A stretch of 51,428 nt of DNA from IMG/VR virus record IMGVR_UViG_3300024431_000005, positions 1-51,428 of that record; one strand, given 5' to 3'. The notes beneath the pieces are model-generated. The model was not told the origin of the DNA. It saw nothing but the letters and a program-made list of their open reading frames with translations, and made no database searches. The position numbers were made by a program, and so were the translations under genes. Of the stretch, positions 1-51,428 are shown in pieces. How positions within the stretch are numbered: the stretch's first letter is position 1; the number at the start of each line of letters is the position of its first letter. Origin of the DNA: a virus.

Positions 1-240
1 GTCCTCCATCATGCACGTGTAACACTCTGTGCAGATGTCGCCGTCATTCTTGACCTGCACATCTTCGCAGCATTTGCACATGCTGGGCTCTGACATCCCT
101 TGCCAATCATCACCGCATTGCGGGCACGTTGCACCATACTCTGGCGGCTCTTCACGGCTACCTGCAAACTCGCAGTGACTGATCAGTTCATCTTCGTGAC
201 CGGTCCAGCCACACGGACATTCCCATTGCTGATTACTCAT
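1..240 (-). CDS. Cys-rich zinc-ribbon protein, partial (C-terminus outside window)
   Basis: The gene starts with ATG at 240 and runs off the left edge with 80 codons visible and no stop. It holds several CxC/CxxC pairs (CPC near residue 8, CPQC near 50, CKCC near 64, CTEC and CYTC near 75), so at least two metal-binding ribbons are likely. The start overlaps the upstream stop as ATGA, which implies translational coupling. The family is not recognised; a nucleic-acid-binding or adaptor role is only an inference from the cysteine pattern. Confidence 0.75.
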   Translation of the reverse strand, partial: MSNQQWECPCGWTGHEDELISHCEFAGSREEPPEYGATCPQCGDDWQGMSEPSMCKCCEDVQVKNDGDICTECYTCMMED

Positions 241-431
241 GATGTCACCTCGATTTCCGTGGCTTCGAAATAGTCGGTATGCTTTTTCAGCATCGCGTCA
301 TAACCTGCCATGCCTCGCAGGATCTCATTCGCCGCAGTCTCGCGGGCCTCTTCACTGTCGCCATGCTTCACGACTTCTAACAGCATCCGCGTGCATGCGG
401 TCCAGCTTGGATTGCATTTTACCGTCTTCAT
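237..431 (-). CDS. Small hypothetical early protein (64 aa)
   Basis: A 64-residue mainly helical protein, mixed charge, with one Cys near the N-terminus and no membrane segment or signal peptide. ATG at 431 overlaps the stop of the 46-aa gene upstream (ATGA) and its own stop overlaps the next start (ATGA), so it sits in a coupled chain. No family is recognised. Coding status rests on the perfect coupling at both ends. Confidence 0.7.
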   Translation of the reverse strand: MKTVKCNPSWTACTRMLLEVVKHGDSEEARETAANEILRGMAGYDAMLKKHTDYFEATEIEVTS

Positions 432-568
432 GATGTGTGCTCCTGTGTAACAATGTCGCCGACCTGCGCGCTGCCGGTGTACTTTTCAAAGTGCCGGATA
501 TCCAAGATCGGAATCTGAATCACGATCTCGCCGGTACGCGTATCGATAAACTTCTGTGATGTAAACAT
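428..568 (-). CDS. Very small hypothetical early protein (46 aa)
   Basis: ATG at 568 follows a GGAGCACA-type ribosome site of the kind used by most genes in this arm. The 46-codon frame ends in TGA that overlaps the next ATG (ATGA at 431-428). The product has a beta-rich N-terminal half (TGEIVIQIPILDI) and no cysteine or membrane segment. It fills what would otherwise be a 160-nt gap between 594 and 431. Function unknown. Confidence 0.7.
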   Translation of the reverse strand: MFTSQKFIDTRTGEIVIQIPILDIRHFEKYTGSAQVGDIVTQEHTS

Positions 569-593
569 GGTTTGTGCTCCTGTGGAAATTAGG

Positions 594-1385
594 TTAGTCG
601 ATCACAAAGCCGCTGCGATCTTGCCGCGCTTTGCCCTTGGCTTTCAGTAGTACCAGCGCACCCTTTGGATCTAGGAATCGCAGGTCATTTTCGTCGCCGT
701 TTACAAAGTCATCATCGATGCTGAATCCCTCGCTGGGCGCGTTACCCTTGCGCGTCACGAGTACCAGCGAGCAGCCCGTATCCGCGCGCGTCTGCCTGCA
801 ACGTTGCGAGTACACTGGCGATGCTTCCGAGTACGAGAGACAGAGGTAGTAATTCCCAGGCATCTCGCGGTAGAAGCGCTTCGCAATTTTGGTGTAGTCA
901 TAAAACTGGATGTCCGGAAACACCGCGAAGATGTTCGCGAAGATGCAATGAATGCCGCGCGTATTGTCAGACACCTTGACCGGGATTTTTTCCCAGAGGA
1001 TGTCGCTGGTACCATTCAGTCTGACGACTGGCGTCAGGCCCATGCGTTCGGCCTTGCGGATGAATGCGCGGATCTCTTGATACAGTCTGCGAAAGAATTC
1101 ATCCTGATCATTCACGAACAGCTGCGTGCGGTCGATGCGTGCGTGCTGAATTGCGTTATCAGGTAGCAGGCCTGCAGGAGTCCGGAAGCGCTTCGAGCCC
1201 TTCGAGATCCCGCCACGCCCTGCCGTGTTAAGACATCCTTTCCAGCATCCCGCCAGCTCCGCCATCGGGCAGACGTTGAAGCCTGATGACTTGTATGGTG
1301 CGAGGTACATGACAGCCGTCAGGAAACCTTTGATTTGACCCTTGACCGTTTTGGCGTTCTGGTCGATGTTAAGTAGCTTTTTCAT
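594..1385 (-). CDS. Gene product 88-like protein (DUF7227-type)
   Basis: 263 residues from ATG 1385, which has GGAG 8 nt upstream; a longer in-frame start at 1460 would run through the preceding small gene and is less likely. Conserved features of the phage GP88 family are visible: an N-terminal LLN...KTVKGQ segment, YLAPYKSSGFNVCP, a GC-KGCL cysteine cluster with N-TAGRG, VRLNGTSDI-WE in the middle, and FYDYTK before the C-terminal third. The family recurs in phages of many hosts but, to my knowledge, has no proven biochemical activity. The conserved Cys, Arg and Asp residues suggest an enzyme, which is inference. Confidence 0.8.
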   Translation of the reverse strand: MKKLLNIDQNAKTVKGQIKGFLTAVMYLAPYKSSGFNVCPMAELAGCWKGCLNTAGRGGISKGSKRFRTPAGLLPDNAIQHARIDRTQLFVNDQDEFFRRLYQEIRAFIRKAERMGLTPVVRLNGTSDILWEKIPVKVSDNTRGIHCIFANIFAVFPDIQFYDYTKIAKRFYREMPGNYYLCLSYSEASPVYSQRCRQTRADTGCSLVLVTRKGNAPSEGFSIDDDFVNGDENDLRFLDPKGALVLLKAKGKARQDRSGFVID

Positions 1386-1477
1386 TTCCGTGCTCCTGCA
1401 GTTTTGAACAGCGGGGTCAGCATCACTGCGCCCCAATAAATAATGAAGATCAAAGCGCACACATCTTGCGCGCTCAT
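1382..1477 (-). CDS. 31-aa single-span membrane peptide
   Basis: A 31-codon frame whose ATG (1477) overlaps the stop of the 77-aa gene as ATGA and whose TGA overlaps the ATG of the GP88-like gene (1385-1382), again as ATGA. The product has a hydrophobic stretch, ALIFIIYWGAVMLTPLF, long enough for one membrane span, and a short basic tail (GARK). The GGAG used by the GP88-like gene lies inside its 3' end. There is no strong SD of its own, so translation would depend on coupling. Function unknown. Confidence 0.5.
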   Translation of the reverse strand: MSAQDVCALIFIIYWGAVMLTPLFKTAGARK

Positions 1478-1707
1478 GAGGTCAACACCCAGTGACCGTA
1501 GCGATTGTCATCCAGAGTGTGCAGTTCCCATTGCATGCCGAACTGATGAGCCAGCACATGCAGCCGGTGATCGATGGGCTCGTGAGTTGCCTCGATCATC
1601 GTGATGCCATTGATGATGTGTGCGGGTACCGTGTATACGGTGAACCCCAGCGCGCGGACTGCGCGAGTGAGGATGTCTGCGTTAACTACTTTTCCAAGTG
1701 TGTTCAT
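1474..1707 (-). CDS. Small hypothetical early protein (77 aa)
   Basis: First gene behind the promoter at 1740-1768, with ATG at 1707 preceded by GGAGCAC. The 77-residue product is a mixed alpha/beta protein with several His and Trp residues in the C-terminal half (HRLHVLAHQFGMQWELH) and no Cys. It is not recognised. It heads the unit 1707 to 1 together with the membrane peptide, the GP88-like protein and the Cys-rich gene at the edge. Confidence 0.7.
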   Translation of the reverse strand: MNTLGKVVNADILTRAVRALGFTVYTVPAHIINGITMIEATHEPIDHRLHVLAHQFGMQWELHTLDDNRYGHWVLTS

Positions 1708-1739
1708 CGGTAGTGCTCCGTTTTCTTTGATTGAGACCC

Positions 1740-1768
1740 ATTATAGCACGGGAGCGCTTCTGTGTCAA
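1740..1768 (-). promoter_or_regulatory. Consensus sigma70 early promoter with conserved spacer
   Basis: On the minus strand TTGACA (1768-1763), a 17-nt spacer and TATAAT (1745-1740) match the sigma70 consensus at all 12 positions. The spacer CAGAAGCGCTCCCGTGC is nearly the same as that of the promoter at 5111-5139. It drives the operon that starts at 1707. Confidence 0.9.
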
Positions 1769-1776
1769 ATCGACAC

Positions 1777-1886
1777 ATTATGTTAAATAGCCCTTTTTCG
1801 GTGTTTCGAACTGCAGCGCTCCCGCGTATATATACAAGGAGTGGATTATGTTAAATGGGCAGGTCCCAGGTATTATGTTAAATAGG
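1777..1886 (-). promoter_or_regulatory. Three TTTAACATAAT boxes; one belongs to a possible second promoter
   Basis: Three copies of a box, minus-strand consensus CTATTTAACATAAT, lie at 1790-1777, 1859-1845 and 1886-1872. The first sits 8 nt upstream of the -35 of the promoter at 1740-1768, the same spacing as at 5148-5162. The second copy contains TTAACA (1854-1849), which has TATATA (1832-1827) 16 nt downstream and could itself be a weaker promoter. The role (activator site, UP-like element or promoter part) is inferred from repetition and fixed spacing. The intergenic stretch 1708-1942 holds nothing else apart from the terminator. Confidence 0.6.
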
Positions 1887-1894
1887 ATAGCAGG

Positions 1895-1921
1895 CAAAAA
1901 GAGACCGCGCATCTAGCGCGG
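1895..1921 (-). terminator. Rho-independent terminator after the 239-aa gene
   Basis: Minus-strand hairpin CCGCGC-TAGAT-GCGCGG (6-bp GC stem, 5-nt loop) followed by TCTCTTTTT, about 20 nt after the stop at 1943. It ends the unit 5069-1943 just before the promoter array of the next one. Confidence 0.85.
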
Positions 1922-1942
1922 CCTGAATGGTGCGGCGTGCGA

Positions 1943-2662
1943 TCAGTAGCCGTTAGCTTCAGCCCATGTCTTGATCGCTTCGTAGATTGCATCGGGCACC
2001 TTGAGATCGTCGGTCTGCATGTCGTCGCCTTCGACAGTGCGGTACGCTTCGACAGCAACGAGGCTGCTGCAGTAGTCCATCCCGTTGCGCGTCGTGCTGA
2101 CGTGGCACCAGCTGACAAGGTCTTCGCCATCCCACTCGATGTTGAGTTCCGCTTTCCACTGGCTGTTGTTGCCGAACGTCTCGGTGATGTTCTTCTCTTG
2201 ATCCTTGCGTTGCTGTTCGAAGTCAGAGCACTCGCGCGGGTGAGTCTCTTCAGGTCGTGCACCGCACGTCGGGCAGTTGGCACTGTCGAGCAGTGTCTGC
2301 AGTGCAGTCATCGCTTCGTCGATGTTGCAACGTACACCGTCAACGGTAGGGTTCGCATCTTCAGGTACGCAGATCGGTTCACCGGTCTCATCATTCTTGA
2401 AGTGCGAATCGAAACCGGGTGACGCTTCGGCGACATCCTGCGAATCAATCACCAGCTCAGCGCACCAGACATCAAGGTCGCACAGTCGGTCGATCAGAAA
2501 CTCGATCTTGTTGCGTGCACCCTTGCCGTCGGGCTTCACCTTGCTGAGGATGTGCTGCCATGCCTCGCTGATCTGAGCCCAGCCATCTTCGCCGTTATCG
2601 TCAGCGCGTTCGTTGAGCGTGTCGCGTACCACCTCGATTGCTTTGTAAGTTTCGATACTCAT
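1943..2662 (-). CDS. Hypothetical early protein with CxxC knuckle (239 aa)
   Basis: 239 residues, acidic and mostly helical. A CPTC motif near residue 130 with other cysteines close by (Cys about 111, 145) suggests a small metal site in the middle of the chain. The C-terminal part (WKAELNIEWDGEDLVSW) looks like a beta domain. ATG at 2662 overlaps the upstream stop by 4 nt. It is the last gene before the terminator at 1895-1921. Family not recognised. Confidence 0.75.
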   Translation of the reverse strand: MSIETYKAIEVVRDTLNERADDNGEDGWAQISEAWQHILSKVKPDGKGARNKIEFLIDRLCDLDVWCAELVIDSQDVAEASPGFDSHFKNDETGEPICVPEDANPTVDGVRCNIDEAMTALQTLLDSANCPTCGARPEETHPRECSDFEQQRKDQEKNITETFGNNSQWKAELNIEWDGEDLVSWCHVSTTRNGMDYCSSLVAVEAYRTVEGDDMQTDDLKVPDAIYEAIKTWAEANGY

Positions 2663-3141
2663 AATTTGTACTCCTTGCCTTGCAGAACTTCGGTCAACGC
2701 GTCAACGGTGATGCCCAGATTCGGCCACTCAACGTAGGTCTGGATCTGGTAACCACTGTCATCATCCCAGCTCGGATGAAAGCCACCGAACCAGTTGTCA
2801 GTTGGTTCATCGCGCAGGTCTTCGTCGCGCGGATCATCGCAGCGCATCGCGTGGATGTCGCCGGTCAGGTCACGTGCTGCGAGTGTCGTGTTCAGCCACT
2901 CTTCGTGCGCGTCGTCGAGAATCTCAGCTGCTTCGCTGAGCAGCCCCATCAACGTCAGCTCTTCAGCTGTCAACACATCTTTGGCGACGCCAGTGCGGTC
3001 ACCCCACACTGCGTCACTTGCTTCGCGCAGTGCACCACTCAGGTGGTTGTCGCGCTTCTCGTCTGGGTACCCGCGTATCCATGCGGGCTCCTTGTAGTTG
3101 AGGCGTGATGCCAGTGCCTCGATTCGTTTTAGACTAGCCAT
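2659..3141 (-). CDS. Hypothetical acidic early protein (160 aa)
   Basis: 160 residues with a basic N-terminus (MASLKRIEALASRLNYKEP), a helical middle and a very acidic stretch (DDPRDEDLRDEPTD) near residue 110, then an aromatic segment (NWFGGFHPSWDDD). ATG 3141 has AAGGAGCAC upstream. Overlaps the following gene by 4 nt. Not recognised; the negatively charged region could mimic nucleic acid, but nothing else supports that. Confidence 0.75.
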   Translation of the reverse strand: MASLKRIEALASRLNYKEPAWIRGYPDEKRDNHLSGALREASDAVWGDRTGVAKDVLTAEELTLMGLLSEAAEILDDAHEEWLNTTLAARDLTGDIHAMRCDDPRDEDLRDEPTDNWFGGFHPSWDDDSGYQIQTYVEWPNLGITVDALTEVLQGKEYKL

Positions 3142-3153
3142 TTTCGTGCTCCT

Positions 3154-3372
3154 TTATACCGCGCCACATCGGGCGCATTGCGGCCACTCGCCTTCGTACT
3201 CAACGACGGTGCGCCATTCCTTTTTGCAGAAGATGCAAATCGATTCCATCTTCGGCTCCCGGCTAGCTGCTACACCTTTGATGTAGTGCTCGGCCTCTTC
3301 ACTGGTGAAGGTCTTGCGAGTGACTCGCACTCGCTCGCCGTCATCCGTTAAACATGTCACTGCGTAATCCAT
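3154..3372 (-). CDS. Small zinc-ribbon protein (72 aa)
   Basis: 72 residues. The C-terminal half has CIFC and CARC pairs about 20 residues apart, a classic four-cysteine zinc ribbon. The N-terminal half is a short beta/alpha segment. ATG 3372 lies 3 nt after the helicase stop at 3376, so the two are co-translated. Such ribbons in phage early genes often bind nucleic acid or host transcription proteins; that role here is inference. Confidence 0.75.
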   Translation of the reverse strand: MDYAVTCLTDDGERVRVTRKTFTSEEAEHYIKGVAASREPKMESICIFCKKEWRTVVEYEGEWPQCARCGAV

Positions 3373-3375
3373 TCT

Positions 3376-4860
3376 CTAAGCTCCTACGATTTCGATGGGC
3401 AGGTAGACCAGAGTCTCAAGGGCTCGCGTCACTGCGACGTACTGCAGGTTGCGCTCTTGCTCTTGCTGCCATGGTTGCGTTGCCCAGCGTGATGGCATCA
3501 GGTCCGGATTCAGGATGAACACTCGCGGTGCTTCGAGGCCTTTCGCCTTGTGCACTGTTGCCAGTGTCGTGCCTTGTGCACTGTCGCTGAACATCTCGAT
3601 GATGCCGTCGATCAATTCCTTGATGGTGTCGAGGCCTGCGGCTAGCACGTTGATGCAGTCCACCTTGTCCTGAATCGCTGCGATCTTCGCCTCGTTTTTC
3701 TGCGCCTTTTTGATTTGCTTCTGCTGCCATGCATCCAGCTTCGGGCGCAGCTCTTCGATTGTCGTGATGCGTTTGCCGCCAGCCTTCTTGATGACGTTGA
3801 CCAGACCCTTGCCGATCTCGCGTCCCATCACGTGCACTCGCCTGCCCTCGCTGATGCACTTGTATGCAAGCTCGATCAGGGGTGCAGTGTTGCGGCAGAC
3901 TACAAGGTCAGTGTCGCTGAATGATTCGATTGACCAGTCAGTAGGGTGCAGCACCTCGCCATCTTCGGCACTGTCGCTGGCTTCGATGTGCGGCACAAAA
4001 CCCTGTGCAATTTCGATGACCTTGCGCGGGCACCGGTAGCTGATGCTGAGCGGTAGCGTCTCGGCCTTGAATACTCGACCGATGTTCTTGAGCGAGTCCG
4101 AGTCCGCGCCACGGAATCCGTAGATCGCTTGGTGACTGTCGCCGACTGCGATCAGCCGCCCGTTACGTTTGAGGAATTTGCGCAGGAGCGTGCGTTGCAC
4201 GTGCGACACATCCTGCGCCTCGTCGATGATAATCCAGTCGTAACCCCAGGCCGAAAGGTCCAGTGCAACCGGCATGTACAGCTGATCATCGAAGTCCAGT
4301 TTGTTTTGCTCTTCGAGCCCAGCCTTGAGCAGGAGGTTAGCCCAAGTGATGAAGGTCGCTGCGCCGCAGCCGTTAGGGTCAACGTCGTACTTATCCATGA
4401 GCGTATCCCAGCGCTCGTCAGTGGCCTCGTACGTGCCGCTCGGTATGCGCATGCCCTTGGGCACCAGTCCGTGCGCCTTCGCCTTGCCGATGATGTTGAG
4501 CAGCTCAGGCCTGACCTCGCGCGACTCCTCAGGGAGCAGCCTGTCGATCAGGTCAAAGGTCTTGTTGCGGTCAACGGTGATGTGCTTGCCGAGACGGTAG
4601 CGGCAGAGTGCCCAGCCCAGTGCGTTGAGTGTCTTCGACTCGACGTGGTCCGGAAGCTTGCGACCAAGCTCAACTGCAATCGCTTTGTTGAATGCGAGAA
4701 ACACTGCCTTGTGCGCAGTGGGGATGAGTGCAGCTGCCTTGACGATGGTGAAGGTCTTGCCGCTGCCTGCGACCGCTTCAACGATCAGCGCGCCTGCGGT
4801 GTCGATGTGCGCGGTCACCCAGTCGATGACCGCTTGCTGATATTTGCTAAGAGTAATCAT
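3376..4860 (-). CDS. UvrD/Rep-type superfamily 1 DNA helicase
   Basis: 494 residues carrying the SF1A helicase motifs in order: Q-motif region (LSKYQQAVIDW) at the N-terminus, Walker A EAVAGSGKT at about 28-36, motif Ia-like FLAFNKAIA near 55, Walker B IIIDEAQD near 210, motif III GDSHQAIYGFRGAD near 240, motif IV SYRCP near 273, motif V TVHKAKGLEAPRV near 440 and motif VI YVAVTRA near 475. It should unwind DNA 3'-5' with ATP. The domain between motifs IV and V is short, so it is a compact helicase without nuclease domain. Translation is coupled to the 69-aa gene upstream (start and stop share one base at 4860). Confidence 0.93.
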   Translation of the reverse strand: MITLSKYQQAVIDWVTAHIDTAGALIVEAVAGSGKTFTIVKAAALIPTAHKAVFLAFNKAIAVELGRKLPDHVESKTLNALGWALCRYRLGKHITVDRNKTFDLIDRLLPEESREVRPELLNIIGKAKAHGLVPKGMRIPSGTYEATDERWDTLMDKYDVDPNGCGAATFITWANLLLKAGLEEQNKLDFDDQLYMPVALDLSAWGYDWIIIDEAQDVSHVQRTLLRKFLKRNGRLIAVGDSHQAIYGFRGADSDSLKNIGRVFKAETLPLSISYRCPRKVIEIAQGFVPHIEASDSAEDGEVLHPTDWSIESFSDTDLVVCRNTAPLIELAYKCISEGRRVHVMGREIGKGLVNVIKKAGGKRITTIEELRPKLDAWQQKQIKKAQKNEAKIAAIQDKVDCINVLAAGLDTIKELIDGIIEMFSDSAQGTTLATVHKAKGLEAPRVFILNPDLMPSRWATQPWQQEQERNLQYVAVTRALETLVYLPIEIVGA

Positions 4861-5069
4861 TACTTAAGATCCTTGTTGTATTCGGCGACCAGCTCTTCAA
4901 TGATCTGATGCGCCAGCGTGTCACGTGAGAAGGTGCGGCTGAACTGATTGAGGATCTCACCCCGATGATTGAAGACGATGATCTCGCCATCCCAGAATGT
5001 GCCCCGGTCGGTGAGCACGATGTGCCCCTCGCCGATGTCCGTGCGGGTAGTGTTGAAGTGAAGGTTCAT
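4860..5069 (-). CDS. Small hypothetical early protein (69 aa)
   Basis: First gene after the promoter at 5111-5139, with AGGAGCACG before ATG 5069. The 69-residue product starts with a beta-rich half (GHIVLTDRGTFWDGEIIVFN) and ends in a helix (AHQIIEELVAEYNKDL). Its TAA shares one base with the ATG of the UvrD-like helicase (TAATG), so the two are coupled, which may mean a helicase accessory role. Not recognised. Confidence 0.75.
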   Translation of the reverse strand: MNLHFNTTRTDIGEGHIVLTDRGTFWDGEIIVFNHRGEILNQFSRTFSRDTLAHQIIEELVAEYNKDLK

Positions 5070-5110
5070 GCTCGTGCTCCTGAGGTGTCGCGTTTTATGT
5101 AAGATGAGTC

Positions 5111-5139
5111 ATTATAGCACGGCAGCGCTTCCGTGTCAA
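5111..5139 (-). promoter_or_regulatory. Consensus sigma70 early promoter with conserved spacer
   Basis: Minus strand TTGACA (5139-5134), 17-nt spacer CGGAAGCGCTGCCGTGC, TATAAT (5116-5111). The spacer core CGGAAGCGCTGCCG is close to a perfect palindrome. It drives 5069 to 1943. About 60 bp here are nearly the same as the block at 1738-1798. Confidence 0.92.
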
Positions 5140-5147
5140 ATAGCTGG

Positions 5148-5162
5148 ATTATGTTAAATAGG
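5148..5162 (-). promoter_or_regulatory. Upstream box CCTATTTAACATAAT
   Basis: Copy of the early-promoter upstream box, 8 nt from the -35 hexamer at 5134-5139, as at 1777-1790. AT-rich like an UP element, but the conserved sequence and spacing suggest a specific protein site. Role inferred. Confidence 0.6.
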
Positions 5163-5194
5163 CCTTTTCCTGCTTTACGCTGTACGCGAGCAAT

Positions 5195-5231
5195 AAAAAA
5201 AGCCCCCGTCACCATCTCTGGATCAGGGGGC
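5195..5231 (-). terminator. Rho-independent terminator after DUF932-like gene
   Basis: Minus strand GCCCCC (5231-5226), 18-nt loop, GGGGGC (5207-5202), then TTTTTTT (5201-5195). It lies 16 nt after the stop at 5247 and isolates the DUF932-like gene from the next promoter. Confidence 0.88.
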
Positions 5232-5246
5232 CGGAGCACTTCCGTG

Positions 5247-5996
5247 TTACGCGGCTAGTGCGTAGTCTGTTGCTTTGCCGATCAGGGTGTGCAGCTTCTG
5301 CGAGCGCTGCGTGTAGGTGCTGATCGGTGAACCCTTGAACGCTTCGGTCGCTGCGTTGAACAGCGTCCAGTTGGTGCGCTCGCCATTCTCGTTGAGGTGC
5401 TCAACATGGCTGGGCTCGTAGTACTCGTCAACGACCTTCTCGACCTTGCTGCTGGTGATGATCTTCTGGCGCAGCATCTGGATGATCGTATGGTTCGCGA
5501 CGGCATCCTTGATCTGGGCAGACTTGTAACGTGCGACTTGCACCGCGCGCTCTTCGACTGACTCAGTGAACTGACCCATGAAGCCACCCATCAGGTTGCG
5601 CAGGTCACTCATGATGAACGTGGTCTGCTTGCGCTTCATGACAACCGAACCGAAGAGGTCCAGGTTTGTGCAGATCGCGAGAGCTTCGCCGCCGCACAAT
5701 TCCCAAGGCAGGGTCTTGTTGAGTGAGCTGCGAACGCCGAAGCAGATCTTGCTCTCTATGGTGGTGAAGTTGGTGACCTCGATCAGGCCGAACAGCTGCG
5801 TGTTATTGCGTGCCAACACGTACTGCTCTTCGCCGAACCTGAAGCCCTGCTTCTCAGCGACGTCCTGCAGAAGATCGATGCCGTCTGCAAAAGGAACGGG
5901 CTTGTGCGAGCGAGTATGCAGCGCGAGGGCTGCGGGAGTGAAGCTTGCTAGGGCTTCGCGGGTTACGACATTATCGTCTTTTGTAAACATCAACAT
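5247..5996 (-). CDS. DUF932-like phage protein
   Basis: 249 residues transcribed alone between the promoter at 6039-6067 and the terminator at 5195-5231. The central part (IEVTNFTTIESKICFGVRSS, then LCGGEALAICTNLDLFGS) resembles the DUF932 family, in which a conserved segment of this type precedes a phrase like 'V.VCTNL.F'. Family members occur on phages and plasmids, often expressed early and strongly; no activity is established. The first of two nearby ATGs (5996) has AAGGAG at 8 nt and was preferred to 5990. Confidence 0.7.
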   Translation of the reverse strand: MLMFTKDDNVVTREALASFTPAALALHTRSHKPVPFADGIDLLQDVAEKQGFRFGEEQYVLARNNTQLFGLIEVTNFTTIESKICFGVRSSLNKTLPWELCGGEALAICTNLDLFGSVVMKRKQTTFIMSDLRNLMGGFMGQFTESVEERAVQVARYKSAQIKDAVANHTIIQMLRQKIITSSKVEKVVDEYYEPSHVEHLNENGERTNWTLFNAATEAFKGSPISTYTQRSQKLHTLIGKATDYALAA

Positions 5997-6038
5997 TTTG
6001 CTTGCTCCTTACCGTCAGGCAATTCCTGACTTGGCATC

Positions 6039-6067
6039 ATCATTACACAATAGCGCTGCCGTGTCAA
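6039..6067 (-). promoter_or_regulatory. Early promoter, weaker -10
   Basis: Minus strand TTGACA (6067-6062), 17-nt spacer CGGCAGCGCTATTGTGT, then AATGAT (6044-6039) as a 4/6 -10 match. The spacer keeps the AGCGCT core. An upstream box (CCTAGTTAACATAAT, 6091-6077) lies 9 nt from the -35 and overlaps the stop codon of the gene ahead. It drives the DUF932-like gene. Confidence 0.75.
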
Positions 6068-6086
6068 GTAGGATATATTATGTTAA

Positions 6087-6341
6087 CTAGGCACATTCCT
6101 TCATCGGGCTCAGGCACTTCGGCATTTCGCGCGCAACCGGCTCAGGCTTTATCTCATCGCAGAAGAAACCATCGAGCCTGCCTTCGATCTTCCAATCTTG
6201 AGGAGTTGCGGTATCCCCAAAGGTTGCGTCAACAATCGCGGTACCGACACGCATGCAGTCCGCGTACGAATCAAACTCTGTGCGCTCGACCATCTCGGTA
6301 TTGATCACCAGCACGAGGAGCCACGGAAATATCGCGTCCAT
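6087..6341 (-). CDS. Small exported/membrane-anchored hypothetical protein (84 aa)
   Basis: 84 residues from ATG 6341, which overlaps the upstream stop as TAATG; a longer frame upstream reads through that gene and is rejected. The N-terminus IFPWLLVLVIN is hydrophobic, short for a membrane span but fitting a signal or anchor. Four cysteines follow (about 25, 58, 74, 83), so disulphides are possible if it is exported. It is paired with the secreted 104-aa protein. Not recognised. Confidence 0.65.
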   Translation of the reverse strand: MDAIFPWLLVLVINTEMVERTEFDSYADCMRVGTAIVDATFGDTATPQDWKIEGRLDGFFCDEIKPEPVAREMPKCLSPMKECA

Positions 6342-6655
6342 TACTTTCTCCCCTTCATGATCTCGTGCAGCGTGTCCCTCACGTACTCGCAGGTAAATCC
6401 TAACGTCGGCTCGACACCCCACTCCTCCACGGGGGCTGCTTCCATATCTTCGAGCATGCGCTTGACGCCTTCTGTGATGCATCCGGTGCGGCTGTACTGT
6501 TCGAAGGTAACGATAGACGACATGCCTCGCGAGACCATCGTCAACAGCCAGTACTCTGCGGGGTATCTGCCACCGGCAAACTCGGGGTAGTCTTCACTCG
6601 CGTGCGCTTGCGAAAGCGTGAGCACGAGCATGATCAGTAGTGTTGAAATCTTCAT
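6341..6655 (-). CDS. Secreted/periplasmic hypothetical protein (104 aa)
   Basis: The N-terminus MKISTLLIMLVLTLSQAHAS is a clear Sec signal peptide with an AHA-S cleavage site near residue 19. The mature part holds two cysteines (about 59 and 89) that could form a disulphide. Coupled by short overlaps with both neighbours. A periplasmic phage protein made early might alter the host envelope or exclude other phages; this is inference. Family not recognised. Confidence 0.7.
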   Translation of the reverse strand: MKISTLLIMLVLTLSQAHASEDYPEFAGGRYPAEYWLLTMVSRGMSSIVTFEQYSRTGCITEGVKRMLEDMEAAPVEEWGVEPTLGFTCEYVRDTLHEIMKGRK

Positions 6656-6942
6656 CCTGAATCCTCCGTGTTACTAATTTGTGCGACCACTTCGGAGAAC
6701 CACATCAGGCCTCCGTCGGTGGCTCTGAGAGTCTCTTCGCAGTCAACGCATAGCAGTGACAGCGGTGGTGCCGGTATCAGCGACATGGTGTGATCACCGC
6801 AACGTCGGCAACGGTCGAGTGAAGCGGCAACGTACAGACTCTGCTTTTCCAGGTCGGTGTGCTCCTTTTCACTTGCGCGTGCCTCGGTCGCTGCGACTAG
6901 CGCTTTGCAGTTCGCAATTGTTTTGTCAGCCAGTCCCATCAT
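6652..6942 (-). CDS. Zinc-finger-like hypothetical protein (96 aa)
   Basis: 96 residues. An N-terminal helical segment (LADKTIANCKALVAATEARASEKE style) is followed by CRRC near residue 45 and CVDC near residue 66, a four-cysteine zinc-binding pair. ATG 6942 overlaps the upstream stop. It lies in the unit behind the structured element at 7201-7366. Not recognised. Confidence 0.7.
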   Translation of the reverse strand: MMGLADKTIANCKALVAATEARASEKEHTDLEKQSLYVAASLDRCRRCGDHTMSLIPAPPLSLLCVDCEETLRATDGGLMWFSEVVAQISNTEDSG

Positions 6943-7178
6943 TTTTTCTCCCGTTCGATTTGGATGCCGTCACGCGCGCCAAGATAGTAGGCACGACGTG
7001 CGGCATCTTTGATGAGTCCCGTGGTGTGGTCGCTTACGCGTTCGCACGCTTGGTCCACCATCGCACGCAGATCGTCGTGATGACGTTTGTCGTGACCTGC
7101 CCATGCGCGAGCAACAGCTGCATCATGGTCAGGATGATCCGGATTGTCTTCCGGGAATGTCTGTTGGTACTTGCTCAT
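6939..7178 (-). CDS. Hypothetical His/Asp-rich early protein (79 aa)
   Basis: 79 residues, charged and helical, with an unusual density of His and Asp in the first half (DNPDHPDHD, HDKRHHDD) that could bind metal. ATG 7178 has AAGGAGCAAC upstream. It is the first gene after the 166-nt inverted-repeat element, so that element would form its 5' leader if the transcript is not processed. Not recognised. Confidence 0.7.
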   Translation of the reverse strand: MSKYQQTFPEDNPDHPDHDAAVARAWAGHDKRHHDDLRAMVDQACERVSDHTTGLIKDAARRAYYLGARDGIQIEREKK

Positions 7179-7200
7179 CAGTTGCTCCTTGTTTAAACAC

Positions 7201-7366
7201 TTTGTGAATCGGTGGGATCAACACTACCTGTTATCCCTACCCCGGTTATCAATCCGCAGTGCCTACCCAGTTAGGGTCATGGGCTCCGCTTCTCTCGCGG
7301 GATCAACGGCAGGGGTCCTAGGAGCACTACCACTTCAGACCTAAAGCTCCCCCACCGATTCACAAA
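7201..7366 (-). ncRNA. Candidate structured RNA closed by a perfect 16-bp inverted repeat
   Basis: Positions 7351-7366 and 7201-7216 are perfectly complementary (16 of 16; minus-strand 5' arm TTTGTGAATCGGTGGG). Between them the minus strand can form further hairpins: GGAGC/GCTCC (7350-7346 with 7325-7321), CCGC/GCGG (7300-7297 with 7289-7286) and ACCC/GGGT (7277-7274 with 7268-7265). Two 9-nt copies of GTTGATCCC and two of GGTAGTG add alternative pairings. A sigma70-like promoter at 7380-7409 would start RNA about 7 nt outside the repeat. No terminator separates it from the gene at 7178, so it may be either a processed small RNA or a structured 5' leader. No known RNA family was recognised. 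Confidence 0.6.
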
Positions 7367-7379
7367 ATATTCATGGCTC

Positions 7380-7409
7380 ATCTTATCCACATCAACGCTA
7401 CTGTGTCAA
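7380..7409 (-). promoter_or_regulatory. Promoter for the structured element
   Basis: Minus strand TTGACA (7409-7404), 18-nt spacer CAGTAGCGTTGATGTGGA, TAAGAT (7385-7380). The spacer is a diverged copy of the early-promoter spacer. The -35 overlaps the stop of the 60-aa gene. The predicted start near 7373 is just outside the 16-bp repeat. Confidence 0.7.
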
Positions 7410-7580
7410 GCTCTTTCGACGCCTGCAGTCGTGCCAGTCTTCGACGAAGACGTTGCCGTCGATAGCGATGTGCACGCGCGCCAGTATCGTCTTGATGACA
7501 GTGCCGATGAGCCTGCCAGCACCGCGCTCGATGCTGACAGTGTCACCAGCTTTGAAAGGATTGACGCTGCTCACAACCAT
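7398..7580 (-). CDS. Small KOW/SH3-like hypothetical protein (60 aa)
   Basis: 60 residues: FKAGDTVSIERGAGRLIGTVIK followed by beta strands and an aromatic/basic tail resembles a small KOW or SH3-like barrel (G-D-V-x-x-x-x-G-x-x-x-G-x-V pattern), a fold often binding RNA or protein. It overlaps the upstream gene by 10 nt. The fold is inference from the pattern, and the family was not recognised. Confidence 0.6.
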   Translation of the reverse strand: MVVSSVNPFKAGDTVSIERGAGRLIGTVIKTILARVHIAIDGNVFVEDWHDCRRRKSLTQ

Positions 7581-7834
7581 TCACCGTTGAGCTTGATTGC
7601 GGTGCAGCCAGCGTTCGGCGTGCCGAAGTCATCGAGCGGTTCCATGCCCATGTAGTCACCGTAGAGCATGCCCTCGTAGTAGCACTCGTCATCGTCATCG
7701 TAGAGACTGAAGCGTGCCGGGTTCGACGTGACCTTGTCGTCAGCGTCGTGCGGTCCCACGGTACCGACGCGACTATGCATGCTGTCTGGATCTTCCAGGT
7801 GATCCTTACTAATGGTCCATCTGTACGGGCTCAT
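7571..7834 (-). CDS. Hypothetical acidic protein (87 aa)
   Basis: 87 residues, with a central acidic stretch (LYDDDDECYYEGMLYGD) and a C-terminal FGTPNAGCTAIKLNGEW segment of the kind seen in small uncharacterised phage proteins. ATG 7834 overlaps the upstream stop by 4 nt. No catalytic motif or membrane segment is seen. Confidence 0.7.
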   Translation of the reverse strand: MSPYRWTISKDHLEDPDSMHSRVGTVGPHDADDKVTSNPARFSLYDDDDECYYEGMLYGDYMGMEPLDDFGTPNAGCTAIKLNGEWL

Positions 7835-8094
7835 GTCAGTTGCTCCTGATAGTTTCTGAGATTCAGCTCCAGCTGCTTGATGTTGAGACCGTTGATCTCG
7901 AACACCTCTTCGCAGTGAATCATTGCAGAGCCGAGTCGGGGGATGACGTACTGGTCGAGTGACCAGCCGTGGTCGTCAACTCCGACGATGATGGTGCCGG
8001 TGTTGTCCAAGGTGCGCCCCAGTACCTTAAAATTGTTGGGCAGGTACTGAGCCACATTCTTGGACTTGCCGGTAGCAGCGATTGCGATCCTCAC
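7831..8094 (-). CDS. Hypothetical protein (87 aa)
   Basis: 87 residues, predicted alpha/beta: beta (MRIAIAATG), a helix, a second beta stretch (GTIIVGVDD) and a long C-terminal helix (NIKQLELNLRNYQEQL). ATG 8094 overlaps the upstream stop by 4 nt. The fold hints at a small nucleotide-binding-like domain, but no P-loop or other key motif is present. Not recognised. Confidence 0.7.
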   Translation of the reverse strand: MRIAIAATGKSKNVAQYLPNNFKVLGRTLDNTGTIIVGVDDHGWSLDQYVIPRLGSAMIHCEEVFEINGLNIKQLELNLRNYQEQLT

Positions 8095-8390
8095 GCCGAT
8101 AGCCCGCGACGTGCGTTAACACGGATGGAGATGACTTCCTTCTCCGTCGTGTGCGCGGTGACCAGCTGGCGAGTGGGCTTCAGCTTCGCAGCAACAGCCT
8201 TCCAATCGATCATGGTGCGGATCGACTCAACGACCAGTGCGCGGAAGGTGTCATCTTCTAATGCCTTGACACCGGATGCGATCATGATGTCGCGAATGTC
8301 CTTCTCACGATTTTTCAGGTCAGCCATCTGAGCACGGATGAATCCGAGTTCGTCAGCCAGCCCTGCGACTTCGATTTTTTGCTTTCTCAT
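8091..8390 (-). CDS. Hypothetical coiled-coil protein (99 aa)
   Basis: First gene after the promoter at 8426-8454, with AAGGAGCAAG before ATG 8390. The N-terminal half is a charged helix (LADELGFIRAQMADLKNREKDIRD) likely to form a coiled coil; the rest is basic. Some small phage proteins of this form bind DNA, but no specific family was recognised. Confidence 0.7.
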   Translation of the reverse strand: MRKQKIEVAGLADELGFIRAQMADLKNREKDIRDIMIASGVKALEDDTFRALVVESIRTMIDWKAVAAKLKPTRQLVTAHTTEKEVISIRVNARRGLSA

Positions 8391-8411
8391 GTCTTGCTCC
8401 TTCTATCTATT

Positions 8412-8427
8412 GTGAATCCAGATTCAC
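8412..8427. promoter_or_regulatory. Dyad GTGAATC-CA-GATTCAC at the start site
   Basis: Perfect 7-bp inverted repeat with a 2-nt centre, overlapping the -10 (8426-8431) and the probable transcription start of the promoter at 8426-8454, an operator-like position. The half-site TTGTGAATC also forms the outer end of the 16-bp repeat at 7201-7366. Confidence 0.5.
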
Positions 8428-8454
8428 TATATCACGGGATCGTTGCCGTGTAAA
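8426..8454 (-). promoter_or_regulatory. Early promoter ahead of the 99-aa gene
   Basis: Minus strand TTTACA (8454-8449), 17-nt spacer CGGCAACGATCCCGTGA, TATAGT (8431-8426): one mismatch in each hexamer. The spacer follows the family pattern CGGnAnCGnTnCCGTG. It drives 8390 to about 7398. Confidence 0.82.
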
Positions 8455-8510
8455 GGGGAACAAGAAAATCCTTATAAATCAGCTACTTAGCTATTTGACA
8501 TAAAGTGGTG

Positions 8511-10619
8511 CTATCTGCGTCTTTTAGGAAAGTAGACGATCTGATCATCTAGTTCGGTGGAACTAATGAGATCGGCTTCGTGCAGGTCTTCTAAAATTTC
8601 GAGGAGTCTCTTGCCGGGGAAACGTGTGCATCGTTGCAAGACAGAGTACGGCATGAGGCCTTTGTCCAGAGCGATACGTTGGGGGGCAGAATTACTTTTG
8701 TGATGGATATATTTTCGGCAGTTGTTGATGATGCCCTCGACTCGAACTGATTGCGTCTCATCTCTACTCTGCCCGCTGGTAGTGAGTCTTGCTTTTTCTG
8801 TCCAGCGTTCGTTGCTCCAGCTTATGAGCTTGATTGCCCAGCTAGCAATCTTAGGTGTAATGACAGGAGTGTTTGCATTGACACCGATTGCCGCTAGGCC
8901 TGCGACAATAAGTGCGTTTTGATTCGACCGTCCCCATGCCAACTCACCGCGCATCGATCTGCGTCGCGATGACTCTTCGAATTCCTGAAATTGGTTGTAT
9001 GTTTTCTCAGAAAATGTCACTTCAGTGAAGTCGCCATCCGCAGGCTCGTGATTGATCAGCTTCTTCGCGTGCCGAATAATTGCAGAGGGGACCACGTTGG
9101 TGCGGCGAGGATTTTTAGCAGGAATGTCGTCACCGAGATCGAGCAGGATGAAACGATTCATGAAGCCCGTCTCCTGCGCTGAGCTGGTGATCGCTTCCAT
9201 CAACACGTCGGGTTGAGCTGTGGCGAGAAGAGTAAAAAAAGGATTTTCCATATCCGGAATTGATTGTTTGCGACCTGGCATTGCAGGTACCCATTCATTG
9301 CCTGCACCGTACAGTGAGAGCACGTGACTGAGTATCTGGTAGTCAGGTCCATTAGGATTTTTCGCACTCGCGATGTGTCGAGCTGCTTCGTCCCAGATCC
9401 AACATGCCATGCCTTCTTCAGCTAACTGATCAAGCAGCGAGTAGTACGATTGAAATCCCCTGAACACGACATCATTCATTCCAATCTTGCGAGTGAACGT
9501 GGTGAGTAATTTTAGGGGACCTCCTTTACCCGCACTTGTCGGTGCAGTGAGCATCAGGTACGGCTGCAGTGGCGTGTCCCAACCTTGCACGATGTAATTG
9601 TTGCAGCTCGCGAGAGCAGTGCACATGATGCCTGCCGCCAGACCAAAGATCGGTGACGGGTAATAAGCTGACTTCATGTGCCATTGCACAATGTCACCAA
9701 CGAGTCCCGGCACATCCATCAGTTCCAGATTAAATGCTAATCGATCAGATGCCGGTTCAATGTGTTCTGGAGGTGCAGTGACAACTCGGGTCTCCATCGT
9801 GCCGCTTTGCGTCCATCTGCGCAGCGCTTGGACCACCTGCATGGACATCCAGTCGGACAGCGTCGTGAATCCCTTCGTACGATCCCCCATCTCGTGTTTC
9901 TCGATGGTGTTAACCACAGCACCTTTACGGTCGTCGAGTTCGTCTTCCTCATCCTGAATGACAGTGAGTACTGCGCCCATCACTCGGTGAATCTTCTTTT
10001 TCGGCCACTGCTGATGGCACAGGGCTCCCGTGCACGCATGCACATAATCGTGACGTGAACCTGCCTTGGGATAGTAGTGCACAAAGACAGCCGCGACTGC
10101 GATCTCATCGGCGAAGCGTTCGAGGTCCAGCTTGGTCAGCTCTGTGAATTCTTCATTGTTGTGTTTATTGGTGTAGTAAACGCCACCTTCAGGATGTCTC
10201 GATGGGGGGATGACAGATTGTGCTCCTGTGGAGCGAATTTCGACGATGGTGCCCAGATCAGCGGTCTGCCATTTGCGCGTTTTGGCACCAACTACACGGA
10301 AAATGTAGTGAGAATATTCTTTGTTGGTGCGACCATAGATGAATGTCTCGGGGAGGATGTACTCGGCCACCCAGATGGCTTCTTCCATGTCCAGATCGAC
10401 GTCCGTGGCATGGTCGGAAGCCTTGCCCCAGAGCGCACCGATGTTGTCGCCGCGCTTAAATGCCCCGTTCTGGAGATCGTCATAAACCAGCCGGAGATGC
10501 GGCCAATCCTTTGTTTTTGGACGTTTTGACCTGCTCCGCAGCGGAACTGTGTAGACTTTCTTCTCCAGCCAGTACTCAGCTGTTTGCGTTGGATCAAAAC
10601 CTGCTTTATTCTGTGCCAT
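8511..10619 (-). CDS. Bifunctional prim-pol / DUF3987-like helicase replication protein
   Basis: 702 residues. The N-terminal 150 form a prim-pol domain: KRPKTKDW, DxD at D73/D75 (TDVDLDME), SHYIF with His104, VEIRSTG near 126 and PPSRHP near 139, the order of the archaeo-eukaryotic primase active site. The middle has a P-loop (APTSAGKG, 359-366) and a Walker-B-like IWDEA (408-412), as in DUF3987-type helicase or ATPase domains. The C-terminal 80 residues (VEGIINNCRKYIH to the RRR end) look like a winged-helix DNA-binding tail. It should prime synthesis and unwind or load at the origin. It is the most upstream gene of the minus-strand arm and faces the polymerase operon. Confidence 0.85.
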   Translation of the reverse strand: MAQNKAGFDPTQTAEYWLEKKVYTVPLRSRSKRPKTKDWPHLRLVYDDLQNGAFKRGDNIGALWGKASDHATDVDLDMEEAIWVAEYILPETFIYGRTNKEYSHYIFRVVGAKTRKWQTADLGTIVEIRSTGAQSVIPPSRHPEGGVYYTNKHNNEEFTELTKLDLERFADEIAVAAVFVHYYPKAGSRHDYVHACTGALCHQQWPKKKIHRVMGAVLTVIQDEEDELDDRKGAVVNTIEKHEMGDRTKGFTTLSDWMSMQVVQALRRWTQSGTMETRVVTAPPEHIEPASDRLAFNLELMDVPGLVGDIVQWHMKSAYYPSPIFGLAAGIMCTALASCNNYIVQGWDTPLQPYLMLTAPTSAGKGGPLKLLTTFTRKIGMNDVVFRGFQSYYSLLDQLAEEGMACWIWDEAARHIASAKNPNGPDYQILSHVLSLYGAGNEWVPAMPGRKQSIPDMENPFFTLLATAQPDVLMEAITSSAQETGFMNRFILLDLGDDIPAKNPRRTNVVPSAIIRHAKKLINHEPADGDFTEVTFSEKTYNQFQEFEESSRRRSMRGELAWGRSNQNALIVAGLAAIGVNANTPVITPKIASWAIKLISWSNERWTEKARLTTSGQSRDETQSVRVEGIINNCRKYIHHKSNSAPQRIALDKGLMPYSVLQRCTRFPGKRLLEILEDLHEADLISSTELDDQIVYFPKRRR

Positions 10620-10778
10620 CTCGCCTCTTCTTGTTGTCGATGTGAGACCTGGAGGGGAGGGTAGACTCTATCGGGACTGCCCTCTTTCTCCAAATTAATC
10701 TGAGTCTTTATCCCTGCGGGCGGACCATCCTAGCAGAGCGAACAGGAGACTGAAAATGGTCTTGAGCGAAGCGGGCTT
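10620..10778. other. Divergent intergenic region between prim-pol and polymerase
   Basis: 159 bp separate the two divergent replication units. Each gene has a ribosome site at its edge (AAGAAGAGGCGAG for prim-pol; AGGAG at 10744 on the plus strand). No consensus -35/-10 pair was found in either direction, unlike in the early arm, so these units may need a phage factor or use weak promoters. An origin could lie here but no iteron-like repeat was seen. Confidence 0.4.
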
Positions 10779-10791
10779 ATGGCGAGCCTGA
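10756..10791 (+). CDS. Possible 11-codon leader ORF overlapping the polymerase start
   Basis: ATG 10756 lies 8 nt after the only good SD here (AGGAG) and reads MVLSEAGLWRA then TGA at 10789-10791. The polymerase ATG (10779) lies inside it in another frame, has only a poor SD (AGCGGG) and no in-frame start upstream. A leader that brings ribosomes to the polymerase start is plausible; its expression is not shown. Confidence 0.3.
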   Translation: MVLSEAGLWRA

Positions 10792-13280
10792 ACCCCCACT
10801 GCACTGAGTGCGGATTACACGAGACCGCAAAGACGGTATGCATGGCAGGGGATGGTCCGCGCAAAAACGTCACCGTCATGGTGGTCGGGGAGGCTCCCGG
10901 CGCGAACGAAGACAAACGTGGTGTGCCCTTTATCGGGGAGTCCGGTAAAATTCTGCGCACCGAATTAGAACGCAACAACCTGACCGAGATCACCTACATC
11001 ACCAATCTCGTCAAGTGCCGTCCTCCCAACAACCGAACTCCCACGGCAGCAGAGATCAAAGCCTGCCGTCACTACCTCGATGAAGAAATTGAGCAGCTAG
11101 CTCCCAAGTTTGTCATCACTGCCGGAGTCCCGGCTACGAAGACGCTTTTCCGTGGCAAGGCGAAGATCAATCAATTCCATGGCGAAATCATTGAGAATCC
11201 CAAAGTCAGTTACATCGGAATGCCAATCGTCCATCCGGCGTATACGCTCCGCGATCCCTCGAAGCTTCCGGGTCTGCAGGATGACATTGCTCGGATTGCT
11301 CGCCTCATAAAGGGCGGCTTGCGCAATGATACAGTCGAGTGGACGGTCGTCAGGAAAGGAAACCTCCGTACCTTTGTAGCTGAGTTTGAGGAGGCAACCG
11401 AATTCGCATTCGATACGGAGACAGCGGGGCTCAGACCATTCGCAGAAGATGGGTACATCACTGCAGTCGCTATAGCCCTCCAACACCGGACGTGGGTCAT
11501 CCCCGGATTTATGCATCCTGATTACCAGCGTTACTCCCACAGCCCCTTCGCGCACGGTGATGCTCTTCGGAAACTGATGCAACTGCTTTTCTTTCTTGCT
11601 CATCGTGATAAAAAACGCACGTATGCGCAGAACGGGAAATTCGACAATAAATGGATGCGATGGATGTTCGGTGGTTCATTCCGCTTGACCTTCGATGTCA
11701 TGCTCGCACACCACGTGTTAGATGAAAACCTCGCGCACGATCTGACCAGCCTGTGCCGCACCTATCTCGATGAGCCTGAATACGACATCTCGCTGGCAGA
11801 GAAGCAAGGCAAGTCCGAGAAGCCCATGCGCAACTACAAATACTGCGGGCAGGACGCGACGTACACGCTCAGGCTGGGCAAACTGTTCGAGTCCCTGCTG
11901 CGACAAGACCCAGGTGTGCACCGACTGTTTTGGAAGATCACAATGCCCGGTGCGCGCGCGATGGAAGACGTGGAAATGGAAGGGCTCACCATCGATGGAG
12001 CTGCGCGTAAAGAAGTCGGGCTCCAACTGCTATCCGAGATGATCACGGAACGCGAAGAGCTGAACGACATGACTGGCGGCGACGTGAACTGGAACAGCCC
12101 AGCGCAGATCGGAAAACTCCTATATAAAGATCTGGGGTATCAGTGCAAAATTTTTACGAAGAAAGGGGCAAATTCTACATCTGAAGAAGCGCTGCTCAGC
12201 ATCGCAACCAAACCCGTCGTCAAGAAGCTGCTCGCCTATCGTGGCGCATCTAAGATGTTTAACACGTACATCAAGGGCTGGGAGAAGTATCGTATCGGCG
12301 ACAAATATTATTTCGATTACAAACTGCACGGCACTGTCACCGGCAGATATTCTTCTCCGCTCCACCCTATCCCGCGCGATGGAAAGATCCGCAACCTCAT
12401 TACTGCACCAAAAGGATGGACACTCTGCGCGTTGGATATTGCCACCGCAGAGATGCGTGTTGCTGCGCACCTGTCCAAAGACCCAGAGATGCGTCGGTGC
12501 TTCACCCACGGCATAGATGTTCACTGGCGCACAATGATCGAGACGTTGTACATCAGTCAGCAGAGCGAGTGGACTGAACGCGTGTTCGACACCGCTGAAG
12601 CCATCGCTGACTGTGGTGGCATGTCGTACACCGAATGCCTCGACATCATGATGGAGGCAGGCCCGAAGAAGTGTATCGCTATCGAGCCACGTTGGTACGA
12701 AGGCAGGACGCGCGCAAAAGCCGTTAACTTCGGCTTCATCTACGGTATGTATCCGAAGAAATTCATCGAGCAGGCGAAGAAGGATTACGGCTGGGAACCC
12801 AGCATGGCAGAAGCGAAGAACGCACGTCATGCATATTTCCGACTGTACTCTCGGCTGGCTGACTGGCACACCAGAACGAAGCGACTTGCAAAAACAAACG
12901 GTCACGTACGCTGCCTGACTGGTCGGTTGCGCAGGCTTCCCGGCATTCAGACCAGAGACAAGATGGTACGCATGGAAGCTGAACGTCAGGCTGTTAACTC
13001 AGGCGTGCAAGCCATGATCGGGGACTACAAAACGATGATCCTGATCGAGATCCACAAGACATTCCCGCGTGATCATGTGCGAATTGTCGGAGAGCATCAC
13101 GATGCAGTGCTGACCATTGTCAGGGACGAAGTTATCCCTGAGTGCGTGCCGAAGATGCTGAAGATCGCAGAGCGACCAGCCCTGATGGACACATTCAAAA
13201 TAACACTCAGCGTGCCGATGGAAGGTGAAGCAACGCTGGGCAACTGGGGTAAAGGAGTGAAGTATGAGCAAGCCGCGTGA
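10779..13280 (+). CDS. Uracil-DNA glycosylase / DNA polymerase I fusion
   Basis: 833 residues. Residues 1-180 are a family 4/5-type uracil-DNA glycosylase: GEAPG (37-41), HPAY (152-155) and four probable Fe-S ligands C8, C11, C80, C96 with the usual CxxC and C-x15-C spacing. Residues 200-370 are a complete 3'-5' exonuclease (D212/E214 in FDTET, D289 in NGKFD, Y355 and D359). Residues 380-833 are family-A polymerase: motif A D553/E558/R560, motif B R643, K647, F651, YG 655-656, motif C H774/D775. F651 equals E. coli F762. Motif A to B is 90 residues against 49 in E. coli, so about 40 residues are inserted. It replicates DNA and may screen it for uracil. UDG-polymerase fusions are known in phages such as SPO1. 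Confidence 0.95.
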   Translation: MASLNPHCTECGLHETAKTVCMAGDGPRKNVTVMVVGEAPGANEDKRGVPFIGESGKILRTELERNNLTEITYITNLVKCRPPNNRTPTAAEIKACRHYLDEEIEQLAPKFVITAGVPATKTLFRGKAKINQFHGEIIENPKVSYIGMPIVHPAYTLRDPSKLPGLQDDIARIARLIKGGLRNDTVEWTVVRKGNLRTFVAEFEEATEFAFDTETAGLRPFAEDGYITAVAIALQHRTWVIPGFMHPDYQRYSHSPFAHGDALRKLMQLLFFLAHRDKKRTYAQNGKFDNKWMRWMFGGSFRLTFDVMLAHHVLDENLAHDLTSLCRTYLDEPEYDISLAEKQGKSEKPMRNYKYCGQDATYTLRLGKLFESLLRQDPGVHRLFWKITMPGARAMEDVEMEGLTIDGAARKEVGLQLLSEMITEREELNDMTGGDVNWNSPAQIGKLLYKDLGYQCKIFTKKGANSTSEEALLSIATKPVVKKLLAYRGASKMFNTYIKGWEKYRIGDKYYFDYKLHGTVTGRYSSPLHPIPRDGKIRNLITAPKGWTLCALDIATAEMRVAAHLSKDPEMRRCFTHGIDVHWRTMIETLYISQQSEWTERVFDTAEAIADCGGMSYTECLDIMMEAGPKKCIAIEPRWYEGRTRAKAVNFGFIYGMYPKKFIEQAKKDYGWEPSMAEAKNARHAYFRLYSRLADWHTRTKRLAKTNGHVRCLTGRLRRLPGIQTRDKMVRMEAERQAVNSGVQAMIGDYKTMILIEIHKTFPRDHVRIVGEHHDAVLTIVRDEVIPECVPKMLKIAERPALMDTFKITLSVPMEGEATLGNWGKGVKYEQAA

Positions 13281-14280
13281 GCACATTAGTTTCAGCGAGG
13301 TGAATTCGTATCGACGATGCCAAAAAGCATGGTGGTACAGATATTTTCTGAAGATCAAACGTAAGTTCAAAGGCGTGCGTCTGCTGCGCGGCGAGATCCT
13401 GCACGAGATGCTCAACGCTTACGTTGAATACAAAATTCATGGCAACAAGTACACGGGCAGCGATCCATGGGACGTGCTCGAAACGTACGCTGAAGAGTAC
13501 GCTGCCTATTTTGAGGAGGAGCGTGACATACACGGTGACATCATCGGCGACTGTGGCAAGATCTTCGAGGGCTACCTGCGTAAATATCGCAAGGACCCGC
13601 TGACGTACGAGGCAACTGAGGTCAAGATCGAAGTGGACCTGAGCAAGTTGGGCAGCGGTGCTCTCCCAGTCATGTTCATCGGCTTCATCGATAAGATTGC
13701 AACGGACGTGCACGACCGACGCTGGCTGGTAGATCACAAATTCATGAAGTCCATCCCGACAGCTGATGATCGATTCCAAGAGCTGCAACTGCTGTTGTAC
13801 GTGTGGGCGTACGGCATGATGAAGCCGAAGGAAAAGATCGACGGTATCTGCTGGGACTACGGCAAAGCGAAGGCACCGACCGAACCGGAAGTGCTGAAGA
13901 GCGGTGAGCTATCGAAGCGCAAGAATCTGGACTGCGATCCGTACACCTACCTTAAAGTGATCAGGAGAGAGAAGCTCGATGCAACTCAGTACGTGGACAT
14001 GCTGGAAATGCTTGAAGGGAAGGAAGACACCTTCTTTGAGCGCGTATTCCTGCCGAAGCCCAGCACCAACATGATCATTGAAGTGGTCAACGATTTCCTG
14101 CAGAGTGCGGCGGAGATTCAAGCCAAACGAGATGGCGGACACTGCGCCCGCAGCATGTCGTCATTCAACTGCAACACCTGTGAGTACCGAACAATCTGTG
14201 AAGCGGAGGTCCGGGGACTGGACTCTGATTTCATCATGAAGAGCGAATACGTTGAACGAGGGAGTCACCATGCCAGCTAA
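13264..14280 (+). CDS. Cas4/RecB-like PD-(D/E)XK nuclease with Fe-S cysteines
   Basis: 338 residues. The active-site set of the PDDEXK_1 (Cas4/RecB-like) family is present: H47 (GEILHEML), D143 (GFIDK), D157 and K159 (LVDHKF), and a downstream Q (QELQLLLY) near 172. Four cysteines, C19 near the N-terminus and C303, C306, C312 near the C-terminus, have the Cas4/AddB pattern that holds a 4Fe-4S cluster. It is expected to be a DNA exonuclease for recombination or end processing with the Sak4-like ATPase next door. ATG 13264 overlaps the polymerase end by 17 nt. Confidence 0.9.
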   Translation: MSKPREHISFSEVNSYRRCQKAWWYRYFLKIKRKFKGVRLLRGEILHEMLNAYVEYKIHGNKYTGSDPWDVLETYAEEYAAYFEEERDIHGDIIGDCGKIFEGYLRKYRKDPLTYEATEVKIEVDLSKLGSGALPVMFIGFIDKIATDVHDRRWLVDHKFMKSIPTADDRFQELQLLLYVWAYGMMKPKEKIDGICWDYGKAKAPTEPEVLKSGELSKRKNLDCDPYTYLKVIRREKLDATQYVDMLEMLEGKEDTFFERVFLPKPSTNMIIEVVNDFLQSAAEIQAKRDGGHCARSMSSFNCNTCEYRTICEAEVRGLDSDFIMKSEYVERGSHHAS

Positions 14281-15145
14281 ACCGATGCGGAGCAAACCGA
14301 AATTGAAGGTCACAGGAGCGAAGAAACGGACAGTAGTAAAGAGAAAACCGATGACGACTGCTTCGATCATCGACCAGATCAAACCAGTCACGGAACTCAA
14401 AACCAACCTGGTCATGATGGTGTACGGTCGCTCCGGCACGGGTAAAACGCACTTCGGCTCGACGTTCCCGCGACCTATCTTATTCATTGACACGAACGAG
14501 CGTGGCACCGAGACCATCGCGCAGGAAGAGGACGTCGATGTCGTACGTGTCACTGAGTGGGCTGAAATAGATGAGCTGTACTGGGGGTTGCTCAATCATA
14601 AAACTCCAACCGAATATGCGTCCATCGTTATCGATCAGGTGAGCAACCTGCAGGATATCGGCATGACTGAGGTACTGCGCAAGTCGCGTAAGGGCAGAGA
14701 CGAGACGTTCACGCAGCGTAACTGGGGACAACTGTCCGGAATGCTGAAGCAATTCATCAGCGACTTCCGTGACCTGTCCGATGATTACAATCTGCTCATG
14801 ATTGCACACGAGCGTGTGAACGAAGGTGGCGACGAAGAAGAAGAAGCCATCGAGCCCAGCATCGGGGCGCGCGTCATGCCTTCAGTCAGTGCATTCCTCG
14901 ATGGTGCAGTTGACTCCATTGGTTCCACGTTCATCAAAGAGCGTTGGGAAACTGAAGACAAAGAAGAAGTGCGACATGTGGACTACTGTATGCGGATCGG
15001 TCCTCACGCATTTTACTCGACGAAGATCCGCAGACCAGTGTCCGCTGGTCCGATCCCTGAGCTGATCGTCAACCCGACGTTTAAAAAGATCAGGGACCTG
15101 ACCGCAGGCAAACAAACGAAACGTAAGAAAATTAGGAGATCCTGA
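14270..15145 (+). CDS. Sak4-like RecA-fold ATPase (AAA_24 type)
   Basis: 291 residues from ATG 14270 (GGGAG 6 nt upstream); an upstream TTG at 14252 is less likely. It has a lysine-rich N-terminal 28 residues, Walker A GRSGTGKT (53-60), a conserved acidic LFIDTNERG, Walker B SIVIDQ near 120 and a sensor-like LLMIAHE near 182. This is the layout of phage Sak4/AAA_24 proteins, short RecA relatives that promote single-strand annealing with an SSB. The SSB-like gene follows 2 nt downstream and the Cas4-like exonuclease precedes it, making a three-gene recombination set. Confidence 0.88.
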   Translation: MPAKPMRSKPKLKVTGAKKRTVVKRKPMTTASIIDQIKPVTELKTNLVMMVYGRSGTGKTHFGSTFPRPILFIDTNERGTETIAQEEDVDVVRVTEWAEIDELYWGLLNHKTPTEYASIVIDQVSNLQDIGMTEVLRKSRKGRDETFTQRNWGQLSGMLKQFISDFRDLSDDYNLLMIAHERVNEGGDEEEEAIEPSIGARVMPSVSAFLDGAVDSIGSTFIKERWETEDKEEVRHVDYCMRIGPHAFYSTKIRRPVSAGPIPELIVNPTFKKIRDLTAGKQTKRKKIRRS

Positions 15146-15147
15146 GA

Positions 15148-15933
15148 ATGGCAACGAAGAAAAGACGATCAAAAGCACCCGCTAAGAAAACGGCACGACG
15201 TGGTGGGAGACGGGGCAAGTCCAATGTCATAACAGTTGACTTCACCGATGTGGAGGCCGGAGGTGGAATGCCTACGCCGGATGGCTACTACGTTGCTGAA
15301 ATCATGAGCGCTGAGTTGGAAGCGAGTCAGGCAGGCAACGACATGATCACTGTACGTTGGAAGACGCACATTGGCTCGACGGTGTTCGACCGATTCGTGT
15401 TAGTGCCACAGTCGTTGTGGGTTTTGCGCACTGCGCTTAACTGCATGGGATACGACACCCCTGATGGTCCCTTCGACTTTGATCCCGATGATCTGGTCGG
15501 GAACATGTGTGGTCTGGAGATCGTGAACGAGGAGTACGAAGAGAAAGATCAGCCTCGTGTAACCGGTTACCTGACCGAGGAAGTAGCACAGCAGTACGTC
15601 GAAGAGCAGGGTGGTGAAATCCCTGAGGCTGAGGGCGAAGAAGAAGAGGAGGAGGGCGAGTACGAAGAAGAAGAAGGCGAAGAGGAAGAAGAAGAAGCTC
15701 CTCCAGCTCCCACCAAAAAGAAAACGAAAAAGAAAGCCTCGAAGAAAAAAGCAGTGAAGAAAAAGACACGGAAGTCCACTGCGTTGCGTCCGGGTGCTCG
15801 CGTCACGTTCGAAGACGAAGATGGCGAAGAGTATCAGGGTGTGATCGAGGGCATCGAAGACGACATGGCAGTTGTGGTCGATGACGAAGAAGGGGAATGG
15901 GAGATCCCGCTTAAAGAGCTGACGAAAGCGTAG
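15148..15933 (+). CDS. DUF669-like ssDNA-binding protein with charged linker and C-terminal domain
   Basis: 261 residues in four parts: a basic N-terminus (KKRRSKAPAKKTARRGGRRGK); a DUF669-like OB domain at about 27-150 (PDGYYVAEIMSAEL, VLVPQSLWVLRTAL, FDFDPDDLVG); a Glu run at 165-190 followed by a Lys run at 195-215; and a small beta domain at 218-258 (LRPGARVTFEDEDGEEYQG) that looks SH3/Tudor-like. DUF669 proteins pair with Sak4/Sak3 systems as SSBs. The acidic stretch may do the partner-binding job of an SSB tail, but here it is internal. The stop shares a base with the GTG start of the helicase (TAGTG). Confidence 0.8.
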   Translation: MATKKRRSKAPAKKTARRGGRRGKSNVITVDFTDVEAGGGMPTPDGYYVAEIMSAELEASQAGNDMITVRWKTHIGSTVFDRFVLVPQSLWVLRTALNCMGYDTPDGPFDFDPDDLVGNMCGLEIVNEEYEEKDQPRVTGYLTEEVAQQYVEEQGGEIPEAEGEEEEEEGEYEEEEGEEEEEEAPPAPTKKKTKKKASKKKAVKKKTRKSTALRPGARVTFEDEDGEEYQGVIEGIEDDMAVVVDDEEGEWEIPLKELTKA

Positions 15934-17342
15934 TGATCCGCACGGAGCTTCGTCCGTATCAGAGAGAAGCTGTCGTTGCGGCATTGCCCTTCGACGGCTT
16001 CGCTCTTTTTCCGGAACAGCGCACAGGGAAGTGCCTGATCTCTCTGGCTATCGTTGACGAACGCAAGCCGGAGGTGTTGATCCTTTTGTGCCCTAAGAAG
16101 GCACTGAAAACCTGGGAGGAGCAGCTCGAAGAACACCTCGACAACGATTGGGGATGCGAGATTTACATCCTCACGTATCAGGAGCCTGTGAAAAACATGC
16201 AGCTCCGGAAGGAGTGGTACGCCGAAACACTGAAGTGGCAAAAGCAAGGCGTCAAGATGATGATCATTGCCGACGAAGCGCACATGATCAAGAAACCTGG
16301 TGCAGCCCAGTCGCGGTTTGCACGTACGCTTGCCAAGCGTTGTGTTTGGAAACTTGCGTTAACCGGCACACCAGCCGACAAGGGTTTTGAGCAGTACTGG
16401 GCAATCTTCGACTTCATTGGGAAGAACGAGATCTTCGGCATCTACGCCAGCTTCAAGGAGCGCTATGTCGTTTACGAGCAGCATGAGAGACGAGATGGAA
16501 AAACGTATCCCGTGCTCGTTGGATACAACCACGAAGAAGAGCTACTTGAAATCATCCATGAGTACAGTTACCGAATTACATTCAACGAAGCGCGCGTCGC
16601 CATGGGAAAGTCTCCCGTGCGCGTCCGCCGGAAGAAAGTGCGTTTCGACCTCAATCGTAAGAGTCGGCACATCTACGAAGAACTGAAACAGGACATGGAA
16701 ACCGTTATCAACGACCTGACCATCGGTGTACCCTTACCGGTCAATTTACCGCAGAAGCTGCAGCAGGTGTGCGGTGGTTTCTTACTGCATCAGGAGCGCA
16801 TTCCCGGCCAGAAGAAGCGCACACGTATCGTCATACCTGTTGGCACCGAGAAGCTGGACAAACTCATGGAGCTGCTGTCGGGCTTCGGTAAAGAAAGGGC
16901 AGTCATCTGTTGTCGCTTCACGCACGAGATCGAAGCCATCGCTGCGGAGTTCGATGCGTTCAACTGGACCTACAAGATCATTTCGGGGAAGCACGAATGG
17001 GACATGAAGTTCGATGTGGACTACGTCATCTTGCAGGTAAAGAGTGGGCTCGGTTTCGATCTGTCAGCAGCGAACACGTACGTGTTCTACAGCTGGGATC
17101 ACAGTCACATCACGTTTGAACAAGCTCGATTCCGCATCATGAGCATGGAATTCACCGACTGGGTGAAGTATTTCTTCATGATGGCAAATGACACAATTGA
17201 GGATGAATACTATGAAGCGATTGCAAAGAAAAAAGACTTCGCGACGCTCATCCTCGACAGGTACCGCAAGAAAGGTAACCGTCGAAGATCGGCTTGGAAG
17301 GGTGCTAAAAGAATTCGCAAAACCCGTGCGATGTTCGCCTAA
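15933..17342 (+). CDS. SNF2-type superfamily 2 helicase
   Basis: 469 residues from GTG 15933, overlapping the previous stop. Motifs: LRPYQREAV (Q-motif region) at 6-14, motif I FPEQRTGKCL (26-35), Ia ILLCPKKALKTW near 50, motif II ADEAH near 115, motif III LALTGTPADK near 142, a second RecA-like domain with AVICCRF near 327, motif V VKSGLGFDLSAA near 370 and motif VI EQARFRIMS near 395. This is the compact phage SNF2/DEAD form, used in replication or recombination as a translocase. The usual Q..R.HR of motif VI is R-x-R-I-M here. The C-terminus is very basic. Confidence 0.9.
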   Translation: MIRTELRPYQREAVVAALPFDGFALFPEQRTGKCLISLAIVDERKPEVLILLCPKKALKTWEEQLEEHLDNDWGCEIYILTYQEPVKNMQLRKEWYAETLKWQKQGVKMMIIADEAHMIKKPGAAQSRFARTLAKRCVWKLALTGTPADKGFEQYWAIFDFIGKNEIFGIYASFKERYVVYEQHERRDGKTYPVLVGYNHEEELLEIIHEYSYRITFNEARVAMGKSPVRVRRKKVRFDLNRKSRHIYEELKQDMETVINDLTIGVPLPVNLPQKLQQVCGGFLLHQERIPGQKKRTRIVIPVGTEKLDKLMELLSGFGKERAVICCRFTHEIEAIAAEFDAFNWTYKIISGKHEWDMKFDVDYVILQVKSGLGFDLSAANTYVFYSWDHSHITFEQARFRIMSMEFTDWVKYFFMMANDTIEDEYYEAIAKKKDFATLILDRYRKKGNRRRSAWKGAKRIRKTRAMFA

Positions 17343-17392
17343 TGTAGATTCGGTGAAAAAGTAGTGCAATATTTTCCTGGGATTTTGGTTTT

Positions 17393-17854
17393 ATGAATGA
17401 GAGCAACCTTTGGGAGTGGCTGCGAGATGTTGCGCTCCCGCTGGGGCAATACTCCAGAATCGAATCCCCAGATACTACGCCGGGATTTCCTGACGTTCAC
17501 TACCAAGTGGGCAAGGATGGCTGCGGTACCATCGAGCTGAAGGCGACCGACCGTGCACTGCGCGTGCCCTTTCCGGACGACGAGAAGGGACTGCACAAAT
17601 CACAGCTGCGATGGATCAAGGAGAACGTCAACGAGGGCGGCATCGTCTGGATCATTGCAGAAACTCCCGGCGTCATCTACATTGTACACGGCAAGGATGC
17701 CGCGAAGTTCAACGGAGCAACGCACGACCAGTTGATTGACATGGCTTGGGAAACGATGAGCAGGAAAGATCCTAAACAAGCTGCGCGCTTATTAGATGGC
17801 GCGCTCACAGTGCCGAGTAACTATCGGCTTTTCGCAGAGTACTATGGAGAATAA
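17393..17854 (+). CDS. VRR-NUC-like PD-(D/E)XK nuclease
   Basis: 153 residues. RIESPDTTPGFPDVHYQ near 22-38 gives the G-x-P-D element and GTIELKATD near 46-54 gives the E-x-K element, the order seen in VRR-NUC and Holliday-junction-resolvase-like nucleases. The conserved Q-x-x-W (SQLRWIKE, about 70) fits the family. A branched-DNA resolving or flap-cutting role in replication is expected. There is a 50-nt AT-rich gap before it; ATG 17393 has only a weak SD (GGGATTTTGG). Confidence 0.75.
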   Translation: MNESNLWEWLRDVALPLGQYSRIESPDTTPGFPDVHYQVGKDGCGTIELKATDRALRVPFPDDEKGLHKSQLRWIKENVNEGGIVWIIAETPGVIYIVHGKDAAKFNGATHDQLIDMAWETMSRKDPKQAARLLDGALTVPSNYRLFAEYYGE

Positions 17855-17856
17855 CA

Positions 17857-18075
17857 ATGTCATTCGGAGATGAAAATACACAAGAAGTAGCAGCAGCAGG
17901 ACGCGCACTCATGGACCACCGTCCACCGACTGTCAGCGAGAAACTACTGCAGGAGAAAAAGGAACTGGAGCTGCGTCTCGAAGCAATCAATCAACTGATC
18001 ACACAGATGGAAGCGAACCCGGAGACGAGAGACATCATCGACAAGCTCGCCCAGCTCGGGCGTGGGATGTTCTGA
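17857..18075 (+). CDS. Hypothetical coiled-coil protein (72 aa)
   Basis: 72 residues. A disordered N-terminus is followed by a long charged helix (KLLQEKKELELRLEAINQLI) with heptad-like spacing, so a coiled coil is likely. It starts 2 nt after the nuclease and its stop overlaps the start of the MazG-like gene (TGATG). Not recognised. Confidence 0.7.
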   Translation: MSFGDENTQEVAAAGRALMDHRPPTVSEKLLQEKKELELRLEAINQLITQMEANPETRDIIDKLAQLGRGMF

Positions 18076-18497
18076 TGCCAGAACGTAGCTGCACTTTTCG
18101 TAGTCCGCACCACGTGCAAACGTGCACTGAATGCGGCAGCGATCTAACTATCTGTCAGTGCGTTGCGCCTGACCAGCAAGCTCATGAACGATTGACCAGT
18201 CCTGACGGGATGGTCTTCACCATGATTCGAGACGAACTGGTTGCTGCGCGCAAAGCATTCCCGGAGAACACGCACAAGCTCGCCGCCCTCATGGAGGAGG
18301 TGGGTGAGCTGGCTCAGGCTATGATGCATCACGACCGTAAACTAGGCACGAGCGCAGTCGAAGTCCTACGCGAAGCAATACAGGTAGCCTGCATGGCTGT
18401 CCGCATTGCCGTCGAAGGGGATGAGAATTTCTTGTACGATTTCCCCGTCGTCGAGAGCGAGTTACCTCGTGGTCCCGTGGGAGGAATGTATGACTGA
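18075..18497 (+). CDS. MazG-like NTP pyrophosphohydrolase with N-terminal zinc motif
   Basis: 140 residues. The N-terminal 30 contain C6, C17, C20 and C27/C29 (CTECGSDLTICQC), a probable zinc ribbon. Residues 65-115 carry the MazG-like helices: MEEVGELAQAM (E74, E75, E78) and, 22 residues on, E100 with Q103 where the usual motif is ExxD. Phage MazG-like enzymes hydrolyse NTPs or dNTPs and can lower host alarmone or noncanonical nucleotide levels. The Asp-to-Gln change weakens the metal site on paper. It lies in the operon downstream of the polymerase. Confidence 0.72.
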   Translation: MPERSCTFRSPHHVQTCTECGSDLTICQCVAPDQQAHERLTSPDGMVFTMIRDELVAARKAFPENTHKLAALMEEVGELAQAMMHHDRKLGTSAVEVLREAIQVACMAVRIAVEGDENFLYDFPVVESELPRGPVGGMYD

Positions 18498-18768
18498 TCC
18501 ACTCGACATCAAAATCACATACGATAGAGAAAGAGTTGCTGACATTGTCAATGCAATGCTGGATGATCCTGATCCCATCGGGCTCTACCCAACCACCAGG
18601 TGTTTCAATCAGCTGGAGCAACTCCTCGGTGGTGTTCGGGCGGAAGCTATCGGCTGGACGTGGACTGAAGCACGTTTGCAGTACAGTAAGGGGCTGGACC
18701 CCCACCGCTCAGAGATCCCGATGCTGGTGGAAAAAGCTGTAGCTGACTTGAATCCGGAGCACGAATAA
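18490..18768 (+). CDS. Hypothetical protein (92 aa)
   Basis: 92 residues from ATG 18490 (GAGGAA upstream), overlapping the MazG-like stop by 8 nt; a longer in-frame start at 18406 lies inside that gene and is rejected. The product is acidic, alpha/beta, with a conserved-looking core (LDIKITYDRERVADIV) and no Cys-rich or membrane part. It is coupled at its 3' end to the next gene (TAATG). Not recognised. Confidence 0.7.
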   Translation: MTDPLDIKITYDRERVADIVNAMLDDPDPIGLYPTTRCFNQLEQLLGGVRAEAIGWTWTEARLQYSKGLDPHRSEIPMLVEKAVADLNPEHE

Positions 18769-18986
18769 TGACAGACGACAAACCGAAGGTCGATGAAGTA
18801 GCCGAAGCTGTTAGCAAGGAAATTAAACCACCTCTCAAAATTAAAGTAGGAATGGAGAATGGCAAGGTGGTTACCATCTTCTCTGAGCGGCTCTCGATGT
18901 TTTCCCTACCGTTCGATGAGGCCGAGAAGTACGCTGATGCCTTGTACCACCACGCTTCTGCGGCAAGGGATGCAGCTGGGAAGTAG
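18768..18986 (+). CDS. Hypothetical protein (72 aa)
   Basis: 72 residues: a charged N-terminal helix, a two-stranded segment (LKIKVGMENGKVVTIFSE) and a C-terminal helix (EAEKYADALYHHASAARDA). Its start overlaps the preceding stop. It is the last gene before the internal promoter at 18991-19020. Not recognised. Confidence 0.7.
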   Translation: MTDDKPKVDEVAEAVSKEIKPPLKIKVGMENGKVVTIFSERLSMFSLPFDEAEKYADALYHHASAARDAAGK

Positions 18987-18990
18987 TCGC

Positions 18991-19020
18991 TTTACACGCT
19001 AGCGAATCTGTGTATATAAT
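18991..19020 (+). promoter_or_regulatory. Sigma70-like promoter inside the replication region
   Basis: TTTACA (18991-18996), 18-nt spacer, TATAAT (19015-19020). It is the only strong plus-strand promoter seen. Its spacer does not share the early-arm dyad. A start near 19027 would give a leader of about 20 nt for the 59-aa gene. Confidence 0.78.
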
Positions 19021-19047
19021 GGCTGCAGAATCCGACTGGAGATAGGT

Positions 19048-19227
19048 ATGAGAAGTGCAAAAGCTCACAGCGATAGCATCGGTGCGCAGATGGCAATGAT
19101 GCGCAAGCGTAGCAAGAAAAACTGTGAGAACCCGGAGTGCAAGAAGCGTTTCGAGGGTCTCACGATCACTAATTACTGCTCTGACGAGTGTCGTTTCAGG
19201 GCAGCTTACCTGCGTCGTACAGCATAG
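19048..19227 (+). CDS. 59-aa zinc-finger protein
   Basis: ATG 19048 with GGAG 6 nt upstream, 28 nt after the -10 of its own promoter. The basic N-terminus (MRKRSKK) is followed by C26-x4-C31 and C44-x3-C48 with aromatic residues between and after (F35, Y43, F50, Y54), and a basic end (YLRRTA). This looks like a small zinc-finger nucleic-acid-binding protein. It fills the gap between 18986 and 19237, and its fold and promoter make it a candidate regulator. Confidence 0.75.
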   Translation: MRSAKAHSDSIGAQMAMMRKRSKKNCENPECKKRFEGLTITNYCSDECRFRAAYLRRTA

Positions 19228-19236
19228 GAATAAGAC

Positions 19237-19434
19237 ATGTACCTGAAACAACACCGCAAAGGCACCCTCGAATTGGACGGGCGTAAGCTCAAGATGCACC
19301 TTGAAGTGAGCCTGACTAATCAGGGTGATCGACAGGTAGCCACCGAGTTCATCAGCGAGATCCGTAAGCAGCTGCGTGAATTCGATCCCGCCAAGAAGAA
19401 AAAGGTTGGCGCGAGACGTAAAAAGCGTAGATGA
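19237..19434 (+). CDS. Small basic hypothetical protein (65 aa)
   Basis: 65 residues: a beta-rich N-terminal half (KGTLELDGRKLKMHLEVSL), a helix and a strongly basic C-terminus (KKKKVGARRKKRR). Likely to bind nucleic acid by charge. ATG 19237 has AGGAATAAG upstream, and its end overlaps the HAD-like gene by 4 nt. Not recognised. Confidence 0.7.
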   Translation: MYLKQHRKGTLELDGRKLKMHLEVSLTNQGDRQVATEFISEIRKQLREFDPAKKKKVGARRKKRR

Positions 19435-19913
19435 TTCTGGTTGATCTCGAAGGGGTGCTGAGCGATCACACTGATCGTCTAGCCCTCCTTCAGTCTCGAA
19501 CTCAAGACAACAAACGAGATGTCACTGCGTGGAAAGATTATTACAAAGCGATCATGGAAGACGCGCCGCGAATGCACATCATAGACATGGTGCACGACTG
19601 GCTCGACGCAGACATCAAACCGATCATCTACAGCACACGCTTCGTTAATAAGTACAAGCACGAAGAAGCATGGCTACGCAAGTACGAATTGTTTGAGCGC
19701 GTCGAATTGATTCAACGACTGCCGCACCAGACTGCAATCAAAGGTCCGGACCTGGTCCTGCAGTGGGTGCGTCAGTACAAGCCGGAGATCGTCATCGATG
19801 ACAGAGTCGAAGTGCGCGACAAGCTGCGCGGACTCTACGCAGGCATGATGGTCTACGGTCCCAACGCTTTTCTTAAAACGGGGGAGAACGACGATGGACA
19901 TATACTGCGCTAA
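19431..19913 (+). CDS. HAD-like phosphatase, possible polynucleotide 3'-phosphatase type
   Basis: 160 residues with the HAD order of motifs: ILVDLEGVLSD at 2-12 (motif I, D5 as nucleophile), IIYSTR near 65 (motif II Ser/Thr), a basic residue in the middle (K106 region) and IVIDDR near 122 (motif III acids). The second acid of motif I is Glu7 rather than the usual Asp. The size and the S-T-R motif recall the phosphatase half of T4 polynucleotide kinase and 5'-nucleotidase relatives. A role in DNA-end repair or nucleotide turnover fits the operon. Confidence 0.65.
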   Translation: MILVDLEGVLSDHTDRLALLQSRTQDNKRDVTAWKDYYKAIMEDAPRMHIIDMVHDWLDADIKPIIYSTRFVNKYKHEEAWLRKYELFERVELIQRLPHQTAIKGPDLVLQWVRQYKPEIVIDDRVEVRDKLRGLYAGMMVYGPNAFLKTGENDDGHILR

Positions 19914-20148
19914 CAATTGGCTGTATCACGAGTGGGGAGCAGATGGCAGATGCGTTCGACGTTGCGGTGCTACCTTGCCCGTCCGAAGCCACCACGTCTC
20001 GACATCGGAGGACGTCCGGTCCCCCTCTGCAACGCTCTCGCTAGTCCACCCTGCTGGTCCTGTTGACCGACACGGTTCACGCCACCACCGACGTTCGCCG
20101 GAGGACGATTCATCATCCGCTGCTTCTGCAGATAGCCACGCATATTAG
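19894..20148 (+). CDS. Possible small Cys-containing protein overlapping convergent gene
   Basis: ATG 19894 overlaps the HAD-like end, with GGGGGAG 8 nt upstream. The first 27 residues (C5, then GRCVRRCGA with C20 and C24) look like a real small zinc-ribbon start. From 19970 on, the frame runs antisense through the end of the 583-aa virion gene and its low-complexity composition mirrors that gene. Either the two genes truly overlap by 179 nt or the real product is shorter or absent. Confidence 0.35.
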   Translation: MDIYCANNWLYHEWGADGRCVRRCGATLPVRSHHVSTSEDVRSPSATLSLVHPAGPVDRHGSRHHRRSPEDDSSSAASADSHAY

Positions 20149-21721
20149 GAGCTATTTTAGGTCCACCAACGGGACCTGCTCCACCAACAGGACCTGCTCC
20201 ACCTTGAGGCGGCATTGCTCTTGGGTCACGTCCACCGAACGGTATCCCACCACCTTGAGGCGGCATGCCTCGACTGGGGATGCCTCTCGGTGGACTCGGA
20301 GGCACCATCGGCCTCGGTCCTTTACCCGGCGGGAATCCACCACCCTGAGGGGGCATCGCTCTCGGGTCACGTCCACCGAACGGCATCCCTCTCGGTGGGC
20401 TCGGCGGCACTTGCATCCTTGGTCCCTTTCCGGGAGGGAAGCCACCTCCACCTCTTAAAGATCCGCCGGGACCTGCGCTACCTAATGGGTTTGGTCCGTA
20501 GCCGGGTCCACCTAAGGTACCGACTCTACCCGGCATGCCACCGGGACCACCTATCTGTGCGCGAGGCGGGAAGCCACGCCTACCGGCTCCACCTCGTTGA
20601 CTCTGCGCCTGCCGCCTCAGCTGCGAGAGCATTCCAGATCTACCTCCCGCACCACCCGGCGGGATGCCACCTCGTGGATTCATCATGCCGACACGCGGAG
20701 ACACACCACCTCGTGGTGGACCACGGAAGTTTGCTTGCGCAAGTCCACCGAATTGATAACCGGGCACGTCGATGTAGCCACCGTGAGCTTCACCCAGTGC
20801 TTCCAGCTCACGTTCGCTGCGAGTCTTGATGTCTTCACCTCGCCCAAGCAGCCTGTCGAGCCAGCTCAGATCTTCTGCTGGTTCCGCTTCAACCACTTCT
20901 GGAGGAGGAGGATCTACATGCTTCCTGCTCTCCCAGTAATTGTAACTAGCCGTCCCGTGTGGATAGGGATTCGGTCCTCCCGTTGCATCCTCTGCATGAC
21001 CGGGACGGACAACTCCGCCTTCATCGTAGTAATTCACTTGACCTCCTCCCGCGTAGCCACCCGGTGGCACCGCTAATGATTGTGCAACACGTGCTTTATG
21101 TGCACGCAGTGCTGCTGAATATTCAGTGTCTCTTCCTGCTCGTCGATCTCTCGGTGGGATTGGAGTAACTGCAGGTGGGTCTCCTTCTACACCTGGGGGT
21201 GGACCTGTACGTGGTGGTCTGCCCCCACCTCCATCTCCGTCGCGCTGACGTCGTCCACCTCCGTTGCGACCGCGACGTCCACTTCCGCCACGTGGACGCA
21301 CCGTTGTAACAGGAACTGGCGTCGCAGTCGCAGTCGGAGCCGCAACCGCAGGCGGATTGTAGCCGTACTGCACTCGGCCTTTCTCCTGCATCCTACGCAT
21401 CATCTTGGCGTACCTGCTATTACCTTTGATCTCAGCGTTCAGGAACTTCAGTGTCTCTTCAGGTATGTCTCCATAATCCTGACCGGGACCGTAAGGAGTC
21501 CAAACCTCACCACCTCCCTGCATGTGCAGGCTCGGTGCGAACCCACGTTGGATGATGTCGTTCATTGGTGCGAGACCTCCTTCATACATTTCTGCCAACC
21601 TGTCAGCTGCGACGAACTCCTTCGCCACGCTAACTGATGGTCCATCGATTCGATTAGGCTTCCAACCGTGCGCAACAGCACGCATTAATTTCGCTTGCTT
21701 TGGTGACGTGCTAGGCATCAT
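19970..21721 (-). CDS. Gly/Pro/Arg-rich virion-type protein with SPKQA N-terminal motif
   Basis: 583 residues. The first 45 (SPKQAKLMRAVAHGW, then GPSVSVAKEFVAADR) match a motif common at the N-terminus of small uncharacterised phage proteins. A second part (about 50-110) is ordered, and 110-310 alternates Pro/Arg-rich and YxxGG boxes. Residues 320-583 are a collagen-like run of GG, PP and RG with a 35-residue unit repeated (GGGFPPGKGPR...PPSPPRG...FGGRDPRAMPPQ). It is the last gene of the late operon, overlapping the small terminase gene by 11 nt. Probably a DNA-contacting internal or packaging-associated protein, by inference. Confidence 0.7.
   Translation of the reverse strand: MMPSTSPKQAKLMRAVAHGWKPNRIDGPSVSVAKEFVAADRLAEMYEGGLAPMNDIIQRGFAPSLHMQGGGEVWTPYGPGQDYGDIPEETLKFLNAEIKGNSRYAKMMRRMQEKGRVQYGYNPPAVAAPTATATPVPVTTVRPRGGSGRRGRNGGGRRQRDGDGGGGRPPRTGPPPGVEGDPPAVTPIPPRDRRAGRDTEYSAALRAHKARVAQSLAVPPGGYAGGGQVNYYDEGGVVRPGHAEDATGGPNPYPHGTASYNYWESRKHVDPPPPEVVEAEPAEDLSWLDRLLGRGEDIKTRSERELEALGEAHGGYIDVPGYQFGGLAQANFRGPPRGGVSPRVGMMNPRGGIPPGGAGGRSGMLSQLRRQAQSQRGGAGRRGFPPRAQIGGPGGMPGRVGTLGGPGYGPNPLGSAGPGGSLRGGGGFPPGKGPRMQVPPSPPRGMPFGGRDPRAMPPQGGGFPPGKGPRPMVPPSPPRGIPSRGMPPQGGGIPFGGRDPRAMPPQGGAGPVGGAGPVGGPKIAPNMRGYLQKQRMMNRPPANVGGGVNRVGQQDQQGGLARALQRGTGRPPMSRRGGFGRAR
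20195..20460 (-). repeat. In-gene tandem repeat, about 105-bp unit
   Basis: Two full and one partial in-frame copies of a unit encoding GGGFPPGKGPR, VPPSPPRG, FGGRDPRAMPPQ, then short GPVGGA repeats. The copies are similar at DNA level, so length variation by slippage or recombination is likely. Confidence 0.75.
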
Positions 21722-22289
21722 CTACCTCCCCAGTTTTACCGTCGATAACAGCGTTGTCGGGCTTCGGTTTAATCAGTGCAAGAATACTCGAGACCACTTC
21801 GAGCTTCGTCTCATCGCGCAGACCGATAGGTCCACCGTCTTTACCAGTGTGTTCAGTTTCTTTGCGATCAGCCCAGTACTCGCGCTGTCGGTTGGTCATC
21901 CACAACTTGATCGCTTGCACGTCAGGTTTGTAATGCTTGATGGTGTCGGCACGGATGACCTCTCCGTCCCACTGGAAAATCTTTTCTTCGTCGTGCGTGT
22001 AGCCGACGGCAGTCTGGTACAACGCACCAAGGACAGCAGCATCAGCATCGGTGTAGCCTTCTTCGAGCGCATCTTTGAACAACGGGTACTGTGCTTTCCA
22101 CAGGCCCAGTTGTCGTGCGCTGATGTCGAAGATTTCAGACAGCTGCTTTTCATCGATGCCACGCATCGCAATCGCACGCACCTGGTCGAGGTGATCGGGT
22201 AGGAACACACGCGAACCCTCCACAAGGAGATGACCCGCACGGTTACGCGTGTACCTTTTAGCCGGTGGTTTGAGACGTCGTGCAGGCAT
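21711..22289 (-). CDS. Terminase small subunit-like protein
   Basis: 192 residues. A basic N-terminus (RRLKPPAKRYTRNR) is followed by a helix-turn-helix at about 45-70 (DEKQLSEIFDISARQLGLWK), then the small-terminase signature ALYQTAVGYTHDEEKIF, IKHYKPDVQAIKLWMTNRQ and W in REYWADR, near 95-145. Such proteins recognise the packaging site and regulate the large subunit. The large subunit and portal are not in this window; the position between ejection proteins and the operon end is unusual. The start overlaps the upstream stop (TAATG). Confidence 0.85.
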   Translation of the reverse strand: MPARRLKPPAKRYTRNRAGHLLVEGSRVFLPDHLDQVRAIAMRGIDEKQLSEIFDISARQLGLWKAQYPLFKDALEEGYTDADAAVLGALYQTAVGYTHDEEKIFQWDGEVIRADTIKHYKPDVQAIKLWMTNRQREYWADRKETEHTGKDGGPIGLRDETKLEVVSSILALIKPKPDNAVIDGKTGEVDDA

Positions 22290-24706
22290 TATTGTACGGG
22301 CTCCTCTTCTTCAGCACCGAAAAGCATTTCAGATAACCGACCAGTGACGTCGATATCTTCACCCTCTTCAACACCGGCTGCAGTGCGTAACTGCTCCATC
22401 ATGCCGGGACCTTCATCTTCAGCAAACTCATCAGAGATGTACACGCTGTCCTGCGGATCGTCTTCTGTCCATTGCTGCAGCGTCTGCCGACCACCAGCCA
22501 TTAGTAAGGGGGTCAGCTCCATCATGATCGCATCGCGGAGACGGACATTTCCTCTTGCGTGATACAAACGCAGAAGCTGATTTCTAATAAATGCACTTTG
22601 ATAAGCCTTAGCTGCGAAACCAAGGGCTCCGAGAGTCGCGATGTTGATGGCATCAACACTCAGCTGTCCGATGCCACCCGCTGCTGCCATGCCCACGCCT
22701 TTTCCAATCTCTTGAGCGGCTGCAGTAGCTGTTAAATACTCTTGCAAACCGATGAGTTCTCGCTGCGCCTGCTTACCGGGGAAGAATGTTTTTAGCTGTG
22801 CTTGGATAGGTTCTTTATCCATCCAAGCGAGAACTTTTTTAGGATCAACTGCCATGTCCTTAGGCATGCCACGACGCCAACCACCAACACGCAACGCATT
22901 TCTCATAATCAGTTGTTGCGCTGATTTTCGTCCCGTAGGTGTCATTGCGTCGTAAAGTGTTTTCAGCTGTTTCTCGTCTCCGCCTCTTAGCACTTTTCGA
23001 ATGATCCCTTGGTCTATCCGCCCAGCATCGATCACACTTTTGAGTGTCTTTTTCTCTGCCTCTGCTACTAAGCCTCTGGTGGTAGCCATCGCTTTAACCC
23101 ACTGGGCTCCGGCCTCTCCACCTTCGTCTAAGGCATGACGTTTCATGTCCCTTTCCAACGCGTCTGCTGCTTCGGTAAGAACTGTTCGGGCCTGCGGAGG
23201 CGCACGTCCAGCCTCCATACGCAGTCGTTGCAGCCAGTCATCGAGCGCACCAAAGTTACGAGCAAAATCCTGGGCCTTGCCTCCCTGCCACACAGAATTA
23301 CGAGCCTTGTTCAGTAGATCGATGACACCTGGGTTCGCCATCTCTCCGTACGATTCTTCTTTTTGGATGATGTCTCGAATACGCAAGCGAAAGTCACGCA
23401 GAATGATTGGCTTATCTTTAATCGTATCCAGTGCACCCTGTGTTGCAGTACGGGCAGCTTGCAAAGCTCTTCCGGCATTGCGATTGAGACTTTCGATAAC
23501 TTGATGACCGTAGTCAGTAATCGGATCCAGGTTGAAACGGTCGGCAAGATGTCGCAGTACTTCTACACGTTCTAAAGCCTCTCGCTTCCGTAAACCACCG
23601 GTACCGACAAGAGGCAAACGCTCCATCATCTTTAGCAAAATCTGCATGCGTGGCGTGTGGATTTCAGGTATCGCATCTTGCGTTAACACAAGAGCGGGGC
23701 GTGCCGTGTGCAAATATTTCTTAGCCTTTTTGGCGAAGTCTAGAACAGCTACTTTTGCCTCCGGGAGAATCCCCTTAAGTCCTCCAAACCATGACTGAGG
23801 TAGATAGCTGCCAATGTATTTGCCAGTGCGTTGGATCGCTGCAACCCCACCTCTACCAATATCCGCGATGGGACCTAAAGCAGTAGCCAGTGCGACATCC
23901 GAAACATCGAACTGACCACCAGCTTGTTCCTGTCCTACCTGTATTGCAGCTTCAGTCACGCCCGATGTTGCCATACCAGTCGCGATGCGACCTGCTATCG
24001 AAGGCATCGCAGCTGTTACTTTACCTGCAGGTGTGAAGATCACACCGATACCGATTGCTTGCACTGCATCCATCGCACTGAAGCCGGGACGATTAATAAC
24101 TGCACGCTGCCCTGTATTATTGTTAGCGACAATGATCGTGCCATCTGGGGCGTGTTGAATTCCAAACTCAGGCCACCTCTGCTCACCTGTTTCCGGATCG
24201 ATCTGCGTCAACATTTTTGCAATCTCTGCCGGATCAAACATGGTCAGGGCTGCTGCAGAGAGCATTGCTTTATCCCCCATGGAGAGGTGTGCAGCAACAC
24301 CCGAACCAACACGCTGCGTCATCTCACCGTGTTCAGCCAGCTCCATCAGCTCCATATTTGCGCCCATCTTCTGCCAGATACTTAACTCAGGGTCGTCAAG
24401 TGTTGCTTCCAACTCTGCAACACGAGGATTCATTATCGACTTGCCCATAAATAACTCGGGCAACTCTTTCGCTGCACGTGACTCACCGGGTTCCATCGGG
24501 AACGGGGACATGATCGTCTTACGCTCGATGTTAAGACCACCGATGTCACCACTGCGAACCAGTTCGGTCGCTGTACGAACAGGATCGGTTCCTGCCTCAC
24601 CCAGGAAACTCGCGTCAAAAGCACGTCCAAGATTTGCTCGTTGAGCTTCAGCAACAGGATCTACTGCCTCTCCAAATTTTGTGATGTCAAAATCTTCTTC
24701 AGCCAT
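22289..24706 (-). CDS. Large internal virion / DNA-ejection-type protein (805 aa)
   Basis: 805 residues, mostly helical. Hydrophobic stretches occur at about 210-235 (GIGVIFTPAGKVTAAMPSI) and 680-705 (GVGMAAAGGIGQLSVDAINIATLG), as in ejection proteins that cross the envelope. A long charged helical middle (320-640) and an acidic C-terminus (EEGEDIDV, GAEEEEPVQ) complete it. It lies in a row of large proteins behind the tail nozzle gene, the usual place of podovirus internal proteins (compare T7 gp14-16 and P22 gp7/16/20). No transglycosylase motif was seen. Specific homology is not asserted. Confidence 0.72.
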   Translation of the reverse strand: MAEEDFDITKFGEAVDPVAEAQRANLGRAFDASFLGEAGTDPVRTATELVRSGDIGGLNIERKTIMSPFPMEPGESRAAKELPELFMGKSIMNPRVAELEATLDDPELSIWQKMGANMELMELAEHGEMTQRVGSGVAAHLSMGDKAMLSAAALTMFDPAEIAKMLTQIDPETGEQRWPEFGIQHAPDGTIIVANNNTGQRAVINRPGFSAMDAVQAIGIGVIFTPAGKVTAAMPSIAGRIATGMATSGVTEAAIQVGQEQAGGQFDVSDVALATALGPIADIGRGGVAAIQRTGKYIGSYLPQSWFGGLKGILPEAKVAVLDFAKKAKKYLHTARPALVLTQDAIPEIHTPRMQILLKMMERLPLVGTGGLRKREALERVEVLRHLADRFNLDPITDYGHQVIESLNRNAGRALQAARTATQGALDTIKDKPIILRDFRLRIRDIIQKEESYGEMANPGVIDLLNKARNSVWQGGKAQDFARNFGALDDWLQRLRMEAGRAPPQARTVLTEAADALERDMKRHALDEGGEAGAQWVKAMATTRGLVAEAEKKTLKSVIDAGRIDQGIIRKVLRGGDEKQLKTLYDAMTPTGRKSAQQLIMRNALRVGGWRRGMPKDMAVDPKKVLAWMDKEPIQAQLKTFFPGKQAQRELIGLQEYLTATAAAQEIGKGVGMAAAGGIGQLSVDAINIATLGALGFAAKAYQSAFIRNQLLRLYHARGNVRLRDAIMMELTPLLMAGGRQTLQQWTEDDPQDSVYISDEFAEDEGPGMMEQLRTAAGVEEGEDIDVTGRLSEMLFGAEEEEPVQ

Positions 24707-24709
24707 CTG

Positions 24710-26524
24710 TTATTCCCCACTCTCTGGTTCAGCAGTCTTGCGACGTACTTGTCCGCCCCAGTCATCCTTTTCGAAGAAGTAGGCACCAACTTTCAACTTG
24801 TCGTACTGCGCTTTTGAGCTGATCGGTACCGCGCCGCGAACCCACCTGTTGTTATACGCTGCCTCCCACAAATCGCTGACCTCATCCATGTTTCCACGTT
24901 GGTACGCCTCGCGAACACCATTCCGAATTGCAGTTGAATAGATTAATTCCATCTCCTTCAGCCGCCGGTAGTTCGCTGTCGAGTTTTGTCCCAGACCAAC
25001 AGAGATGCCCTTCATCTCTCTAACGTCACGGTCAGACGTGTTGCCTTTCAGTGACATCAGTTTCTGCAAATAATCTTCAGCGGCAATCATCTGCAGCTCG
25101 GTCAACAGGATCGTGTCGCCGAAGTCAATCCCCATGAAATTCGCCAATCGATTCTTTAGTTCTTGGATACCGCTGGTCTCGATGATCGTCTCAGCGTTTT
25201 CGAAAATAGCATTGGCACGCCTGACATTCCGTATCGGAGCCCGGTATTCGTACGCTTCGTCGATCATTTCTTGGCCGCGACCTTCCTCTGCCTTTGCTCC
25301 TTCTGCTGCAGTGATGAGCGCATCTGCACGAGCAGGATCGAGCCTCGATGCAGCCTCGAAGTAAACACCGTTTTCATCCGTTAAAGGTGACAGCCGCCAC
25401 TCGCCATCTTTATCCATCTTCATGGCACCGAAGATCAGTTGTTGCTGAGCGACAGGTCTGCCCACATGCTCTGGGTTGACCATCGTTTGGATCGCTCCGT
25501 GGATACCCTTGGCTCGGTTGGCATGCCCAGCCATGGAGAGCATCTGATCGATCATCTTTGCTTCGATAGCAATCTCTTGCGCTACGTTCGTGTCTAACTG
25601 CTCATCGTAATACGCTTCATGCTCAGCAGCTCGCCCCTGTTCCTCGCGCAACAACCCAGCAGTCGCACCTAACGATTCACCGAAGCCCCCTGTCTGTGTC
25701 GGTGCCAGCATGCCTTGTGCAAATGCCAGCCACTTAGACGATTCATCCGATGCCCGCTGTTTATCTCTTCGTTCTGCAATTTGTGTACGACCTTGACGAA
25801 GACGGTCGATAGCACTCTGCTGATTCATCACGATCAACTCGGTCAAGCTCTTCCCGGCACCGGGGTGAGTTGTCCGACTTATGATCTCATCCACAGTGAG
25901 CAAAGGTTCCTGCTCCTCTTCTTCCGGAGGACCCGCGACTGCGCCGAGTCCACCGACACCTCCACCACCTTGAAATTTTTTCACTCTGCCACCTCGTGCA
26001 AATTTCTGTTGTCCGGATACTTCCTGTTGCGCTTCTGCTATCGGATCGTAAAACACATCACCGGTAGGAGGCTGTGGGACGTCACCGGGTCCGTTCGGTA
26101 CCCACTCCAATGCACCGTTAGCGTACTCTTCAACTCGGCCACCGATTCCACCACGGTTATACGATTCCTCGACCATCGTATCTTCGACCAGCTCCGCGCC
26201 TCCTTCTCTGTGGAGCTGTCGCATTCGTATCTTCGGATCGATCATCGCTTGCATCTTTTGGCGAAAGGCTTGCATACCTCCCGTTGCGATCTCCGCTTTC
26301 ATCTTCTCCAGGTCGCGGTCTGATATTTTACCTTTGAGGTCAGATAGCCCAGCACCTATGGACTTGCCTGCCGCATCCCTGAGAGCTTGCATCCTAAATT
26401 CACCGGAAGCACCTCGAACTATGGAGCCAAAGATGACCCCTCCCGTCTCGGGATCAAACATAGTTTGGAGAGCACCCTTAATTCGGCCCCCCTCCTGATA
26501 CGCTTGTTCCACTTCTGCTCTCAT
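24710..26524 (-). CDS. Internal virion-type protein with duplicated segment (604 aa)
   Basis: 604 residues from ATG 26524; a TTG two codons upstream is less likely. The N-terminal region (GALQTMFDPETGG...IFGSIVRGASGEFR, then LKGKISDRDLEKMK) reappears in the C-terminal half (GAIQTMVNPEHVG...IFGAMKMDKDGEWR, then LKGNTSDRDVREMKG), so the chain contains a diverged duplication. YxxGG-type boxes (FARGGRVKKFQGGGG) lie between the halves. Probably an internal or ejection protein. It starts 2 nt after the end of the frameshift extension of the upstream gene. Confidence 0.7.
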   Translation of the reverse strand: MRAEVEQAYQEGGRIKGALQTMFDPETGGVIFGSIVRGASGEFRMQALRDAAGKSIGAGLSDLKGKISDRDLEKMKAEIATGGMQAFRQKMQAMIDPKIRMRQLHREGGAELVEDTMVEESYNRGGIGGRVEEYANGALEWVPNGPGDVPQPPTGDVFYDPIAEAQQEVSGQQKFARGGRVKKFQGGGGVGGLGAVAGPPEEEEQEPLLTVDEIISRTTHPGAGKSLTELIVMNQQSAIDRLRQGRTQIAERRDKQRASDESSKWLAFAQGMLAPTQTGGFGESLGATAGLLREEQGRAAEHEAYYDEQLDTNVAQEIAIEAKMIDQMLSMAGHANRAKGIHGAIQTMVNPEHVGRPVAQQQLIFGAMKMDKDGEWRLSPLTDENGVYFEAASRLDPARADALITAAEGAKAEEGRGQEMIDEAYEYRAPIRNVRRANAIFENAETIIETSGIQELKNRLANFMGIDFGDTILLTELQMIAAEDYLQKLMSLKGNTSDRDVREMKGISVGLGQNSTANYRRLKEMELIYSTAIRNGVREAYQRGNMDEVSDLWEAAYNNRWVRGAVPISSKAQYDKLKVGAYFFEKDDWGGQVRRKTAEPESGE

Positions 26525-26526
26525 GA

Positions 26527-26739
26527 TCAATCCTGTTTATGCTGCAGTTCCAGGTGATGTCCGCCTGCTGCGCCAACACCTCTTCCAAAATCAGGGTACA
26601 ACTGCTTCGCCCACTGACTGAGTGCTCCTACTGCACGTCGTCCGAAGTTCCAGATACCTGAAGTTGCAGCACGTGCCAGTCCACCGATGCCGTACTCACC
26701 TACCTCATCATACTCGCCCTCGATAGCGCGCCTTTTGGG
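26527..26739 (-). CDS. -1 frameshift extension of the 374-aa virion gene
   Basis: Read in the -1 frame from the heptamer C_CCA_AAA (26739-26733), the sequence encodes 68 further residues, RRAIEGEYDEVGEYGIGG through NFGRRAVGALSQWAKQ and ending QHKQD, with TGA at 26529-26527, 2 nt before the next ATG. The frame has no ATG, GTG or TTG near its beginning (a TGA closes it upstream; the only TTG is about two thirds in). Its composition (Gly, Ala, Arg, Trp) is protein-like. GGAGGG lies 12 nt before the heptamer. The joined product would be 432 aa. Confidence 0.65.
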   Translation of the reverse strand, partial: PKRRAIEGEYDEVGEYGIGGLARAATSGIWNFGRRAVGALSQWAKQLYPDFGRGVGAAGGHHLELQHKQD

Positions 26740-27824
26740 TACGCATACCCACCCTCCGCGTAGTCAGTCATGTCTTCGAAGTCTCCGTCGATAAGGTAGC
26801 CGCCTTCGGCTCCTCCCGATTGCAGACCGCGATACACACCGTAGGCACCTGCGAGTTGCGACAGACCTGACGGCTGATAAATACTTGCCGGTCCTACATC
26901 GGTGCGTGTCGTAACTCCGCCTTGCGACGGAAGTCCTCGGATGACGTCGCTCATGAAGCCAACACGTTGGAACGGCAGATCGCGCTGCTCGATGAAATCC
27001 TGGTACGCAAGATCGAGACTCGCCTGATCCATTCCGCGCTGCTGTTGTCCGATCTCTGCCATCGAGGCAGCATCAGTAATACCCATTCTCTGAGCAGCTT
27101 CGCCCATTCGGCCAAGACCTTCGGCTCCGGCGAACATCTGCTGCGCGCCTGCTTCTTCGAGAGCACCAGTAATGCGAGCCAACTCGCCTTGTCGCGACAT
27201 GTCGGCACCGAAGATGTCTGCGCCCTGACCGTACGCTCCGGACAGTGCTTCGAGTCGCTGTGCTTCGAGTCCCTCTTGGATGTCTCGCATACCTTGGACA
27301 CCGATGTCTTCCATCGAGCCGGTGCCGCCACGAGATCCGTACTGACCGGCACCTCCGAAGGTGCGCTGCAGTGACGGCAGGAAACTCTCTTCCAGTGTGC
27401 GCGTAGCGAGCTGCTCTTGTCGGTCGAGCACGCCACCGATATACGGATTCATGTACGACTCGGCGACACCTTCATCAGTCCACATTCGCGAGCCCGCTTC
27501 GAGGAAGGGATCCGCTGAACGTCTGATGTTGGCGGCGCGTTGCAGGCCTCCGCCATAACCCGCAGCTCCCGCTTCGAGGTACGGCTGATAGGCACCGATG
27601 TTTGCTTCCGTCAAACCGAACGCAGTCTGCTCGTCCTCAGAGAAACCAGCGATCCTGGGTCCGCCATACGGGATGTAGGGCTCAGCTGCTGCTGCGTTCG
27701 CTCGTGCGATCAGTCCCTGCGTGTAATCCGACATCCACTTCGGGATGTTTTCCACGGTTTGCCCGTAGGTTGTGACCGATTGTGGAGGTTTTCCCTCAAA
27801 TAAGAAATCAGTAATGTCAGCCAT
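26700..27824 (-). CDS. Virion-associated protein, short form (374 aa)
   Basis: 374 residues, Gly/Ala/Gln-rich and helical. The N-terminal part (PYIPYGGPRIAGFSEDEQTAF) and the repeated GQGADIFGADMSRQGEL-like helices are typical of a protein often found beside ejection proteins in podovirus-like genomes. The C-terminus has YAEGGYAYPKG followed by LSRASMMR and TAG. P363-K364 are encoded by the slippery heptamer, so a -1 shift would replace the last 10 residues with 68 others. ATG 27824 overlaps the upstream gene by 8 nt. The role in the virion is inferred from position. Confidence 0.75.
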   Translation of the reverse strand: MADITDFLFEGKPPQSVTTYGQTVENIPKWMSDYTQGLIARANAAAAEPYIPYGGPRIAGFSEDEQTAFGLTEANIGAYQPYLEAGAAGYGGGLQRAANIRRSADPFLEAGSRMWTDEGVAESYMNPYIGGVLDRQEQLATRTLEESFLPSLQRTFGGAGQYGSRGGTGSMEDIGVQGMRDIQEGLEAQRLEALSGAYGQGADIFGADMSRQGELARITGALEEAGAQQMFAGAEGLGRMGEAAQRMGITDAASMAEIGQQQRGMDQASLDLAYQDFIEQRDLPFQRVGFMSDVIRGLPSQGGVTTRTDVGPASIYQPSGLSQLAGAYGVYRGLQSGGAEGGYLIDGDFEDMTDYAEGGYAYPKGALSRASMMR

Positions 27825-29781
27825 TTACAACTCTCCCCGATTCGGTCATCGCTCTACGAAGTCTTGCCATGCCACCTTGCGCCATGTACTGGTGCGGTGC
27901 CTTCGCCTTGTGGCTGAAGCCACCCTTGCTCAAATTCTTTGCTTTGTGCTTGCGCAGGTTCCGACGCATCTCATCCAACCGCTTCGCTCCCGCGTCACCG
28001 GATCCGTCACCCAAGAGTGACACCGTTTCTGCGTCCATGACGTACTCACCGTCGCTCAGTCGCGCGGGAATATCGTCGGACCTACCTGTGCCCGGTCCTT
28101 TAACATAACGCCCTGCGGCGCTCACAGTCGGTGCAGCGAGCGGTACGTCGGCGTTCTGAGCCCAGTAATCGAACTCGCCTCCACGTTGGTAGCCGCCCAT
28201 GGCATTCCCCGGCATGCCCTGACCTAGCTGTTGCGGCTGCGGTGGAAGCCAGTTGCCCGTGTTGGGATCGGGGCTATAACCTGCAGCTTGCAACTGACCT
28301 TGAACACTCTGCGCCAGCTGAGCTGGGATTGGTTGACCAGCAGCTATCATGCCTGCTACACCACCGGCTCCGCCCAAACCACCAGCCGGTCCCACCGTAG
28401 GTGTGCCTGTTTCTCCGGCGAACGGCTCAGGTTGCATGAACAAATGTTGTCCGCTTTGAGGTGCACCGGTTTGCCCGTACGTGTAGTACGCGTTGGGATC
28501 CATGCCCCGGAACTGTCGGTTCATGCTGTAAACCGGCAAGCTTTCCATCATCCACTCAGGCATCTCAGGAGGCACAGCCTCTTCGTACGCACTAGCACCA
28601 CCAAGGATTCCAGCCCCCATCAAGGCAGGCATCACCATGTCGCCGAACTGACCAAGGGCTCCGGCTGGTGCAGGTGCTACTCCTCCAGCGGCAGGTGTCG
28701 GTGGAGCTACTGCAGGTCCCGGAGGACCGGAGGGACCACCGGGCTCACCGTAACCTGGGATCGGAGCTGGTGGACCGGAAGGACCACCCACATCACCGAA
28801 ACCGGGGGGTCCTTCCAGTGCACCTGTGACTGCAACTGGATCCGGAATACCTTCGGCCATGATGCCGCCCGCTGCGGGGTCTTGGAGGCCTAACATCTCT
28901 TGTCCCTTGCCAACGAGACCTTCTATCGTTGGTTGCATGTACTCGCCCAGCCCGCCCATGATGGCACCTTCCATGAACTCGCCGCCTGTTAATGACGACG
29001 CTGCACCACCTGCCAGACTGGAGCCAACGATCTCTGCAGTACGTGCAGACATACCCGGAGCAATCTTGCTGACCTGTGCGCCAGCCATCGAGCCGAGACC
29101 ACCTGTGATCGCACCGGAAAGTGCGCCCTTCATGAAGTCACCACCACCAGCTGCGCTGAGTCCGCCCTGCACGAGGGCATTACCGATGACGCTCGCCGCA
29201 GCACTACTCCCTGTAAACATGCCACCGATAGCTGCGCCCAGTCCGGGAACAAAAATGCTCAGTGCAATTGGAGCAACGATCTGGAAAATTTTGGAGGAAA
29301 CGATCTTCTTCACCGTTTTCTTAATCTTCTTCCAGATCTTACTGAGGAAACCGTACTCGCCGATGCCCGTCTCGGGGTTAATCTCAGCCGGTCCCCACAT
29401 AGACTCGATGACTTCGTACTCTTCAGGGCTGACGTGCAGCATCATGGAATCGTCGCCACGTCCTGCAGCTCGTGTCTTCTCTGCCGCTGCTCGGGCTGGA
29501 CCTCCCTTCGCATAAGCTCGTTCGACCGCACCACCGTATTTGTAGAGACGGATCTTCTTAGCGTCCGATTTGGAGGCACCAGCTTTTTTCATCAGCTCTT
29601 CAGCAGCCATGGTGTACAGCAACTCCATGCCACCGGGCATGGCTTCGACTTTCTGCACGTCCTTAATCATGCTTTTGTCGCCACCAGCCTGACTAATCAT
29701 TGCAGATAAGCCGCCCTCGGGACCTTGCACATCCATGGTCTCAGTGATCTGTAGTTCTCTTCGATTAGGTTTTGCTGCCAT
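27817..29781 (-). CDS. Internal virion-type protein with hydrophobic glycine-rich core (654 aa)
   Basis: 654 residues from ATG 29781 (GGA 4 nt upstream); a longer reading from 29874 would overlap the 90-aa gene. A basic amphipathic segment (KIWKKIKKTVKKIV) leads into hydrophobic, glycine-rich stretches (IFQIVAPIALSIFVPGLGAA, then repeated GALSGAITGGLG types) that could insert in membranes. A Pro/Gly-rich middle follows. The C-terminal KGPGTGRSDDIPARLSDGE, then EYVMDAETVSLLGDG, is a motif common in such phage proteins. YxxGG boxes occur throughout. Likely ejected or capsid-internal. Confidence 0.72.
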   Translation of the reverse strand: MAAKPNRRELQITETMDVQGPEGGLSAMISQAGGDKSMIKDVQKVEAMPGGMELLYTMAAEELMKKAGASKSDAKKIRLYKYGGAVERAYAKGGPARAAAEKTRAAGRGDDSMMLHVSPEEYEVIESMWGPAEINPETGIGEYGFLSKIWKKIKKTVKKIVSSKIFQIVAPIALSIFVPGLGAAIGGMFTGSSAAASVIGNALVQGGLSAAGGGDFMKGALSGAITGGLGSMAGAQVSKIAPGMSARTAEIVGSSLAGGAASSLTGGEFMEGAIMGGLGEYMQPTIEGLVGKGQEMLGLQDPAAGGIMAEGIPDPVAVTGALEGPPGFGDVGGPSGPPAPIPGYGEPGGPSGPPGPAVAPPTPAAGGVAPAPAGALGQFGDMVMPALMGAGILGGASAYEEAVPPEMPEWMMESLPVYSMNRQFRGMDPNAYYTYGQTGAPQSGQHLFMQPEPFAGETGTPTVGPAGGLGGAGGVAGMIAAGQPIPAQLAQSVQGQLQAAGYSPDPNTGNWLPPQPQQLGQGMPGNAMGGYQRGGEFDYWAQNADVPLAAPTVSAAGRYVKGPGTGRSDDIPARLSDGEYVMDAETVSLLGDGSGDAGAKRLDEMRRNLRKHKAKNLSKGGFSHKAKAPHQYMAQGGMARLRRAMTESGRVVNG

Positions 29782-29785
29782 AGTC

Positions 29786-30058
29786 CTATCCCGTAAAATC
29801 TGCTGTAGCGAACATTCTCTCCGCCCACTTTTTCCAATCATCAAATGCGTAAGGGTCAGGTACGTCCTGCCCAAGCGAATCTACGCCTCCGAATACACCT
29901 GATGCCCACGCCTGCCACTCCGACGCGTCATCCAAACGTGGGAAATTAGGATCGCACCCACTCACATTATCTGAGAAGAAGCCCAGTGCGCCCGTCATGA
30001 AATCAGCCCACTGGATCACCTCGTCGTCACCGAAGCCACGTGGATCGATGATGGTCAT
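29786..30058 (-). CDS. Small acidic virion-block protein (90 aa)
   Basis: 90 residues, acidic, rich in Trp and Phe (WADFMTGALGFF, WQAWASGVFGG, DDWKKWAERMFA). The pattern of WxxW(A/M)xxxF is repeated three times, suggesting three related helices. It is coupled to the nozzle gene by a 4-nt overlap. Not recognised; perhaps a chaperone or connector for the adjacent ejection proteins. Confidence 0.7.
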   Translation of the reverse strand: MTIIDPRGFGDDEVIQWADFMTGALGFFSDNVSGCDPNFPRLDDASEWQAWASGVFGGVDSLGQDVPDPYAFDDWKKWAERMFATADFTG

Positions 30059-31614
30059 GATTCTACCCTTCCGTCAGCAGGCTCGATATGAGCGTAAGTC
30101 TTGCCCAGTTCGTAGTTGCCACCTGCAACGTTCGACTCAAACTTGAAGCTCATCAGTCGTTTGACCTCTTTGAACTTCACCGTCTCTTCGTCGCCGCTGG
30201 AAGGTGTAGCAAAAATTGTCCCTATCTCTCCGTCAACGACAGTAGCTTTGGCATTAGCACGTCCACGTACCTGTAAGGTCATGTCACCCGACTGCACCAG
30301 GTCGGGCTCGACTCGTGCAACATGCAGGGACTTCTCACTCACGTTCTGGTCGAGCAGCGAGAACTCGTGCGTCTCAAAGAATGATCGAACAGCGCTGATT
30401 GAGGACGTTCGGATCTTGTCGAACGCTGTCTCGTGCTGCCAGATCGTGCGACCGTTTGCAGTGATCTCGTTGTCCACCATGAAGGGACGCTGGAACACGT
30501 TGGCAAAAACTCCTGCCGTGCGTCCTTGATCGACATCGTCAAAGTCAGGCAACGGTGTGTCGAACCAGTAACCTTCGCGCACATTGAAAACCACAGCGTG
30601 GGTGCACTCAGTTGCAGTGCCACGTGGGTAACACCACCAGATCTCACCGTAGCGAGGGATCTTGAAGCCGAAACATTTCTGCCGCTGTGCGAAGTTGATG
30701 TTGTCGAAGAAAAAGTTCTGGTTCATGTTGTTGGGCATCTCGCGCACGACACCGTTGAACAGGTACCAGCGATCAACACCGGGCCAATAGTAAATGCCGT
30801 CGAACTCCACGACGCCCTGCGAACTCAGGATCGTAATGCCTCGGGCAACGATGTCGAAAACAAAATCAGGTGGAGCTGACACATTGAACGTTGCTCGGAT
30901 GAGGGAGTCGAGTCCCCATATCAGGACAGCAGGACCAGCACCGGCACCTCGAAGTGGCATGCCTTTGACGAGCTTCTGCGTGCCGATGTTGAACTCGACA
31001 GGAGCAACCGAGAGATTGTTGATCGCAGAGTATCGAATGATCCCTTCGCTACCGAATGCAAACAGGTACAGACCGCTGACGACGATGCCACCGCTCACTT
31101 CGCCGCCTGTGCCGGTGTTCCATCCAGTTGCACCTGAATTCAGGCCGACTGTTGTGAGTATTGTGGTTGCAGTCATCGTGTCGAGCCAGATAGTGCCGCC
31201 AATCGAGTTGTCGATGTTCGCAGCGTTCGGTGCAGCGTGTGCAATTAGCACATGATTGCCCGTGCCCTGCGTGTCGGCATAAACCTCGAACTGCCACAGA
31301 TTGTTAAGGTCAGTAACGAAAGCAGCAGGCGTGCGATCACTGAAGAGGAACAACGAGCCGTTCGAGACCTGGTACTGACCAAGAGTGTTCGGATGCCCCA
31401 GGTGCAAGAACTGAACGTCGTCTTGCGAGAAGGTAGCCATGCCGCGCGTAACTTCCGGCACCGTGTCGGTGACCTGCTGATAGCCGCCAATCTTTTTCGG
31501 CATGCCACGTTGGAACCTGCACCACAGCCCATCGACGTAGTGCTCGCTGTCAAAGCGAGTACCGTCCCGTTTGATTCCGGGAGCTGAGGCTAAGCGTGCA
31601 GGTTGTGCAGCCAT
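30055..31614 (-). CDS. Tail nozzle / packaged-DNA stabilisation-like protein
   Basis: 519 residues from ATG 31614, whose A is the last base of the previous stop (TAATG); the longer frame to 31698 is rejected. The opening GIKRDGTRFDSEHYVDGLWCRFQ-type segment, YQQVTD, repeated beta-propeller-like strands, VEFDGIYYWPGVDRWYLFNG and YGEIWWCYP are features of the P22 gp10 / podovirus tail-hub nozzle family. It would close the short tail and hold packaged DNA. The gene order (adaptor, fibre-like, nozzle, ejection proteins) agrees. Confidence 0.82.
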   Translation of the reverse strand: MAAQPARLASAPGIKRDGTRFDSEHYVDGLWCRFQRGMPKKIGGYQQVTDTVPEVTRGMATFSQDDVQFLHLGHPNTLGQYQVSNGSLFLFSDRTPAAFVTDLNNLWQFEVYADTQGTGNHVLIAHAAPNAANIDNSIGGTIWLDTMTATTILTTVGLNSGATGWNTGTGGEVSGGIVVSGLYLFAFGSEGIIRYSAINNLSVAPVEFNIGTQKLVKGMPLRGAGAGPAVLIWGLDSLIRATFNVSAPPDFVFDIVARGITILSSQGVVEFDGIYYWPGVDRWYLFNGVVREMPNNMNQNFFFDNINFAQRQKCFGFKIPRYGEIWWCYPRGTATECTHAVVFNVREGYWFDTPLPDFDDVDQGRTAGVFANVFQRPFMVDNEITANGRTIWQHETAFDKIRTSSISAVRSFFETHEFSLLDQNVSEKSLHVARVEPDLVQSGDMTLQVRGRANAKATVVDGEIGTIFATPSSGDEETVKFKEVKRLMSFKFESNVAGGNYELGKTYAHIEPADGRVES

Positions 31615-33917
31615 TAACCAATCCTTGCCGCTGCGATACACAGGTAAGCGTTTTGCTGTCGCGTCACATCGTCGATCACGCTGGCAGTAGGTGCCCAACG
31701 GAAGTTGATGATGCCTCCGTTAGAATTGATGAAGAAGTGACCTCGTATGCGCAGGAAGACTTCCTCGTTGAGCGTAGCTCCTAAGTCAACCGTCTGCACC
31801 GTTGCGACCGCACCACTTGCTCCGGAAGAGACGGGAGCCCCATCAGCCGTGATAGCTTCCCAGGAATAACCGAGTAGTGACAGGTTGGTGCCGCCGAAGT
31901 TGAACTGAAAATCTGTCGTCGCGTCGTTACCTTGAACGATCATAAACATGTCGAATTTGTATCGACCTTGTCGCAGCGTTGGTGCTCCGGCGTCATTGCT
32001 AACGAGGTCATCGTCGTCAGTAATGGTATTCGTTAGGTTGCGCGCTAAGTTATTCTCTGCTGCGGCAAAGTGCTGGTCGTACCATGAAAGTATTCTTGCG
32101 TCACCGTTGCCAGTGGCGTTGTTGTTGATGGTTGCGCCTCCACCCTGATTGTGAGGGTAAGCTCCACTGACGCTTCGAGTTCGTAGTGCATTGGATCCCT
32201 GAAAGCGCAGGAGAACAGAGTTGTCACTGTCCACCAGGTCAATCAGAACCTGCTGGAAGGAACCTGCAGGTGAGTAGGTACAGATCTGACCATCACCACC
32301 AGTGATGACGCGCATTCCTACGCCTCCCACGCTGTTGCTGACGATTATGTCTGTGATGCCATTGGTAGAACAGTTGACGAAAAGTGCATGTCCTGCAGCT
32401 AATGAACTGGCTATCTCCAACGTCACTGAGCCATCGAAGAACATCTGGATGTCGTTGCCAGTGCCCCACTGAATCTCCTCACTGTCAAGTAAGATCAGCG
32501 GTGCCCCGATGGTAATTGTCTTCGATGCACCCCCACCCGAAGCCGTAACGAATCCACCAACGAAGTCGAGGACCTGTGCAAGCGTTGCTAACGGTGCGCC
32601 TTCATCTTCAATGGTAAGACCAGCGATGGTACTTAGGAGAGCCTTTGCATTGACGTCAGCATTGTCCACGTCTTGGAAGACGAAGAAGTCAGCAGCAACA
32701 TCAGGGACTGCTACCCCGATACTTGCCAAATTAAAGTCGAAAGTTCGATCAGGACCAGAGAGATCACCACCTCCAACCATGCCGTCTCCAGCAATCAAGT
32801 CGATGGTCTCAGCCGGTACACCTAAATTGGCACGTGCACCCGCTGCCGTCGTCGCATTGGTACCACCCTGACCAATGGTGATCGGGAACGCCACACTGGT
32901 GGATGACGTCGCGTTGATCACGTCAACGGCATCGCAGTAAACGATCAGACTCTGCCCTTGCGGGATCACTTGCCCCGCACCTGCAGCTGTATCGATCTCC
33001 AGACTGAAGGCACCACTCGTCTGGTTGTCCACCCAGTACTGCTGCGTCGTGTTCGGTATAACGATGCGTCGGTTACCCGTCAGTGCGCCCGTGAAGCGAT
33101 ACGCAATCCGGTCAAGGTTTGCACCGCTAAGCACAAAGTCACCGGAGCCCGGTACCGGAATCGACACGAAGTCGAATGCAATGGTCGAACCGGAGCTGAG
33201 TCCAATGGTGAAGAAGTTCGTGTTGTCGGTAAAGATGAAACACGAATCATTCGGATCGAGATTGATGCTCGATGACCCATCGATGTTGCCAGACGGGGGC
33301 ACAATGTTGAGCGTGCCACTGCCTGAGTTGCGCAACATGAAGAACCAGTCATTGCCGACCGCTCCCGGCGACGGCAAGTTGCATGTACCTGCACCCGCTG
33401 TGTAAATCAGACACTTCGCCCGGTCACCATCAACCACTGTGAACGGTGTCGCTGCTTCGACATCGGAATCGACCTTCTGATTAAGCAGGATACCAATTGC
33501 TTTGATACCTGCGCCTGCCAGTGCAGAGGCTGATGCAACAGCAACGCTCGCACCCAGTTGGAAGGTACGCCACAGACCTGCAGCAGTCGTGTTGTCTCGA
33601 AGAACGATGATCCATATTTCTCCAGGAGCAACCGACTGAATCGTGCCTCCCGTGCTATCGCGCACAGTGAATGTGTTCGAGCCAACGTTGTTGAACGTTC
33701 CTTTGTTACCTTCGCCTGTCACCAACGCTGATGGCATGTCAATGTTGAGCGACGGAGCCGAAGCATCCACATCCATGAAATCTGCAACGACATTGCCGCC
33801 AGTAATCTGTTGCTCAGTCGGCCACTGCAACTGGACATCCACTGCCGTGGTGATCGACAGGTAACTTAACTGCGACGGGAAGATCAGGTCTCCGCCAAAG
33901 ACGTCGGTGTAACTCAT
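31614..33917 (-). CDS. Tail appendage / fibre-like protein (767 aa)
   Basis: 767 residues, almost entirely beta-predicted, low in Cys and rich in Asn, Gly, Thr and Ser. The N-terminal VDVQLQWPTEQQ and VADFMDVDA segment is a frequent beginning of phage appendage proteins. Short GTLNIVPPSGNIDG and IGQGGTNATTAAGARANLG repeats resemble fibre shaft segments (the latter like GGTGAT-type phage fibre repeats). The C-terminal 120 residues form a compact beta domain that could bind receptor. TGATG overlap with the adaptor upstream. Probably attached to the tail hub. Confidence 0.75.
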   Translation of the reverse strand: MSYTDVFGGDLIFPSQLSYLSITTAVDVQLQWPTEQQITGGNVVADFMDVDASAPSLNIDMPSALVTGEGNKGTFNNVGSNTFTVRDSTGGTIQSVAPGEIWIIVLRDNTTAAGLWRTFQLGASVAVASASALAGAGIKAIGILLNQKVDSDVEAATPFTVVDGDRAKCLIYTAGAGTCNLPSPGAVGNDWFFMLRNSGSGTLNIVPPSGNIDGSSSINLDPNDSCFIFTDNTNFFTIGLSSGSTIAFDFVSIPVPGSGDFVLSGANLDRIAYRFTGALTGNRRIVIPNTTQQYWVDNQTSGAFSLEIDTAAGAGQVIPQGQSLIVYCDAVDVINATSSTSVAFPITIGQGGTNATTAAGARANLGVPAETIDLIAGDGMVGGGDLSGPDRTFDFNLASIGVAVPDVAADFFVFQDVDNADVNAKALLSTIAGLTIEDEGAPLATLAQVLDFVGGFVTASGGGASKTITIGAPLILLDSEEIQWGTGNDIQMFFDGSVTLEIASSLAAGHALFVNCSTNGITDIIVSNSVGGVGMRVITGGDGQICTYSPAGSFQQVLIDLVDSDNSVLLRFQGSNALRTRSVSGAYPHNQGGGATINNNATGNGDARILSWYDQHFAAAENNLARNLTNTITDDDDLVSNDAGAPTLRQGRYKFDMFMIVQGNDATTDFQFNFGGTNLSLLGYSWEAITADGAPVSSGASGAVATVQTVDLGATLNEEVFLRIRGHFFINSNGGIINFRWAPTASVIDDVTRQQNAYLCIAAARIG

Positions 33918-34561
33918 CAGACACTCTCCCTCGTAACGTTTCTATCGATAATGCGTTTGATGTCCTGCCCCTCAAGGATCGCAATATCTTTCTCGTAAAT
34001 GTTTTGCCATACCGCAATGCGTTCGTCGTTCTTTAAAAATGGAGTTGCCTGCAGGAGCGCACCATGAAGCAGGGAGTTCGGGGCAAAGTCCGTCGTCCAG
34101 TTCGTTTGATTGGTGGCATCCAGAAGTGCAGGCAACTCCCAATAGTTGACCTCGAACGGATATGCGAAATCCGCAGACGGAGCGAACAACCAATTGAAGT
34201 AGTCATAGTCCGCGTAAAACTTTGGTTGGTCCGTCAGATCTTCATCAGGCCAATAGCGTCGTGCATACTCGTACGACCGTGCGAACAAAGGGGTACGCAC
34301 CTGAGTTGAACCGACTCCGATGCTGATCGAGATCGTGTCGCGCCAGCGATTTGGTTTCGGTATCACGGACTGTCCGATGCCCAGCGTATCCGTGACCACA
34401 GCCACGAACCCAAGGATCTTCAACCGGTTTGCCAGCTCACGCTCAGCCAGATTGATCAGGCTGGGCAGCTGGTCGAATACGGTTTGATCCACGCTCGTGC
34501 CTCGCTCCAAATACGCACGGAGATCTTTCAAGAGCGAGTTGAATGTCATCGAGACAGCCAT
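33917..34561 (-). CDS. Phage adaptor / tail-completion protein (214 aa)
   Basis: 214 residues. The N-terminal helices (FNSLLKDLRAYLERGTS, LPSLINLAERELANRLKILGF) and the middle (PKPNRWRDTISISIG, YEYARRYWPDE, PKFYADYDYFNW) are the conserved core of the T7 gp11-like / podovirus adaptor proteins, which ring the portal and receive the nozzle. The length is usual for the family. Follows the lysis genes and precedes the appendage gene with a shared base. Confidence 0.78.
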   Translation of the reverse strand: MAVSMTFNSLLKDLRAYLERGTSVDQTVFDQLPSLINLAERELANRLKILGFVAVVTDTLGIGQSVIPKPNRWRDTISISIGVGSTQVRTPLFARSYEYARRYWPDEDLTDQPKFYADYDYFNWLFAPSADFAYPFEVNYWELPALLDATNQTNWTTDFAPNSLLHGALLQATPFLKNDERIAVWQNIYEKDIAILEGQDIKRIIDRNVTRESV

Positions 34562-34570
34562 GAATTACTC

Positions 34571-34771
34571 CTAACTACATGTACCGTCGGTTAGCGTTGT
34601 CGTCCCACTGCCAACCGCACGACAGTCACCGTGGGTGCCAGCATCGGGAGTCTCCCCGACCGGACACACCACCAGCGTGTTGCTTGCGCCGCACTCAAAG
34701 AAGTCCTTGTCTGCTGGCGGCGCGCAGGAGACAAGCAGAACAGCCGCAATGACTATAGGTATCATTTTCAT
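34571..34771 (-). CDS. Small lipoprotein (66 aa)
   Basis: 66 residues: signal peptide MIPIVIAAVLLVSC with lipobox LVSC and Cys16 as the lipidation site, then a short Cys-containing mature part (C28, C36, C50, C65). Located at the end of the lysis-type cassette. A small outer-membrane lipoprotein here could be the outer spanin partner, but the mature part lacks the Pro-rich look of Rz1. Overlaps the upstream gene by 4 nt. Confidence 0.7.
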   Translation of the reverse strand: MKMIPIVIAAVLLVSCAPPADKDFFECGASNTLVVCPVGETPDAGTHGDCRAVGSGTTTLTDGTCS

Positions 34772-35172
34772 TGCGGATTCTCCGGGTCTGGCTCAGGAGT
34801 TGGCTCCGGCTCGGGAGTTGGCTCGGGAGTTGGCTCGGGATCGGCTGGTACTTCGTCGTCCACAGCTTCTTCAGCCTCTGCTGCCCGACGTGCCGTTTGA
34901 ATAACATCATGAGCTGCGTCACTCCTGTCCTGAAGAGATTGCCACTCTGCCCGACTCGGCGCTCTGTTCTCATCGGCTATTGCTTTGACAGCCTCCGCGA
35001 ACTCTTTCAGTTCGGTGTGAGCTTCGTCGCCGCGCTCCAGAAGTTCGCCGAGAAAATCAAGTAACTTCGACGTCTCCTGCCTATTCACCATGGAACCTCC
35101 GCCGAGAGCGGGGTTGCTGGTTATCACGGACAAACCGCGAAGTGCGATCAGTATTAATTGGATTGGATTCAT
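34768..35172 (-). CDS. Helical protein with acidic PEPTPE repeat tail (134 aa)
   Basis: 134 residues. A short hydrophobic N-terminus (IQLILIALRGLSVI), a charged helical middle (about 30-105), then a tail of PEPTPEP repeats. At DNA level the tail is a tandem repeat of GAGCCGA/CTCCCGA-type units at 34795-34855. It lies between two lipoprotein genes, so an envelope or cell-wall-spanning role is possible, the Pro-rich tail acting as a rigid spacer. Not recognised. Confidence 0.65.
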   Translation of the reverse strand: MNPIQLILIALRGLSVITSNPALGGGSMVNRQETSKLLDFLGELLERGDEAHTELKEFAEAVKAIADENRAPSRAEWQSLQDRSDAAHDVIQTARRAAEAEEAVDDEVPADPEPTPEPTPEPEPTPEPDPENPQ

Positions 35173-35591
35173 TGTTCAGCTCCTCTGAGTGCTGCTAGTA
35201 AATTATTGATGAGCGGAACAAGTCTCTCGGTCCAGTTGTTGAGGCTGTTCATGGAACTGATGTACCGTTGTTCACCCGTCCCGGATGCCTGAAACTCAGA
35301 CTTGATCGCTTCGAACTCAAGCACTGCCACCAATAAATCATCGACGACTGCCTTCGCTCTTTCGTCCGCTCTGCCGATAGCGATTGTTTGACTGTTAGTT
35401 AGCTGACCACTGGACACAAGCTTCGCAGCCTGCTCTTCAGCGATGACGAACGAACCGTACGCGGCATACGCTCTCTGCTCGACTGTCTGTGCCTGAGCGA
35501 GCGGATTGGATGCAGCGCATCCCTGCAGCCCGATCAATAACAGCAGACAATAGAACGCGAAAAGCTGACGCGTCTGAACTAAATAGTTCAT
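35169..35591 (-). CDS. Lipoprotein (140 aa), possible outer-spanin or lysis factor
   Basis: 140 residues from ATG 35591 (GGAGG 8 nt upstream); the earlier ATG at 35606 overlaps the holin-like gene and is less likely. Signal peptide LFAFYCLLLLIGLQGC with lipobox LQGC. The mature part is a helical, Gln/Glu-rich domain (VEQRAYAAYGSFVIAEEQAAKLV) resembling periplasmic helical proteins. Position next to a holin-like gene suggests a lysis role, but homology is not certain. Confidence 0.68.
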   Translation of the reverse strand: MNYLVQTRQLFAFYCLLLLIGLQGCAASNPLAQAQTVEQRAYAAYGSFVIAEEQAAKLVSSGQLTNSQTIAIGRADERAKAVVDDLLVAVLEFEAIKSEFQASGTGEQRYISSMNSLNNWTERLVPLINNLLAALRGAEQ

Positions 35592-35592
35592 G

Positions 35593-35823
35593 CTAAATAC
35601 CTCCATCTCCGGTGCCTGAAATTTTGTTTACCGTACGCCGCACCGTCAGCGCTTGGTAGTCTTTTAAGAATGCAATTCCAGCACCACCAAGAATGGAGAC
35701 CCAGGTAGCTGTGCCCAACTGCGAGAATGTGAGGTCGGGGTTGTTGGTAAACAATGTGACAACGCTAGATGCGAAAAGAATCAACGCTGCAATGGCTGCT
35801 CCTACGATTGTGTTCACGTTCAT
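35593..35823 (-). CDS. Holin-like membrane protein (76 aa)
   Basis: 76 residues from ATG 35823, which overlaps the upstream stop (ATGA) and has AGGAG 7 nt upstream. Two hydrophobic spans (IVGAAIAALILFASSVVTLF and WVSILGGAGIAFL) flank a short loop (NNPDLTFSQLG), with a basic C-terminal tail (TVRRTVNK). Size, two spans and the neighbouring genes fit a class II holin. Candidate only; small membrane proteins of other roles look alike. Confidence 0.62.
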   Translation of the reverse strand: MNVNTIVGAAIAALILFASSVVTLFTNNPDLTFSQLGTATWVSILGGAGIAFLKDYQALTVRRTVNKISGTGDGGI

Positions 35824-36314
35824 GCTGCTTCTCCTGTTCCGCATTTAGCGCGGATCGTTAAGCGATGTGTCTCCACTCGCCCCAATTGTGCAGTGATGAT
35901 GCGCATTGCTTCACCGCTGCTAGAGACTGCACGTTCAACCTGCCCAGTCTTTCGATTCTTCATCAGTACCCGACGTAGCCCAGGTCCTGTACAACCCACT
36001 ATGTCGGTCACGTAATTCGCAATATGCCAGAGAATTAAATAGCGTCCTTCTCCGTTCGGCATGTCTTCTTCAAGCCGGTACACCCCCAACTCCTCGTTGA
36101 CCAGAATGTACACTTCGTCCTTCCGTTTGTTGGCACGGATCCACGGCTCAAGATTGTAAACTCCATCCGGGATGCAAGAAGCGAAAGGCTTCCCTCCCGG
36201 AGTATCATGTGGCACCCACGGACGTTCAATGCCAGCCAGCTTAAAATCGCCAACGCTAATAACACTTTCAGTCTCCGTGTCAGCATAGCTGAACCTTTCT
36301 TGCAAGAGATCCAT
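35820..36314 (-). CDS. DUF5675 family protein, candidate lysis enzyme
   Basis: 164 residues. IERPWVPHDTPGGKPFASCIPDGVY near 28-52, then ILWHIANYVTDIVGCTGPGLRR near 94-115, match the DUF5675 layout (ERPW, PxGxY, H-x-x-N and D-x-x-GC). The conserved His, Cys and Asp recall L,D-transpeptidase-like hydrolase sites. It lies between a membrane coiled-coil protein and a holin-like gene, where an endolysin would be expected, and no classical lysozyme or amidase is seen in the window. The enzymatic role is inference. Confidence 0.68.
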   Translation of the reverse strand: MDLLQERFSYADTETESVISVGDFKLAGIERPWVPHDTPGGKPFASCIPDGVYNLEPWIRANKRKDEVYILVNEELGVYRLEEDMPNGEGRYLILWHIANYVTDIVGCTGPGLRRVLMKNRKTGQVERAVSSSGEAMRIITAQLGRVETHRLTIRAKCGTGEAA

Positions 36315-36667
36315 TAGCTTGTGTTCACCACTACTTCGAGAGCAACCTTCGCTTCTTGTAGCGCGGCTACCTCAATTTCCAAATCGGCAAGATACTCGGC
36401 ATCCTCTACTGTCCAGTCTGTTCCTTGACGCTGACGGAACCGAAGACCTGCCATCTCTTTCTTAATCTTGTTGATGTCACGAACGAGCAGAGCGACAAAA
36501 GCGTTCTTGATTGGCTGCGCTTGTTGCTGTACAGCCTGCTGGATGTCTCCTGCAAGTGCCGTAGAAATTATCGGCTTGCCAATGAACCACATTATCGGTA
36601 GCAGAGGTAGAAAAGCGATCATCCCTGCTAACGTGATATGTAGACCCTGCTCTTTCGTGACCTTCAT
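36314..36667 (-). CDS. Membrane-anchored coiled-coil protein, possible inner spanin
   Basis: 117 residues. One N-terminal membrane span (GMIAFLPLLPIMWFIGKPII, about 16-36) is followed by a charged helix to the end (VRDINKIKKEMAGLRFRQRQ, then EYLADLEIEVAALQEAKVAL), the domain order of inner spanins. Stop and next start share a base (TAATG). Alternatives are a holin with one span or a lysis regulator. Confidence 0.55.
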   Translation of the reverse strand: MKVTKEQGLHITLAGMIAFLPLLPIMWFIGKPIISTALAGDIQQAVQQQAQPIKNAFVALLVRDINKIKKEMAGLRFRQRQGTDWTVEDAEYLADLEIEVAALQEAKVALEVVVNTS

Positions 36668-36670
36668 GAC

Positions 36671-37009
36671 TTAACTCTCCTTAGTCGGAGCCTCCGATGA
36701 TTCCACGGGAGCTATAGGTGCAGCGTCGCCACCTTCACCATTATTTTCTGCAGCAGGTGGTTTTACCGGAGTCTTCAGAGCTTCTGCAACTCCAGCTGCA
36801 ACTGCGGGGTTCTGCTGCGTCCCTGCCACAGGTGCAGGTCCCAAAACCACCTCACCTTGCGCCAGTGCCTGCAGCATCCCTTCGAGGACACTCAAGGCAC
36901 CAGACTTTGCGATAGACATCGGCACCGGTAGGTCATCTACCTGCAACAGTTTCACGCCAGCGGCTGCTGCCATCTGAATCTGTACTGCGGTTACTTCTTG
37001 CTTTGCCAT
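36671..37009 (-). CDS. Small Ala/Pro-rich protein (112 aa)
   Basis: 112 residues: an Ala-rich helical N-terminus (VQIQMAAAAGVKLLQV) and a disordered Pro/Ala/Glu tail (KPPAAENNGEGGDAAPIAPVE). It lies between the fibre-associated gene and the lysis genes with 3 to 24 nt gaps. Looks like a minor structural or scaffold-type accessory, but nothing specific is recognised. Confidence 0.6.
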   Translation of the reverse strand: MAKQEVTAVQIQMAAAAGVKLLQVDDLPVPMSIAKSGALSVLEGMLQALAQGEVVLGPAPVAGTQQNPAVAAGVAEALKTPVKPPAAENNGEGGDAAPIAPVESSEAPTKES

Positions 37010-37033
37010 TTTCTTTTCCTTTCTAAGTTGGGG

Positions 37034-37453
37034 TCATCCGACCCATGTGAAATTCTTTGTCTCTCCGACATCTCCGACTTCCCAAATCCTATTAGTATCA
37101 TCCGCTTGCCATTGCCAAAATGCTAAATCCGTAGCACCTCCAATGTAAAAGTAACTTCCTCCGTCAAGATCACTCGTCAAAAATGTTTCCTCTGATCCAT
37201 CACCGACCTGGATAGTAATAGACGTAAACGCATTCACCAGTGGATCAACATTAGAATTCAGAACGACCTGAAATTTATTTGCACCTCCTCCACTCAACAG
37301 CCTCTCTACACGCAACCCATCAATCTCGTTCAATGAACTGATGGACCCGAACAACGGAGTCTCTTGGTAGCCGACTACACCCCCACTGTTCCCCAAGACA
37401 ACGAATTGTCGCCCAGCCTGAATGATTCCAGAAGATGCGTGAAACATACTCAT
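37034..37453 (-). CDS. Fibre-associated beta protein (139 aa)
   Basis: 139 residues, beta-rich, low in charge. It overlaps the end of the 1144-aa fibre gene by 4 nt (ATGA), the usual place for a fibre assembly chaperone, tip or second receptor-binding subunit. The central IQVGDGSEETFLTSD and LAFWQWQADDTNRIWEVGDVG segments look like a small jelly-roll. Family not recognised. Confidence 0.62.
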   Translation of the reverse strand: MSMFHASSGIIQAGRQFVVLGNSGGVVGYQETPLFGSISSLNEIDGLRVERLLSGGGANKFQVVLNSNVDPLVNAFTSITIQVGDGSEETFLTSDLDGGSYFYIGGATDLAFWQWQADDTNRIWEVGDVGETKNFTWVG

Positions 37454-40400
37454 AAGTCAGATGCCTGGTAGCGCCAGCGAGTCGCGGTGATCTTCTGGAT
37501 CAACGCTCTGTGATTATCTCCGAGAGTGCGAGAACCTGTCGCACCGTCAGTACCGACCAAGACGTCAGTCGTGATTGCAATAGTCAGGTCGCCGCCTCCG
37601 TCATTGTCGAAGGCTACCCATGTTCCTATCTTGAACGCCACCGATGAGTTCGCCGGGATGGTGATCGTCTCACCTGCTCCGCCGGATGCCTTGTATATCG
37701 TCTTGCCTTTATCTCCAATGAGCAGCGTGTAGTTTCCGTTCTGCGTATTGATTTCAGAGATCGAAGGATCGATGACTTGTTCTACGCCATCGTCATCGGC
37801 AAACATCGAGACATTCGGTACTTCGGTTCTGACCCAGAACTGACCCTGACCAGTGATATCTGGTGCGGCTGCTGCCCGTTCACTCATGTGTATCTGTCCA
37901 ACTAATCGCAGCCCGCCTCCACTGAAGTCGTAGACACCACCACCGTTGAAGTTGACGACCGTGACATTAATGAAGTCCAAGTCAATCCCGCCTGCTCCAG
38001 TTGCAGTGATGCCGAATATCTCAGTTCCCGCACCTCCGTTCTGCATGAACAGACCAAGTCCGCCTGACCCCGGATCAATGTCAACGTGCACTTCACCGTC
38101 AACGATAAAAGCAACACCATTAAACGTAACCGCAGCGTCACCCTCGATGTCGGTAGCGTTGACCCATATCGCGATCTGATTGTTGACTGGAGTGCCAGAA
38201 ATTCCAACACCTCCTCCTCCAAGCAAACTGGTCGAGACCCCGTCATCATCAACGAAGAATAAATCATCAGCCGCCGCAAAGATCTGACCGACTCCCGCTA
38301 CGTCAGCTTCCGCAGTCGCGTACCTAAGACGAAGTGAATTATTGAATTGCCATACAGCGAAGAAGGTCAAGTTAGTTAGTGTGTCAAAAGCAACGATAGG
38401 ATTGACGGGATCTCCAGCGTTGACCGTGATCGCTGTACCCGCAACAATCGAGTCCACCTGACCACCACCTCCCACGTTCAGTTGGAAGTCAGTGCCAAAA
38501 TCATCAGTGAAGAAGAGGTCCACTGGTATAGGAGCGCCAAGATATGGAGTGGACGGTGGAGTATAGGAACCTGTACCTGTATATCGAGCAGTTCCCATTG
38601 TCATGCGATAATCGTCAAGCCAACCATCCATGAACGCATCTGTAGCATCGCGAGAACCGATGATGATCGCTTCATCTGGATTGCCCATATCAGCCGGTGA
38701 AACACCGAAGTCAGCAGTCTCAGCATTGCCGTTGAAGTAAGCTCGAATGTTTCCGTCGCCGCCTACGTCGCGAGTGACTGCCCAGTGATACCAGACACCA
38801 GTCACGATGCCGCCAACGATAGTTCCTAGTTCAGCACCCCAGTCATCACCGACAAGCCTGACTCGGAATCCAAACGCATCTTGGATGATGCCGTATTGAA
38901 CGAGAGCGTTGCCGCCTTGTCGCATATCCCATATAACGAAGCCGGGACCAAGCGATGCTTGCAGAGGTGGCAGGGTGTTGAATCGAACGAAGCCTTCAAA
39001 CGTCCAGCTTTGTGTTCCAAGATCGTAAGCTGCGATATCAGGGAAGGTGATCCAATCGCTGTTACCATCAAGCAGTAAAGATGACACTCCAGAGTTGAAT
39101 TCCGCAGTGTCTAGCTGAGCGGTTCCAAAGAATGTTGCGCTCGCTGTGTTGACTGAGATCTCGGTGTACGAAGTCGCACCATCAGCACCATCATAGTCAG
39201 CGAGCAACTCAACTTCATTCCACAGAGGATCACTCGGCACTCCTTCCACCCAGATTTGACCTTGACCAGAAACATCTGGATCAGCCACAAGTTGTGATTC
39301 CAAGAAGAGAACGCCAGCACCCTCCAGGTTGAACCCTGCACCATCGATGTCTTCTATCCACGGTGTAAGCGCACCTCCTCCAGCAAGATCAATCGTGACA
39401 CCGTTGATTCGTGCGAAGTAACCTGCAGTCGTAGTCCAGACGTCACCATTGAGAGGGGTTGAAGGAACCGCTCCATGGGGAATGTTAATACTCGCGCCAG
39501 AACCCGGATTGCTGTTACCACCGACTGTCACTGACGGCTGGAAGTAAGATTGCACGTTGACATCAAAACCGACCCAATTCTGTATCTGGAATGTCAGGTC
39601 TGGAGGATTGAACCCAGAACCAGTTATCTGCATGAGAGAAGCAGTCAGGCTGAATCGAACGTCTTCGGTATCGCCAGCACTGAATAATTGCAGGTCAGTG
39701 CTATTGATCAGTCGAAAGTTAGTGAAGCTGTTGTCGATCTGCCAGAGTGTGGTGAGAGTTGTCGGAAGGTCCCAATCAGCCCCGACACCTCCTACCGGAA
39801 CAACTGCACCCGTTCGTCCGTCATAAGATGTGACACCACCACTTACATTCAGTACGGTATCGACGCCTTGGTCATCGGTGAACATCGGTTCACCGTCCAG
39901 AGTGTTGCGCACCCAGAACTGACCGTGGTCTGCGAGGGCTCCGCCATCTGCGGCCTGCTCTTGAAAGTACAACGGCTGGCGTATCTCAACCCTAAAAGCA
40001 CTTTGGATTCTCAGGTTTTGATTGGTGCCAAGCTGCGATACGCCTCCAGTGGTCGTCAGTCTCCAGTTGTTGTCAATTGCCTCGAACCGACCGTCCGTTT
40101 GATTCCATACCAGGATGGTGCCAGATAAAACATTGCCAGCATCCAACTGAGGTACAGCCCTAAGCTGCGTCGTGATATCGGCACTATCGGCAGGGTATGT
40201 GTCGCCAGTGATGTGTGTAACCGGGAAGCGGAACCAAGTCCCGCCATCAATAATGGCACCCGCAATTCGCGAGTACCGCACAAACCGCGTTGAGTCAGCC
40301 GGATCGCGGATCGTGATGACCTCACCGACTTCCCACCGCGTCACATCTGGATCGAGATCGTTACCATCAGCATCCGTTGTGCTGATAGCCATGATGGTCG

Positions 40401-40884
40401 ATACGGATGGCGTCGCGTTATTGAATCGAATAAAGCCTGCGCCCGGATCGTTAAACGCATCGAGATCAGTAGAGAACTGGTAGTTGAACGTGTCGATGTT
40501 GGGGTCACCACCACCACCGATAGCAACATAGTTCCCTTCTTCATTGAGGAAGTCAGTCGCTGCACCCGCATCGCTAAGAGTGACTCCGTTGACGGATACT
40601 CCGGTGAGCGCTCCAGGTAGTTGGATTGTGAGGATAGTATCTGGACCTCCATCAACTATCTCGATGTTGGCTCCAGCTGTTAGGACTCGCTCGTTGGGAA
40701 GATCTCCGTTCGGATCGACCGTGATGAACGATGCATCCAATCCAAATGCAGCTCCAAGATTCAGTGCTGAAACCCTTCGGCTGACATCTTCACCAGCCTC
40801 GGTTGCCTGCACCTCAAAGAACACATTCGCTGCATCGAGGGGCAGTGTGACTGGAGGCAGAGCTGAAATTTTTATGTTAGGCAT
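37450..40884 (-). CDS. Large tail-fibre-like protein with LamG-type domain (1144 aa)
   Basis: 1144 residues. The N-terminus (MPNIKISALPPVT) is of the common phage fibre type. A YQFSTD...DPGAGFIRF domain lies near 155-255. A module G-x-GQ(F/I)WVR followed by F-x-DD-x-G occurs four times (about 325, 545-805, 870 and 1030); the second copy is split by a LamG/ConA-like domain (near 570-790, AQLDTAEFNSGVSSLLLDG, WTFEGFVRFN, RAYFNGNAETADFG). The last 100 residues (YTLLIGDKGKTIY, ITIPANSSVAF, GTWVAFDNDG) are a recurrent phage C-terminal domain. The LamG part may bind host glycan. Overlaps both neighbours. Confidence 0.82.
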   Translation of the reverse strand: MPNIKISALPPVTLPLDAANVFFEVQATEAGEDVSRRVSALNLGAAFGLDASFITVDPNGDLPNERVLTAGANIEIVDGGPDTILTIQLPGALTGVSVNGVTLSDAGAATDFLNEEGNYVAIGGGGDPNIDTFNYQFSTDLDAFNDPGAGFIRFNNATPSVSTIMAISTTDADGNDLDPDVTRWEVGEVITIRDPADSTRFVRYSRIAGAIIDGGTWFRFPVTHITGDTYPADSADITTQLRAVPQLDAGNVLSGTILVWNQTDGRFEAIDNNWRLTTTGGVSQLGTNQNLRIQSAFRVEIRQPLYFQEQAADGGALADHGQFWVRNTLDGEPMFTDDQGVDTVLNVSGGVTSYDGRTGAVVPVGGVGADWDLPTTLTTLWQIDNSFTNFRLINSTDLQLFSAGDTEDVRFSLTASLMQITGSGFNPPDLTFQIQNWVGFDVNVQSYFQPSVTVGGNSNPGSGASINIPHGAVPSTPLNGDVWTTTAGYFARINGVTIDLAGGGALTPWIEDIDGAGFNLEGAGVLFLESQLVADPDVSGQGQIWVEGVPSDPLWNEVELLADYDGADGATSYTEISVNTASATFFGTAQLDTAEFNSGVSSLLLDGNSDWITFPDIAAYDLGTQSWTFEGFVRFNTLPPLQASLGPGFVIWDMRQGGNALVQYGIIQDAFGFRVRLVGDDWGAELGTIVGGIVTGVWYHWAVTRDVGGDGNIRAYFNGNAETADFGVSPADMGNPDEAIIIGSRDATDAFMDGWLDDYRMTMGTARYTGTGSYTPPSTPYLGAPIPVDLFFTDDFGTDFQLNVGGGGQVDSIVAGTAITVNAGDPVNPIVAFDTLTNLTFFAVWQFNNSLRLRYATAEADVAGVGQIFAAADDLFFVDDDGVSTSLLGGGGVGISGTPVNNQIAIWVNATDIEGDAAVTFNGVAFIVDGEVHVDIDPGSGGLGLFMQNGGAGTEIFGITATGAGGIDLDFINVTVVNFNGGGVYDFSGGGLRLVGQIHMSERAAAAPDITGQGQFWVRTEVPNVSMFADDDGVEQVIDPSISEINTQNGNYTLLIGDKGKTIYKASGGAGETITIPANSSVAFKIGTWVAFDNDGGGDLTIAITTDVLVGTDGATGSRTLGDNHRALIQKITATRWRYQASDL

Positions 40885-41243
40885 TACTCTTCCACCTCAT
40901 TCTGGTTTACCGTTGCGTCCTCAAGTACACGTAACCTCCCATCTTCCGTGATGCGTGGACTTGCACCAGGTGCTTCACGAATACCTCCCAGGAAGTTCAC
41001 GTTCGGATTCGGTCCTCCCGGTGTCAGATCTTCGTCAGGACGATAGAACGGCAACGTGATGCGATCAGCCTGACGCGGAGCCAGACGATACGGATCGTAA
41101 TCATCAAGGTCATTGATGCACACTTTCAGACCGGGCGTGTTTGGATCCGAATACAAATCTTCCAAGAAAAACTTGCAGCTACATCGAGCACAGATCCCAA
41201 TGCCGTAATTCGATCTTCCAGTTGGATCTAAAAAAACTGACAT
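40884..41243 (-). CDS. Conserved small virion-block protein with Cys motif (119 aa)
   Basis: 119 residues. Near the N-terminus, GICARCSCKFF with a further Cys in KVCIND forms a possible metal site; the rest is acidic, Pro-rich and probably extended (FYRPDEDLTPGGPNPNVNF). Such a protein commonly sits beside the gp4-like adaptor in podovirus-like genomes. It follows that gene by 2 nt and shares a base with the fibre start. Function not established. Confidence 0.68.
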   Translation of the reverse strand: MSVFLDPTGRSNYGIGICARCSCKFFLEDLYSDPNTPGLKVCINDLDDYDPYRLAPRQADRITLPFYRPDEDLTPGGPNPNVNFLGGIREAPGASPRITEDGRLRVLEDATVNQNEVEE

Positions 41244-41245
41244 GA

Positions 41246-42319
41246 TTACCTCGTGTACGGTGCGATGTTAGGACGCAGGTACACTTCAGACTCATCGGTC
41301 TCACCTGTCCATGCGTCATCTAAATAAGTTTTTGCATCGAGGTCCAAGCGAGGAAGTATCTCCTCCTTCACCTCTTTAATTTCTCTGCCCAGTTGCGCTG
41401 CCAAATTGCAAACGATGGCGAGGTACCAGCGATCCGGAACTTCCAGCTCGTCTGTCATCGCACCTACGTCTTGCACCTGCCGCTGCACAAAGCCCGTAAT
41501 CTGATCGAACGTAAACTCAGCACCGGGACTCGGCCAAAGCTCCAACTCCGGTTGCGTACGTTGCCTGTCGTACCAGAACTGCGTCGGTCTGCCCGTGCTG
41601 ATCTTGTCAGGCAAGTTCGCGTAGTCATTCCGATTGAGTTTGTACATCGGAATCTCATTGGGCGTGTTCTGGTACACCAGCTCTCGCACATCGAGCACTG
41701 TGGTGCCGGTCGCCCGTAATCGAAACGCATCAAATTCCGTGACGCCCGTCGCGAGAGGTCCTTGTAGATCCTCCCAGATCCATGTCGCGTCAACGACTGC
41801 TACACCCGTTCGCGTGATGAGAGCCACCGAAGTCACAAAGTTATCGTTCGTTGCCTCGATCACGTAGTCCCAGGTTCCGGTAACGTTAGGCAAGATGCCG
41901 AACGTAGATACGAACGTGGCACTGTCGAGCGCCATGGTGATCGTACCCAGCATTGCTATCTGCGTGCACGCTGACTGAAGATCACCATCGAACGCGTTAC
42001 CCGCGACTCCCTCCGACGCAGTTGGCGTACCCGTGACTCTGTTCTGACTGCGCAGGTTGATCGTGTACGTGTCTTCGGTACCAAGAGGAAGCGGCACCGT
42101 CATCCTGCGATGATAGATAGGCTCCAAGAGCGGAATAACGTTCCACAGCTTGATGCCTTTGTTGACCAGAGTCTGGGTGTACAGCCACAACAGTTCGAGC
42201 GAGATCTGCAGGTGCTCCCCAGTGATTTCCTGTTCGACCATCTTGCAGCGACGAAAAGCATGATCAATGATCTGCTGATTCAAAAAGACTGTGCTACCGA
42301 CTGTTCCTGATGTTGGCAT
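41246..42319 (-). CDS. P22 gp4-like head-tail adaptor with inserted discoidin-like domain
   Basis: 357 residues. The N-terminal helices (IIDHAFRRCKMVEQEITGEHL, LLWLYTQTLVNKGIKLW) and the C-terminal helices (DRWYLAIVCNLAAQLGREI, LDLDAKTYLDD) form the head-completion core, with PTQFWYDRQRTQPELELWP between. Residues about 95-220 are an insertion with discoidin/F5-8C-like strands (NAFDGDLQSACTQIA, WDYVIEATNDNFVT, FRLRATGTTVLDVRELV). It would bind the portal and open the route to the tail; the insertion may face outward. Its ATG shares a base with the stop of the frameshift extension of the gene ahead. Confidence 0.75.
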   Translation of the reverse strand: MPTSGTVGSTVFLNQQIIDHAFRRCKMVEQEITGEHLQISLELLWLYTQTLVNKGIKLWNVIPLLEPIYHRRMTVPLPLGTEDTYTINLRSQNRVTGTPTASEGVAGNAFDGDLQSACTQIAMLGTITMALDSATFVSTFGILPNVTGTWDYVIEATNDNFVTSVALITRTGVAVVDATWIWEDLQGPLATGVTEFDAFRLRATGTTVLDVRELVYQNTPNEIPMYKLNRNDYANLPDKISTGRPTQFWYDRQRTQPELELWPSPGAEFTFDQITGFVQRQVQDVGAMTDELEVPDRWYLAIVCNLAAQLGREIKEVKEEILPRLDLDAKTYLDDAWTGETDESEVYLRPNIAPYTR

Positions 42320-42465
42320 TAGTAACCTCCGCCACGCACTCTACTACGCCCACCACGAGGCCGCGTCCCATGACCCTTCGGCCTCGGGGATCTGACGTGA
42401 CGGTCCATGACCTTTTCGGCGACTCGCTTAGCGACCTTTTCTACAGAGCCGCCCCGGCTTTTTTT
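42319..42465 (-). CDS. -1 frameshift extension of the 307-aa basic virion gene
   Basis: From A_AAA_AAA (42465-42459), read in the -1 frame, 46 residues follow: SRGGSVEKVAKRVAEKVM, then an Arg/Gly-rich end (RPKGHGTRPRGGRSRVRGGG and Y), with TAA at 42321-42319 sharing a base with the next ATG. A stem GGCGGCTC/GAGTCGCC (42453-42446 with 42425-42418, 8 bp with one G-T pair) begins 5 nt after the heptamer and holds the zero-frame TAG in its 20-nt loop. Joined product 348 aa. Alternative: an independent 29-codon ORF from ATG 42408. Confidence 0.7.
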   Translation of the reverse strand, partial: KKSRGGSVEKVAKRVAEKVMDRHVRSPRPKGHGTRPRGGRSRVRGGGY

Positions 42466-43364
42466 ACTACGCCACCCGTGGCGTACACATGTCCACCTCT
42501 GGCCTTGACGTTCGCAGGCATGTTCTTCGCCGAAGCTGCCCTCATATCCGCATCAGACTTAAACCCTTTTAATTTGCGGAGCTTCGCCACCATCGGATCT
42601 GTACGGGAGGCTTTTTTAGGTGGCGACATCTTCTTGCTGGGCTTCAGCACTTGCCTTACTCTTATGAGAGCAGCATCAGCTAGTGCACCTCCACCAGAAG
42701 AAGCCACACCTTTTATGTGGCCTCCATGTGAGAGTCCCGGCTTCAGACGCTTGGTGCCGCCTGCCTCGATCTCGGCCTGGTTACGACCGCGACGTGCAGG
42801 TTGGTTGCCGGTATCCATGGTGTCCTGCTTGCCACGCGTCTGCTTGAACTCAGCTGACGTGTTGCTCGGCTTCACCTGACCACCGTAGGCATAACCCATC
42901 TTGCCGCCTTCGTGGTAGAGCTTGTCGTGCATCGACATCTTGCCGCCGCGATTCTTCGGCACGCTGATCTTGACGTCATCGACCGTGATTTCACGCTCTT
43001 GGCCCATGCCACCCAGGTTGCCCATGTAGCCGCCCATCTGCTTTTTCACGACGCCACCGTGAGACTTGACGTTCGAAGGCATACCTTTCTTCGATGCCGA
43101 AAGGCGCTCCATAGCTTTGCGATCCGCATCAGACTTGGTCCCTTTTAGTTTGCTGAGCTTCGCCACCATCGGGTCCTTAGTCCCTTTTAATTTGCTGAGC
43201 TTCTTCGTCATCGAATCCGTCATCGAATCCTGCAATTTCTTCACAACTCCACCGCGCTGGTAGCCTTTCACCTGATGCACGCCCGAAGACGCGGAACCGG
43301 TGAAGCCTTGTTCTGCCGGGAAGCTGAATTCCTTCACGTATGTTAATCCAACGTTCTTGTTCAT
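42441..43364 (-). CDS. Basic Gly/Lys-rich virion-block protein, short form (307 aa)
   Basis: 307 residues, strongly basic, with many YxxGG/GGVVKK boxes (38-43, 103-108, 297-302). A 45-residue unit (DPMVAKL-KLKG-KSDAD ... MP-NVK--GG-VVKK) occurs at 64-108 and 256-302. The first copy ends GTG AAA AAG, the second GTA AAA AAA, which creates the A7 heptamer just before the short-form end AGAAL. The charge suggests contact with packaged DNA. It sits between fibre-type genes and the adaptor. Family not recognised. Confidence 0.72.
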   Translation of the reverse strand: MNKNVGLTYVKEFSFPAEQGFTGSASSGVHQVKGYQRGGVVKKLQDSMTDSMTKKLSKLKGTKDPMVAKLSKLKGTKSDADRKAMERLSASKKGMPSNVKSHGGVVKKQMGGYMGNLGGMGQEREITVDDVKISVPKNRGGKMSMHDKLYHEGGKMGYAYGGQVKPSNTSAEFKQTRGKQDTMDTGNQPARRGRNQAEIEAGGTKRLKPGLSHGGHIKGVASSGGGALADAALIRVRQVLKPSKKMSPPKKASRTDPMVAKLRKLKGFKSDADMRAASAKNMPANVKARGGHVYATGGVVKKAGAAL

Positions 43365-43373
43365 CTCGCTCTC

Positions 43374-43655
43374 CTAAGGGTTATTTGGGTTGCCGGGATG
43401 ATTATCGAGTACGTCTTGCGTATCGATCACCGACTGATCCAATTCTGCTTTCTGTCTTTCCAGCTCGCTGAACTCTCTTTGATCCCTGGATGCTCTGTCT
43501 CCCACAATAGCTGGCTTGATAGCCTCTGTTGTGCGGAGCATCACTATGAACTCATCAGTAGTCCCTATCAACTTACCAATCCCACGAGGAGGTCTCTTCT
43601 CGGCCTCCGCATTGAGGTGAGACATGACGTTATCCCATTCTGCATCTGTGTACAT
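43374..43655 (-). CDS. Small helical hypothetical protein (93 aa)
   Basis: 93 residues, charged and helical, with a likely coiled-coil second half (SRDQREFSELERQKAELDQS). It lies 9 nt before the basic virion gene and 21 nt after the fibre-like gene. Could be a fibre chaperone or connector; nothing in it is diagnostic. Confidence 0.62.
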   Translation of the reverse strand: MYTDAEWDNVMSHLNAEAEKRPPRGIGKLIGTTDEFIVMLRTTEAIKPAIVGDRASRDQREFSELERQKAELDQSVIDTQDVLDNHPGNPNNP

Positions 43656-43676
43656 CTACTGCTCCTGAATGTGTGT

Positions 43677-45824
43677 TCACGCTGTTAATCCTAAATTTTG
43701 CAGGACAGCTATGACATCTCCAAGGGTGACTGGTGCTGCTTGTTGAGCTATCGGTGTCGTGCCATAAAATCCAAGATTCGTTGCGACGTGTGCAAAACCG
43801 TCAGCACCCGCGTTATAAATTTCTTGCGCTACGCCAGCGGTATAAACCCGTAACCGATAACGCCCGCTATTATCCGCGCCTTCACGTTCAGCCGAGAAAA
43901 ACGCGATGTTGTTTTTTACGGCAGCATCATCTTCGATGGTCCAGAACAGTGCTGTACCGAAGCCATCAACCATATCGCCAGACGTCTGTCCGGTAAGTCG
44001 CCAAGAAGAAAGAAGCAGGTTTGTGCTGGATGCGCGACGAATGAAGTCGGAGACCGGGAAAATGTCGCCTTCGACAATTATGCCGTGCTCTACTTTAGTT
44101 TTAAACGCGTTCGCCCCGCTTATTTGGGTATCTAGTACAAGGTTGCTACCATCGAAATATATCCCCGCATCAGGTGACCCGACGGTGTTGCCGAATTGGA
44201 CTTGAGCGTTATCGTCGAAGTGAATTGGCGCGGCTCCAAAACTCGATACTGCTGTACTGATATTCCGCAGAAAAAACTTGTTCGTTCCTGCCACCATTGA
44301 TGATCGAACAACCGTGCGTTCGGACGTTGCGCCAAACGTGATGTCGTTGCAATCGACCAGCGCGTATCGCAACATGGTTTCCGTACCCAAGTTCGGCTGG
44401 AACAATCCGACAGTGATATTCTGTCCATGCAGCCCGCGTACGATTCCCATTCCGATTTGGCTACCAGCCACCGTTGAAAATTTCGGAGCCCAATTGAATC
44501 CGGTCGTGGCGTCAACATTCATCAACGCGCCCGATAACGTCGCCCTGACTTGAGGGGATCCGTTAACAATCGTCATGGTACCTACGGTGCGCGCTCCAAC
44601 GAATCCGCTAACGACAACAGGCGCGGCATTAACGACCAGGGGGTTTAGCGGATTATGACCCGCACCAGAACCAGCATTGAGTGAAGGTAACGCTTGCAAA
44701 ACGGTGTACGCCGCGAAGCCGGGATTGACCGCTGTATTGATGATGGGCGCACCACGGAACGACTCATAGATGAATAGCGAATTGGAGAAGGTGATGGTGC
44801 CTGCCATAGCGAGTCCACCACCGACAAACCCTGCGGTATAACTCTCCACCGCATCGTAGTTGAACGCATGCGTTGCACTCGATGCCGAGATCGAACCGAA
44901 CTCAACAGCGGAGTTCATAAGGATTCGACCGTCTCCGGTCAGTACCAGATTGGCTCCTAGAGTAAGATTATCAGCATCGCTTGAACCTCCGACGATCTCG
45001 CTGCCCGTCGTGCTGATCCTAACCAAGTCGGCGTTCGCGACGTCTCGAACTGCGAAGATGTCACCCACTACGCTCGCATCAATTGTCAGTGGATCCGGCG
45101 TCGCATTGATCGTAATCTGTGGGACTGACGTGTCTTCGTTGTACGCTGTCTGCAATGTATCTGGCGTTCCACCCACTGACCAGATCATGATGCACCGATC
45201 ATTGTTGCCGAAGAAGTCACCAAAGACTACATCATCAACGGGAATGGTGAACCAACCTCCATTGTCAACAGCCGGTCCTGTCACGTCGAAGACGACGAAT
45301 TTGTTCGCTTCAGATTTGACTTGGAAGTACAGTCGGTCGCCGAGACCAACCAGAGCTAACAGGTTAGAAATATCTACGCCACCGCTCGTCTCATCGTCAA
45401 TGAAGATTTCAGTGACTGTCGCATAAGCACCAGTGTCGAAGCGATAGCGACCAGAGCCGGGATCAGCTGCGACCGTACTGGTGCTGAAACGATACTCTGC
45501 CGAAAGAAGACCACCCCCTGCTGGAGGATCCACCCATGACACGACGCCCGCACCGTCGGTTGACATGATCTGATCAGTCAAACCATCCGTCAGGGGAAAG
45601 ATAAAAGAAGTGAATTCCTCCCATGCGGGAGTGACGGTGTTCCATCGCAGGATGCTGTCATCGACAGTGCCGGGATCTACGGTCGGCCCACCTCCACCAC
45701 CTGCAAGCCAATCGTAATCGTAGTTCTCGGGCGTCAGCTTAGTTAGGACTTCGCCGGTCGCACCTTCGTCCGGGATCTGTATTGCTACGATCCCAGAGAA
45801 GCCCAGACCCGACTGCGCAGTCAT
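43677..45824 (-). CDS. Tail-fibre-like protein (715 aa)
   Basis: 715 residues, beta-rich. The N-terminus (GIVAIQIPDEGATGEVLTKL) is followed near 105-215 by a YRFSTSTVAADPGSGRYRF domain related to one in the 1144-aa fibre. Later repeats of the type LTLGANLVLTGDGRILMNS and AQVQFGNTVGSPDAGIYFDG look like fibre shaft. The end LGFYGTTPIAQQAA, then VLQNLGL, is a recurrent C-terminal motif of phage fibres. A receptor-contact or appendage role is expected. Confidence 0.78.
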   Translation of the reverse strand: MTAQSGLGFSGIVAIQIPDEGATGEVLTKLTPENYDYDWLAGGGGGPTVDPGTVDDSILRWNTVTPAWEEFTSFIFPLTDGLTDQIMSTDGAGVVSWVDPPAGGGLLSAEYRFSTSTVAADPGSGRYRFDTGAYATVTEIFIDDETSGGVDISNLLALVGLGDRLYFQVKSEANKFVVFDVTGPAVDNGGWFTIPVDDVVFGDFFGNNDRCIMIWSVGGTPDTLQTAYNEDTSVPQITINATPDPLTIDASVVGDIFAVRDVANADLVRISTTGSEIVGGSSDADNLTLGANLVLTGDGRILMNSAVEFGSISASSATHAFNYDAVESYTAGFVGGGLAMAGTITFSNSLFIYESFRGAPIINTAVNPGFAAYTVLQALPSLNAGSGAGHNPLNPLVVNAAPVVVSGFVGARTVGTMTIVNGSPQVRATLSGALMNVDATTGFNWAPKFSTVAGSQIGMGIVRGLHGQNITVGLFQPNLGTETMLRYALVDCNDITFGATSERTVVRSSMVAGTNKFFLRNISTAVSSFGAAPIHFDDNAQVQFGNTVGSPDAGIYFDGSNLVLDTQISGANAFKTKVEHGIIVEGDIFPVSDFIRRASSTNLLLSSWRLTGQTSGDMVDGFGTALFWTIEDDAAVKNNIAFFSAEREGADNSGRYRLRVYTAGVAQEIYNAGADGFAHVATNLGFYGTTPIAQQAAPVTLGDVIAVLQNLGLTA

Positions 45825-45832
45825 GGGCTACC

Positions 45833-46396
45833 TCAGAGAGTTTCGTTGATAAGATCCCGCACTTTCGCGAGCTTATCTTTCTCTCCTGTAAGCTCTTGCT
45901 CTCGACTGGCGAGCGCATCAGCTTTCTGTTGGAGTGAGGCTTTCTGACCATCCAACTCACCTGTTCGGGCTTCGTTGGCTCTCGTGGAAGATTCCACGGC
46001 AGCTATAGCAGAATTAGCTACTGCTGCATTTTTTTCTGCAGCCTGTGCAAGGTTATTCGCATCGCTAACAGTGCGTGAGGCCTCCTGCGTCGCTTTGTCC
46101 ACGATTAATGCTGCCTGACTGTTAGCCTCCGCGACGATAGCTTCACTTTTCGACAGTGCTTCCACCATCGCTGTGTCAGCTTCCGCTCGGGCCTGCTTAG
46201 CCTGCTCTTTGATGCTTGCGATCTCGCTCACATCACCGATTACAGCAGCAGCCTCCTGCGCTTTGCGCTGCAGCTCCTCGAAGTCTGCAACTTTCTTTGC
46301 AAGTTGGGGTGAGTCTTCAAAAAGGAAACGCGGGACACGAACGAAGTCGCTCCCCACGTTGCCAGCCATATCTCCGCCTGATAGTCCGTTACTCAT
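45833..46396 (-). CDS. Coiled-coil virion-block protein (187 aa)
   Basis: 187 residues from ATG 46396, overlapping the upstream stop (ATGA); the longer frame to 46432 lies within that gene. After a short N-terminus (FVRVPRFLFEDSPQL) nearly the whole chain is an Ala/Glu/Lys/Gln helix with heptad character (AKQARAEADTAMVEALSKSEAI to LTGEKDKLAKV). Likely a long coiled coil, perhaps a fibre stalk, connector or assembly factor for the fibre that follows 8 nt later. Confidence 0.7.
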   Translation of the reverse strand: MSNGLSGGDMAGNVGSDFVRVPRFLFEDSPQLAKKVADFEELQRKAQEAAAVIGDVSEIASIKEQAKQARAEADTAMVEALSKSEAIVAEANSQAALIVDKATQEASRTVSDANNLAQAAEKNAAVANSAIAAVESSTRANEARTGELDGQKASLQQKADALASREQELTGEKDKLAKVRDLINETL

Positions 46397-47025
46397 GCCG
46401 CTAACCCTGCTTGGATCAGATCGAACTCGCACGTTCCGATGCCAGAATTAGTGAGAAGTCTCACTGCCTGAGGCGGGAACGCCAGGTTACCGTCCGCATC
46501 CGCTGTCTCTCCTGCGAGAGTTGGGTGATCGAACCAATTGAGAATGGTGCTCGCGTCTTCCCACGGACTGTCGAACGTATGCTGCACAGTGACGTTCACC
46601 GTTCCGACGATAATCAATGCCAGACCGATGCTCGTCGGTGTCACGTTCTTGTCCACGGGGATCGGAATGGAACCTCCAACTCCGTTCGTGCCTCCTTCGA
46701 CGTCTGAACCAATTGTTCCGGACGGTGTGATCGATGTCACCGTAAAGAAGTCAAGCAACGTTGCACTCGTACCCGCGTTGGGACCGACGATAGTCTCGGT
46801 AATAGGCCGATTCTGTTCGTCGGTACCGACGATCTCGAAGGTGATGCCGCTCATGTCGGCAGCGGACTCAAGCTCGACGTTTCTTTGCGTATCGAGTTGA
46901 GCTACACCGGCAGTTACGAACGCACCGTTCAACGTCAGAGGGACTCCAGCGGCAGGATTCTGATCGAGGAAGATCCCGTTAGGATCAGCCGCGTCCAGCT
47001 GCCTGATTTGCTGAATAGGTCTCAT
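46393..47025 (-). CDS. Conserved minor structural protein (210 aa)
   Basis: 210 residues, beta-rich. The segments RPIQQIRQLDAADPNGIF, VAQLDTQRNVELESAADMSG, TFEIVGTDEQNRPITETI and NVTVQHTFDSPWEDA are features of a protein widely seen just after capsid genes in environmental phages and usually annotated as structural. It may be a head or tail surface protein. Gap of 26 nt to the upstream gene. Confidence 0.68.
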   Translation of the reverse strand: MRPIQQIRQLDAADPNGIFLDQNPAAGVPLTLNGAFVTAGVAQLDTQRNVELESAADMSGITFEIVGTDEQNRPITETIVGPNAGTSATLLDFFTVTSITPSGTIGSDVEGGTNGVGGSIPIPVDKNVTPTSIGLALIIVGTVNVTVQHTFDSPWEDASTILNWFDHPTLAGETADADGNLAFPPQAVRLLTNSGIGTCEFDLIQAGLAA

Positions 47026-47051
47026 ATCAGTCCTCCTTAGGACTCAACTGT

Positions 47052-47756
47052 CTAAGTTCTTTCCTGGGAGCAAGAGATGAAGTCAAAGTCTGCGACAGCG
47101 ATTTGCGCTGCGCCTGCCTCAACTCCGAAGGAGATCGCTTGATTGAACTGCGGAACCTCAGCAGTGCCACCGACCAACAGATCAAGGAACCCCAAAGGAT
47201 TGCCGTTGATACCGTAGTAGACCCGGCTAATTCCATCCCAATAAAATTCGCAGGTGAAGAACTCGTTGTCCACCGCACGGAAGATGTCTATCGCAGAAGC
47301 AGTTGTGTTGCCTCCTGAACGAGCAAATATAGAGACTTCATCCGACCCAACAGGGCTCTCAAATACAAACCCATTCAGAGGTTGCAGTCCCGCTACACTG
47401 GAGATCCCTGCCCAAATCGCATCAGTAACGGCTTCTACCAGCAACACCCGACTACGAAAGTAGATGGGGGTACTTGGGATAAACCCGAATGATCGAGTCT
47501 TAGTCAGCTCTTCCGCGTCACCCGAACTTCCGGCAGTGATCAATTCAAGAAGTCCACCTTGACCGTTGAGAAGATCCTGACTTCCCGCACCCGCTCCGGT
47601 GATAGTCCAATCAGCAGCGAGGAAGTAGTCAAAATCTTCCATATAGTTGTGGAAGCGTGTTGGATCGAGTTGAGCCATCGAACCAAAGAGGTCGGCGGCA
47701 TTACGGTTGTTTAGACCGTTCTCGAAATTTGTTATCTGGATGTTTACAAGACCCAC
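47052..47756 (-). CDS. Jelly-roll/ConA-like structural protein (234 aa)
   Basis: 234 residues, beta-predicted throughout. The segments FNYL-like NYMEDFDYFLAADWTITG, IYFRSRVLLVEAVTDAIWAG, FFTCEFYWDGISRVYYGING and AQIAVADFDFISCSQ give the strand order of a ConA-like/jelly-roll domain often coded beside major capsid genes. Perhaps a capsid surface or tail protein that binds carbohydrate. First gene after the hairpin at 47808-47832. Confidence 0.65.
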   Translation of the reverse strand: MGLVNIQITNFENGLNNRNAADLFGSMAQLDPTRFHNYMEDFDYFLAADWTITGAGAGSQDLLNGQGGLLELITAGSSGDAEELTKTRSFGFIPSTPIYFRSRVLLVEAVTDAIWAGISSVAGLQPLNGFVFESPVGSDEVSIFARSGGNTTASAIDIFRAVDNEFFTCEFYWDGISRVYYGINGNPLGFLDLLVGGTAEVPQFNQAISFGVEAGAAQIAVADFDFISCSQERT

Positions 47757-47807
47757 GATATATTCTCCTAAAGTTTTGGTTTCTCCATTTCACGTCTGGA
47801 GAAGTTA

Positions 47808-47832
47808 GGGGAGCCGTTCACGTTGGCTCCCC
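47808..47832 (-). terminator. Strong hairpin after the major capsid gene
   Basis: GGGGAGCC (47832-47825 on the minus strand), 9-nt loop, GGCTCCCC (47815-47808): 8-bp perfect stem followed by TAACTTCT, only moderately T-rich. It probably causes partial termination or 3'-end protection, giving more capsid than downstream transcript. A second, smaller inverted repeat (CTCCAG/CTGGAG, 47850-47869) overlaps the capsid stop. Confidence 0.7.
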
Positions 47833-47856
47833 ACCCTTTCTTACCTTCCTCCAGTC

Positions 47857-48786
47857 CTACAGACCTGGAGTACCGAATACCGCACGTGGATCAGTCCAAT
47901 CGGGGATGTAACGTTCCGTGGACTTGTACCGCATGCTGTCGGTCTCAAAATCACCTTCCATCGACTTCTCCAGCCCGCGACGCATCATCAGCTGCAGACC
48001 ACGAGGAGCGTCCGTCTGGACCCACCATGCAGTTGTGCTGGTAATACGCGACAGATTGGCCTGACCCTGAGACAGAAGTCCCATCGAAAGGATCGGGTTG
48101 ATGTCGTTGTTGGCTGTGCCAGCTCGCAGGACACTCTTCAGCAGAACTTCTGCTTGGAACACCTGGCTCGGACCAGTGACAATCTTGAGAGGCTGCAAAC
48201 GAATCCGCTTGCCGTTATTGTCCACGGCATTGCGAATCTGAATGAGCAACTGCTCAAGCGACGTCTGCGATAAAGCTGCAGCAGTCGTCAACAGGTTCGA
48301 GAACACACCACCCGCACTGCCACCAGGGGCAATTGGATGGTTGGTTACGTTGAGTGCTACACCATCACCTCCGACGAAAGCACCGTTGAATGCCCGGTTA
48401 AGGATATTCGCACACAGTGTTTCCTTCGTCTCGATCATTGACTGAGCGAGATGCTCGGAATAAATTCTTCCGATGCGGATGTGATCGCCATCTTCGACCA
48501 GGACCTTGGTCAGCGCGAATGCGAGACCGAAGACCTTGTAGACGTAACGCTGAATGAACAGCACTCCGCCTGCGTCGAACGTGACCGGAGTGCCATCAGG
48601 CATTTCCGGCGCAGCGTTAAAGCCGAACAGGACCGGCTCTTCATGGTACGACCGGGGAGTACCCGTTCGATCAGTGAAGACACCTTTCCATTCATCGGCG
48701 CGTTGGTTGTAAATTCCGTCAAATGTCTCGTTCAAAATCGGCTCGACAATTGAGCGGAAGTCGGTACTTCTCATTGGTACTGCCAT
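47857..48786 (-). CDS. Major capsid protein, HK97-fold type
   Basis: 309 residues. An N-terminal helix (RSIVEPILNETFDGIYNQ), the strand/loop region YKVFGLAFALTKVLVEDGDHIRIG, a spine-helix-like HLAQSMIETKETLCANILN, LNVTNHPIAPGG, and an A-domain with LKIVTGPSQVFQAEVLLKS and the C-terminal ALMM-type LQLMMRRGLEKS fit the phage major head protein (Mu gpT / HK97-fold) group. Size is typical. It lies after a scaffold-like and a decoration-like gene and before a strong hairpin. Confidence 0.85.
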   Translation of the reverse strand: MAVPMRSTDFRSIVEPILNETFDGIYNQRADEWKGVFTDRTGTPRSYHEEPVLFGFNAAPEMPDGTPVTFDAGGVLFIQRYVYKVFGLAFALTKVLVEDGDHIRIGRIYSEHLAQSMIETKETLCANILNRAFNGAFVGGDGVALNVTNHPIAPGGSAGGVFSNLLTTAAALSQTSLEQLLIQIRNAVDNNGKRIRLQPLKIVTGPSQVFQAEVLLKSVLRAGTANNDINPILSMGLLSQGQANLSRITSTTAWWVQTDAPRGLQLMMRRGLEKSMEGDFETDSMRYKSTERYIPDWTDPRAVFGTPGL

Positions 48787-48810
48787 GACTTAGCTCCTTT
48801 GGTTAGCCGA

Positions 48811-49374
48811 TTAAGTCTTAACGGTCACGTACTGATTAAAGGCGTGCTCAGCGATCTGAACCTGCGCGATGGTGAACAAGTCACCAACCACGTTATCAGG
48901 TGCAGGGTTGATGCCAACTACGCGGAGCGTAGCAGCAGCAGCACTGAGCGAACCAGTATTCAGTGAGACCGAAGACAAGCCGGTTGTGAGATTCCCAGCC
49001 AGCGCATTGTAATCTGCCATATCCCCGATGTTGAGCTGAGCTATCGGCCCATCACCTTGGATCTCGTAGATCGTCTGGGGGTCACCAACGTAGTACGCCA
49101 CAATTTCTGTGCCGACCGTGTTTGCTTCCCAGAAGTTGCCGACGCGTCGTCTGCCATCTGTGCCCGTGAACTCGACGCCTGCAAAGACACCTAGAACATT
49201 GGACGCAGCCGCAGCAGCAGGCACAAGAGCGCCTGTTGCGTCGTCAATACGCACTGGAGAGAACTGAAAGATGCTCGTGCCGAAGCCACTAATTATCGTC
49301 GATTGCTGCTGACGAAGGATTCCCGAAGGATGGAAAGCTGGCTTTAGCCCGAACGGAGATGCTACAGAACTCAT
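48811..49374 (-). CDS. Capsid decoration-like protein (187 aa)
   Basis: 187 residues, beta-rich. FGLKPAFHPSGILRQQQST at the N-terminus and IFQFSPVRIDDATGALVPA, NVLGVFAGVEFTGTDGRR and YYVGDPQTIYEIQGDGP in the middle are typical of small head-stabilisation or decoration proteins coded next to capsid genes. Position 24 nt ahead of the capsid gene agrees. Surface location is inferred. Confidence 0.68.
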   Translation of the reverse strand: MSSVASPFGLKPAFHPSGILRQQQSTIISGFGTSIFQFSPVRIDDATGALVPAAAAASNVLGVFAGVEFTGTDGRRRVGNFWEANTVGTEIVAYYVGDPQTIYEIQGDGPIAQLNIGDMADYNALAGNLTTGLSSVSLNTGSLSAAAATLRVVGINPAPDNVVGDLFTIAQVQIAEHAFNQYVTVKT

Positions 49375-49394
49375 AAATTTCTCCGAATGCTAGA

Positions 49395-49979
49395 TTAAAG
49401 TTCATCCGGAACCTCGCCCGTTGCAATAGCAAACGGAGGAGGTTCTGGTGCCACTCCCAACGCTGCTGTGCCATCTTCAAGAGTCAAGTTTATCTTTCCG
49501 CGTTTTGCTGCGGCGTTCATCTCAGCTTCCATCGCACGGAGCTGGCTGCTCAACTTCTCTTCTTCACTGAGAGGTTGCTCATGGTGATTGATGTACATGT
49601 ACTGCTCGTACAATTCGAGAGGAAGCTTGAAAGCAATCATCTCGTTGACACCAATACAGCCTTCCCACTCACCGGTTTTGAGGGACGCATGGTCCCAACC
49701 AGCTATGTCCGATGCTTTGATCGGCTCGTAGCCCAGCCGAACGCGTCCGTGAATCGGATCTCGTGGATTTTCCGTGGTCAGCCAACAAACGTGGTAACCA
49801 TTGATCTTAGGAATGTCTGGCAATGCAGATTGGAAATATTGCTGGCGAAACTCTTCCACCCGTTCATCGTCTGACAGATCGCGGTTTTGCGTCACATCTC
49901 GGTCCTTCATGTGACGGTCTACGCGTTCTCCCGATTGATCGGAATTCAGTCTCGTGTCTGTTCTACGTCGTGCTGGCAT
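49395..49979 (-). CDS. Conserved head-module protein (194 aa)
   Basis: 194 residues. A charged disordered N-terminus (1-45) is followed by GYHVCWLTTENPRDPIHGRVRLGYEPI, a conserved-looking core, a helical LPLELYEQYMYINHHEQPL and a C-terminal coil. It lies between the scaffold-like and decoration-like genes, so a head-assembly role is likely. No motif tells what it does. Confidence 0.68.
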   Translation of the reverse strand: MPARRRTDTRLNSDQSGERVDRHMKDRDVTQNRDLSDDERVEEFRQQYFQSALPDIPKINGYHVCWLTTENPRDPIHGRVRLGYEPIKASDIAGWDHASLKTGEWEGCIGVNEMIAFKLPLELYEQYMYINHHEQPLSEEEKLSSQLRAMEAEMNAAAKRGKINLTLEDGTAALGVAPEPPPFAIATGEVPDEL

Positions 49980-49981
49980 GA

Positions 49982-51025
49982 TTATGCTCCCTCTGCTGAC
50001 GCTGCAGCATCGTAATCCGCGTACGACTTCAAGTACTTATTGCGGAGCACTGGATCTTCCCAAACACCAGCTTCGATCATTGCTTGTTTTCGATCTTTGC
50101 TGATGTACACCTCGTTCTTCCTCAGCGGACGTTCCCGCCCACCAGTTCGGAACTGAGGACCTCGGTTTCGCTTCTGGATGTCTGCACCGTTACCAGTGCC
50201 ACCTCCATCACCTTCACCTTGATTACCGGCTCGGGAATCGAACCGGCTGGGTACTGCTTTTTCGGTACGAGCACGCAGCTCGTCCCAATAATTTTTGGTC
50301 ACAGGGTCAAACCCTTCTTGGACCAATGCGCGGTCTATTTGCAAGACCAATACCGAATCGGGGTCACGACCGGCAGGATCCCACCAGTCGTTGTCAACCA
50401 TGAACGATTGCGCATGAGCGACATGACGTGGATCCAATTCTCGTGCCTGCTGCGTTCCTCGACGCGCAGGCTGCGCCAGGTAATTTTTCGCCTGTTCTAG
50501 ATCGCGTAGGTTGTCGCGAATATTGTCACGATGGTCAAGTGCCTCAGTGAGGTTTTTACCGTCGTTGTTGGCGACTGATTGTTCAATGACCTGATTAGCA
50601 AGTAGCAGATCAGATTTTGCTTTGTTGATGCCCTGATCGACCGTGGCAATTTCACTGCCAGCAATACGAGCATCGGTCTCCTGCTCAAAATGACTGAAGC
50701 GCTGCTCCAGATCTGCATTTCGAGTACGGAGGAAATTCAGTTCGCGTTCAGTACGCTCACGTGCTTCCTTCTGGCGTGTCCGACGAGATTTGTTTTCAGA
50801 GCGGCGACGATCTTTCTTATCGTCATCGGATTCTTGGTCGCCAGCAAGACGTTCATCTTGCTGTCCCTCGCCTTCGCCTTCGCCCTCGCCTTCACCTTCA
50901 CCTTCACCTTCACCTTCGCCCTCACCGTCATCCACTTGACCTTCAGCAGACTCTTCTTCGACGGCAACGAATTGCTCTTCCTGCTCGTCGTCTCCAGGTT
51001 TGGCGTTTTCATTTTCAGGGGACAT
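49982..51025 (-). CDS. Scaffold-like head-assembly protein with GE repeat (347 aa)
   Basis: 347 residues. The first 85 are extremely acidic with a run of alternating Gly and Glu (about 34-54) and Asp clusters; 85-200 are a charged coiled-coil (KSRRTRQKEARERTERELNF, NLTEALDHRDNIRDNLRD), and the C-terminal part has a basic segment and KNEVYISKDRKQAMIEAGVW. Acidic helical proteins just ahead of capsid genes usually act as scaffolds. It follows the GroES-like gene with a 10-nt gap and GGAGG before ATG 51025. Confidence 0.7.
   Translation of the reverse strand: MSPENENAKPGDDEQEEQFVAVEEESAEGQVDDGEGEGEGEGEGEGEGEGEGEGQQDERLAGDQESDDDKKDRRRSENKSRRTRQKEARERTERELNFLRTRNADLEQRFSHFEQETDARIAGSEIATVDQGINKAKSDLLLANQVIEQSVANNDGKNLTEALDHRDNIRDNLRDLEQAKNYLAQPARRGTQQARELDPRHVAHAQSFMVDNDWWDPAGRDPDSVLVLQIDRALVQEGFDPVTKNYWDELRARTEKAVPSRFDSRAGNQGEGDGGGTGNGADIQKRNRGPQFRTGGRERPLRKNEVYISKDRKQAMIEAGVWEDPVLRNKYLKSYADYDAAASAEGA
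50869..50931 (-). repeat. Hexanucleotide tandem repeat coding for Gly-Glu
   Basis: About ten copies of a 6-bp unit (minus strand GGCGAA/GGTGAA/GGCGAG) in frame in the scaffold-like gene. Such a run is prone to slippage in multiples of 6 bp that keep the frame. Confidence 0.8.
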
Positions 51026-51035
51026 GCTCTACCTC

Positions 51036-51428
51036 CTACAGATAAGCGATTACGTCCAAGGGATTACATGTGATCTCACCGATGATATCGAGATCGTTGT
51101 AAAGCACGAAACACGCCTGCTCTACGCCGGTTGCTTGTCGTACAGAATCTGAGATATCGACCATCCACTTGTCGCCGCCATACTTCGGCACGCGTACATA
51201 AGCTCCGACCTTACACCAGTCTCCTTCGGGCCAAGCCTCAAGAGTGTCGCGATTCTTAAAAGCAACTGGTCCAAGCATGGTGACTTTAGCGACCTGAGTG
51301 TTCCAAAACTCTGTCTCCTGGGTATCATCTGGAACGATGATCCCACCCTTCGTGACCTTGCGCGGTGAACGCTTCTGAACCAAGATCCGAGAGCCAAACG
51401 GTACCAGGCCAGGATCGACCTCCGGAAA
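51036..51428 (-). CDS. GroES-like co-chaperonin, partial (N-terminus outside window)
   Basis: The frame stays open to the right edge, giving 130 visible residues; a TTG at 51383 is not the start, because upstream in-frame codons read DPGLVPFGSRILVQKR, the standard beginning of a Cpn10 barrel. The mobile loop (KVTKGGIIVPDDTQET) follows, then GPVAFKN, EGDWCKVGAYVRVPKYGG and CFVLYNDLDIIGEI. It should cap host GroEL so that capsid protein folds, as gp31 does in T4. It has about 20 residues at the C-terminus more than bacterial GroES. Position ahead of scaffold and capsid genes fits. Confidence 0.88.
   Translation of the reverse strand, partial: FPEVDPGLVPFGSRILVQKRSPRKVTKGGIIVPDDTQETEFWNTQVAKVTMLGPVAFKNRDTLEAWPEGDWCKVGAYVRVPKYGGDKWMVDISDSVRQATGVEQACFVLYNDLDIIGEITCNPLDVIAYL

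Follow-up and report, generated by a model that had tools for sequence, protein, structure and literature searches.

Introduction

Programmed -1 ribosomal frameshifting is an established mechanism, known from dnaX, lambda G-T and T7 10A/B, and the phage examples described so far lie mostly in tail chaperone and major capsid genes; G_GGA_AAG-like heptamers serve in lambda-type systems as well. When two tRNAs slip back together by one base on a heptamer of the form X_XXY_YYZ (tandem -1 slippage), one gene would yield two proteins, a short one and a long one. T7/T3 gene 10 is one of several known cases in which frameshifting makes a C-terminal extension (PMC5009743), and the training data of PRFect consist mainly of tail chaperones (PMC10885494).

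Here we describe a 307-aa gene in a viral sequence of 51,428 nucleotides (IMG/VR record IMGVR_UViG_3300024431_000005, hereafter the window) which, judging from its own letters and those of its relatives, contains, with a probability that we put at about 93%, a signal for programmed -1 ribosomal frameshifting. The locus resembles T7/T3 10A/10B in that ribosomes shifting to the -1 frame close to the 3' terminus of a phage gene would add a C-terminal extension (PMC5009743). It differs in lying outside the major capsid protein gene (the major-head-protein PHROG match is a different gene, 47857-48786), in that its site is a standard X_XXY_YYZ heptamer whereas the T7 site is G_GU-type, in that its predicted tail is a basic helix with an RG-rich end, and in that the same phage has a second virion-module gene with the same pattern. 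With lambda G/GT it shares a predicted -1 frameshift in a structural gene cluster, but the 307-aa gene lacks the lambda position, with a major tail protein gene on one side and a tape measure gene on the other, no tape-measure gene follows it and its protein is unrelated; tape-measure-like PHROG matches were obtained only in a short stretch of a distant 685-aa gene. With bacterial dnaX and IS elements, which have A_AAA_AAG with a 3' stem-loop, it shares the type of heptamer and a putative stem that begins some 5-7 nt further on; the gene is a different one and a 5' Shine-Dalgarno stimulator is uncertain in the window. The mechanism is known; what appears to be new are the gene families and the use of frameshifting in a pair of genes with repeated switching. 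Literature searches, with subscription journals outside their coverage, found no full-text paper joining ejection protein, ribosomal frameshift and phage, and among the titles listed none on this gene family.

Results

The zero-frame gene (43364-42441, minus strand) encodes a basic, Gly-rich protein of 307 aa with GGVVKK and GMPKNVK repeats and ends in GGT GGC GTA GTA AAA AAA GCC GGG GCG GCT CTG TAG. A sequence-only reading of this DNA had pointed to an unusual gap of 121 nt before the next gene, to an in-frame A_AAA_AAA near the stop, to 46 codons in the -1 frame and to a stem placed behind the heptamer. The coordinates bear out the gap, from the stop of the 307-aa frame to the ATG at 42319. 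The heptamer (42465-42459, minus strand) is in phase with the zero frame within GTA GTA AAA AAA GCC, and the two earlier GGVVKK copies in the protein indeed lack the A7 run, being written GTG AAG AAA and GTG AAA AAG. The extension in the -1 frame (42459-42319, minus strand) agrees base for base with the earlier description: after KK it reads SRGGSVEKVAKRVAEKVMDRHVRSPRPKGHGTRPRGGRSRVRGGGY, 46 residues, followed by TAA at 42321-42319, whose last A is the first base of the next ATG. The putative stimulatory stem begins 5 nt past the heptamer, with the 5' arm GGCGGCTC at 42453-42446 and the 3' arm GAGTCGCC at 42425-42418 (both minus strand); it has the 8 bp claimed for it, one of them G-U, and the zero-frame TAG lies in its loop. 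Most ribosomes would continue through GTA AAA AAA GCC as far as the TAG, giving the short form of 307 aa, while a fraction would slip back one base on A_AAA_AAA, aided by the stem, to make a 348-aa form with the 46-residue tail.

Structure prediction gives the tail a helix (model residues 7-25, mean pLDDT 64), followed by an Arg/Gly-rich end, so that the copies with a tail may bind nucleic acid or a partner. The 307-aa protein has no Pfam or PHROG match, Rfam is silent on the site, and phage records gave no match for either the tail or the 307-aa protein. The labels 'podovirus' and 'virion protein' applied to this gene draw on its neighbourhood. The gene is flanked by a 93-aa gene and by a 357-aa adaptor-like gene (42319-41246, minus strand), of which MW202545 has a relative annotated as 'tail adaptor' and whose protein model has terminal helices with a CBM32/discoidin-type (F5-8 type C) domain between them; homologues of the 307-aa gene in relatives likewise lie upstream of the adaptor-like gene. 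Because it adjoins these two genes, a role of the 307-aa protein at the head-tail junction or inside the virion is plausible.

Since in-phase X_XXY_YYZ heptamers are common enough in the window (15 in the 14,541 codon positions of its genes, about 1 per 970 codons), this single observation by itself is not decisive. Relatives were collected with the 357-aa downstream gene as anchor, as it is well conserved (40 IMG/VR loci at first, more later). A homologous tail was found in 25 distinct sequences, comprising the window and its IMG/VR relatives; in every one of them it is read in the frame -1 relative to the upstream gene, and its stop overlaps or abuts the next ATG. Within the overlap of the two frames an in-phase X_XXY_YYZ heptamer is present in the window and in 23 of the 24 others. 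It is A_AAA_AAA in most, A_AAA_AAG in L028, G_GGA_AAA in L016 and G_GGA_AAG in L039, L040 and L184, all of them forms known to be shifty, and about half of the distinct tail-bearing sequences have the zero-frame stop right after it. The exception, L185 (L186 is identical in sequence), has the junction TCA AAA TAG, with A_AAA and a stop in place of a full heptamer, some 140 nt upstream of position 3001, where the adaptor-like gene starts; its tail is still in the -1 frame, which a one-tRNA slip on A_AAA before the stop would also reach. An alignment of relatives, proposed as a check by the sequence-only reading, finds heptamer, phase and extension kept as identity in the neighbour protein falls from 90% to about 47%, and the gain or loss of an A in the A run that would join the frames occurs in no close relative. 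In a tree of these sequences G_GGA_AAG appears in two well separated clades, with G_GGA_AAA and A_AAA_AAG nested among A_AAA_AAA rows, so that the site has been substituted several times without loss of slipperiness, the relatives not being independent of one another.

The overlaps of the 25 sequences amount to 909 codons (just 3 and 9 codons in L025 and L040), in which 0.94 heptamers are expected and 24 were found. Elsewhere in the same genes no in-phase heptamer occurs in 5,333 codons, despite 95 Lys-Lys pairs. In the -1 frame the tail has a pN/pS of 0.25 (11 sequences) and 0.23 (9 sequences), compared to 1.3-4.1 in the other frames; for one set the values are 0.25 versus 1.42 and 1.56 in the other two frames. 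Purifying selection thus acts on the tail as read in the -1 frame and in no other. By identity the tail is also the best kept of the three parts compared in a 14-sequence set (82% with 3% gaps), ahead of the neighbour (76%, 1% gaps) and the zero-frame protein (64%, 38% gaps).

The tail could instead be a separate small gene starting at ATG 42408, or be reached by termination-reinitiation, and an ATG does stand at the homologous place in most relatives (GTG in L012), with an additional ATG four codons into the tail frame in L013 and L028. The sequence-only reading had itself named a separate gene at this ATG as the case that would overturn a frameshift, and that case fails in L016 and L184, where the tail frame has no ATG, GTG or TTG before the conserved motif. 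Conservation of the tail moreover begins well upstream of the Met, and a separate gene leaves a retained, interchanging in-phase heptamer unexplained. It also fits poorly with L088/L089 (HVRSPAPKGHG; 55% neighbour identity) and L090 (HVRSPKPRGHG; 50%), in which a C terminus similar to the tail is in the zero frame of the corresponding gene. We consider this explanation very improbable. The in-frame fusion in L088/L089/L090 means that the tail probably belongs at the end of the 307-aa protein and that, in the window's clade, this tail probably came to lie behind a shift site.

Other relatives (L002, L006-L008, L033-L037, L083 and L187) have no tail, which is therefore dispensable in some lineages. 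The tail-less rows are scattered in the tree, on which the frameshift label needs at least seven changes; these include losses, and recombination is likely. GTDB genomes contributed six sequences distantly related to the neighbour gene; for four of them the region upstream was read completely, and none of these four had the tail. A scan of 83 loci serving as controls (without a tail, with a fused tail or more distant) gave eleven candidates, discarded as noise or wrong-frame ORFs with no shared tail.

Stems start about 5-7 nt past the heptamer in most lineages. For Group A, to which the window belongs, 95.5% of cells are paired in 11 relatives, compared to 25-48% when the stem is slid; no compensatory change occurs among these 11, and the folding energy of the group's stem is unremarkable (z of -1.3 to +1.3 for most members). 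In Group B 88.9% are paired, and a single pair shows a double change (U-A to C-G), a result that shuffles also give. The stem, a putative stimulator, is likely, but coding constraint on the GGS and RVA codons could explain part of the pairing. On the 5' side, GGGTGGC (42477-42471, minus strand), 5 nt before the heptamer, is a possible Shine-Dalgarno-like stimulator, and relatives have a GGAGG/GGTGG stretch about 5 nt upstream of the heptamer, GGAGGC in several; the case for it is weak because the same bases encode the conserved Gly-Gly.

Listing all in-phase heptamers in the window led to a second site. The gene concerned (27824-26700, minus strand; 374 aa) matches PHROG 4287, 'DNA ejection protein', and contains C_CCA_AAA (26739-26733, minus strand), which is in phase and lies 12 codons upstream of the zero-frame stop; the -1 extension after the heptamer (26733-26527, minus strand) runs for 68 residues to a TGA at 26529-26527, just before the next gene. 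A C terminus homologous to this tail is fused in frame in many relatives (L206-L212, L217-L228, L230, L231, L236 and L238). The same C terminus would be reached by a -1 shift at C_CCA_AAA in the window and L203-L205, and at G_GGA_AAA, in a different position, in L213-L216, while in L229, L232, L233 and L237 a different tail lies behind G_GGA_AAG. The string GGGAAAA is common to L206/L207 and L213-L216, and a frame difference upstream of it leaves the C terminus fused in the former and shifted in the latter. In a core-domain tree of the ejection-protein relatives the frameshift label needs at least four changes. Stems start 5-6 nt after the heptamer both in L213-L216 (9 pairs, 100% paired) and in L229/L232/L233 (10 pairs, one compensatory change from G-C to A-U); the window's own C_CCA_AAA site has no notable stem. 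Among the window, L204 and L205 the tail has a pS of 0.299 and a pN of 0.048, in the -1 frame only. Both shifted genes occur on the same contig in L023/L204, L038/L213, L039/L232 and L040/L229. A second site of the same kind thus probably lies in this independent gene, whose product is probably a DNA-ejection protein, and it adds to the support for a shift in the 307-aa gene. Another listed heptamer, AAATTTA near the 3' end of a 715-aa gene, was rejected, as its -1 frame is short and ends inside the next gene. In the fused relative L217 an in-phase G_GGA_AAA persists in the gene starting at 3001, with about 39 codons (about 118 nt) left to the gene's end; a -1 shift at this heptamer would not reach the conserved C terminus.

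The variety of sites in both genes bears on whether RNA polymerase, rather than the ribosome, slips at the A7 run. Recoding through polymerase slippage on runs of A is well established, and most members do have the A7 homopolymer; yet relatives with G_GGA_AAG or G_GGA_AAA, which lack it, keep both phase and tail, and the second gene's C_CCA_AAA, G_GGA_AAA and G_GGA_AAG sites do not suit such an origin, so we give transcriptional slippage scarcely any credence. That a single indel, through sequencing or assembly error or decay of the frame, split one continuous gene is already refuted by comparison with the relatives: homopolymers are error-prone and the tail is in frame in distant relatives, but the split is common to 25 distinct sequences from many contigs, with slippery sites and purifying selection on the tail, and is the same at non-homopolymer sites.

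Discussion

A programmed -1 frameshift, most likely by tandem slippage of both tRNAs, remains the reading that we favour for the 307-aa gene. From these comparisons we infer the slippage itself, its efficiency, the role of the stem and the presence of both forms in the virion at a set ratio. In E. coli constructs, a host perhaps unlike that of this phage, A_AAA_AAA is less shift-prone than A_AAA_AAG (PMC5009743). We lean towards a broader view in which two independent -1 sites, one in the basic protein next to the adaptor and one in the DNA-ejection protein, would fix the stoichiometry of C-terminal tails on parts of the virion, with repeated switching between tails that are always fused and tails that are dosed by frameshifting.

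Two gene families are thereby added, with strong comparative evidence and within one phage, to those in which phage -1 frameshifts are described. Homologues that occur naturally in both states, such as L206 (fused) and L214 (frameshifted), make the role of the long:short ratio directly testable, and standard gene callers would truncate or miss both tails.

Elsewhere in the window, a single 833-aa ORF (10779-13280) joins a uracil-DNA glycosylase domain to the 3'-5' exonuclease and family A DNA polymerase domains that follow it.
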